A DNA stretch of 34,385 bases, taken from NCBI GenBank assembly GCA_012522335.1, contig JAAYKP010000107.1, forward strand, positions 1-34,385, in the 5' to 3' direction. Made by a program: the position numbers and the translations under genes. Each line of letters opens with the position of its first letter. Positions within the stretch are counted from its first letter, which is position 1. Source of the stretch: Bacillota bacterium (GTDB taxonomy: Bacteria > Bacillota > Dethiobacteria > Dethiobacterales > Dethiobacteraceae). This document shows positions 1 through 34,385 of this stretch, piece by piece. The notes beneath the pieces are model-generated. The model saw only the letters and a program-made list of their open reading frames with translations. It ran no database searches and had not been told where the DNA came from.

Positions 1-782
1 ACTTCATACAGCTCTGGCAGTTCCTCTCTGATAACTTTTATTCTGTCGCCGATATCAGCTAAATTTTGGGTAACCCTTTGATAGACATCGCAGAGCAGTT
101 TATTCTTCCACTGTATAATGCGTTCAGTTTCCGCTGTGCGCGTGGATGGCTGCGCTGAACGTGGTTTAGCCAGCACCAGATTGACCGTGAGGGCGGAAGT
201 TTTGATTTCATCTTCCTGATAGCCCACGCTGCGCAGTCCTTCTACAAAGGCCGTCAGCATAGTTTCATCTTTACAAGTTATTGAGACATCCATGGTTAAA
301 TCTGTCGGTTCGGAAAATTCCCCCAGAATAAAGCCGGTAAGCCACCAGTGCCTGTCAGTACGGGTAAACAGTTTCTTACCGTGCTTATAAAGAGTACAGG
401 ACATCTCCAGCATATCCTCATCGCCGACACAGCGGTAAAATGGTCCGTGAAAGATGCCGGGAAGATTAATACTCTCACCCTCTGTATAGTAAACTCCCAC
501 TTCGCAGCCTGTGGTTAGGGCATATTGGCCTTTCCACATTTCGATCATCCAGCTTTTCTGCTGATAGTTAAAGCAGATGGGCTCACAGTCAACAATCATA
601 CTTAGTGGTGCTAACATTTCATCATAAAAGCGGCAGTAACCATAATCGCGCTGCCAGGCCTGCTGATGAGAAAAGAATATTTTTTGCGCAGGATCATATA
701 CATAACCGGCCTTAGCTAAAGCCTGATCCAGGCTGGCATTTCCTGTACCGCAGCTGCCCGCCTGCTCCGACCTGTTAGTCAC
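1..782 (-). CDS. DUF4474 domain protein (3' part outside window)
   Basis: The reading frame is open from a GTG at 782 to the window edge, giving 260 residues without a stop. GTG is chosen because GGAGGG lies six bases upstream and no ATG is suitably placed. The translation reads as a DUF4474 protein: an early AGYVYDPAQKIFFS stretch, then AWQRDYGYCRFYDE, EMWKGQYALTTGCEVGVYYT, a GDEDMLEMSCTL segment and the diagnostic RTDRHWWLTGFILGEFS. No signal peptide or membrane helix is visible in the part seen; the end is charged and helical. The family occurs in anaerobic Bacillota and has no assigned function that I know of. It is divergent from the phospholipase-like gene across about 100 bases. Family assignment is from memory of the conserved motifs; function unknown. 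Confidence 0.8.
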   Translation of the reverse strand, partial: MTNRSEQAGSCGTGNASLDQALAKAGYVYDPAQKIFFSHQQAWQRDYGYCRFYDEMLAPLSMIVDCEPICFNYQQKSWMIEMWKGQYALTTGCEVGVYYTEGESINLPGIFHGPFYRCVGDEDMLEMSCTLYKHGKKLFTRTDRHWWLTGFILGEFSEPTDLTMDVSITCKDETMLTAFVEGLRSVGYQEDEIKTSALTVNLVLAKPRSAQPSTRTAETERIIQWKNKLLCDVYQRVTQNLADIGDRIKVIREELPELYE

Positions 783-882
783 GATAATCCCTCCTGTCCC
801 ATCCTATTAATACAAGATATTGACGGGAGGTTCATTTTGCCACTTGCTATTCCCTTTAGCAGTTTACTGAATATAATAAACT

Positions 883-1656
883 ATGATGATCAAATACTTG
901 CTAAATTCATTATTTCAAATTATCAGTCATATGGAGCTTGCTGAGGCTACTGCTTTGCTGCTCAGCAACGATGGCAAGCAGGAGATAGTTTACTTCCTTG
1001 AACAAACAGAGAAAACGAGCGGCAAAAAGTATCTGGAAATTTTAGCTGCCGGAACCAGAGACGCAGACCTGCCGCTTTCGGGAGGTTATATCTGTACCCT
1101 GAGTCATTTCCATCATCCATGGTCACACCGGGGCTACCTGCTGAGCAAAAGTTCAGCCGATGAAACCGCAGCTATCTCTTCTACAGCTACTACCTTGTGG
1201 CAAGAAGGGAAGCAAGCTGATGCTATCTATCAGCTGGGGCGTGCACTGCATCTGATACAGGATATTTTCATCCCACAACATAGCGGCATCACAGGCAGTA
1301 AAGGACATGGTGAATTTGAAAAGTGGCTTACTGATCATTGGCCACCATATCAGGTCACAAGCGGTGGTTACTACGAATGGGAGCAAGATTTTTACGCTGA
1401 TAACGGCAAACATCACCACGTTACAAGCAAAAAAGCTTACGACTGGATTGATTACGGTAGTCATTTATCTATAGCCTGGTATGAGCAGTATTTTGCGTCA
1501 GGACAGTATGATGAAAACACTTTTCGCAGCGTTGCACCATTAGTTGTGGCACATGCTCTGCGTTTTTCCGCCGGCTTCATAAACTTCTTCTTTACTCACG
1601 CTAATAACACTGAAGCTAACAAGGCAGCAGAAAATGATCATTTAACCACCGGCTAA
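883..1656 (+). CDS. Zinc-dependent phospholipase C-like protein
   Basis: 257 residues related to the bacterial zinc phospholipase C / alpha-toxin catalytic domain (S1-P1 nuclease-like fold). The metal ligands can be followed in order: SHMELA (N-terminal His), GTRDADL (Asp), LSHFHHPW (His), ALHLIQD (His and Asp), IPQH (His) and GHGEFE (His and Glu), matching the ligand pattern of C. perfringens alpha-toxin. The C-terminal lipid-binding PLAT/C2 domain of toxins is absent. The N-terminus is not a convincing signal peptide and the family's usual N-terminal Trp ligand is not seen, so secretion and phospholipase activity are uncertain. The frame is closed by stops just upstream (868-879), so 883 is the earliest start; it has no good ribosome binding site, but TATAAT lies at 872-877. 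The 3' end overlaps the convergent moaD-like gene by 15 bases. Confidence 0.75.
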   Translation: MMIKYLLNSLFQIISHMELAEATALLLSNDGKQEIVYFLEQTEKTSGKKYLEILAAGTRDADLPLSGGYICTLSHFHHPWSHRGYLLSKSSADETAAISSTATTLWQEGKQADAIYQLGRALHLIQDIFIPQHSGITGSKGHGEFEKWLTDHWPPYQVTSGGYYEWEQDFYADNGKHHHVTSKKAYDWIDYGSHLSIAWYEQYFASGQYDENTFRSVAPLVVAHALRFSAGFINFFFTHANNTEANKAAENDHLTTG

Positions 1657-1890
1657 CCGCAGCATTATCAACACCTCATCACCATCCTGTAAAACTGTTC
1701 CGCGGGTGGCTTTTTCTTTATTCACGAGGAAGGTTGCCGCACGAAGCGCCTTAGCACTGTTTTCATCCTGCTGGAGACAAAGCTGAGCAAGAAGCTGCTC
1801 GATAGTTGTCCCTTCAGCTACAGTTAGTAATGGTGGAGTAGATTTCAAAAACTCGGCAGCTAAGCCAAAATACTTCACAGTAATTTTCAC
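1642..1890 (-). CDS. MoaD/ThiS-family sulfur carrier
   Basis: 82-residue ubiquitin-like protein: MKITVKYFGLAAEF beta-strand start, an EGTTIEQLLAQL helix, GDEVLIMLRLAGG end. The terminal Gly-Gly is the residue pair that is adenylylated and thiocarboxylated in MoaD, which supplies sulfur for the dithiolene of molybdopterin. GTG start preceded by GAGGTGA. It lies directly downstream of the tungsten aldehyde ferredoxin oxidoreductase gene, same strand, an arrangement that is common and suggests a carrier used for the tungstopterin cofactor of that enzyme. A strong hairpin sits between the two genes, so co-expression may be attenuated. A general MoaD elsewhere in the genome cannot be excluded. Confidence 0.88.
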   Translation of the reverse strand: MKITVKYFGLAAEFLKSTPPLLTVAEGTTIEQLLAQLCLQQDENSAKALRAATFLVNKEKATRGTVLQDGDEVLIMLRLAGG

Positions 1891-1933
1891 TTTGCATCAC
1901 CTCTTTGTTACTAATTGTCTGCCGGCAGGGTTA

Positions 1934-1968
1934 AAAGGCTGCCGGCCCGATCACGGCCGGCAGCCTTT
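1934..1968 (-). terminator. Perfect 14-bp hairpin after aldehyde oxidoreductase gene
   Basis: AAAGGCTGCCGGCC (1934-1947) pairs with GGCCGGCAGCCTTT (1955-1968) around a 7-base loop. On the minus strand it is followed by TTTT, as in an intrinsic terminator; on the plus strand the continuation is also T-rich (ttattattt). It stands between the AOR stop and the start of the moaD-like gene. Confidence 0.85.
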
Positions 1969-1973
1969 ATTAT

Positions 1974-3833
1974 TTATTCACCATAAAGATCATTAATCAC
2001 TTCGTCTAAACCACCCAGTTCACGCAGAGATTCAAGTGAAGGTTTGCCGGTTTCGAAATCCCAGTTGGCAGCGGCAAAGAAATTCCTGCCCAGCTTTTCA
2101 TGGTCGATTTCTACTCCGGCTACCGGTCCGGTCGGCTGCGGCGGGTTACCAACACACCGGTCAGGAATCTTGAAATCTTTCGGTGTCAGGCCTTCCCTTA
2201 AATTAAAAGCATGTCGCATGTTTAGAATGCGCAGACCGGTTTTATAACTGTCGGCGGCGGTAAACGGTCTGCCGGTAACAGCTTCAAGATATTTTCTCTC
2301 TGCCTCCTGCAGCCCGGCCTGTGACATAAAAGTACAAAAGCCCACGCAGTTTTGCACTTCCTGATTGGTAGTCATCACCACATCCAGTTCGCCGGTATTG
2401 TTATAGTCATATTTATCGCCTATCGGAGCTCCAAACATTTGCGCAAAACCTAAACCACCTTTAACATGGCGTGCCGGAGTGGGATCATACTTGTAAGTGC
2501 GGGCAAAACCGGGTGCCAGCCTGGGGTCATGCATGGGCAGTTCAATGCCTAAGACCGTCTGCAAATATTCCTCACCTTTACCCCATTTTTGGGCGGCGTA
2601 TGCTGAACCATGCGCTAAAACTGCCCCGCAGCCTTCCTGGTCAGCAATTTTCTGGGTCAGTGCCACAATTGCCGCACCGTTGCCCCAGGTTAAATCTATG
2701 CCGTCTAATTCCTCTTTTGTTAAGACACCATTGTTATAGCATTCCATGGCCCAGGCAACAGTACCGCCGGTGGAGATAGTATCCAGTCCATAGCGGTTGC
2801 AGATTTCGTTGCACTTTAAAACTGCGTCAGCTTCATAATTTAACAGGTTACTGCCAAAAGATGCCGCGGTTTCATACTCGGGGCGTTCCGTTGGTCCCAA
2901 CGGCCAGCGGCCTGTATTAACTTCATACTCTGCACCGCAGCCCAGGGGACAATTTGCGCAGTTATATTTTTTCACTTTAAACTGATCAAGAACAGCAGCA
3001 CTAAGTTTTTCTGCCGCTTCTTCACCATAATCAACAACACCGATGCCGCCCCAATTCTTTACGGGTGAATCACCATTGAGGGCAGAAGCAGCTGTACCTG
3101 CACCGGTACCCATCTCGCCAAAGGCTTGTGCACCGGGATTATTTCTTAAATTATTAACCATCTCTCTATTCATGGCCTGTACTTTTTCTTCATCTGCCAT
3201 TGCAATAACTTCGGTACCACGCACAGCAATAGCTTTGAGCTTTTTAGAACCCATTACGGCACCGCCACCACCACGACCCGGAGCACGATGGCCGTCATTA
3301 ATGGGGCAGGCTAATAAAGAAAGCATTTCACCTGCCGGACCAATGGCTACGACACGCAATCTTGGTTCCCCGGTTTCCTTTTTCAGTTCAGCCCAGGTTT
3401 CCTTGGTGTCTTTTCCCCACAGATGAGAAGCATCCCTGATTTCAACTTTACCGTCGTTTATATAAAGATAAACAGGCTTTTCAGCCATGCCGGAAATGAA
3501 AACTGCATCATAACCGGCTTTTTTTAGTTCAGGACCAAAATAGCCACCCGAATTAGCATCATTCCAACCACCGGTTACCGGTGATTTATGCACCAGAGTG
3601 TAACGACCGCTAAAGAAGGCCTTCGTACCCGTCACCGGACCGGTGACAAAACCTAAAATATTGTCGGGACCCAAAGGATCTGCACCCGGAGGCATCAGAT
3701 TGTAAAGTATTTTTGCACCAATACCATAACCACCAATAAAATCCCTTGCTAAATCAGCTGTCAGCTCTTTTTCCTCCCAAGTTCCCTTGGTCAGATCAAC
3801 AAATAATATTTTGCCGGCGTAACCAGGTAACAT
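1974..3833 (-). CDS. aor: Tungsten aldehyde:ferredoxin oxidoreductase
   Basis: 619-residue member of the AOR family, cytoplasmic. These enzymes oxidise aldehydes to carboxylates with ferredoxin as electron acceptor, or run in reverse, using a tungsten bis-pyranopterin and one 4Fe-4S cluster. Visible: N-terminal MLPGYAGKILFVDLT, the pterin-binding SGRYTLVHKSPVTGGWNDAN region, GRGGGGAVMGSKKLKA, cluster cysteines in CANCPLGC (about residues 292-299) and the distal cysteine in QNCVGFCTF (about 500). The start at 3833 is preferred over an ATG six codons earlier because that upstream stretch is itself the ribosome binding site (GAGGAGGAGG). Length is normal for the family. The substrate cannot be deduced. 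It is followed by a MoaD-like carrier and preceded by a 200-bp region with direct repeats. Confidence 0.95.
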   Translation of the reverse strand: MLPGYAGKILFVDLTKGTWEEKELTADLARDFIGGYGIGAKILYNLMPPGADPLGPDNILGFVTGPVTGTKAFFSGRYTLVHKSPVTGGWNDANSGGYFGPELKKAGYDAVFISGMAEKPVYLYINDGKVEIRDASHLWGKDTKETWAELKKETGEPRLRVVAIGPAGEMLSLLACPINDGHRAPGRGGGGAVMGSKKLKAIAVRGTEVIAMADEEKVQAMNREMVNNLRNNPGAQAFGEMGTGAGTAASALNGDSPVKNWGGIGVVDYGEEAAEKLSAAVLDQFKVKKYNCANCPLGCGAEYEVNTGRWPLGPTERPEYETAASFGSNLLNYEADAVLKCNEICNRYGLDTISTGGTVAWAMECYNNGVLTKEELDGIDLTWGNGAAIVALTQKIADQEGCGAVLAHGSAYAAQKWGKGEEYLQTVLGIELPMHDPRLAPGFARTYKYDPTPARHVKGGLGFAQMFGAPIGDKYDYNNTGELDVVMTTNQEVQNCVGFCTFMSQAGLQEAERKYLEAVTGRPFTAADSYKTGLRILNMRHAFNLREGLTPKDFKIPDRCVGNPPQPTGPVAGVEIDHEKLGRNFFAAANWDFETGKPSLESLRELGGLDEVINDLYGE

Positions 3834-3870
3834 ACTTTTCCTCCTCCTCATATTTGCTTGACTGCCTTAA

Positions 3871-3903
3871 CATGTTACTCCTCTGTGAAATAGCCATGTT
3901 ACT
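3871..3903 (-). promoter_or_regulatory. Direct repeats in the aor leader
   Basis: CATGTTACT occurs at 3871-3879 and again at 3895-3903, a 24-bp period, and the first copy is part of the palindrome TAACATGTTA. They lie 38-70 bases upstream of the aor start. They could be an operator; no regulator can be named and no clear promoter boxes accompany them. Confidence 0.3.
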
Positions 3904-3994
3904 TCTTATTTCAACATAAAAAACCGGATTCCTTGCGTTTTCCTATAACTTACAAGAATTGTGCCTTTCCTGCAGCACCCCCCTCCTAACAGAC

Positions 3995-4022
3995 AGCCGC
4001 CCTTATTAAGTTAAGGGCGGCT
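3995..4022 (-). terminator. Hairpin after the CorC-family gene
   Basis: AGCCGCCCTTA (3995-4005) pairs with TAAGGGCGGCT (4012-4022) around a 6-base loop, 15 bases past the stop of the minus-strand CBS-domain gene. The following T tract is weak on both strands, so termination efficiency is uncertain. Confidence 0.6.
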
Positions 4023-4036
4023 TTACAATGAGGCTG

Positions 4037-5386
4037 TTAGTTTACAGTTTCTACTTCCCTGCCGGTACCAGGCTGCTCTAAACAGACAAGGGCGCTGACT
4101 AAACGATGTTCCCTGATTTCTGTAACTTTAATAATTAATCCATATTCCTCCAGCTCCGGTGTACTGCCATCTTCAGGAATCGTACCCAGCAATCCAAAAA
4201 CTAAACCACCAAAGGTTTCATAATCATCTTCCGGCAGCTTAACACCTAACTGCTCGCTGAGCAGATCTAAGGGAGTGGAGCCTTGTATCTTCCAGGTTTG
4301 TGAATCCAGGCGTTCAATAAGAGGCGGTTCCAGCGGCAGTGAACTGTCATCCTCCAAATCACCCACCAGCTCTTCTAAGAGGTCATTCATGGTGATAATG
4401 CCGCTCATGCCGCCATAATCATCTAAGACGACGGCAAAATGGTTACGGCTTTTTTTCATGTTGCGAAACAAGACATCGGTGCGCACTGTTTCGGGAACAA
4501 AGTAAGCCGGCTTGACAGCAAGCTCCAATATTTTCTCGCGCGTCTTTTCTTTAATCCGAAAGTAATCTTTGGCGTTTAAGACTCCTATCACATTGTCTAT
4601 ACTTTCATCACAAACCGGGTACATGGTGTGCCTGCTCTCGTTAATTATTTCTTCCCACTGCTCAATACTTTCCTCTAGCCAAAGCAAAACAACTTCAGTA
4701 CGATGTGTCATCACTTCGCCGGCTGTTTTATCGTCAAACTCAAAGATATTTTGAATCATTTCTTTTTCACTAAGATTGATCGCGCCCTTTTCACTGCCTG
4801 CATCCACCATCATGCGTATTTCTTCTTCGGTTATTTCATCATCAATGGCATTGGGATCGATGCCTAATAACTTTAATAATGTATTGGTAGAGACAGTTAA
4901 CAGCCAGACAACGGGAGCAAAAGTTTTTGCCGTTAAGGAGACAAAGCCGGACATGGCCAGGGCAATCGGTTCTGCTTTACGCATGGCAATACGTTTGGGG
5001 ACTAATTCTCCCAAAACCAAGGTAAAGTACGACAAGATCAGGGTAATGAGTATTACCGCAATTGTATCAAGGGTACGTACTGGGATCCGAACTCCTAAAT
5101 TAACCAGCACAGCCACCAGCCGATCAGAAAAATTGTCAGCGGCAAAAGCACTGCCCAAAAAGCCGGCAAAAGTGATGCCAACCTGAATAGTAGAAAGAAA
5201 ACGGGCAGGTTGTTCAGTTAGCTTTACGAGCCTCACTGCCCTTTTATCACCCGCTGCGGCAAGTTTAGCCAATTTATTATCATTCATAGAAATAACGGCA
5301 ATTTCCGTGAGAGCAAAAATTGCATTAAGCAGTATTAAAATTAGCTGCAATACCAGCGGCCAGAAGATGGGGTCGCCATCGGGCAA
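4037..5386 (-). CDS. CorC/HlyC family protein (DUF21-CBS-CBS-CorC_HlyC)
   Basis: 449-residue membrane protein of the CNNM/CorC type. An N-terminal DUF21 domain (about residues 1-190) has hydrophobic helices, including LQLILILLNAIFALTEIAVI, and the family motif VLGELVPKRIA. A pair of CBS domains follows (about 205-330; VMTHRTEVVLL, DDYGGMSGIITMNDLLEELVGD), then a C-terminal CorC_HlyC domain with DDYETFGGLVFGLLG. Relatives are linked to magnesium or cobalt efflux and to CBS-mediated nucleotide sensing; the name hemolysin is historical. Start is a TTG eight bases after AGGAGG, and no ATG fits. It stands alone between two hairpins. The transported ion cannot be read from sequence. Confidence 0.92.
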   Translation of the reverse strand: MPDGDPIFWPLVLQLILILLNAIFALTEIAVISMNDNKLAKLAAAGDKRAVRLVKLTEQPARFLSTIQVGITFAGFLGSAFAADNFSDRLVAVLVNLGVRIPVRTLDTIAVILITLILSYFTLVLGELVPKRIAMRKAEPIALAMSGFVSLTAKTFAPVVWLLTVSTNTLLKLLGIDPNAIDDEITEEEIRMMVDAGSEKGAINLSEKEMIQNIFEFDDKTAGEVMTHRTEVVLLWLEESIEQWEEIINESRHTMYPVCDESIDNVIGVLNAKDYFRIKEKTREKILELAVKPAYFVPETVRTDVLFRNMKKSRNHFAVVLDDYGGMSGIITMNDLLEELVGDLEDDSSLPLEPPLIERLDSQTWKIQGSTPLDLLSEQLGVKLPEDDYETFGGLVFGLLGTIPEDGSTPELEEYGLIIKVTEIREHRLVSALVCLEQPGTGREVETVN

Positions 5387-5477
5387 GGGAATAACCTCCT
5401 GAGATGATATTTCTATCCATACAATACTCGATAAATAAACGATGTATACAAAGAAGCAGTGCGAGCTGAGTGCAAAG

Positions 5478-5509
5478 AGACCTGCTGTGCTGTGTCGTCA
5501 AGCAGGTCT
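5478..5509 (-). terminator. Hairpin between ylbF-like and corC-like genes
   Basis: AGACCTGCT (5478-5486) pairs perfectly with AGCAGGTCT (5501-5509) with a 14-base loop, just downstream of the ylbF-like stop on the minus strand. The T tract after it is poor (CTCTTTGC), so this may be a weak terminator or an mRNA 3'-end stabiliser. Confidence 0.5.
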
Positions 5510-5520
5510 GGCAGGACTAC

Positions 5521-5850
5521 TTATTCCAGTTCTTGATTAATAATTTGATCGGCTTTTTTCATAACTTCACTAAAAGCTTCCTGTGCTGCAAAGAACTGCG
5601 CTAAAGTGGAATTGGTTACAGCCTGATGCTGCAGTTGGTAAAGTTTTTGAAACTCTTCATCTACCGGCAGTCCTTCCGCAAGCATTTCTTGTATTTTTAA
5701 CTGAATTTGTTCCATTGACGTCATAATATCCTGAGCTGTAGGATCAAGTTTAATGCGGGCATATGCCTGACGGTAATTACTATATTCCACCGTATTTTTA
5801 AGTTCTTTTGCTAACTCTTTAGCTGCATTCTCTATACTAATTGTTATCAC
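5521..5850 (-). CDS. YlbF/YmcA family protein
   Basis: A short all-helical protein of 106-109 residues matching the YlbF/YmcA family: AAKELAKELKNTVEYSNYRQ, a central DPTAQDIMTSMEQIQ helix and a long C-terminal amphipathic helix. In Bacillus, YlbF, YmcA and YaaT form an iron-sulfur complex that affects RNase Y, competence and sporulation; in clostridia the role is not established. The frame begins with a GTG (5850) that is itself the last part of the GGAGGTG ribosome binding site. An ATT at 5841 sits at ideal spacing from that site and aligns better with the usual family N-terminus, so the true start may be AUU. It is downstream of menG on the same strand. Confidence 0.85.
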   Translation of the reverse strand: MITISIENAAKELAKELKNTVEYSNYRQAYARIKLDPTAQDIMTSMEQIQLKIQEMLAEGLPVDEEFQKLYQLQHQAVTNSTLAQFFAAQEAFSEVMKKADQIINQELE

Positions 5851-5915
5851 CTCCAGCTATCCTATTCTGCTCTTTTCTTTAATCTCCTTCCCTCTTATAT
5901 TTAAATTTGCTTAAA

Positions 5916-6617
5916 TTATTTGGTGCAGATATGTGCAGCAGCCACTCCGCCGGCGAAGGGATACACAGCAACTTGAGAAAAGCCATTGGCGGCAAATAGT
6001 TCAGCTAACTCCGCCTTGCTCAAAAATTTAAACGTCGATTCCTGGAGCCAATCGTAAGCTGCAAAGTTGTTAGTGACAAGTTTGCCTAAACAGGGCATCA
6101 CATACTTAAAATACAAGCGGTAGATTTGCTTATATATGGGTAAGGCAGGCTGAGATGTTTCCAGACAGACAGCAGACCCACCGGGTTTTAACACTCGATA
6201 CATCTCTTTAATTACCTGTTGGTAGTTTTGTACGTTACGCAGGCCGAAACCAATTGTCACATAGTCAAAAAAATCGTTGTTAAAAGGTAAATTAAGCGCG
6301 TTACCGCAGATGAGTTCTACGTTTTGTAGGTTGGCCTGAACAATTTTTGCCCTGCCTTGAGCCAACATCCGCTGACTAAAATCCAAGCCAATCACTTTGC
6401 CCTCCGGTCCCACAGCTTCTGCCAGGGCAATGGTCCAGTCGCATGTCCCACAGCAAAGATCTAAAACGATCTGACCAGGTTGGACAGCCATTTTTTTCAT
6501 GGTCTGCTTTCGCCAGCGCCGGTGCTGCCGGAAACTTATCAGTGAATTCATCAGATCATAGCGATGGGCAATCTGCTCAAAAAAATGTTTAATCTCCACT
6601 TCATGTTTTATTGACAT
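5916..6617 (-). CDS. menG: Demethylmenaquinone methyltransferase
   Basis: 233-residue UbiE/MenG-type SAM-dependent methyltransferase carrying out the last step of menaquinone synthesis. Features: FFEQIAHRYDLMNSLIS N-terminal block, SAM motif VLDLCCGTCDWTIAL, acidic LDFSQRML, IGFGLRNVQNY, LETSQP and the C-terminal FAGGVAAAHI. It follows the Bacillus protein almost end to end, including length. ATG 6617 is taken as start since it gives that length; an in-frame TTG at 6641 would add eight residues. Presence of this gene implies a menaquinone pool, which matters for the nearby formate dehydrogenase and cytochrome. It is divergent from the histidine kinase gene and upstream of the ylbF-like gene. 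Confidence 0.93.
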   Translation of the reverse strand: MSIKHEVEIKHFFEQIAHRYDLMNSLISFRQHRRWRKQTMKKMAVQPGQIVLDLCCGTCDWTIALAEAVGPEGKVIGLDFSQRMLAQGRAKIVQANLQNVELICGNALNLPFNNDFFDYVTIGFGLRNVQNYQQVIKEMYRVLKPGGSAVCLETSQPALPIYKQIYRLYFKYVMPCLGKLVTNNFAAYDWLQESTFKFLSKAELAELFAANGFSQVAVYPFAGGVAAAHICTK

Positions 6618-6709
6618 CAATAGGCCCGCCTTTTTTTCCAAAGCTTTCTCGAATTTCTGCGTTTACATGAGATTTCTGTCACTTTGGCTTAATGTGCACA
6701 CTGATAATA

Positions 6710-6737
6710 TTGTCATTCCGTGCGCAGATATTATACA
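6710..6737 (+). promoter_or_regulatory. Candidate promoter of histidine kinase gene
   Basis: TTGTCA (6710-6715) and TATACA (6732-6737) with a 16-bp spacer, about 100 bases upstream of the kinase start. Reasonable match to a housekeeping sigma promoter, by eye only. Confidence 0.4.
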
Positions 6738-6843
6738 TTTTACACATTTAAGCAGGATTTTTTCCTCCTCCACGCGAAAGCTTGTGAAAAAAATATTTTC
6801 TTTTTTCTGCAATCATCAAAATAGTGAATGGAGTTGGAGACTT

Positions 6844-8346
6844 ATGATTGAGGAAAAAAATTTAAGAAAAGCAGCGGGCAGCTCTTTCTCTGCGCTGAAA
6901 AACCGGTTAAAAGAACTGCAGTTGACATATTCCCCGGGATTACGCAGTAAATTCGTTCTGCTTTGGCTCTTCTTAGTGCTTAGCACAGGCCTCTGGTTTA
7001 CCTGGCAGTGTGAGCGGATTACACACACGGTAATGCTCCGCGATTTACAGCACCGTGGTCTCTGCATTGCCCGTAATGTAGCCTCACGCGGCGCTGATCC
7101 GTTTCTCAGCAGTAATCATCAGGAACTCCAGCAGATTATCAACGATACCGTAGCTAACAATGAAGATCTTTTATATTTATTTATCCAGGACCCGCAAGGC
7201 AGGGTGATTGTCAGCTCCCAACCTGAACAGCAACTGCCGGCGGATTTGCTCCTGCGGCCCCTCACACCGGGAGATAATTATCAGACAATAAACCATGCAA
7301 ACACAGAAATTATCCATGATTTTGCCGTTCCTATCTCCAGTGATAATGCCGCTACCATACGACTGGGTATTGCTGAAACAAATCTGCGGCACGCCCTGTC
7401 GCGGATCAGAAGAGCCCTCATTTCGACCCTGTTGGCTGCCCTCATTGTCGGCGGCCTGATCACTGCCTTTTTCACAAACAAATTACTAGGACCATTAAGG
7501 CGGCTTACTGCAGCTGCACACACCATCAGGGAGGGTGATTTTAGTGCCCGGGTGCCCATACAGTCTTTTGATGAGATGGGAGAGCTGGCAGCGGCATTCA
7601 ATTTGATGGCGGAAAAGTTAAGCACTTATAAGCTTGAGAATATAGAAAATCGTGCAGAATTAGATCGTATTGAAAAACTGCGTGTGCAATTGGTACAGCA
7701 CCTCATCACGGCTCAAGAAGAAGAACGCAAAAGAATCGCCCGGGAACTGCATGATGAAACATCTCAATCCTTAACAGCTTTAAAACTAGGGTTAAAGGCC
7801 ATGGAGCAGACAACTTCCCCGGCCGGGATTCAAGAATTAAGTCGCGAATTACGTCAGATGCTAGGTGCCACCCTTGATGAAATAACCGCCATTTCGCGCA
7901 ACTTACGTCCCAGCGTTCTGGATGACATGGGACTGCAGGCAGCATTGGCGCGTCTTATAGAAGAATCCTCACATCGTATAGGCAAAAAAATAATTTATAA
8001 ACATGAAGGACTAGTGGATAAACGTTTTCCGGCCTATATCGAAACAGCAGTCTACCGGATTGTACAGGAAGCAGTCACCAACAGCCTTAAGTATGCCCAG
8101 GCAGAAAATATCTTTGTCAGTGTTTCCTATCAACAGAATCAGCTAAAAGCCATCGTTGCTGATGACGGCATTGGCTTTGATCCGGCTGCTGTTTTAGACG
8201 GCAATATACCACAAAAAGGGTTCGGCTTATTTGGCATGCAGGAGCGAGCCACCTTAATTGACGGCACACTGCAAATTGATGCGGCCACAGGTCAAGGTAC
8301 CACAATTACCGTCACTGTACCAAATGTGCAGGAAGCCGGAGCATAA
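6844..8346 (+). CDS. NarL-family sensor histidine kinase
   Basis: 500-residue membrane kinase. Transmembrane helix at about residues 36-54, an external sensor region of roughly 130 residues (about 55-188; possibly Cache-like), second helix at about 190-212, HAMP domain (RLTAAAHTIREGDFSARVP), then a HisKA_3 dimerisation domain with phospho-acceptor His303 in ARELHDETSQSL, and an ATPase domain with N-box EAVTNSLKYA, DDGIGFD and GFGLFGMQER. Such kinases pair with LuxR/NarL-type response regulators. No regulator is adjacent; the only one in the window is at 16092-16757, on the far side of the formate dehydrogenase operon. ATG 6844 is chosen (TTGGAG upstream); the frame stays open to 6667 but the extra 59 residues have no binding site and are not kinase-like. 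The stop codon sits in a hairpin loop. Confidence 0.93.
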   Translation: MIEEKNLRKAAGSSFSALKNRLKELQLTYSPGLRSKFVLLWLFLVLSTGLWFTWQCERITHTVMLRDLQHRGLCIARNVASRGADPFLSSNHQELQQIINDTVANNEDLLYLFIQDPQGRVIVSSQPEQQLPADLLLRPLTPGDNYQTINHANTEIIHDFAVPISSDNAATIRLGIAETNLRHALSRIRRALISTLLAALIVGGLITAFFTNKLLGPLRRLTAAAHTIREGDFSARVPIQSFDEMGELAAAFNLMAEKLSTYKLENIENRAELDRIEKLRVQLVQHLITAQEEERKRIARELHDETSQSLTALKLGLKAMEQTTSPAGIQELSRELRQMLGATLDEITAISRNLRPSVLDDMGLQAALARLIEESSHRIGKKIIYKHEGLVDKRFPAYIETAVYRIVQEAVTNSLKYAQAENIFVSVSYQQNQLKAIVADDGIGFDPAAVLDGNIPQKGFGLFGMQERATLIDGTLQIDAATGQGTTITVTVPNVQEAGA

Positions 8347-8361
8347 GCTCCGGCTTCCTGC
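8328..8361 (+). terminator. Hairpin enclosing the kinase stop codon
   Basis: GCAGGAAGCCGGAG (8328-8341) pairs with CTCCGGCTTCCTGC (8348-8361); a further C-G pair leaves ATAA as the loop, so the UAA stop lies inside it. It separates the kinase gene from the convergent fdhB. The T tract is missing on the plus strand and modest on the minus strand. Confidence 0.6.
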
Positions 8362-8405
8362 CTGGAACAAGTCACTGTTATTACTTTAAAGCAAGCTTCC
8401 CCTCC

Positions 8406-9191
8406 CTACTGCGCTTCTTTTTCGCCGGGTAAAACTTTTTTTGTTTCGCGTTTGTTTTCCCAGATTAACAACCCAATTAAAGCAGCAACAAAGATTCGCA
8501 GGGGGCGAAAAATGGCATCCCAAATGTAAGCGGAAATCGGTACTTTCGGCTCAGCCGGCAGTCCATACTTTTCAGGATCATCTTTCAAGACATACATGAC
8601 TGCCGTGCCGTTTAATTCTTCCAAGCCATAGATTCGCGCCTTACTGTATCCCTGAACCATCAGTTCATCAACTCGGCGGTGTGCTAAATCTACCATCTCA
8701 ACCCGTGTGCCAAATTGGATAGCACCTGTGGGACAGGCTTTGGCACAGGCCGGTATTAAACCAATGGCCTGCCGGTCACTGCAGAGAGTACATTTTTGAG
8801 AAACATTTTCTTTTTGGTTAAAGGCCATTACTTTAAATGTGCAGCTGGCTACACAATAGTTACAACCGATACATTTTTTCGGGTCTGTGACTACAGCACC
8901 GGTTTCTGTATGACTGATGGCACCTGCCGGGCACACTTTTTCACAGGCTGCATCAGTACAGTGCATACAGCCTTTTTTGGCGAAATACCAGCTTATTGCA
9001 CCCGTTGATTCATCTTCATGCTCACGAAAAACCACACGCGTCCAGGAGTTTGCCGTAAAACGTACCGGGTTTTCATAATAGCCGGTAAAACTTGTTTCTT
9101 CCGCCGGCAGTCTGTTCCACTGCTTACATGCTACCTGACAGGCGCGACAACCAATACATTTAGAGGTATCAATTAGTATAGAGTTTAACAT
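8406..9191 (-). CDS. fdhB: Formate dehydrogenase iron-sulfur subunit
   Basis: 261-residue polyferredoxin subunit of the FdnH/HybA type that takes electrons from FdhA. Four cysteine groups for 4Fe-4S clusters are visible: CIGCRACQVAC (residues 12-22), CMHCTDAACEKVC, CIGCNYCVASC, and the split CTLC...CAKAC group. Near the C-terminus IFVAALIGLLIW forms a single membrane anchor, followed by a charged tail. ATG 9191 follows the fdhA stop by one base, with GGTGGGG upstream, so translation is likely coupled. In E. coli the partner would be the cytochrome b subunit FdnI; no such gene is present. The RnfD membrane protein in the same operon is the natural candidate to receive its electrons (inference). 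Confidence 0.93.
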   Translation of the reverse strand: MLNSILIDTSKCIGCRACQVACKQWNRLPAEETSFTGYYENPVRFTANSWTRVVFREHEDESTGAISWYFAKKGCMHCTDAACEKVCPAGAISHTETGAVVTDPKKCIGCNYCVASCTFKVMAFNQKENVSQKCTLCSDRQAIGLIPACAKACPTGAIQFGTRVEMVDLAHRRVDELMVQGYSKARIYGLEELNGTAVMYVLKDDPEKYGLPAEPKVPISAYIWDAIFRPLRIFVAALIGLLIWENKRETKKVLPGEKEAQ

Positions 9192-9192
9192 T

Positions 9193-12192
9193 TTACCCCA
9201 CCTTCCTTATGTTACAGAGAAAGGCTTTATACTCAGGTATACTGGTATTAGCATCACCGATGGACGGTACTATGTCATTGACAATCGCGCCTTTGTTCAA
9301 GCCCATATAACCCCAGTGGAAAGGCATACCGACCATTTCACGCAGTTCGCCGTCAACCAGCAGCGGTTTAATCCGCGGTGTCACACAGGCAATGGCGGAG
9401 ATTTTCTTTTTACGATATGTGCTGATTTCTACCTGATCGCCGTTTTCGATGCCCAGTTTCTCCGCCAGTGTGGGACTGATCTCGACAAAAAGAGCTGGCA
9501 TTAATTCATTGAGCCATGGAGTGTTGCGGGTCATGATACCGGACTGCCAGTGTTCAGTCACACGGTAGGTCGACATGATATAAGGGAATTCCTGATCACC
9601 GGCCGCCGCCAAATGATCTTGATACCAGATTTTTGTTACCGGATTAAACTGCACGGTGCTGGAAAGTAGGTTGCGAATCGGACTTTCGGCCGGTTCATAG
9701 TGTTCCGGGAAAGGACCTTCAGCCATGCCGTTCGCAAAAAGGCGAGCCTGCAGTTCGGGCAGCATAATGTAAGGACCTTGTGCTGTTGCTTCCGGTGGAA
9801 CATTAGCATTGAAATCCGGTACATCATTACACTGCCAGCTTTCGCCGTCCCACCACATCAGAGGGATCTCCGGGTTCCAGGGTTTCCCCTGCGGATCTGC
9901 GGAACAACGATTGTAGATAATCCGCCGGTTTAGCGGCCAGGCAAATGCCCACTGAGCATTGGTGCCAATACCCGACTCTTCTTTGATCCGGCTTTTACAT
10001 GCGGGATGGGTGCGATTATTATAATACCCGCTGTAAATCCAGCAGCCGCAGGCGGTACTGCCGTCATCAGCAAGTTTGGTAAAGTTTTCTAGAAGCTGGC
10101 CGGTTCTGGTGTTGTAGCCGTTAATTTCCATTGCCACGGCATTGGCGTCAGCTTCCTCCCCATAATCCCAGTTCAGGTTTAATATCGGAGCGGCAAAAGG
10201 ACCGGGATTCTTTTCATATTCTGCCCTGATCGCTTTATAGAGCCGGTCAACAATCCACAGGTCAGTTTTAGCGTCTCCCAAGGGCTTTTGTGCCTGATAA
10301 CGCCACTGGATCCAGCGACCGCTATTAGAGATCGTTCCTTCCCGTTCAAAGGAGGCGGAACCGGGCAGCAGGAAGACTTCTGTATCAATTTCAGTCGGAT
10401 CTACGCCGGGTTCTTTCCAGAAAGCTGCAGTTTCGTTTTCAAAAATATCAATGGAAACCAGCCAATCTAAATTCTTGGTATATTCCCGCTTGGCCGAAGC
10501 AGACGGTCCGGTGACAGCCGGGTTATCCGCCCAGCAAATCATACCTTTAATTTCACCTTCCCCCATATATTTGTACATACCGATATGGGAGCGATCTTTA
10601 TCATCTAATTTAGGCAGATAATCAAAACAAAAATCGTTTTCCTCAACAGCGTGATCACCATACCAGGCCTTTAACATGCTGATGAGGAATTTTGGTTTGT
10701 TAGCCCAATAACTGCTGGCGGGTGTTTCTTTTTCCAGGTAGGCGGCAAGATTTTCGTGCAGTGAAGCTTTGGGCATATTTAGGTAACCGGGGATGATATG
10801 GTAGAGCATAGCCATGTCCGTTGATCCCTGCACATTAGCCTGCCCACGCTGCGCATTAACACCACCACCCGGAATACCGATATTACCAAGCAGCAGCTGC
10901 AGGCAGGCAATGGCCCGTACGTTCTGTGAGCCGTGTGTGAATTGAGTCACACCCATGGCATACAGAATATTGCCTGCTTTGCCCGCCTGCCCCGTGCTGG
11001 CATATAATTCTGCCACAGCCTGCAATTTGTCCACGGGACAGCCGGTAATCCGGCTGACTGTTTCCAGGTCATACCGCTCATAATGCTTTTTCATAAGCTG
11101 TAAAACACAGTGGGGATCAGTAGCTGTTGGATCCTTTTTGATATTCCCGTCTGCATCCAGCTGATAGCTCCAACTGCTCTTATCATAGGTTGCAGCGCGA
11201 TCTTCAGCCTCCTGTGCCCCGGAAAATAAGCCGTCTGCAAAGGAAAATTCCGGGTTAATAAGATAGGTGGCATTAGTGTAATTGAGCACATACTCTTCAT
11301 GGTAAAGTTTATTACTTAAGACATAGTTAATCAGCCCGCCCAGAAAAGCAATGTTCGTCCCGGGGCGCAGAGGCGCATATAAATCAGCAACTGCTGCAGT
11401 GCGAGTAAAGCGTGGGTCAACAACAATTAATTTGGCGTCCCTTTCAGCACGCGCCCGCTCAATCCACTTCATGGAAATGGGATGGTTTTCCGCCGGGTTA
11501 CAGCCGAAAGCTAAAAATACATCGGAATTCTTATAATCAATCCAATGGTTAGTCATGGCACCGCGACCAAATGAGTTGCCCAGACCGGCAACTGTGGAGG
11601 AGTGTCAGAGACGGGCACAATGGTCAATATTGATGATACCCAGTGATCTAATTAATTTATGGTACAAGTAGTTTTCTTCGTTAGTACAGGTAGCACTGCC
11701 CAAATGAGCAATGGCACGGGTACGGTTCACAGTGACTCCGTTTTCATCAACCCTTTCAAAAGTGGAGTCGCGTGTTTCTTTAATTCGCTGGGCAATATGT
11801 TTTAAAGCAAAATCCCAATCCACCTCTTTCCATTCAGCAGCGCGCGGTGCACGGTAGAGCACTTTTTTTATGCGCTGCGGGTGCTCAATGGCCTGCCCCT
11901 GTTGATCGTAAATATAAGCAAGATTAAAAATAGAGCTGCCTTTACTGCAGAGAGCACCTTCGTTAATAGGGTGATCCGGATCCCCTTCCGCGCCGACTAC
12001 TTTATTATTCTGCACGTAACAAATGATACCGCAGCCAACAGAACAGTATGGACAAATGGTAGTTACTTCTTTTGCATACTGTACGGGCACCGGTGCTGCT
12101 TCCACAGAATCGGCAAAACCTAAACTGGCTAAAGTAGCTGTACCAACAGCAGCACCCGTTAATTTTAGAAAACTACGTCGTGATATTTTCAT
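9193..12192 (-). CDS. fdhA: Formate dehydrogenase catalytic subunit, selenocysteine, Tat-exported
   Basis: One gene of 999 residues read through an in-frame TGA (11605-11607) as selenocysteine 196. The context HCARL-Sec-HSSTVAGLGNSF is the conserved formate dehydrogenase active site, and the frame is identical on both sides. N-terminal Tat signal SRRSFLK followed by a hydrophobic stretch and likely cleavage after VEA, so it acts outside the membrane. The 4Fe-4S ligands are Cys47, Cys50, Cys54 and Cys82. The rest is the bis-molybdopterin (or tungstopterin) guanine dinucleotide domain with the C-terminal YRVTEHWQSG and GDQVEIST segments. Length is close to E. coli FdnG. ATG 12192 follows AGGAGGTGA. 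The organism must encode SelA, SelB, SelC and SelD elsewhere. Operon partners upstream are fdhE, rnfC and rnfD. Confidence 0.96.
11575..11607 (-). promoter_or_regulatory. SECIS element of fdhA with UGA codon
   Basis: After the UGA (11607-11605) and a 12-base gap, the mRNA forms GUUGCC-GGUCUG-GGCAAC, a perfect 6-bp stem with the apical loop GGUCUG. The same GGUCU loop is the SelB contact in E. coli fdhF and fdnG. This places the readthrough signal at the standard distance for bacteria. Confidence 0.93.
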
Positions 12193-12208
12193 AATTGCTC
12201 ACCTCCTA

Positions 12209-13210
12209 CTAGCTTTTTACAGCAACGTTTGCACCGGTCGATACAGTTTGCTTAATAAGCTGTGCCTTTTCTTCCCCAAATTTTTTTCTTCTCGTTAAAC
12301 GATCAATCAGCGGTACAAATGCATTCATAATTAAAATGGCAAAGGCAACCCCCTCTGTAGGTGCCAATAAAACACGGAAAACGACAACAATAATACCTAT
12401 GCAGACGCCAAAGATAATCTGTCCCTTTTTGGTAATGGGACTGGTGACCCAGTCTGTGGCCATATAGAAAGCACCAAGCAGCAGACCACCGCTCAGCAGA
12501 TGGTAAACAGGATGCTGCCCCAACAGGGCGGTGCCGATGAAAACAGTAGCCAGCATAGAAACGGGAATATGCCAGGTAATATGCTTTTTGTAAAGCAGAT
12601 AAAGACCACCGAGAATTAAGGCCAAGGCAGATGATTCTGCGATACCTCCTCCCTGGGTCGCAATAAAAAATGTTCCCATGTTGGGCAAGGGCAGCCCCAT
12701 CTGCAGCATGGTTAGCGGTGTAGCCTGCGTTACCGTATCAATGCCGGGAAAACTGACGCGCCAATAGAAAAATTCGTTATTCAGATACACTAACCAAGGG
12801 GCAAAGAGTATTACAGACACTCTGCCAAACAGCGCAGGGTTAAAACGATTCCAACCTAACCCACCTAGATACTCCTTGGCAAAACCTACCGCAATAAAAG
12901 TTGCCGCAGATGCTAACCACCAAGGCGTAGCTGCCGAAAAGCTTAATGCAACCAGAACACCGGTTAAAATAGCACTGCCGTCATGCAGTTGAGGTTTTTT
13001 ACCCATCGCCCGCCGGAACAATACCTCGGTAAACATAGCCGTCAGAACACAAACCATGATTAAAAAAGGTACATTGAATTTAAAAAAGTAACACGCCACT
13101 AAAGTGACCGGCAGCAGGGCAATGGTTACATCCCTCATAGCCGTGGACACCTGATCACCGGCATGTAAATGTGGTGATGAAGCAGCCTGCAAATTTAAAT
13201 CTGTTCCCAT
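12209..13210 (-). CDS. rnfD: RnfD-type flavin membrane subunit
   Basis: 333-residue protein of the RnfD/NqrB family with about ten hydrophobic segments. Family marks: HDGSAILTGVLVALSF, GWNRFNPALFGR, and the flavinylation-type motif DTVTQAT with Thr164 as the probable FMN attachment residue, then ATDWVTSPIT. In Rnf and Nqr complexes this subunit carries flavins inside the membrane and is tied to ion movement. ATG 13210 follows GGAGGG. It lies between rnfC (18 bases) and fdhA (16 bases). RnfG, RnfE, RnfA and RnfB are absent, and no ApbE flavin transferase is in the window. I infer it replaces the cytochrome b subunit of a classical formate dehydrogenase. Confidence 0.93.
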   Translation of the reverse strand: MGTDLNLQAASSPHLHAGDQVSTAMRDVTIALLPVTLVACYFFKFNVPFLIMVCVLTAMFTEVLFRRAMGKKPQLHDGSAILTGVLVALSFSAATPWWLASAATFIAVGFAKEYLGGLGWNRFNPALFGRVSVILFAPWLVYLNNEFFYWRVSFPGIDTVTQATPLTMLQMGLPLPNMGTFFIATQGGGIAESSALALILGGLYLLYKKHITWHIPVSMLATVFIGTALLGQHPVYHLLSGGLLLGAFYMATDWVTSPITKKGQIIFGVCIGIIVVVFRVLLAPTEGVAFAILIMNAFVPLIDRLTRRKKFGEEKAQLIKQTVSTGANVAVKS

Positions 13211-13228
13211 TGTGACCCTCCTTTCCCT

Positions 13229-14515
13229 TTACGCCCTTTTTACATGTCGAACAAAATCAACTATAGGCCGATGTGAAGGACAGACATAAGCACAGATACC
13301 ACACTCAAAACAATCGAGGGCACCCCACTCTTTGGCTAAATTATAGCGACCCAATTCACCATACATGCCGATATAGTTGGGATAAAGCCCCATGGGACAA
13401 TGATCAACACATTTGCCGCAGCGCACACAAGCTAAATATTCCGGAGAGCTGCGAACAAGATCTGACGTTAAAGCCAATACGCCTCCGCAGCCTTTAACCA
13501 GGGGAGCATCCAAAGTAGTTTGAGCAAAACCGGTCATGGGGCCGCCCATGACAATTCTCACCACGTCACTTCTTATTCCCCCCGTGCAATTGAGGAGATG
13601 GGAAAGAGGTGTGCCGATAACAACACGATAATTACCCGGTTGCACGGCCCCAGGACCCGTTAACGTCACAATTCTTTCTGTTAAGGGGCGCCGGTATTTT
13701 ACTGCATCCCAAACTGCTTTCACAGTCGCTACATTTTGCACCACAACATTAACTTCTGCCGGCAGCTTGCCAAGGGGAACTACCCTTCCGGTTGCTGCAT
13801 AAATAAGCTGTTTTTCTGCCCCCTGCGGATATTTTACTTTCAGGGGAACCACTTCCATGCCGGGTTCTTTAGCCAGCTTTTTTTTGATAACCTCAATGGC
13901 ATCCATTTTGTTTTCCTCGATACCAAAGATAACTTTAGCACCGCCTAAAACCTTGCTGAGAATACGAGCACCGGCAATCATCTCCTCGGCTTCTTCCAGC
14001 ATTAAACGGTGATCGCAAGTTAAAAACGGTTCACATTCACAGCCATTGAGAATTAAGTAATCAATTGTAGTGGGTGGATTAACCTTTACGTGGGTGGGGA
14101 AACCTGCACCACCCATACCCACAATCCCGGCTTCTCTGATTCGGCGTCTGATTTCCTCCGTGGACAATTGTGAAACATCATCCGCGGTATAACTGGCAGG
14201 TTCCTGTTCCGGATCCACATCAATGACTACACAATCTTCCAGCTGTCCGGTCATGGTAATCCGGCTGCCAATTTCACGGACTGTGCCACTTAATCCCGTA
14301 TGGACAGGTGCGGAAATAGCTGCATCGCTATCTCCTATCTTCTGACCTGCCTTAACCCTCTCACCAACTGAAACCAGCCGCCTGTTAGGTGCACCAATAT
14401 GCTGTTTTAAGGGAATAATTAATTCAGTTGGCTGTGGCAGTTCCTGTACAGGCAGATGTTCAGTTTGTTCTTTGTAGTGAGGAATATCCATCCCTCTCTC
14501 AAAAGTTTTTGCCAC
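13229..14515 (-). CDS. rnfC: RnfC-type NADH/ferredoxin-side subunit
   Basis: 428-residue RnfC, complete by comparison with clostridial RnfC. N-terminal IIPLKQHIGAPNRRLV and KIGDSDAAISAPVH block, an NuoF-like FMN/NAD site with GMGGAGFPTHVK (about residues 133-144) and GCECEPFLTCDHR, an SLBB region, then two 4Fe-4S motifs CVRCGKCVDHC (363-373) and CFECGICAYVC (402-412). It normally sits on the cytoplasmic face and exchanges electrons with NAD(H). GTG 14515 is chosen since GGGAGGTGA precedes it; a TTG nine codons earlier overlaps the fdhE stop but has no binding site. All cofactor residues are kept, so this is not a decayed remnant. Confidence 0.93.
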   Translation of the reverse strand: MAKTFERGMDIPHYKEQTEHLPVQELPQPTELIIPLKQHIGAPNRRLVSVGERVKAGQKIGDSDAAISAPVHTGLSGTVREIGSRITMTGQLEDCVVIDVDPEQEPASYTADDVSQLSTEEIRRRIREAGIVGMGGAGFPTHVKVNPPTTIDYLILNGCECEPFLTCDHRLMLEEAEEMIAGARILSKVLGGAKVIFGIEENKMDAIEVIKKKLAKEPGMEVVPLKVKYPQGAEKQLIYAATGRVVPLGKLPAEVNVVVQNVATVKAVWDAVKYRRPLTERIVTLTGPGAVQPGNYRVVIGTPLSHLLNCTGGIRSDVVRIVMGGPMTGFAQTTLDAPLVKGCGGVLALTSDLVRSSPEYLACVRCGKCVDHCPMGLYPNYIGMYGELGRYNLAKEWGALDCFECGICAYVCPSHRPIVDFVRHVKRA

Positions 14516-14538
14516 GCTTTTCACCTCCCTAAGTTGAT

Positions 14539-15441
14539 TCAATTCAGTACAGCTTGCTTACCGGCTTCACCATAGCCCTCACGAGCGGCCAGCTGATCGA
14601 GATAATAAGTCACTAAGTTTTCCAAATCGGGAATGATCTCCCTTGCCAACTCTTTTAAAACTATTGTTTTCAGATAGCCCTTACATTGATGGCAAACATA
14701 AACACGACGGTGCGTCTGTTCCGGAATATAGAAAAAGCTTAAATGCTGTTGGTCGGTTGTACCGCAGGAGGTACAAAAAATCCGCTGCACATCCCACTGT
14801 GTGTGACAAAGTCCACATTCCAATACACGGCTGCCGTCTTCAGCCCTCAACATGGCCAGCATCGGCTTTTCACCACACACAGGGCAGATTCCCTCTTTCC
14901 AGTTTTCAAAAGTAAAACTTGCTGCCGTTTGCCGGGCAAAATTGACGAAGTACATTTGCAGGGCAGCACGAATGACCTGCGCCATTACGGCAAGGTGCTG
15001 CTCCGTCAGTTGTGCGGCAGCAGGATTTTTGCGGAGGTAAGCCTGTATCATTGGCAGTGACAAATTGCCGGGCTGACAAAAAATATCCTCCAGATTTTGA
15101 GCAGTAAGTGTACTTTGCAGAAGCATTAGCAGCTCGTCAAACTGATGTTCAGTACCTGCCAATAGTTCCTTATGGGCTGCTGTCAGAATGGCCTCAGCCT
15201 GTTTTAGAGTTTCACTGAGCGGTATCGGCAGTACAACTTTAGACAGCAGCGGTTCCTTTTTACGTAAGCCTTCAGTTAAGGCCTGGGGTACAATATCTAC
15301 GGCAGGCTGCTTGCTAAAACTCCGTTGTCGTGCGTACAATTTTTTATAGAACAACAAAAGTGGTTGCAGGTTTTTATTTTCTTGTAAATAGAACTGCAGT
15401 TCACGCTGTACTTCTGCAGCTGTTGGAGGATACTTGACCAC
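14539..15441 (-). CDS. fdhE: Formate dehydrogenase accessory protein FdhE
   Basis: 300-residue FdhE homologue. The C-terminal half holds four CxxC pairs in two rubredoxin-like metal folds: CPVCGEKP, CGLCHTQW, CTSCGTTD and CHQCKGYL. The N-terminal half is helical and poorly conserved. FdhE is needed for maturation of Tat-exported formate dehydrogenases in E. coli, where it contacts the catalytic subunit before export. GTG 15441 with GGAGC upstream. First gene of the five-gene operon ending at fdhB, which confirms that the rnfC-rnfD-fdhAB genes are a formate dehydrogenase unit and not a chance neighbourhood. A 235-bp leader precedes it. Confidence 0.9.
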   Translation of the reverse strand: MVKYPPTAAEVQRELQFYLQENKNLQPLLLFYKKLYARQRSFSKQPAVDIVPQALTEGLRKKEPLLSKVVLPIPLSETLKQAEAILTAAHKELLAGTEHQFDELLMLLQSTLTAQNLEDIFCQPGNLSLPMIQAYLRKNPAAAQLTEQHLAVMAQVIRAALQMYFVNFARQTAASFTFENWKEGICPVCGEKPMLAMLRAEDGSRVLECGLCHTQWDVQRIFCTSCGTTDQQHLSFFYIPEQTHRRVYVCHQCKGYLKTIVLKELAREIIPDLENLVTYYLDQLAAREGYGEAGKQAVLN

Positions 15442-15602
15442 TGCAAAAAGCTCCTTTCATGCTTGTGATTTTTTTCACCTATATCATTAATAAATTATGA
15501 GACTAATGGCTCCGATAATAAATAAGGCAAATCAGCGGTCTTTTTAGGGGGTATTTCCCTGAGCATCAGGTTTTACACAGGCATTAATAGGAAGACCCGG
15601 CA

Positions 15603-15654
15603 GCAATTAACTGTCTATTTCGACAATAGTGATCGGGACAGTCTTACTAATTGC
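15603..15654 (-). promoter_or_regulatory. Structured foldback in leader of fdhE-rnfCD-fdhAB
   Basis: On the plus strand GCAATTA (15603-15609), ACTGT (15610-15614) and CTATT (15615-15619) pair in order with TAATTGC (15648-15654), ACAGT (15638-15642) and AATAG (15625-15629). This gives 17 base pairs with a 5-base loop and two bulges of 5 and 8 bases, all on one side. It is 160 bases before fdhE. Downstream in the leader, GGTCTT and AAGACC could enclose a CCTGA-TGC-TCAGG hairpin. It may be a cis-acting RNA or a protein operator; I cannot match it to a known riboswitch, including the Moco motif. Confidence 0.5.
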
Positions 15655-15660
15655 AAAATA

Positions 15661-15679
15661 AAAAGAGCCTTGAAGGCTC
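15661..15679 (-). terminator. Terminator of LysR-type gene
   Basis: GAGCC (15665-15669) and GGCTC (15675-15679) form a short stem with loop TTCAA on the minus strand, followed by TTTTTATTTT. The stem overlaps the stop codon of the regulator gene at 15678-15680. It separates that gene from the formate dehydrogenase operon. Confidence 0.75.
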
Positions 15680-15983
15680 ATGGAGTCTGTTTAAACTTTT
15701 TAAGTTCTAAATGCAGATCTTGTCGTAAATGCATGATTTTTCTACAATACTCATAGACGACCAAACCTGCTGGTGTAGGGGTTACCCCTTTGTTACTGCG
15801 TTTTAACAAACGCTGTTGGCAGTATTGTTCCAAATCACGAACCTGCATACTGACTGCGGGCTGCGTAATGTGACAAAGGCGAGCAGCTTCCGAGATACTT
15901 CCGGTTTGAATTACTGTGCAAAATGCTTCGATCTGTGACATTTTCAAGCGACATCCATTTTTTTCTTGTAAATTGAGGGACAT
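15678..15983 (-). CDS. LysR-type DNA-binding domain, stand-alone
   Basis: 101 residues consisting of only the winged helix-turn-helix of LysR regulators: QIEAFCTVIQTGSISEAARL, ITQPAVSMQVRDLE recognition helix, RLLKRSNKGVTPTPAG wing, and the dimerisation helix. The roughly 200-residue effector domain is missing, and a terminator follows the stop directly, so this looks like the complete gene and not a broken one. ATG 15983 is chosen with AAAGGAG eight bases before it. It sits between the response regulator and the formate dehydrogenase operon on the same strand; control of that operon is plausible. ModE of E. coli also has a LysR-like N-terminal domain, but the sequence here is of the ordinary LysR kind. 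Confidence 0.85.
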   Translation of the reverse strand: MSLNLQEKNGCRLKMSQIEAFCTVIQTGSISEAARLCHITQPAVSMQVRDLEQYCQQRLLKRSNKGVTPTPAGLVVYEYCRKIMHLRQDLHLELKKFKQTP

Positions 15984-16091
15984 CTGCATCTCTCCTTTTA
16001 AATAGATCATAACTACCGGCCGCAAATAAACCGCTGAACTGCCATCCCATGTCGGGAATTACCTGGCAGGAAAGTGCCTGGCATTCCTCCC

Positions 16092-16757
16092 TTATCCGTG
16101 TAAATCAAGCAAATTGTGTTCTAAGGCGTATTCAACAAACTCTGAACGGTGAACAATATCTAATTTTTCTTTAATTCTTGCTTTATGGCTTTCTACAGTT
16201 TTCACACTAACATGGATTTTTTCCGCTATCTGTTTGTCAGTAAAGCCGCGGGCAACCAAGATAAGAATCTCTTTTTGCCGTTTACTAAGCATATCTTTTG
16301 CTTTGCTTTTTTGTGTTTTTTCTGCCGGCTGGAGATAACGCTGCCATAATTTTTTTGTCATGGAAGAGTCTACAACCATTTCTCCACGCATAATTGCTCG
16401 GATGGCCAGGATCAGCTCGTCATCTGCTGCTTTTTTTAATAAATAGCCATTTGCGCCCTCTAAAAGTACTTTTTGTATATAATCTTCTTCTTCGTGAATA
16501 GTTAAAACCAGAATCTTGACTTGGGGTGAAAGCTGTTTTATTTTTTTGATAAATTCAATACCACTGCAGTCCGGTAGTGTTAAATCCAATATAATTAAAT
16601 CAGGCTTTTTCTCCTGGACAATCGTTATTCCTTCTCTGACTGAACCTGCTTCGCCGATAACTTCCATATCACCCTGCGCCTTAATGACTAGGTGTAAACC
16701 CTTTCGCACAATGGGATGATCATCAATAATCATTATTTTGATTGTGTCATCAGACAA
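16092..16757 (-). CDS. NarL/LuxR-type response regulator
   Basis: 221 residues: receiver domain (1-120) with IIDDHP acidic pocket, phosphorylation site Asp58 in LIILDLTLPD, switch Thr in LVLTIHEE and Lys in GYLLKKAAD; then a LuxR-type helix-turn-helix (about 155-215) with LSKRQKEILILVARGFTDKQ and VSVKTVESHKARI. Start is read as TTG 16757 because AAAGGGGTGA precedes it; a GTG three codons upstream is part of that site. It is divergent from the tetraheme cytochrome gene and has no kinase beside it. The NarL-type kinase at 6844-8346 is the only partner in the window. Regulation of the cytochrome or of the formate dehydrogenase operon is inferred from position. Confidence 0.93.
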   Translation of the reverse strand: MSDDTIKIMIIDDHPIVRKGLHLVIKAQGDMEVIGEAGSVREGITIVQEKKPDLIILDLTLPDCSGIEFIKKIKQLSPQVKILVLTIHEEEDYIQKVLLEGANGYLLKKAADDELILAIRAIMRGEMVVDSSMTKKLWQRYLQPAEKTQKSKAKDMLSKRQKEILILVARGFTDKQIAEKIHVSVKTVESHKARIKEKLDIVHRSEFVEYALEHNLLDLHG

Positions 16758-16850
16758 ATATTTCACCCCTTTGCTTTAAAATAGACGCAAGTTATTTTTT
16801 TCACATGTTTAGCTATAGATTCTATTTCAAATTGGCAATATCCTGCTAAG

Positions 16851-16878
16851 ATTATAATATATTTTTATAATTTCGCAA
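16851..16878 (-). promoter_or_regulatory. Candidate promoter of response regulator gene
   Basis: On the minus strand TTGCGA (16878-16873), a 16-bp AT-only spacer and TATAAT (16856-16851), about 90 bases upstream of the response regulator start. Confidence 0.55.
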
Positions 16879-16983
16879 TCTTTGGCGTCACTGCATATTT
16901 ATCTTATTTTAGGAAAAACTTTGTTTGTCTAAGCTTTGAAAAGTATATATTTTTTGTGACCAGAAAGAGAAGGTTTTTGATAA

Positions 16984-17013
16984 ATTCTGCAGAATATACA
17001 TCATTGGTATAAT
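16984..17013 (+). promoter_or_regulatory. Extended -10 promoter and palindrome before cytochrome gene
   Basis: TGGTATAAT at 17005-17013 is an extended -10 element 27 bases before the cytochrome start. The perfect palindrome ATTCTGCAGAAT at 16984-16995 covers the -35 position, where no good hexamer is seen. This is the layout expected of an activator-dependent promoter; the divergent response regulator is a candidate binder. Confidence 0.45.
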
Positions 17014-17039
17014 TATCTTATGATCTGGTAGGAGGACAT

Positions 17040-17417
17040 ATGAACAGAAAAATTTTTCTTGTAATTGCTTTAGTTGTCATGGCAGCTTTCGCCTGGTATG
17101 TCCGAGGGACTTTGCTTGTTCCCAAACAAACGGTAGCCGGTCCGGAACTTGTCAGTCACCGCGTTGATCAATATGATGAAGATTGTGTTGACTGTCATGG
17201 TAAAGTTAGCGAATGGCATAAAGAGCATTTTGCAACCTTTAGCAGTGACAACTGCATGGATTGTCATGGTGGATCCCCGGGGACTCCGCACCCCACAGAT
17301 GGTACATATGCAGAGTGTTTAACCTGTCACGAACCTATTGTGGCTACACATGATGAAATGTTCCCCTGGGAAAACACAACTTATGACGATTGTCTAGGTT
17401 GTCATAAACCTGAATAA
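17040..17417 (+). CDS. Membrane-anchored tetraheme cytochrome c
   Basis: 125 residues with an N-terminal hydrophobic helix (IFLVIALVVMAAFAWYV) after MNRK, which can act as an uncleaved anchor or signal. The rest is exported and has four CxxCH haem sites at Cys49, Cys72, Cys93 and Cys118. Five further histidines (40, 60, 63, 84, 104) are enough for bis-histidine ligation of all four. The heme spacing resembles small NapC/NrfH- or c3-like carriers, but no close family can be named. GGAGGACAT precedes ATG 17040 and a strong terminator follows, so it is a one-gene unit. It needs a cytochrome c maturation system not seen here. A role in moving electrons from the menaquinone pool or formate dehydrogenase to an outside acceptor is inference. 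Confidence 0.92.
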   Translation: MNRKIFLVIALVVMAAFAWYVRGTLLVPKQTVAGPELVSHRVDQYDEDCVDCHGKVSEWHKEHFATFSSDNCMDCHGGSPGTPHPTDGTYAECLTCHEPIVATHDEMFPWENTTYDDCLGCHKPE

Positions 17418-17421
17418 GACT

Positions 17422-17457
17422 CATTAAAGCCGATACGTGAACGTATCGGCTTTAATG
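17422..17457 (+). terminator. Terminator of cytochrome gene
   Basis: CATTAAAGCCGATACGT (17422-17438) pairs perfectly with ACGTATCGGCTTTAATG (17441-17457); effective loop TGAA, then CTTTTC. A 15-17 bp stem four bases past the stop. Confidence 0.88.
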
Positions 17458-17497
17458 CTTTTCAGACAAAATAGCTTTAATTGGCGCTGCAGGCGCA

Positions 17498-17546
17498 CAA
17501 CCCTCCTTTTTTTCATATTGTAATGTAGCATAAAGATGGAGGGTTG
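17498..17546 (+). promoter_or_regulatory. Inverted repeat that includes the aprX ribosome binding site
   Basis: CAACCCTCC (17498-17506) is the exact reverse complement of GGAGGGTTG (17538-17546), whose GGAGGG is the ribosome binding site of the protease gene starting at 17549. A transcript starting upstream of 17498 could fold the site into a 9-bp stem with a 31-base loop. Confidence 0.45.
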
Positions 17547-17548
17547 AA

Positions 17549-18856
17549 ATGATTTATCAAGATGTGAAATGGATTCGTGCTCACGGCGCCAAACTAGCGC
17601 CTTCCCTGCGTAAACGTATCCTGGCCTGGTATCGCCCTGCAAGCTATACGCCATGCTTTATCAGCAAAATATATACTAGTGTGCTGCAAAAATGGCGTAG
17701 AATTCCGGTGATCGTCCAACTGGATGAAAGTACCGCCGCTTCCCTCTCCCTGCAGGCAATCAGCCAGGCTACCGGCTGCAAAATCCAGAAAGAACTATCC
17801 CTGCTGAATGCCTTCTCTGCCAAGGTAGACCGTAAAACTCTGCAGGCACTGGCAGAAAATCCTAATGTCGTCCGCATCTGGTATGATGAAGAAATACGCG
17901 CAGTTTTAGATACGGCTTCTCCCACTGTACAGGCAGACAGCGCTTGGGAGGCGGGTTTGACAGGTAAAGGTGTGACCATTGCCGTTATTGATACAGGTGT
18001 TTATAATCATGCGGACCTGGCAGGGCGCATTATCGGTTTTGTTGATCTGGTAGGCAGTAAACAAGAACCGTATGATGATAACGGTCATGGTACTCATGTC
18101 GCCGGTTGTGCCGCAGCCAACGGGAAGCAGAGCGGCGGCAGATATAAAGCACCGGCACCGGAAGCTAATATTGTCGGCATTAAAGCTCTCAGTAAAACAG
18201 GTTCCGGCTCCCTAAGCACCGTCATTCAAGGGATTCAATGGTGTATCGATAACCAGGCACGCTATAAAATCAGGATTCTTAATCTATCCTTAGGCAGTGA
18301 AACTTACCAGTCTTATAACGACGACCCGGTGGGGCTGGCCGTTGAAAAAGCCTGGGATGCCGGTTTAATTGTCTGTGCCGCTGCCGGGAATAGCGGTCCG
18401 GAAGCACGGACAGTTAATTCCCCCGGTAATCACCCGAAAATTATTACTGTCGGTGCCCTTGATGATCGCGGCACCGGTGAAAGCGGCGACGACCAAATAG
18501 CCGGATTTTCCAGCCGGGGGCCAACGGCAGACGATCTTAATAAACCCGACTTTGTAGCACCAGGTGTTAACATTGTGGCTTTGCGCTCCCCGGGTGCCTT
18601 TTTAGATAAACAAAGGAAAAACTACCGCACAGATACAGACTATTTGTCCCTTTCCGGTACTTCTATGGCCACACCTGTTTGCGCCGGTGTAATTGCTGTC
18701 CTGCTGGAAAAAGACCCCACTCTCACACCGGAGCGGGTAAAAAAGCTGCTGCAGAAAACCGCCAGACGTCTCCCCGGCTATGACGAAAACGACCAGGGCA
18801 GCGGTGTCATCAGCCTCAAAGAAGCATTACAAGCATTGGAAAACGACATCTTTTAG
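17549..18856 (+). CDS. aprX: AprX-like subtilisin-family serine protease
   Basis: 435-residue S8 peptidase that follows Bacillus AprX closely along its length. The N-terminal 120 residues (with WYRPASYTPCFISKIY and an I9-inhibitor-like fold ending DEEIRAVLDTA) precede the catalytic domain. Catalytic residues: Asp148 in VIDTGVYNHADL, His180 in GHGTHVAGCA, oxyanion Asn281 in AAGNSGPE and Ser372 in SGTSMATP. There is no signal peptide, so like AprX it is probably intracellular. GGAGGG precedes ATG 17549. The physiological role of AprX is not well defined. The gene stands alone, between two strong terminators. Confidence 0.93.
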   Translation: MIYQDVKWIRAHGAKLAPSLRKRILAWYRPASYTPCFISKIYTSVLQKWRRIPVIVQLDESTAASLSLQAISQATGCKIQKELSLLNAFSAKVDRKTLQALAENPNVVRIWYDEEIRAVLDTASPTVQADSAWEAGLTGKGVTIAVIDTGVYNHADLAGRIIGFVDLVGSKQEPYDDNGHGTHVAGCAAANGKQSGGRYKAPAPEANIVGIKALSKTGSGSLSTVIQGIQWCIDNQARYKIRILNLSLGSETYQSYNDDPVGLAVEKAWDAGLIVCAAAGNSGPEARTVNSPGNHPKIITVGALDDRGTGESGDDQIAGFSSRGPTADDLNKPDFVAPGVNIVALRSPGAFLDKQRKNYRTDTDYLSLSGTSMATPVCAGVIAVLLEKDPTLTPERVKKLLQKTARRLPGYDENDQGSGVISLKEALQALENDIF

Positions 18857-18892
18857 CATACCAATAAGTCAGGAAGGTAGTTCTTTACTGAA

Positions 18893-18927
18893 AAAAATAC
18901 CGGCACCTAAGACGTGCCGGTATTTTT
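18893..18927 (+). terminator. Terminator of aprX
   Basis: AAAAATACCGGCAC (18893-18906) pairs with GTGCCGGTATTTTT (18914-18927), 14 bp, loop of 7, ending in a T run. The remaining stretch to speD (18928-19083) shows only a lone TATAAT about 50 bases before the gene. Confidence 0.92.
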
Positions 18928-19083
18928 GCCAACACTTTATGTTTACTATCTCGCCTAAAATACAATCACGAGGAACTTTTATCTCAGAACTTTCATGATC
19001 ATATAGCCGCATTGTCAGTTTAGGTTTATAATGAGTATGGAGTGAGATACTACAAGAAGAGTGAAGTTTTTTGGAGGTGAAAA

Positions 19084-19905
19084 ATGGAGATTAAATCTTT
19101 TAAAAAACTAAAACTGTACGGATTTAACAATTTAACAAAATCATTAAGCTTTAATATGTATGATATTTGTTACGCAAAAACAGCTGCAGACCGTCAAAGA
19201 TATATTGAGTATATCGACGAACAGTATAATGCTGAAAGGCTGACAACCATTCTTACCAATGTCTCAGAGATCATTGGTGCAAATATCTTAAATATTGCTA
19301 AACAAGATTATGATCCCCAAGGTGCCAGTGTAACCATCCTGATTGCTGAGGGACACCCGCCCACAGATCACCAATGTACTGAACAAGCGGAGCATGAAAC
19401 ACCCGGCCCCCTGCCGGAGACAATTGTCGGACATTTAGATAAAAGTCATATCGCTGTGCACACTTACCCGGAAAGTCACCCTGATGACGGTATCAGCACT
19501 TTCCGTGCCGATATTGACGTTTCCACCTGTGGACATATATCTCCCTTAAAGGCTTTAAACTACCTCATCCATAGCTTTGAATCTGATATAATTACCATTG
19601 ATTACCGTGTACGAGGTTTTACACGAGATGTCAGCGGCAAAAAATATTTTATAGATCACAAAATCAATTCGATCCAAAATTATATTCCCGGCAGCACAAG
19701 GGAAAAATACCAAGCTATCGATGTGAATGTCTATCAGGAAAATATTTTCCATACCAAAATGATCCTCAAAGAGTTCGATCTGGATAATTATCTTTTCGGC
19801 ATCTCGAAAAAAGATCTTTCCCCCAGCCAACGCCGCAAAATAAAACAACGGCTGAAAAAAGAAATGTTGGAGATTTTTTACGGCCGCAATATGTCTAAAG
19901 TCTAA
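19084..19905 (+). CDS. speD: S-adenosylmethionine decarboxylase, E. coli type
   Basis: 273-residue proenzyme of the long (class 1A) bacterial type. It makes decarboxylated SAM, the aminopropyl donor for spermidine. The self-cleavage site [11 protein letters not shown] is present, so Ser121 should become the pyruvoyl group. Other family marks are [33 protein letters not shown] and the [18 protein letters not shown] block. Length matches E. coli SpeD (264) and not the roughly 125-residue class 1B enzyme of Bacillus. GGAGGTGA precedes ATG 19084. No speE or other polyamine gene is next to it. Flanked by terminators, monocistronic. Confidence 0.95.
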
Positions 19906-19928
19906 AAGCGAACAATAGTTTCGCTTTT
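19904..19928 (+). terminator. Terminator of speD
   Basis: AAAAGCGAA (19904-19912) pairs with TTCGCTTTT (19920-19928), loop of 7, followed by TTC. It starts inside the speD stop codon and could also serve the convergent gene. Confidence 0.8.
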
Positions 19929-20012
19929 TCCAACTCAACCGGCAAAAATTGTTTCCTGCGAACACCAAACAGGAGACCAAAGAATAATCCCCTATTAATT
20001 GACTGACAAGGT

Positions 20013-20666
20013 TTAAACCAACTCACGCACTTCAACTTTTATTTCGTACTGTCTTGCGTCATCTAATACTCTCGCTAATCTTGCCAGTCTGTTTGCCAGC
20101 TGGTGGCCGGAAATGCGCCCATTAAAGACAATGTAAAAAGAACTCTCCTGCTCCTCTTGTACAGAGACAACACTTACCGCGGGGACTATTTCTGCAGATA
20201 CTTCCTCTTTGTTTTCCTCCGTCTGCTCTGCTTTCTGCTCTTCTGCCTCTGTTTTTTTAGGCCGACGTCCGCGCGGTTTTGTTTCAATGCCAAGAGTTTT
20301 TAATACTTCGCTATAAAACTTTTTGCGTGAAATCTTCATATCGCGAATGATATTATTCGTAGTAAATTCATCACGCCATTTAGTCATTAACACGACTTGC
20401 TTTTCAATGGGCAGCTCTTTAAATTCCTCGTAAGGCAAAACTTGATTCTCATACATATTATATACTTTCACCTCACTGCACTTCATATATTCTTTTTTTG
20501 CTTTACCGCTAAGAAAATCAACCGGTGTTCTGATGGGACCTGTACGCCCGGTACGAGAAGCTCTGCCCCGTACCCCGCTTAAATGTTTCTTACTGGTTGT
20601 AGAATGAAAAACTATCTCCGCTTCTGTTGGTCTGTCATTTTCCTGCACAAAAAAATCCTCACTCAT
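20013..20666 (-). CDS. Unknown protein with HTH-like and AT-hook-like segments
   Basis: 217 residues; family not recognised. Four regions can be seen: a basic, Gly/Arg-rich N-terminus (about 25-50), a helical section at about 75-128 (PYEEFKELPIEKQVVLMTKW, then NNIIRDMKISRKKFYSEVL) that reads like a helix-turn-helix, an AT-hook-like KPRGRRPKK at 130-138, a Glu-rich linker (139-174), and a separate C-terminal piece (175-217) starting SSFYIVFNGRISG. No signal or membrane segment. ATG 20666 follows AGGTGAGAG. The mix suggests a DNA-binding regulator with a small ligand or oligomer domain; this is inference. Downstream of glgP on the same strand but separated by a terminator. Confidence 0.75.
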   Translation of the reverse strand: MSEDFFVQENDRPTEAEIVFHSTTSKKHLSGVRGRASRTGRTGPIRTPVDFLSGKAKKEYMKCSEVKVYNMYENQVLPYEEFKELPIEKQVVLMTKWRDEFTTNNIIRDMKISRKKFYSEVLKTLGIETKPRGRRPKKTEAEEQKAEQTEENKEEVSAEIVPAVSVVSVQEEQESSFYIVFNGRISGHQLANRLARLARVLDDARQYEIKVEVRELV

Positions 20667-20807
20667 TCTCTCACCTATTCGTCATATCAGGAATAGTATA
20701 AACAACTTATGATCAATTATGCTTGGAGAATAAGAAATATTACTATGGAGATTATGAAACAAAGTTCTTTTCTGTGACCAAGGTTGGTACGAATTATTCT
20801 TATTCGA

Positions 20808-20847
20808 AAAAGGCTGTGCCGGATTTAATCTCCGGCAGCAGCCTTTT
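20808..20847 (-). terminator. Terminator of alpha-glucan phosphorylase gene
   Basis: AAAAGGCTG-T-GCCGGA (20808-20823) pairs with TCCGGC-AG-CAGCCTTTT (20831-20847), a 15-bp stem with a small internal loop and an 7-base apical loop, ending in a T run on the minus strand (AAAAGGCTG arm is A-rich on plus, giving CTTTTTCG). Confidence 0.88.
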
Positions 20848-20856
20848 AAAACCATA

Positions 20857-22566
20857 TTATGTTAGATAATGATGCTGTTCGCTGTCTGAGCAATGGGGCA
20901 TTAACCAGGGAGCCGCCATCTCATCCTGCTGCTCCATGACCCGGTTGTACATTAATTCGTAGTATTCGCGCACCATGCGGACAGCGGAAAATTTATAATG
21001 CGACATATCAATACTGGCACGCATCATATCCAGCCAACGCTCACGGTCATGATAATAGGTAGGGATCACCTCCTCAAACAGCACCTTGTATAATGCCTGT
21101 AAATCCTCCATATTTTGCTGCTGCGGATCGGCATGACTGTGATGCGTATCCAACAACCAGCCGGAAACACCATGCTGCGGTCCCTCACCTACCCAACCAT
21201 CAACCACGCTCAGATTTAACACACCATTCACAGCCGCTTTCATTCCCGATGTGCCGGAAGCCTCCAGGGGACGCAGCGGGTTATTGAGCCAGACGTCACA
21301 GCCGCGCACCAGCAAACGAGCTATTTCCATGTTATAGTTTTCTAAAAAAACAACAGCGTCTTTATACTTGCGATCCATGGCTACTAAATCGCGAATGATA
21401 CGTTTGCCTTCATGGTCATCGGGATGAGCCTTTCCGGAAAAGATAAGCTGCATTTTACCCTCTTTCAAGAGCGGATCAATAATTTCCGTATTGCGGAAAA
21501 TTAAATCAGATCTTTTATAACCGGCAGCCCGGCGTGCAAAACCAACAATTAAAGCGTCCGGATTTAATTTGGCATCTGTATGCTGCTCGGCAAAAGCAAT
21601 TAGTTCCTGTTTAGCCTTTTGGTGGGGTTCCCATAAATCACCACCATCCTTGAAGGCCTGGCCAATTTCCGGAGCCTGCCAGGTGGGTACATGCACCCCG
21701 TTAGTGATGGAAACAATGGGCCCCGTGTCAGCTACATGACGCCACATGGCTCGTGCCGTATGCCCATGGATATTAGATACGGCATTAGCCACCGTGCATA
21801 AGCGTAAAGCAGCCTCTGTCATATTAAAGGGATCGCCGCCCAGACGCAGCATTTGTTCATATGTAAGACCATTATACGCGCCTAACTTCTCTAACTCACC
21901 ATGATTATGTTTTTCATTGCCGGCTTCAACCGGGGTATGGGTTGTAAAAACTACCTGCCGCCTCGTCACCTGCAGCGCTTCCTCAAAGGATAAACCCTCA
22001 GCCATCTTTTCCCGGATCAGTTCGATGCCGGCAAGTACGGCATGGCCTTCATTAAAGTGATAAACATCTACGTCGATATTTAAAGCACGTAATAGCCGCA
22101 CACCACCAATACCAAGCACTATTTCCTGGGTAATTCGTTCAGAAGAGCCGCCGCCGTACAGTTTGTTTGTTATCCAGCCGTACTCGCTGCCTGGAACATT
22201 AGTGTCTAATAAATACAAAGGTGCATTGCCATACTGATCTACCAGCCGTACCCGGCAGGGCACCTGCCGTCCTTCAACCTCCACATTAACGGTAATTCCT
22301 GTGTCCTTGACAAATTCATAATCGTAATGGGGATAGACATCATACGGCCAGCCATCCTCACCGATGAATTGTTCCGTGTAATCCTGGCGCCAGAGAATGC
22401 CAATCCCAATCATGGGTAAATTTAGATCACGAGCCGCCTTTAAGAAATCACCCGCGAGAATTCCTAACCCTCCTGCAAAAATTGGCAGCCCAGAATTAAG
22501 ACCGTATTCCATGCAAAAGTAAGCAACTCTGGGCAGTTTGTTTTGCTTAGGCATCCTTGCCGGCAA
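20857..22566 (-). CDS. glgP: Alpha-glucan (glycogen) phosphorylase, short form
   Basis: 569-residue GT35 phosphorylase that releases glucose 1-phosphate from glycogen or maltodextrin. Visible: VAYFCMEYGLNSGLPIFAGG, FNEGHAVL, TTHTPVEAGNEKH, SITNGVHVPTW, GFARRAAGYKRSDL, and EASGTSGMKAAVNGVLN, whose lysine should hold pyridoxal phosphate. It lacks the N-terminal DUF3417 domain of the roughly 830-residue Thermotoga-type enzymes, as many short relatives do. The start is unclear. TTG 22566 has GGTGAT eight bases upstream; ATG 22554 has no spaced site. A nine-codon open frame beginning at ATG 22576 with AAGGA before it overlaps the ATG. No other glycogen gene is in the window. Confidence 0.92.
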   Translation of the reverse strand: MPARMPKQNKLPRVAYFCMEYGLNSGLPIFAGGLGILAGDFLKAARDLNLPMIGIGILWRQDYTEQFIGEDGWPYDVYPHYDYEFVKDTGITVNVEVEGRQVPCRVRLVDQYGNAPLYLLDTNVPGSEYGWITNKLYGGGSSERITQEIVLGIGGVRLLRALNIDVDVYHFNEGHAVLAGIELIREKMAEGLSFEEALQVTRRQVVFTTHTPVEAGNEKHNHGELEKLGAYNGLTYEQMLRLGGDPFNMTEAALRLCTVANAVSNIHGHTARAMWRHVADTGPIVSITNGVHVPTWQAPEIGQAFKDGGDLWEPHQKAKQELIAFAEQHTDAKLNPDALIVGFARRAAGYKRSDLIFRNTEIIDPLLKEGKMQLIFSGKAHPDDHEGKRIIRDLVAMDRKYKDAVVFLENYNMEIARLLVRGCDVWLNNPLRPLEASGTSGMKAAVNGVLNLSVVDGWVGEGPQHGVSGWLLDTHHSHADPQQQNMEDLQALYKVLFEEVIPTYYHDRERWLDMMRASIDMSHYKFSAVRMVREYYELMYNRVMEQQDEMAAPWLMPHCSDSEQHHYLT

Positions 22567-22697
22567 AGCCGGTCATCACCATCCTTTTTTATAATTCTTA
22601 TTTATTTTGCGGCCGCATCAGAAAGATTATACTTAAACGCAGGAACCAAATAAATAAAACAGAATATAGCCAGTATAAATTATAAGGAGATAGTCAG

Positions 22698-23177
22698 ATG
22701 CCTTATCTACCATTACTTTTAGCATCTTTAATGTTTATCGTCGGTTTTCTTGGGACTTTTTTGCCTGTGCTGCCCGGTGCAATTTTAATCTACGGCGGCA
22801 TGCTGCTGTATGGTTATCTGACCAAGTTTACCGCTCTGACAATACACTTCTTCATCATAGAAGGTTTAGCGCTGCTGCTGGTGTTTGCTGTGGACTTTTT
22901 GGCAGCAGCTGTCGGAACCAAACGCTATGGCGGCAGCCGTGCCGCCTCCTTTGGTGCCGCAGTCGGCACCTTGGCAGGGATTTTTTTCTTTCCGCCTCTG
23001 GGAATTATAGTCGGTCCCTTTGTAGGTGCCGCACTGGCCGAATTAATAAAAGGCAAAGAAATAGACCAGGCATTGCGCGTAGGTTTCGGCACCATTATCG
23101 GTCTGCTTGGCGGTACAATTCTTAAAATTGTCATCGAGACAGCCATGATTATCTATTTTTTTATCACCATATTTTAA
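22698..23177 (+). CDS. DUF456 membrane protein
   Basis: 159 residues, nearly all hydrophobic, with about four membrane segments. It has the DUF456 pattern: LGTFLPVLPGAILIYGGMLLYG near the start, a central DFLAAAVGTKRYGGSRAASFGAA block, and GIIVGPFVGAALAEL followed by a second Gly-rich segment. Function of the family is unknown. ATG 22698 follows AAGGAGATAG. It is divergent from glgP and ends at a strong terminator. Confidence 0.9.
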   Translation: MPYLPLLLASLMFIVGFLGTFLPVLPGAILIYGGMLLYGYLTKFTALTIHFFIIEGLALLLVFAVDFLAAAVGTKRYGGSRAASFGAAVGTLAGIFFFPPLGIIVGPFVGAALAELIKGKEIDQALRVGFGTIIGLLGGTILKIVIETAMIIYFFITIF

Positions 23178-23183
23178 CGACGA

Positions 23184-23216
23184 AAAAGTGCCTTACATTT
23201 CCTGTAGGGCACTTTT
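23184..23216 (+). terminator. Terminator between DUF456 and rhomboid genes
   Basis: AAAAGTGCCTTACA (23184-23197) pairs with TGTAGGGCACTTTT (23203-23216) with one wobble pair and a 5-base loop. Near-symmetric, so it can serve both convergent genes. Confidence 0.9.
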
Positions 23217-23251
23217 GGCATTTCTGCTGCTTATTTCACTTCCCACACTCT

Positions 23252-23920
23252 TTACTTACACTCTCTGCGTTTACCAAAAAAACTTATTAAAGCCATACCG
23301 GCCACAAAGCCGCCAATATGGGCCCACCAGGCAATAGAAACATCGACACCAATACTGGTAAAACCGGAAAACAACTGCAGTATAAACCAAAAACCAAGAA
23401 AGAGAACTGCCGGTATTTCTGCAATCGTAAACACAAGAAAAAGAGGAATGATCGCCAGGACCCGGGCCTGGGGACAGCTCACGAGATAGGCACCAAGTAC
23501 GCCTGCTACTGCACCGCTGGCACCGATGATTGGTATCGGGCTGCCCGCATCGAGAAACGCCTGCAGTAAGCCGGCTAATAATCCCATTAACAGATAAAAG
23601 ATGAGGTAGCGAAAATGACCGACACGATCTTCAATATTATCACCAAAAACCCATAAATACAACATATTACTGCCAATATGCAGCCAGCTGCCGTGCATAA
23701 ATTGGTAAGTAAGCAGCGGTACTAAAGCTGCCGGCAGATTACCTGCTGCCAAACTATGAGTCAAACGTATCGGTATTAAACTATACTGCAGCACCATAGC
23801 GGATAATTGGTTATTAGTTAACGACAACTGCCGCACAAATACATAAACATTCAAAATGATCAGGATAGTATTGACAACAGGAAATCTTCTTGTTTTCGGT
23901 GTATCTCGTAATGGAATCAC
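23252..23920 (-). CDS. Rhomboid family intramembrane serine protease
   Basis: 222 residues with about six membrane helices. Catalytic Ser135 in IIGASGAVAGVLGAY and His201 in WWAHIGGFVAG form the dyad; HGSWLHIGSNMLYLWVFG supplies the conserved His and Asn of the oxyanion region. GTG 23920 is used because GGAGG lies at proper spacing; the nearby ATG is out of frame. Substrates unknown. Upstream on the same strand lies the DUF1294 gene, 18 bases away, so the two are probably co-transcribed. Confidence 0.95.
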   Translation of the reverse strand: MIPLRDTPKTRRFPVVNTILIILNVYVFVRQLSLTNNQLSAMVLQYSLIPIRLTHSLAAGNLPAALVPLLTYQFMHGSWLHIGSNMLYLWVFGDNIEDRVGHFRYLIFYLLMGLLAGLLQAFLDAGSPIPIIGASGAVAGVLGAYLVSCPQARVLAIIPLFLVFTIAEIPAVLFLGFWFILQLFSGFTSIGVDVSIAWWAHIGGFVAGMALISFFGKRRECK

Positions 23921-23938
23921 TCATTTCGCCTCCTCTGA

Positions 23939-24202
23939 TTAGTGCCGGAAATAACAGAAACACAATGCACCTTGCAGGAAGATAAGCAGGGGAATACCAC
24001 GATAAAAAAGCTGATGTTTTGTTTTATGCCGAAACCCTTTCATCCCTAACCAGACTCCGACACTACCCCCGAGTACCGCTAAGAACAGCAGAGAATTTTC
24101 CGGTACCCGCCACTTGCCACGACGTGCCTGCCTTTTGTCGTAGAACATTAAGAAAAAAGCTATGCAATTTAGTAATAATAAAATTTTGCTCATTTTCTGC
24201 AT
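23939..24202 (-). CDS. DUF1294 membrane protein
   Basis: 87 residues; two or three membrane helices and the DUF1294 signature: MFYDKRQARRGKWRVPENSLLFLAVLGGSVGVWLGM split across the middle, then FRHKTKHQLFYRGIP. Function of the family is unknown. ATG 24202 is preferred, with GAGG about 12 bases upstream; a TTG at 24220 is an alternative. First gene of a pair with the rhomboid protease. Confidence 0.88.
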   Translation of the reverse strand: MQKMSKILLLLNCIAFFLMFYDKRQARRGKWRVPENSLLFLAVLGGSVGVWLGMKGFRHKTKHQLFYRGIPLLIFLQGALCFCYFRH

Positions 24203-24341
24203 GCGCAGCTGCCGCCTCAATTCAACTATAGTTAATTTTAATTAATTGTTCTTACCGCTGGTGTTCTTTTCCTGCAGTAAGACACCTACCTTAATAATAT
24301 TTAACAAATAATTTATAATTAACCATAAGACAAAGTGAAAA

Positions 24342-24374
24342 AAAGTACGGACAAAGACAATTTGCCCGTACTTT
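24342..24374 (-). terminator. Terminator of cobT
   Basis: AAAGTACGG (24342-24350) pairs with CCGTACTTT (24366-24374); inside, CAAA pairs with TTTG around a 5-base loop. Continues with TTTTTTT on the minus strand. The rest of the gap up to 24202 shows no gene. Confidence 0.88.
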
Positions 24375-24414
24375 CAGTTTTATTTGAGGTTTGCCAGCGT
24401 TATCTAAGCCCAGC

Positions 24415-25470
24415 CTAAAGGGCACCGGAAATACCGGCATCTGCAAAACTGGCCATTTCGTGCATAATTTTTAAGGCAGCGTCAACCATGGTCATGGCCA
24501 GGGCTGCACCGGTACCTTCACCAAGGCGCATATTCATGCGTAAAAAAGGTGTCAGGTTCAGTAAGCTTAATGCTGCCAGATGGCCTGGTTCTTCCGATAA
24601 ATGTGAAGCCAACATATATTCAGCAGCATGAGGATGCAGTCTGGAAGCAATAACGGCGGAAACAGTGGAAATAAAGCCGTCTATCAGCACAGGTACGCGG
24701 TTGGCGGCTGCTGCCAGCATCACGCCGGCCATACCTGCAATTTCATACCCTCCCAGTTTAGCTAAAACATCCAACGCGTCATCGGGATCAGGCTTGTTTA
24801 CTGCAATGGCTTGTTCTATAGCTTTAATTTTTCTCTGCAATCCTTCATCATTTAAACCGGTACCACGACCGCAAACCTCCGCCGCCGAACAGCCTTTATA
24901 AAAGGCGGTAATGGCCGCACTGGGGGTAGTATTACCAATACCCATTTCACCGGTGCCAAACAGACCTGTACCGGCAGCAATGTATGATTCAGCCACTTCA
25001 ATGCCTACTTCTAAAGCTGCTACGGCCTGCTCCCGTGTCATGGCCGGACCTATGGCCATATTAGCTGTACCGTAAGCTACTTTGCGGTTTAGCAGAATAG
25101 GATGTTCCGGCAGATCAGCGGCTACACCGATATCAACAACAATTAGTTCTGCACCGGCATGGCGGGCTAAAACGTTCATAGCTGCACCGCCGTTAAGGAA
25201 ATTTAATACCATCTGCGGTGTAACCTCCTGCGGATAAGCAGAGACACCTTCAGCAACTACCCCATGGTCACCGGCCATTAAAATTGAAGTCTTCTTAGGC
25301 AGTGGTGGTTTTATTTCGCCTGTAATGCCGGCCATTTTTCTGGCGATATCCTCCAAGACACCTAAACTGCCAATCGGTTTAGTCAGGCCGTCAGAATATC
25401 TTTGTGCCTCCTCCTCCTTAGCTTTGTCCGTCGGTCTAATCCGGTCCAAAGTGCTTTGTAATTTTTCCAT
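24415..25470 (-). CDS. cobT: Nicotinate-nucleotide:dimethylbenzimidazole phosphoribosyltransferase
   Basis: 351-residue CobT that makes alpha-ribazole phosphate for the lower ligand of cobalamin. Family blocks: DGLTKPIGSLGVLEDIA, ILMAGDHGVVAEGVSAYP, NGGAAMNVLARHAGAELIVVD, GTGLFGTGEMGIGNTTP, GRGTGLND and RLGEGTGAALAM with the catalytic Glu318 (Glu317 in Salmonella). GGAGGAGATAAG precedes ATG 25470. It is a single gene behind a cobalamin riboswitch and its own promoter, so expression should fall when B12 is plentiful. Other corrinoid genes are not in the window. Corrinoid use fits an anaerobe with methyl-transfer pathways. Confidence 0.96.
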   Translation of the reverse strand: MEKLQSTLDRIRPTDKAKEEEAQRYSDGLTKPIGSLGVLEDIARKMAGITGEIKPPLPKKTSILMAGDHGVVAEGVSAYPQEVTPQMVLNFLNGGAAMNVLARHAGAELIVVDIGVAADLPEHPILLNRKVAYGTANMAIGPAMTREQAVAALEVGIEVAESYIAAGTGLFGTGEMGIGNTTPSAAITAFYKGCSAAEVCGRGTGLNDEGLQRKIKAIEQAIAVNKPDPDDALDVLAKLGGYEIAGMAGVMLAAAANRVPVLIDGFISTVSAVIASRLHPHAAEYMLASHLSEEPGHLAALSLLNLTPFLRMNMRLGEGTGAALAMTMVDAALKIMHEMASFADAGISGAL

Positions 25471-25566
25471 CTTATCTCCTCCTTGCTCTGTGCTTTTAGT
25501 AGGCTTTCAGCCGCTGTCCCGCGCAACCAACCTTTCGGCCGGTGTTAACTGCTTTGCGGTAAATAA

Positions 25567-25597
25567 AAAGTCCCCAAGCAAAATGCTTGAGGACTTT
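25567..25597 (-). terminator. Riboswitch-controlled terminator before cobT
   Basis: In the minus-strand RNA AAAGUCCUCAAGC and GCUUGGGGACUUU form a 13-bp stem (one U-G pair) with a 5-base loop, then UUAUUU. It lies between the cobalamin aptamer and cobT, the position of the expression platform. Confidence 0.88.
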
Positions 25598-25619
25598 ACC
25601 ATCATCCAAGTGTCGCACC

Positions 25620-25777
25620 GGCTTTGTGGCAGGTCTCCTGACTTCCGGATCTTTGTCCCCGCCACCTTCCCATCACAAGGACAGTGGCCTTTGGCGGTTC
25701 CTCCCCGGTTACAGTGGTGGGACCGTTCGGGACTTACACCCGATTCCCTATTCTCCGCTGCTGCGGCACCACAAACC
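25620..25777 (-). ncRNA. Cobalamin riboswitch aptamer
   Basis: Minus-strand RNA with the hallmarks of the B12 class: closing stem GGUUUGUGG with CCACAAAGCC, GAAUCGGGUGUAAGUCCCG-type core, CCCACCACUGUAACC, GCCACUG, and the B12 box AGUCAGGAGACCUGCC. It ends about 23 bases before a terminator hairpin, so it probably acts by transcription attenuation on cobT. Confidence 0.96.
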
Positions 25778-25796
25778 AACTATTAAACTTATTTTC

Positions 25797-25825
25797 ATTA
25801 TACAAAGCTCGTTAATCCTTGTCAA
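25797..25825 (-). promoter_or_regulatory. Consensus promoter of the cobT riboswitch
   Basis: TTGACA (25825-25820), 17-bp spacer, TATAAT (25802-25797): a perfect match to the housekeeping consensus. Expected transcript start is near 25790, about 13 bases before the aptamer. Confidence 0.93.
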
Positions 25826-25863
25826 TAGCCTGGAGACAGCTGGGAATTATCCTTTTCGTGTTC

Positions 25864-28800
25864 TTACAGTACACGCACCGCCCTGTCAGCAGACAAAGCA
25901 TAAAGATAGACGGCCTGTACAGGTTTCCGCAGAACTGCCTCCACCGCCCGGGCATAATAGGTTAGCTGAACCTGATAGCGCTCAGCTAGTTTTGCCATGC
26001 CGTCTGCCGGCAGACGATCTGTCTTGTAATCAATGATAATAAACCCGTCAGGTGTGTCAATCAAAACATCAATGATCCCCTGCACAATTACTGTATCGCT
26101 CTCCTCTGCCGCCAGTTCCGCCGCCGGTACAGCATAGGTAAAGGGCCACTCCCGCCGCACCTGCTCCCTATATGTCAGCATCAGTTGACCTGCTTCGCTG
26201 GCAAAGAAAGCAGTAACTTTTGCCACATCTATCTGTGTTAACAAAGCTTCGTCCAGAATTCCTGCCTGCGCCAACTGCTGCATTTGCGTCATGATGCCGG
26301 TTTCATCCACAGGCTGTGTCAAGTCCAGATGCTGTAGTAAGCTGTGATAAAGCAAACCACGCTCCACCGCTATTAACCCCTGTTTTTGCATGAATGCAGG
26401 CCGCGGCCATGGTTGTTCTATTAACCTTTGCGCCTCGTCTTCTTCTGCTGCCGCCAGGGCAAAGCGCCGTTTTATTTCCGTAACGGAAAGCTTGGCCGGC
26501 ACAAGGGAAAGAGGATGGGGGTACCGGTAAAACAGCCTTTCTCTGATCGCCTCTTTTACGTCAGGCGGCGTTTCTACCGGCAGCGGTGACAAGTTTAACA
26601 GCGCCTGCTTCAGTTCAGCCTGCTGCTCATGGTCTGTTGAAAGCTGTTCCCGCTCCACCTCTGTTATACAGCGGAGCTTAATTTGCGCTTCAACGGACGG
26701 CTGCCGGCCGCTGCTGTCCCCCTTAATTTGAGGATGACGACATAAAGCTTTACCCAGCCAGTCAAGATATGTTTTAGCCCGCCGCAGGTGGTAGCCGGGC
26801 AGTGCTTTCGTGGGACAATGCGCCAGCTGTTCCCACTCAGCAAGCGTCTCAGGCAGTTTCTTGACCGAACCAACCAGATAGAGCTTTTCCCGGGCCCGGG
26901 TCAGGGCAACATACAGGATCCGCATCTCTTCAGCGCGCGTTTCTGCTTCTCCCAGCAGGCGTAAAGCTAAATACGGCAGGGAAGGATAACGAAGTTTAGC
27001 TTCCGGCTCCACAATCAGCGGGGCCAGACCATAATCACGATGCAGCAGCAGCTCCGAGCGCTGATCCTGGAAGTTAAAAGACTTACCCAAATCACACAGA
27101 AAAACGATGGGAAATTCTAAGCCTTTGGCTTTATGGATACTCATGATGCGCACCACATCTTCATTTTCACCCAGAGCCCGGGCTGTCCCTAAATCTTCGC
27201 CGGAATCACGCAGTTCCGCTATAAATTGGAGAAAACGCGACAGCCCCTGGCGGGAAAAGCGGTCAAACTGCCGGGCACGGGCAAAAAGTGCCCGTAAGTT
27301 AGCCTGCCTTTTCATGCCATCCGGCATTCCGGCCACATAGTCGGCATAGCCGCTCTCACGATAAATTGCTGCCAGCAGTGCGCTTAATTTTTCCCGCCGG
27401 GCCATGTCACGCCAGCGGGACAGCTGCTGTAAGAACTTCCGGCAGCTGTCCGCAAGCCCCGGCAGCTCACCCTCAGTGACAGCCTGCAGGGCCTGCCAAT
27501 AATCACAATCCCTGCCGCCAACTTGACGAATGAGGGCCAGCTCTTCAACACTCATACCAACAAAAGGAGATCGTAACACTGCCGCTAAGGGGATATCTTG
27601 GCGCGGATTATCCAGCACCTGCAGTAAAGACAGCATGGTTTGCACTTCGATTGCCGCAAAATAGCCGGTTGTCAGTTCTGCATAGGCCGGGATATTATAG
27701 CGAGCCAAAATTTCCGTTAATTGACCGGCTCGGTCAGCAGTAGAACGCAGCAAAATCACAATATCACGGTAGCTGACAGGACGATAACGCCCGGCATCTT
27801 TATCAAAGATTTGAGTCACGCTGTCCTGCCGGCTGACCAGCTGCTGAATCTGCTGCGCCACCACAATCCCTTCGCGCTCCAGGCTGGTCAAATCTTCTTC
27901 CGCTGCTGCCGTTTCCGAGGTTGAAGCATCCGCCGTACGTTCTTTTTCCAGTAAAAAGACTTCCACTGCCTCCTCAACCAAGTTGAGTTCCGGTGCCGCA
28001 GGATAAGCGGCACCATATACCAATTCCGCTTCCTGATCATATGAGATTTCCATCTCCCGGGCTGTCATCAGCTGTCCAAAGAGAAAATTAACTACAGCTA
28101 CCACATTGCTCCGACAGCGGAAGTTGCGATTTAAAATAATCTTTCTTTCCCTGCTGTCACTCTTCTCATCATGGACAGCGAAGCGCTGATATTTATCTAA
28201 AAACAAACCGGGATCGCTGAGGCGGAAACGATAAATACTTTGCTTTACATCGCCCACCATAAAGAGGTTGGGAGCTTCCTCTCCCTGACGGGATACCAAC
28301 TGTAAAATTGCATCCTGTACCGGATTGATATCCTGATACTCATCCACTAAAACTTGCTCGTAGCGTGCCCGCAGTTCCAGGGCGGCAGCCGAAGGCCGCA
28401 GGTTATCTGCATCCGCATCTGCAGCTAATAAAATTTGCAGACAGTAATGCTCCAAGTCATTAAAATCCAGCAGCCCGGCCTGCCTTTTCACGGCAGCATA
28501 AGCTGAAGCAAATTCCAGCACTTGTTTAACCAAAGAGCGCAATAGTGGTGCTAAAGCTGTTATCTCCCGCACATAATCAGCTAAGGAACGCGTAAAGTAA
28601 GTTTCGGCGCTCTTTTTCAGCAGGTCTTTTGACTGATCACGGAGAGATTTCACTCGTTCTTTCAGCTTCTTATCCACATCCTTGGCGGCAGGCAGGCGGG
28701 GAAAAGTCACTCCCAGCCAGGCTTCACGCAGTACAGCCCACGGACCGCGTAACAGGGCAGTCAAGCTTCTGATCTGCTCCAGCTCTTGCTGCAGCACCGT

Positions 28801-29547
28801 CTCATAAACTACCGGACCCTGCGGCCTACGGCAAAGTACTGACGCCTCCTGTAAAGCAGCTGCTGCCTGTTCCAGCGTCAGGCGCAATTCTTCACGGATC
28901 GGGTTTAACCACAGCTGCAGAGCTTCCTCCGGAGCAGCCTCTGCAGACAGCTCATAAAAGCGCGAGACTTTCTCCAGCCAGCGTTCCGGCCAGGGGTTGC
29001 TCCAACTAAACTGATACAGCTGCAGGATTAAGCTGATTAAACCTTCATCACTTTTCCTGCCACCGTAATGCCTGGCTAAAGCCAAAAAGTCTTCATCTTC
29101 CTCAGCAAAGGCCTTCTCTAAAACAGTCTCCACAGTTTCCTGACGCAGCAGGGCGGCTTCAAGTTCGTCTGCCACGCGAAATGAAGGGTCAAGCTCTAAG
29201 AGATAAAAGTAACGCTGAATGACATCTAAACAGAAGGAATGCAGGGTAGAAATGGAGGCGCCATTGAGCAGCGAAAGCTGCCTCACTAATTCTAAACGGT
29301 GTGAGACGGCAATCTCCCGCTCCAGAGCTGCTCCGATGCGTTCCCGCATTTCTGCTGCCGCTGCTTCTGTAAAGGTAACTACTAATAATTTGTCTATATC
29401 TAAAGGTCTTTCAGGCCGGCAAAGTAAACGAATAATCCGCTCTACTAACACCGCTGTTTTACCCGACCCGGCCGCAGCAGCAACCAGCAGGTTACAACCG
29501 TCAGTTTCAATGGCCGCCAGCTGCTCATCTGTCCATTGTTTACTCAT
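25864..29547 (-). CDS. addA: ATP-dependent helicase/nuclease subunit A
   Basis: 1227-residue AddA, the same size as in Bacillus (1232). It works with AddB to resect double-strand breaks and load RecA, with Chi recognition by AddB. UvrD-type helicase: Walker A AAAAGSGKTAVLV (residues 23-35), GASISTLHSFC, VDEYQDINPVQ, QSIYRFR, IMSIHKAKGLEFPIVFL and YVALTRAREKLYL. The C-terminal RecB-type nuclease domain has GIIDVLIDTPDGFIIIDYKTD. ATG 29547 lies within the end of addB (8-base overlap), with GGAGGG before it, so translation is coupled. No terminator is evident downstream before the cobT promoter. Confidence 0.97.
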   Translation of the reverse strand: MSKQWTDEQLAAIETDGCNLLVAAAAGSGKTAVLVERIIRLLCRPERPLDIDKLLVVTFTEAAAAEMRERIGAALEREIAVSHRLELVRQLSLLNGASISTLHSFCLDVIQRYFYLLELDPSFRVADELEAALLRQETVETVLEKAFAEEDEDFLALARHYGGRKSDEGLISLILQLYQFSWSNPWPERWLEKVSRFYELSAEAAPEEALQLWLNPIREELRLTLEQAAAALQEASVLCRRPQGPVVYETVLQQELEQIRSLTALLRGPWAVLREAWLGVTFPRLPAAKDVDKKLKERVKSLRDQSKDLLKKSAETYFTRSLADYVREITALAPLLRSLVKQVLEFASAYAAVKRQAGLLDFNDLEHYCLQILLAADADADNLRPSAAALELRARYEQVLVDEYQDINPVQDAILQLVSRQGEEAPNLFMVGDVKQSIYRFRLSDPGLFLDKYQRFAVHDEKSDSRERKIILNRNFRCRSNVVAVVNFLFGQLMTAREMEISYDQEAELVYGAAYPAAPELNLVEEAVEVFLLEKERTADASTSETAAAEEDLTSLEREGIVVAQQIQQLVSRQDSVTQIFDKDAGRYRPVSYRDIVILLRSTADRAGQLTEILARYNIPAYAELTTGYFAAIEVQTMLSLLQVLDNPRQDIPLAAVLRSPFVGMSVEELALIRQVGGRDCDYWQALQAVTEGELPGLADSCRKFLQQLSRWRDMARREKLSALLAAIYRESGYADYVAGMPDGMKRQANLRALFARARQFDRFSRQGLSRFLQFIAELRDSGEDLGTARALGENEDVVRIMSIHKAKGLEFPIVFLCDLGKSFNFQDQRSELLLHRDYGLAPLIVEPEAKLRYPSLPYLALRLLGEAETRAEEMRILYVALTRAREKLYLVGSVKKLPETLAEWEQLAHCPTKALPGYHLRRAKTYLDWLGKALCRHPQIKGDSSGRQPSVEAQIKLRCITEVEREQLSTDHEQQAELKQALLNLSPLPVETPPDVKEAIRERLFYRYPHPLSLVPAKLSVTEIKRRFALAAAEEDEAQRLIEQPWPRPAFMQKQGLIAVERGLLYHSLLQHLDLTQPVDETGIMTQMQQLAQAGILDEALLTQIDVAKVTAFFASEAGQLMLTYREQVRREWPFTYAVPAAELAAEESDTVIVQGIIDVLIDTPDGFIIIDYKTDRLPADGMAKLAERYQVQLTYYARAVEAVLRKPVQAVYLYALSADRAVRVL

Positions 29548-32500
29548 ACCCGTTCCCTCCTTCCTGCCCGGCTGCAGCAGCCTGCAGAACTTCTTCTGCG
29601 GACAGCGGTGTTAACAGCCGATACCGGTTACCCTTAACAGCAACATCAAAACAGCACAGCGGGGAATAAGGACAATAGGTACAGGCCCTGCTGCCGTCAG
29701 GTTTTTTATATGGCTGAACTGCCGCCTCTCCCTGAAAAATCCGGGCAGCAATTTCACCAATTTTCTCGCTGACCAACTGCAGCAGCTGCCGCAGTTGGTC
29801 AGGCGCAACCACTTGGGACACTTTAGTAAAACTACCATCCTTTTTCAGGGCCGCATGTACTAACTTCTCCCCGCCCATGAGAGCAAAAACAGTTTGATCT
29901 GCCAAAATCAGCCCGTCCAGTTTGGGCACATGCTCTGCTGCCTCCATCTCCGGATTAGCCGTTCGGGTAAAGGGACGCTGGATGCCATAATATAAAGCTC
30001 CGGCACACTCTACACTTTGTTGACCATACCTGGCCCTATTTTCGTTTACTACGGCCAGATACGCCAGCAGCTGTAAAGACAGTCCGTACCAGAGGTCACT
30101 TAATTTAAGTGAGGTGGGACTGCTCTTATAATCAATAACCCGCAGGTAAAGCTTACCGTCAGCGGCAGCCGCATCCACCCGGTCAATTTGCCCGTGCAGC
30201 TTAATTTCCTGCTGCCCGTACTCCAGCTGCCAGGCCGGCAATTCATCACTGCCAAAGGGCAGCTCTACCGCCACAGGCTGAAAAGCACTCTCCTGAGCAT
30301 GAACGGTTAAGGCTGCCGCTGCCTGTGCCAGCGTTTCTTTTAAGCGATTGGCCAAAAAACGGAGACGGGCACTGGACAGCAGTATTTCCCGCTGCAGCTG
30401 CGGTATCAGGCTGTCTACAATTTTATGCATGCGTTCAACGGCTTCTTCAATACTTAAGGTGGACCAAGCCACTTTTTCTTCCAGCAACTGTTTCACAAAC
30501 AGACTGAGGGCTGTATGATAAAAAATCCCCATATCGGGAGCGTCAACACTGTAGTCTTCACGCTCCTGTAAGCGCAGCCCATAGCGGGCAAAATGGGCAA
30601 AGGGACATTGGGCAAACTGCTCCAAACGCGAGACACTGGTATGCAGTTCTGCGCCAAACAGCGCCCTTACCACAGCCGGCTGCAGCGGCGGGATGTAGTT
30701 TTGATAGTTTAAAGCCGGCCAGAGCTGCTGCATTCTGGTTAAGGTTGGGGGATGGGCCAGTGCTTCATTATATACTGCAGCCCAGAAAGGCGAGATAGAA
30801 CCCCCCTTTAAAACTGCTCCGGCCTGCTGCAGCAGCGCCGCAGCAACTTTATGCGGTTTTGTGATGGCCTGATAATCTTCCTGCTGGTCAGGTGTATTAC
30901 CATAAAAGTGCACCTCATTGTCCGGAAAAAGCTCGCGCAGCTGATGAAAAAGGGTCGAAGGCCGCTTTGCTCTTCCTTCATCATCAGCTAAAGGGCAGCT
31001 GACCCATAGAAATTCTGTACTGCGCGTCACCGCGATATAAGCTAAATACTGCTCGTGAAATAAACGTTGGCGGCGTGTTATCGCCAATTCCACACCATGT
31101 TCCTTAAGAACTCCCCTTTCCTCATCGCCAAATAAGCCTTCCTCCTGCAGACGAGCCGGAAACTCACCTTCACTTAACCCTAAAACATAGGCAGCGGACA
31201 GCCGCGGCTGCCGTGAGCGCTCCACGCTGCCGATCAGCACACAGTCAGTCAGCGCCGGCACCAAACCTAGTTTTAAACTCTCCAGGCCCGATCCTAACAC
31301 CTGGGCAAATTCAGCTAAAGTCAGCTGTTGTTTACCCAGTATCTCAAACAACTGTTCCAATAATTCCACTACTCCCTGCCAGACCTGTCGATGTTCCTGT
31401 GCTTGTGACAGCTGCCCTTGTTCAGAGGCAGTTTCTGTCCACTTCTGCAGCGTCCGGGCAGCCCCTACATCTTCCAACAGCTGCCACAACGCCTGACAGT
31501 AAACCGCAACCGGCTGTTTCCCCCCCTTTCCTACCGCCTGCACAAAAGGTTCAAAGAGCTGCAGGAAAGAGCGGCGGGTTTCATCTACCTGTCTGCTTGT
31601 ATCTGTCCCGGCAGGCTGCTCTGACCGTTCCTCCGCCAGTGTTAATCGGTGATGATAGTTCCAGGGTTGATCAGTAAACCAACTGCTGCCGTGAATACCG
31701 TGCGCCAACACATAATTCTCCAGTTGATCGACAGCCTGGCGGCTGAGGGGGAATAGATCAGTTTTTAACAGCTGCAGCAGCGGCCGCTGCTGCAAATTAC
31801 TGCAGACCGTATCAACAGCAGAGCGGACAAACTCTACCAGCGGATGGTGGGCAGCTGAACGCCTTTCATCCACATAAAAAGGAATATCATAGTCGAGGAA
31901 GATGGCTGCCACCAGATCATGATAAGTGGCAAAATTACGTAAAATAATGCCAATATCCCGATAACGCCAGCCCTGCTGCCGTACACGCTGGATAATATCA
32001 CGTGCCACTGCCTCCACTTCCGCCCGCGGATTGGCTGCTGTTACCAACTGCACAGTTGGGGTTGGCTTGACATAGGGGGTGAGCGGATACACAGCAAAAT
32101 TTGCTTCTAAATGAGCCAGCGGCGCTGCAGCACTAAAACGAGTCGGCTGGTCAGCCTGGGGCAGTTCCAGGGGCGGCAGCACTTTAACTGCAGTTTCACC
32201 GGCCAAACGGCGCAGGCGCCAATATGTATCCTGTGTAGGATGAAACAAATCTTCCTCCTGCGGCTGCTGTTTGCGGCGCGGATCAAGACACAGTGCTATT
32301 TCCACATGAGTTACGGAGCTCATTAAAGCAGCCAGCACCGTATACTCCTGCGGCGTAAACCCGGCAAAACCGTCTATCCATACCCTCGTTTCCCGCGGCA
32401 GGCCACCGGCAGCAATGGCCACCGCCAGCTGCGTTAAGGTATCTTCAGGGTCAAGATAGTGACCGGCAGTGGCAGCACCATAAGCCTTGTAAATGGCGGC

Positions 32501-32971
32501 CAGATCATTTAGTTTCCCCTGCAGAGCTGCGGGACACTGCTCACTGTTAGCCAAAGCAGAAATATCTTCCGGCGTAACCTGATAATGTTTAAATTCCCGC
32601 AGCTGCAGCGCCAGTTGTTCACAAAAACGCGGCTGCCGGGCAGCCCGGGCAAATGTTGAAAATTCTGCCGCCTTTTCCTGGAGTAAACGCCTTAAGAGCA
32701 GCTGCCGTCCTAATTCCGTCATTACCGGCAGCCGGCTGCCGCTCTGGAGCAGGCGGTAGGCCAAACGACGAAAAGACAATACCTGCGCACGAAAGCTGCC
32801 TCCTCCACACAGTTTAACTAATTCTTTCTCCATCTCCAAAGAAGCTTGTTCCGGCACTAAAAATATTAAAGGCGCCCCCAGCGGTTCAGCCTTACTTGCT
32901 GCGGCTATCGCCTGCAGGCAGGTGAAAGTTTTCCCGCTGCCGGCGCGGCCCAGAATAAAACGTATGGACAT
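29540..32971 (-). CDS. addB: ATP-dependent helicase/nuclease subunit B
   Basis: 1143-residue AddB (Bacillus 1166). Starts with FILGRAGSGKTFTCL nucleotide-binding loop. Later parts hold degenerate helicase motifs, as is normal for AddB. The C-terminal nuclease motif is IDRVDAAAADGKLYLRVIDY. The 4Fe-4S cluster cysteines are present: one in LEQFAQCPFAHFARY and three in CTYCPYSPLC. ATG 32971 is preferred because GGGGGAG is six bases before it; an ATG two codons earlier is too close. First gene of the addBA operon, divergent from the dehydrogenase gene at 33146. The 170-bp gap shows no strong promoter by eye. Confidence 0.96.
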   Translation of the reverse strand: MSIRFILGRAGSGKTFTCLQAIAAASKAEPLGAPLIFLVPEQASLEMEKELVKLCGGGSFRAQVLSFRRLAYRLLQSGSRLPVMTELGRQLLLRRLLQEKAAEFSTFARAARQPRFCEQLALQLREFKHYQVTPEDISALANSEQCPAALQGKLNDLAAIYKAYGAATAGHYLDPEDTLTQLAVAIAAGGLPRETRVWIDGFAGFTPQEYTVLAALMSSVTHVEIALCLDPRRKQQPQEEDLFHPTQDTYWRLRRLAGETAVKVLPPLELPQADQPTRFSAAAPLAHLEANFAVYPLTPYVKPTPTVQLVTAANPRAEVEAVARDIIQRVRQQGWRYRDIGIILRNFATYHDLVAAIFLDYDIPFYVDERRSAAHHPLVEFVRSAVDTVCSNLQQRPLLQLLKTDLFPLSRQAVDQLENYVLAHGIHGSSWFTDQPWNYHHRLTLAEERSEQPAGTDTSRQVDETRRSFLQLFEPFVQAVGKGGKQPVAVYCQALWQLLEDVGAARTLQKWTETASEQGQLSQAQEHRQVWQGVVELLEQLFEILGKQQLTLAEFAQVLGSGLESLKLGLVPALTDCVLIGSVERSRQPRLSAAYVLGLSEGEFPARLQEEGLFGDEERGVLKEHGVELAITRRQRLFHEQYLAYIAVTRSTEFLWVSCPLADDEGRAKRPSTLFHQLRELFPDNEVHFYGNTPDQQEDYQAITKPHKVAAALLQQAGAVLKGGSISPFWAAVYNEALAHPPTLTRMQQLWPALNYQNYIPPLQPAVVRALFGAELHTSVSRLEQFAQCPFAHFARYGLRLQEREDYSVDAPDMGIFYHTALSLFVKQLLEEKVAWSTLSIEEAVERMHKIVDSLIPQLQREILLSSARLRFLANRLKETLAQAAAALTVHAQESAFQPVAVELPFGSDELPAWQLEYGQQEIKLHGQIDRVDAAAADGKLYLRVIDYKSSPTSLKLSDLWYGLSLQLLAYLAVVNENRARYGQQSVECAGALYYGIQRPFTRTANPEMEAAEHVPKLDGLILADQTVFALMGGEKLVHAALKKDGSFTKVSQVVAPDQLRQLLQLVSEKIGEIAARIFQGEAAVQPYKKPDGSRACTYCPYSPLCCFDVAVKGNRYRLLTPLSAEEVLQAAAAGQEGGNGYE

Positions 32972-33145
32972 CAACATCTCCCCCGTTATTTTGCGCTCAT
33001 GCAGTTTAATACACAGCGGTAGTTCTTATCATTTTAATTTCGCGAGCGGGCTTGTTTATTCCTGTTAACCGATTCCTCTTTCCTTTTTCCTTAGGATGTA
33101 ATACAATAAAAAACAATACTTTTACCGAGAATGGGAGGAATTTCA

Positions 33146-34198
33146 ATGTATAATATTGCCGTCATTGCCGGTGATGGAATAGGTCCGGAAGTAATCCGTG
33201 AAGGGTTAAAAGTCCTTGATGCGCTGAGCGATACGGAGGGACTGCAGCTAAATTATACGCATTATGATTTAGGCGGGGAACGTTATTTACGTACAGGTGA
33301 AATTCTGCCCGACAGCGTCCTGGCTGAATTACGGAACTTTGATGCCATTTACCTGGGAGCTATTGGTCATCCTGAAGTCAAGCCGGGCATTCTGGAAAAA
33401 GGCCTACTGCTGCGCTTACGCTTTGAACTGGATCTTTACATAAATTTACGCCCCATCAAGCTTTTTCCCGGCGTAGAAACTCCCCTGAAGGATAAAGGGC
33501 CACAAGATATCGATTTTGTGGTTGTGCGCGAAAACACGGAAGGCCAATACGCCGGCGCCGGCGGTATTTTGCGTAAAGGAACGCCGCACGAAATTGCCAT
33601 TCAGGAATCAGTCTGTACCCGCATGGGGGTGGAACGCTGTCTGCGTTATGCTTTTGAATATGCCAGACGGCGCAATAAAGGTAAAAAGGTTACCTTGTGC
33701 GGCAAAACTAATGTACTTACTTATGTTTTTGATCTGTGGTCGCGTGTTTTCCATGAAGTTGGCGCCAGGGACTACCCTGATATTACCCGTGATTACGCCC
33801 ATGTTGATGCTACAGTCATGTGGATGGTAAAAAACCCCGAATGGTTTGATGTAATTGTAACGGAAAACATGTTTGGTGACATCATTACAGACCTTGGTGC
33901 CATGCTGCAGGGCGGCATGGGCATTGCAGCCGGTGGTAATATTAATCCGGGTGGCGTTTCCATGTTCGAGCCCATCGGCGGTTCCGCGCCCAAATATACC
34001 GGTCAGAATGTAGTTAATCCTCTGGCTGCCATAGGCGCGGCCGGTATGATGCTTGATACTCTGGGCGAAACGGCTGCTGCAGAAAAAATAGAAAAAGCGA
34101 TAATGAAAGTCTGTGAAAAACATCTGAAAAGTTTGGCCGCAGGCCAGATGGGTTACACTACACAAGAGGTGGGCGACTTAGTAGTTAAATATCTCTAA
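33146..34198 (+). CDS. Isocitrate/isopropylmalate dehydrogenase family enzyme
   Basis: 350-residue NAD(P)-dependent beta-decarboxylating dehydrogenase. N-terminal [18 protein letters not shown], substrate-arginine region [38 protein letters not shown], metal and signature block [20 protein letters not shown], and the cofactor loop [18 protein letters not shown]. The VRENTEG stretch is like tartrate/homoisocitrate/isocitrate dehydrogenases, whereas LeuB has RELTGG; no leu genes are adjacent. I would therefore not call it LeuB. Asp or Lys choice for NAD versus NADP was not resolved. ATG 33146 follows GGGAGGAATTTCA; an ATG five codons earlier overlaps that site. Confidence 0.9.
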
Positions 34199-34248
34199 AC
34201 GCTGCGGTTGAAGACTTTGACAGGCAGGAGACAAAATTTTGCCGATAG

Positions 34249-34278
34249 TTGACAGGGTGCTTTGGCCTGCGCTATGAT
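34249..34278 (+). promoter_or_regulatory. Promoter of the GTPase gene
   Basis: TTGACA (34249-34254), 18-bp spacer, TATGAT (34273-34278), about 25 bases before the start codon. Good housekeeping match. Confidence 0.75.
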
Positions 34279-34302
34279 TGGTAGCGTGAGGTGTTAAGGA
34301 TT

Positions 34303-34385
34303 ATGAAAATAGGTATTATTGGCCCGGCACTGGCCGGGAAATCTACACTATTCCAGTTACTAACGGGAGCTGCCTCTTCTCAGGG
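34303..34385 (+). CDS. P-loop GTPase, N-terminal fragment (cut by window end)
   Basis: The frame begins at ATG 34303 with GAGGTG nine bases before it and runs off the window after 27 full codons. The start MKIGIIGPALAGKSTLFQLL contains a Walker A loop (GPALAGKST) and the LFQLLTG continuation typical of Obg/YchF-like translation-factor GTPases. Which family member it is cannot be told from this fragment. Confidence 0.75.
   Translation, partial: MKIGIIGPALAGKSTLFQLLTGAASSQ

Follow-up and report, generated by a model that had tools for sequence, protein, structure and literature searches.

Electrons from NADH (−320 mV) somehow reach formate and H2 (about −400 mV) in syntrophic, quinone-poor anaerobes, and how they do so is a long-standing question. 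It is raised in an unusual form by a minus-strand operon of a member of the Dethiobacteraceae, in which genes for an exported formate dehydrogenase (FDH) are joined by rnfC and rnfD: which subunits might carry electrons across the membrane here? The operon, fdhE-rnfC-rnfD-fdhA(Sec)-fdhB, spans 8406-15441 of the window, i.e., the whole 34,385-nucleotide stretch of contig JAAYKP010000107.1 that was analyzed. An ORF check and family scans bore out the layout described in an initial annotation, with five same-strand genes spaced by 1-23 bases and neither rnfG, rnfE, rnfA, or rnfB nor a cytochrome b gamma subunit gene near the locus. The features are as follows.

6667..8346, plus strand: sensor histidine kinase (sCache-like/HAMP/HisKA_3, NarX-like family), downstream of the operon and convergent with it; family scans
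8406..9191, minus strand: fdhB, 261 aa, four [4Fe-4S] clusters, with a membrane anchor at the C terminus (about residues 226-244); TIGR01582, 229 bits (below cut-off), and FdnH alignment
9193..12192, minus strand: fdhA, 999 aa, Tat-exported selenocysteine-containing catalytic subunit with one in-frame UGA; TIGR01553, 1189 bits (over cut-off), and Tat signal
11552..11610, minus strand: SECIS element at/after the UGA codon; match to Rfam SECIS_3 (RF01989)
12209..13210, minus strand: rnfD, 333 aa, membrane subunit of the stand-alone ("half-Rnf") clade; TIGR01946, 278 bits (over cut-off)
13229..14515, minus strand: rnfC, 428 aa, with a site for FMN/NADH and a C-terminal pair of [4Fe-4S] clusters; TIGR01945, 500 bits (over cut-off)
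14539..15441, minus strand: fdhE-like gene, 300 aa, formate dehydrogenase assembly protein; TIGR01562, 74 bits (below cut-off), and PF24859 (over cut-off)
15665..15679, minus strand: terminator-like hairpin (GAGCCTTCAAGGCTC and a T-run) that separates fdhE from the regulator genes and marks the operon's upstream border
16092..16766, minus strand: NarL-type response regulator, upstream of the operon; family scans

From fdhE to fdhB, the intergenic gaps are 23, 18, 16, and 1 bases. The rnfC start is probably the GTG at 14515, chosen for the Shine–Dalgarno sequence AGGGAGG ahead of it; the open frame extends to a TTG at 14542, and a start there would give a 4-base overlap with fdhE. Apart from the hairpin at the upstream border, terminator-like matches on the minus strand all lie within coding sequence. 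Since the NarX/NarL-like pair flanks the operon and stays with it in close relatives (both genes are retained in L012, L013, and L101), we suggest that an external signal controls its expression. Other neighbors include an aldehyde ferredoxin oxidoreductase gene (1974-3851, minus strand) and a MenG/UbiE-like methyltransferase gene (5916-6641, minus strand), whose product passes a subfamily cut-off and may have a substrate other than menaquinone. A LysR gene at 15678-16025 (minus strand), closed by the terminator hairpin, encodes the DNA-binding part only (115 aa), and its best NCBIfam match, below cut-off, is the selenium metabolism-associated LysR. A full-length LysR of 308 aa occupies the same place in L014.

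The catalytic subunit FdhA matches D. vulgaris FdhA (E 4e-288) and FdnG (1kqf_A, E 4e-271), and its in-frame UGA falls in the motif CARL-U-HSS. The SECIS_3 match scores 34.8 bits (E 6e-5), below the Rfam gathering score of 63. Since the fold energy of this element taken alone is not significant (z-score −0.67), we base the selenocysteine assignment on the Rfam match, a tRNA-Sec gene found in the host genome, and homology. In FdhB, 16 invariant cysteines account for four [4Fe-4S] clusters, and the alignment with E. coli FdnH (1kqf_B, E 3e-70) covers residues 6-243, reaching the start of the C-terminal anchor. This hydrophobic helix is conserved among FdhB proteins linked to RnfCD, and by analogy with FdnH the protein is predicted to face the extracytoplasmic side; its predicted structure is poor (pLDDT 53). 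FdhB and FdhE both score below curated cut-offs and are thus more diverged, and close relatives of the window likewise have fdhE as the first gene.

RnfC and RnfD were said to keep their flavin and cluster motifs, and this proved correct. RnfC retains GMGGAGFPTH, ECEP, and eight cluster cysteines, its nearest solved chain being 7zc6_C of C. tetanomorphum (E 4e-115). RnfD retains the predicted covalent-FMN threonine, Thr164, in DTVTQATPL. It matches 7zc6_D (E 4e-70), and its AlphaFold model (pLDDT 76) resembles 9eri_D of A. woodii and 7zc6_D of C. tetanomorphum with a TM of ~0.8, these two species providing the nearest solved relatives of RnfC/RnfD. The residue at the proposed ion site is Ala195, corresponding to Glu219 in A. 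vinelandii and to Ala in C. tetanomorphum. RnfD carries only PF03116, with no fused NAD-binding PF00175 domain, RnfC being a separate protein. The intact ligands bear on one alternative, in which RnfC and RnfD would be spare or relic subunits that join canonical Rnf while FdhAB acts independently or with another partner, the genes being merely co-regulated. Such subunits would be expected to show ligand erosion after loss of function, but none of the ligands checked has been lost.

What else the host encodes was determined from its genome, a 2.0 Mb MAG in 169 contigs that is 99.3% complete, in which the window is contig C55; the host belongs to the same family as the MAG Dethiobacter sp. (L014 is contig G005:C9). 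A separate rnf operon and an apbE gene, which the initial annotation had proposed to look for, are both present: canonical Rnf is split by assembly gaps, one contig end (C105) holding rnfC-rnfD' and another (C3) rnfA'-rnfB, and there is one ApbE. Homology of RnfC and RnfD to Rnf subunits, together with a canonical Rnf in the host and in most relatives, fits the relic-subunit alternative, yet FdhB is anchored and none of its usual membrane partners is encoded. A cytochrome b subunit located elsewhere, which would have spoken against a role of RnfCD as the membrane partner, did not turn up, since a search of the whole 99.3%-complete genome for cytochrome b561/FdnI (PF01292) returned no match. 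Likewise, NrfD and MqnA/D were not found in the host genome, and nothing there scores over the MenD cut-off. On this evidence, no gamma subunit linking to quinone is visible and menaquinone is probably lacking; an assembly gap in this fragmented MAG could hide one of FdnI, NrfD, MenD, and MqnA/D, all four less easily.

The same absences weigh against a quinone as the electron partner. Electrons from formate might go from RnfD to a quinone in the membrane, just as the RnfD homolog NqrB reduces quinone in NQR (PMC12174285), with RnfC playing a structural role, and the MenG-like gene at 5916-6641 would fit such a scheme. However, MenD over cut-off and MqnA/D are both missing from the genome, and RnfC keeps its NADH/FMN motif and both cluster motifs whereas NqrA is devoid of redox cofactors (PMC12174285), so we give this possibility very little credence.

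We surveyed the distribution of such loci by a GTDB genome scan and in 60 relatives, followed by synteny analysis. Forms of RnfD at least 49% identical to that of the window occur in 28 of the 60 relatives (counting its own genome, and with one partial), which usually also hold a second, canonical copy at ~42%. In a phylum scan, 183 RnfD matches were not counted as half-Rnf because canonical and stand-alone RnfD have overlapping scores around 390 bits; the best ones were checked by synteny. Stand-alone RnfD, defined by a better score against the stand-alone profile, amounted to 45 distinct proteins. All 45 have the FMN threonine, none has rnfE, rnfA, or rnfB beside it, and a single one adjoins rnfG. 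A search for rnfC-rnfD-fdhA-fdhB without rnfGEAB, proposed at the outset, thus yielded 23 distinct loci where stand-alone RnfD is linked to FdhA (23/45), in six gene orders:

fdhE-rnfC-rnfD-fdhA-fdhB: the window, L014, L098, L099, L101, and L102
rnfC-rnfD-fdhA-fdhB: L116, L121, and L123
fdhE-fdhA-fdhB-rnfC-rnfD: L107, L111, L118, L120, L138, and others
fdhA-fdhE-rnfC-rnfD-fdhB, with RnfCD between FdhA and FdhB: L017 and L103
fdhA-fdhB-rnfC-rnfD-fdhE: L024
fdhE-fdhA-fdhB-rnfD-rnfC: L140

Linkage of FdhA to RnfCD therefore outlasts rearrangement, which is sound evidence that they function together. The arrangement is genuine and conserved; an assembly artefact is ruled out, since multiple independent contigs and genomes share the same gene order.

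FDH is not the only partner. Exported [NiFe] hydrogenases, with assignments confirmed by NCBIfam, are found at three of the 45 loci (L108, L027, and L028), accompanied in L108 (3658-9816) and L027 by a HybA/FdhB-like subunit with a Tat signal. A PhsA-type molybdoenzyme is the partner at four more (L018, L117, L141, and L142), with TorD in three; these TorD/PhsA-like partners score below equivalog cut-offs. Eight loci have an Fe-S subunit alone, three of them at contig ends. At L025 and L068, it is all that stands beside RnfCD, and at L113, L114, L115, L119, and L139, rnfC, rnfD, and an Fe-S gene form triplets with no catalytic gene nearby, whose enzyme may be encoded elsewhere. Cytochrome b561-type genes adjoin RnfCD at three loci (L023, L030, and L065), with no catalytic subunit visible. 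RnfG is the partner at one locus, and the last three have an unknown partner or lie at a contig edge. A different architecture is seen at L141 (7992-11015, minus strand, G152), where a [FeFe]-hydrogenase catalytic domain is fused to RnfC domains in a protein of 1007 aa; the fusion gene is flanked by rnfD and a four-cluster Fe-S gene, with the exported PhsA-type enzyme encoded next to it, so that a cytoplasmic hydrogenase is apparently wired via RnfD to an extracytoplasmic molybdoenzyme.

The 45 stand-alone RnfD form one clade when compared to 32 others (SH-aLRT 99.5), in a tree made by a quick method, without bootstrap and with the root unknown. They differ from canonical RnfD at fixed positions, e.g., E113 and W254, both present in the window's RnfD and found in 40/40 stand-alone RnfD. 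Inside this clade, [NiFe] and PhsA partners are scattered, requiring three and four changes, respectively, which indicates that a common membrane module has exchanged its catalytic enzymes. On the canonical side of the tree, orphan RnfD of ~40% identity from related genomes, with no adjoining rnf gene (L127-L131 and L137), make up another clade. Because it branches separately, has fixed residues of its own, and has kept its association with Fe-S and catalytic genes despite several rearrangements, stand-alone RnfD does not look like a relic of canonical Rnf, and we consider the relic-subunit alternative unlikely. A broken canonical Rnf at the window locus is ruled out by the separate clade, the intact ligands, and the separate Rnf in the same genome.

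The survey also bears on whether FdhB contacts RnfD directly. An RnfG-like FMN-binding protein encoded elsewhere might bridge the two, making the complex Fdh-RnfG'-RnfDC. The genome does encode two FMN_bind proteins (C161:7999-8262 and C70:46720-46926), which could be an extra link in the electron path, and one relative (L125:7219-10328, minus strand, G011) has rnfG-rnfC-rnfD without rnfE/A/B, with an FdnI-like cytochrome b nearby. However, both FMN_bind genes are distant from the operon, there is none at the window locus, and rnfG is absent from every FDH-, hydrogenase-, and PhsA-linked RnfCD locus, which makes a bridging protein quite improbable.

The initial annotation had proposed that electrons pass from FdhB to the RnfD flavins, RnfC, and NAD(H), in either direction, RnfCD standing in for the haem b subunit. 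Because linkage holds across genomes and gene orders, FdhB has an anchor, the ligands checked are kept, and FdnI, NrfD, MenD, and MqnA/D are missing, this remains the best-supported reading, as a prediction from gene content. FdhA, FdhB, RnfD, and RnfC are thus likely to form one membrane enzyme, a predicted extracytoplasmic formate/CO2:NAD(H) oxidoreductase in which RnfCD would act as a transmembrane wire to cytoplasmic NAD(H), and we consider this function probable. In Rnf, electrons from ferredoxin move outward via RnfA/E to the FMN of RnfG on the outside and then through the FMN and riboflavin of RnfD to RnfC and NAD+ (PMC12174285). RnfCD would be the output half, or return leg, of this path. 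In the proposed enzyme, 1) selenocysteine-containing FdhA would oxidize formate (or reduce CO2) outside the membrane, 2) electrons would follow the [4Fe-4S] chain of FdhB and reach the FMN covalently bound on the outer side of RnfD, 3) they would cross the membrane from this FMN to the inner riboflavin of RnfD, and 4) they would continue through the [4Fe-4S] clusters and FMN of RnfC to NAD+. By analogy with FdnH, the distal cluster of FdhB would lie at the outer membrane face, and the anchored FdhB would replace RnfG.

Since electrons would cross the membrane once, the transfer itself would be electrogenic. In the direction of NADH, it would generate membrane potential; making formate from NADH would use that potential as its driving force. 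The standard potentials (E0') are −432 mV for CO2/formate and −320 mV for NAD. We calculate that the redox step from formate to NADH yields 22-27 kJ/mol, while moving two charges against 150 mV costs 29, giving about +2 to +7 kJ/mol overall. This direction is therefore near equilibrium and marginal at 150 mV, unless the potential is lower. In contrast, potential-driven transfer from NADH to 10 µM formate is calculated at about −26 kJ/mol, so that in syntrophs, the favored direction would be from NADH to external formate, powered by the membrane potential. Coupling to an ion gradient, as suggested at the outset, stands insofar as a single inward electron crossing is already electrogenic, but Na+ pumping by RnfD is not required. 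In the formate-to-NADH direction, the gap of ~110 mV between formate and NAD+ cannot also fund a pumped ion (four charges) at 150 mV; ion movement by RnfD is possible in the NADH-to-formate direction, given Ala195 as in C. tetanomorphum. Two further couples, H+/H2 at −414 mV and thiosulfate at about −402 mV, would fit the same single-crossing scheme, thiosulfate reduction by the PhsA-like partners being a guess.

By gene content, the window is a half-Rnf locus, with RnfD of the stand-alone clade, RnfC, an Fe-S subunit, and an extracytoplasmic enzyme, without RnfGEAB. A broader reading, on which we are evenly divided, is that RnfCD serves as an exchangeable transmembrane module of general use, linking NAD(H) to extracytoplasmic FDH, [NiFe] hydrogenases, and PhsA-type enzymes, usually connected via an anchored four-cluster Fe-S subunit. 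By a single electrogenic crossing, quinone-free syntrophs would use the membrane potential to push NADH electrons to couples near −400 mV (CO2/formate, H+/H2, and perhaps thiosulfate) or conserve energy in reverse. Such a two-subunit flavin wire would answer our opening question with neither haem nor quinone involved and would demonstrate that Rnf's output half functions on its own. It would also offer a natural test of the Rnf mechanism, because RnfD, one proposed ion path, is kept while RnfA/E, the other, are absent.

How does this locus compare to known systems? One of its closest counterparts is E. coli FdnGHI, whose chains 1kqf_A and 1kqf_B rank high among the PDB matches for FdhA and FdhB. 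Both have a Tat-exported selenocysteine-containing catalytic subunit, a four-cluster anchored beta subunit, and, as predicted here, a one-way electron crossing, but the window has RnfD flavins and RnfC instead of the haem b of FdnI, and its predicted partner is NAD(H) rather than menaquinone. Compared to Rnf (RnfCDGEAB; C. tetanomorphum 7zc6 and A. woodii 9eri), RnfC and RnfD are homologous, keep their ligands, and would share the same output path. However, the window locus has no RnfB/A/E/G, electrons would come from an extracytoplasmic enzyme rather than from ferredoxin in the cytoplasm, and the membrane would be crossed once instead of twice. NAD-linked cytoplasmic FDH with NuoE/F-type subunits catalyzes the net formate:NAD(H) reaction predicted here but is soluble, whereas the window's catalytic subunit is exported, which places the membrane between the substrates. 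Finally, the soluble periplasmic FdhAB of Desulfovibrio has a beta subunit without an anchor, while FdhB in the window is anchored.

Partial Rnf machineries have been described before. In the Nqr/Rnf-like complexes (Meheust et al. 2021, PMC8238504; PMC10979944), electrons also pass from cytoplasmic NAD(P)H to extracytoplasmic redox partners in a single crossing. Their RnfD-like domain, which has lost the flavinylation Thr, is fused to an NqrF NAD-binding domain and works with an NqrC/RnfG-like protein (PMC8238504, PMC10979944), whereas the window locus has a separate RnfC, keeps the Thr, and has no FMN_bind partner. "Ca. Syntrophonatronum acetioxidans" has been reported to encode only RnfC, RnfD, two RnfG, and one exported FDH (PMC6295475), a set that is perhaps related to half-Rnf. 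Frank et al. 2016 reported rnfC and rnfD without other subunits beside FDH in the MAG of a dominant syntroph, unFirm_1, where metaproteomics detected RnfC and the adjacent FDH (PMC5080403), i.e., a comparable arrangement is expressed in a relative. The view that no characterized complex has this make-up therefore holds for the literature we searched, but the adjacency itself has been on record since 2016. In that work, it was mentioned in passing for a single MAG and treated as a truncated Rnf cation pump with no mechanism given (PMC5080403), and no family, electron path, or other partners were proposed. None of the papers found in our search, which covered few subscription journals, describes a modular half-Rnf family. 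The composition of the locus is thus a new arrangement of known parts, and the modular RnfCD family to which it belongs appears to be new.

Follow-up and report, generated by a model that had tools for sequence, protein, structure and literature searches.

RnfC and RnfD encoded with an exported formate dehydrogenase: a candidate exchangeable transmembrane electron wire to NAD(H) in anaerobic bacteria

The window analysed here is the whole stretch of 34,385 nucleotides of contig JAAYKP010000107.1 (assembly GCA_012522335.1), from a Bacillota bacterium of the Dethiobacteraceae. Five minus-strand genes occupy positions 15441-8406 in the order fdhE-rnfC-rnfD-fdhA-fdhB (Table 1), and both the coordinates and the spacing of 1-23 bases given in the initial annotation were reproduced, the gaps from fdhE to fdhB being 23, 18, 16, and 1 bases. 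These gaps presuppose that rnfC begins with the GTG at 14515, which is the most likely start because GGGAGGTG ahead of it makes a good ribosome-binding site; an alternative, longer rnfC ORF starts with TTG at 14542. According to the genes and the family profiles of the interval 8406-15441, the operon encodes no RnfG, RnfE, RnfA, or RnfB and no gamma subunit, and the absence of rnfGEAB and of a cytochrome b gamma gene from the operon, reported in that same annotation, therefore holds. FdhE passes the gathering score of the Pfam family FdhE_central (PF24859), while its match to TIGR01562 (74 bits, 1.2e-20) lies under the cut-off of 188. Where fdhB and the histidine kinase gene converge there is a 34-base inverted repeat, a possible bidirectional terminator that is missed by the terminator scan because the scan requires a T run.

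Table 1. Features of the window mentioned in the text, with strand and basis of identification.
Feature	Position	Strand	Basis
NarX/MctS-like histidine kinase gene	6667-8346	+	
Inverted repeat of 34 bases	8328..8361	.	seen directly in the sequence
fdhB, 261-aa subunit with four 4Fe-4S clusters, anchored in the membrane at its C-terminus	8406..9191	-	1kqf_B match
FdhB membrane helix (residues ~228-246), charged tail after it	8454..8510	-	translation
fdhA, 999-aa selenoprotein, Mo/W formate dehydrogenase catalytic subunit	9193..12192	-	TIGR01553; translation with TGA=U
In-frame TGA, Sec196 of FdhA, motif DHCARL-U-HSS	11605..11607	-	translation with TGA=U
rnfD, 333 aa, membrane flavoprotein of the NqrB/RnfD family	12209..13210	-	TIGR01946; PF03116 4.6e-97
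RnfD Thr164 codon, expected covalent FMN site (A. woodii RnfD Thr156)	12719..12721	-	alignment mapping
RnfD periplasmic segment, NPA to FMN threonine	12722..12832	-	longer than in classical RnfD
rnfC, GTG start	13229..14515	-	TIGR01945, PF01512, PF13375
RnfC cluster cysteines C372, 375, 378, 382, 411, 414, 417, 421 (437-aa numbering)	13280..13429	-	conserved, also in classical RnfC
fdhE, 300-aa accessory protein of formate dehydrogenase, GTG start	14539..15441	-	PF24859 above gathering score
LysR-type DNA-binding domain protein gene	15678-16025	-	
NarL/MctR-like response regulator gene	16092-16766	-	
Small multihaem c-type cytochrome gene	17040-17417	+	
CobT-like phosphoribosyltransferase gene	24415-25470		
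Cobalamin riboswitch	25611-25788	-	RF00174

FdhA scores 1189 bits against the formate dehydrogenase-N alpha model TIGR01553 (cut-off 814), contains selenocysteine, and carries the Tat signal MKISRRSFLKLTGA. Most of its relatives show the same split ORF pattern as the fdhA of the window, and one (L125) has cysteine instead. FdhB scores 229 bits against the beta-subunit model TIGR01582, which is under the equivalog cut-off of 335, and aligns nearly end to end with E. coli FdnH (1kqf_B, E=2.8e-70), the match reaching into the membrane anchor. It has no signal peptide of its own; its relatives contain 16-17 cysteines and likewise a hydrophobic C-terminal helix at about residue 226. From these features, FdhA and FdhB are predicted to lie outside the membrane, where they would arrive by Tat export. 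The pair resembles FdnGHI, FdoGHI, and the external formate dehydrogenases of S. wolfei and T. phaeum in its Tat-exported selenocysteine FdhA and its four-cluster, membrane-anchored FdhB. It differs from FdnGHI in that the di-haem cytochrome b gamma subunit (PF01292) is absent and in that the inner partner proposed below is NAD(H) instead of quinone.

RnfC passes the model TIGR01945 (500 bits, cut-off 246), matches the RnfC of 7zc6 in phmmer with E=4e-115, and comprises an N-terminal barrel-sandwich domain, a Complex1_51K FMN/NADH domain, an SLBB-like domain, and two 4Fe-4S clusters. RnfD passes TIGR01946 (278 bits, cut-off 207) and matches 7zc6_D with E=3.7e-70. The NqrA and NqrB equivalog models fail their cut-offs on these proteins, whereas the RnfC- and RnfD-type models pass, so that the pair is of the Rnf and not of the Na+-NQR kind. 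The residues T164, N124, and D253 of RnfD align with T156, N123, and D249 of the A. woodii protein, in which the change N123A/D249A at the riboflavin site abolishes activity (PMC11889175). All three are conserved in the RnfD of related loci with the same arrangement (hereafter the module), the threonine across the whole set (n=33), and the module RnfC proteins conserve the FMN motif and the eight cluster cysteines. The flavin and cluster motifs are thus intact, as initially annotated, and they are conserved in the module as well, apart from the flavin motif of one fused RnfC (L127, below). Compared with the Rnf complexes of A. woodii, C. tetanomorphum, and A. vinelandii (RnfCDGEAB), the cofactor residues of RnfC and RnfD are the same and the same order of FMN, riboflavin, clusters, FMN, and NAD is expected, but the six subunits are not encoded together and electrons would enter through an outside molybdoenzyme rather than from ferredoxin via RnfB-RnfAE-RnfG.

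The module RnfD also differs from the classical one in its outer linker. The segment from NPA to the FMN threonine has a median of 36 residues in the module and 27 in classical RnfD (p=2e-7, uncorrected for relatedness; an indirect indication, inflated by shared ancestry), and 58-62 residues in a hydrogenase-linked set from Actinobacteria. In the C. tetanomorphum complex (7zc6) this linker covers the FMN, and RnfG docks there (PMC9588780); in the window it is a candidate docking surface for FdhB. Four further positions of RnfD, 113, 278, 282, and 285, are fixed or nearly fixed in the module as Glu, Phe, Leu, and Thr, where classical proteins mostly have Gln, Ile, Gly, and Pro, a possible functional signature.

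The arrangement is not confined to this genome. RnfD matches in 60 relatives fall into two classes, with ~46-88% and ~32-49% identity to the RnfD of the window. Members of the first class stand beside RnfC and a four-cluster Fe-S subunit without rnfGEAB, and the second class includes classical Rnf. Among all loci examined, 39 have the window-type RnfD, and at 33 of them a CISM four-cluster Fe-S subunit is adjacent; five of the six remaining loci lie on or close to the end of a contig, and the sole real exception (L062) has an RnfG-like protein. The partner is a formate dehydrogenase at 27 of the 39 loci, a PhsAB-type molybdoenzyme at five, and a [NiFe] hydrogenase with an FdhB-like protein at one. 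At least four gene orders occur: fdhE-rnfC-rnfD-fdhA-fdhB, fdhA-fdhE-rnfC-rnfD-fdhB, fdhA-fdhB-rnfC-rnfD, and fdhA-fdhB-rnfD-rnfC, and at some loci fdhB is the only formate dehydrogenase gene adjacent to rnfCD. The relatives belong to several families of the class, with further families within a draw of 398 genomes of the phylum, where the gene context was checked for relatives down to E=1e-72. The co-location of RnfCD with formate dehydrogenase in many genera is well above chance. Chance adjacency was discounted because the module recurs with differing gene orders, and an assembly chimera because independent assemblies carry the same operon. The combination of rnfCD with fdhAB and without rnfGEAB, for which the initial annotation had suggested a genome search, recurs in many genera. 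What had been regarded as a single odd operon belongs to a broader family of RnfCD pairs, whose other partners are PhsAB-type enzymes and hydrogenases. The named relatives are Bacillota MAGs, presumably from anaerobic digesters and soda-lake sediments.

Some of the less common partners deserve description. In three Actinobacteria MAGs (L084, L091, and L092), which come on top of the 39 loci, genes for the small and large subunits of a Tat-exported [NiFe] hydrogenase are followed by rnfC-rnfD, with hyp-like genes downstream and, in L084 and L091, a small membrane protein between the hydrogenase subunits and rnfC-rnfD. At L048 (G046:C80, 4658-10816), the order is rnfC-rnfD, an FdhB-like protein with its own Tat signal, and the [NiFe] hydrogenase small and large subunits; its RnfD is nested inside the formate dehydrogenase clade of RnfD. 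L127, in a single-contig genome (G152:C1, 7992-11015, minus strand), encodes a fusion of 1007 aa between an [FeFe] hydrogenase and a C-terminal RnfC part in which the flavin motif GMGGAGFP is lost and the cluster cysteines are kept, with rnfD, phsB, and phsA adjoining; it is apparently an H2-linked form of the RnfCD wire proposed below. L062 (G011:C53, 5357-10828) has an RnfG-like FMN_bind protein with rnfC-rnfD, then UbiA, and some way beyond it a gene for cytochrome b561, and could possibly represent an RnfGCD variant tied to quinone.

The other known membrane subunits for such outside enzymes are largely missing from the carriers. Profile searches of the contigs of the window's assembly (2.0 Mb, 99% complete, 169 contigs) found no cytochrome b561/FdnI-type protein (PF01292) and no NrfD-type subunit (PF03916), and a cytochrome b subunit encoded elsewhere, one possible objection to the initial reading, is therefore not at hand in this genome. 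Among the 31 module genomes, NrfD is found in none and PF01292 is absent from 28, namely that of the window and 27 of the 30 others, which makes the standard membrane partners unavailable in most carriers. These results bear on the idea that the operon encodes two independent enzymes, with FdhAB passing its electrons to some other acceptor such as a multihaem cytochrome and RnfCD doing a different job. Shared transcription by itself is no proof of a complex, and a small cytochrome c is encoded near the operon (Table 1). Nevertheless, the recurrence of the module despite changes of gene order and of partner enzyme, the finding that most carriers have neither cytochrome b nor NrfD, and the mirrored divergence of FdhB and RnfD make independent functions very unlikely. 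As for this divergence, the distances among FdhB proteins correlate with those among RnfD at r=0.72 and among RnfC at r=0.43, weak evidence because linked genes share their history.

The genome of the window also has a classical Rnf. A second, classical RnfC is encoded on another contig (G000:C105) and followed by the start of RnfD at the contig end, and the end of contig C3 encodes the C-terminus of RnfA and RnfB, which indicates a classical rnf operon cut by an assembly gap. Both this operon and an apbE gene, present in one copy, had been proposed as points to check. Beyond the window, RnfA/E-type matches were obtained in all 30 other module genomes (in G010 as no more than a fragment scoring under the cut-off where a contig ends), and no module genome wholly without Rnf subunits was found among these 30, so that sharing of RnfG in trans would be possible. 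The presence of a classical locus in the window's genome and of RnfA/E-type proteins in all module genomes tested could mean that FdhAB feeds a complete Rnf, in which the module RnfCD assembles with RnfGEAB from elsewhere and formate drives ion pumping. We regard this as quite unlikely, since the classical loci encode their own RnfC and RnfD, all gene orders seen tie the module to FdhB and not to rnfGEAB, and the module proteins form a separate clade whose periplasmic linker is altered where RnfG would dock. In the FastTree phylogeny of RnfC, the module forms one clade with no classical members (support 0.997, 32 taxa), a value that falls to 0.884 with the Actinobacteria pair and L125 added, and the RnfD tree agrees more weakly (0.69, 41 taxa). 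The module RnfC stays in this clade even though the module genomes also hold classical Rnf.

In the solved Rnf complexes, electrons pass from ferredoxin via RnfB and RnfA/E to RnfG on the outside (PMC11889175, PMC12174285), and from this outside donor to the RnfD FMN, riboflavin, the RnfC clusters, FMN, and NAD (PMC11889175, PMC12174285, PMC9588780). We consider it fairly likely that the module RnfCD wires an outside enzyme through the membrane to NAD(H) and can be exchanged between such enzymes, and that FdhA-FdhB-RnfD-RnfC is here an electrogenic and reversible formate:NAD enzyme. Its four subunits would form a membrane complex in which FdhB would stand in for RnfG and deliver electrons to the FMN covalently attached at the outer face of RnfD, from where they would reach a riboflavin near the inner side, the two 4Fe-4S clusters of RnfC, the RnfC FMN, and finally NAD+. 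The path could run either way. Of the U-shaped electron path of Rnf, the limb that leads back inside would thereby be kept, with the limb RnfB-RnfAE-RnfG swapped for an outside dehydrogenase, and the passage of two electrons across the membrane would be electrogenic with neither an ion channel nor Rnf-type pumping. A route from FdhB through the RnfD flavins and RnfC to NAD had been part of the initial annotation and now finds partial support in the solved Rnf complexes, with which it agrees, and in the comparative evidence. For the putative FdhB-RnfD contact, AlphaFold2 gave a pTM of 0.46 with a poorly modelled FdhB for the natural in-frame FdhB-RnfC-RnfD of L050 (stops as glycine, 32 rows). 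For the RnfD-FdhB of L043 (49 rows) the pTM was 0.70, with both domains good and structural matches to the expected proteins, 9eri RnfD at Z 37 and 1kqf FdnH at Z 28, figures that concern the folds and not the interface.

The role of ion channel has been put forward for RnfD/NqrB itself (Vitt 2022; Hau 2023; review PMC12174285), and the Asn and Asp of the postulated site are retained in the module. An RnfD that also moves Na+ or H+ during electron transfer, which would turn the enzyme into a pump, is nevertheless highly improbable, as these conserved residues are also riboflavin ligands and recent A. woodii data (2025) assign Na+ translocation to RnfA/E and electron transfer only to RnfD (PMC11889175). 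The initial annotation had allowed for coupling to an ion gradient; pumping by RnfD without the other subunits finds no support, the Na+ movement of A. woodii being a matter of RnfA/E. Conversely, since the module has RnfC and RnfD without the remainder, it would offer a natural test of a matter now in dispute, whether ions pass Rnf and NQR via RnfD/NqrB or via RnfA/E.

A quinone acceptor would be possible, as the genome encodes a homologue of UbiA along with a methyltransferase of the MenG type. FdhAB-RnfCD would then be a formate:menaquinone enzyme whose RnfD reduces quinone like its quinone-reducing homologue NqrB, with RnfC in a structural role; the analogous formate dehydrogenase of Thermacetogenium phaeum, linked to quinone via its gamma subunit, adjoins quinone synthesis genes (PMC6895022). 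This reading is unlikely. NqrA has no redox cofactor, whereas RnfC retains its FMN motif and its eight cluster cysteines, and the sole module RnfC seen without the FMN motif is the hydrogenase fusion, which is not a case of RnfC freed for quinone. In addition, a complete route to menaquinone was not traced.

For the direction of the formate:NAD enzyme, potentials were estimated from textbook midpoints with 50 mM CO2/bicarbonate, a NAD/NADH ratio of 10, and an assumed membrane potential of ~150 mV. The calculated potential of the formate couple is ~-318 mV at 10 uM and ~-380 mV at 1 mM formate, that of NAD ~-289 mV, and at ~150 mV of membrane potential the reduction of outside CO2 by NADH is calculated to be favoured up to tens of mM formate. 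From these estimates the usual direction is likely to be formate release, and the operon probably runs as an NADH-to-formate exhaust: NADH would be oxidised inside and CO2 reduced outside, with the membrane potential driving the release of formate to a partner. Formate uptake would be possible at high formate or low membrane potential. Separate cytoplasmic formate dehydrogenases are read from the sequences of this genome, one accompanied by NuoE/NuoF-like subunits, the other encoded between genes for MetF-like and CODH-like proteins. If the proposal is true, syntrophic and acetogenic bacteria would gain a quinone-free way from NADH to external formate, paid in membrane potential. This step, in which electrons flow in reverse towards a formate or hydrogen partner, is generally credited to cytochrome/menaquinone enzymes.

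The pairing of RnfCD with other outside enzymes in many anaerobes suggests an electron wire that has been overlooked and can be exchanged between enzymes. We lean, if only slightly, towards the view that outside oxidoreductases have, besides membrane modules of the haem-b (FdnI/NarI) and NrfD kinds, a third general one in RnfCD. It would be a flavin wire running from formate dehydrogenases, [NiFe] hydrogenases, and enzymes of the PhsAB type on the outside directly to NAD(H) or, in a single natural fusion, to an inside [FeFe] hydrogenase, with neither quinone nor the ion-pumping half of Rnf. Parts of this arrangement have counterparts elsewhere. The RnfC2-MetVF enzyme of A. woodii has neither RnfD nor an outside enzyme. 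In it, RnfC2 is an RnfC acting as an NADH module outside Rnf (cited in PMC6895022). In Nqr/Rnf-like complexes with flavinylated outside proteins, too, an outside redox protein is served by a membrane protein resembling NqrB/RnfD (PMC10979944), but these complexes are paired with an NqrC/RnfG-like flavoprotein, and the FMN threonine of their RnfD is absent.

In the open-access literature, we found no biochemistry and no family description of RnfCD with formate dehydrogenase; the one earlier account found is of unFirm_1, in which rnfC and rnfD lie beside a formate dehydrogenase gene (IMG 2635450710-12) and were termed a 'truncated Rnf', and whose RnfC and formate dehydrogenase were detected in the metaproteome of an ammonia-tolerant biogas reactor (PMC5080403). 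We liken this locus to ours, rnfC-rnfD adjoining a formate dehydrogenase gene in both, by its published description; the report concerns one organism and gives neither a mechanism nor a wider family. The remark in the initial annotation that no complex of this make-up has been characterised stands, although gene adjacency and metaproteome detection were already published for unFirm_1 (PMC5080403). RnfC, RnfD, two RnfG, and a Tat formate dehydrogenase have also been described in 'Ca. Syntrophonatronum', with no link drawn between them (PMC6295475). Such loci are easily taken for a broken Rnf, as in unFirm_1, and if the proposed wire is real, many uncultured anaerobes may have had their energy metabolism mis-assigned.

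Several other genes surround the operon in the window. The NarX/MctS-like histidine kinase and the NarL/MctR-like response regulator are encoded one on each side of it, and because the operons of L038 and L039 are flanked by genes of like size and strand, this two-component pair may be the operon's regulator. The LysR-type protein of 115 aa consists of a DNA-binding domain without a sensor domain, and its top match is the selenium metabolism-associated LysR model. The small multihaem cytochrome has its membrane anchor at the N-terminus, and the cobalamin riboswitch lies upstream of the CobT-like gene.
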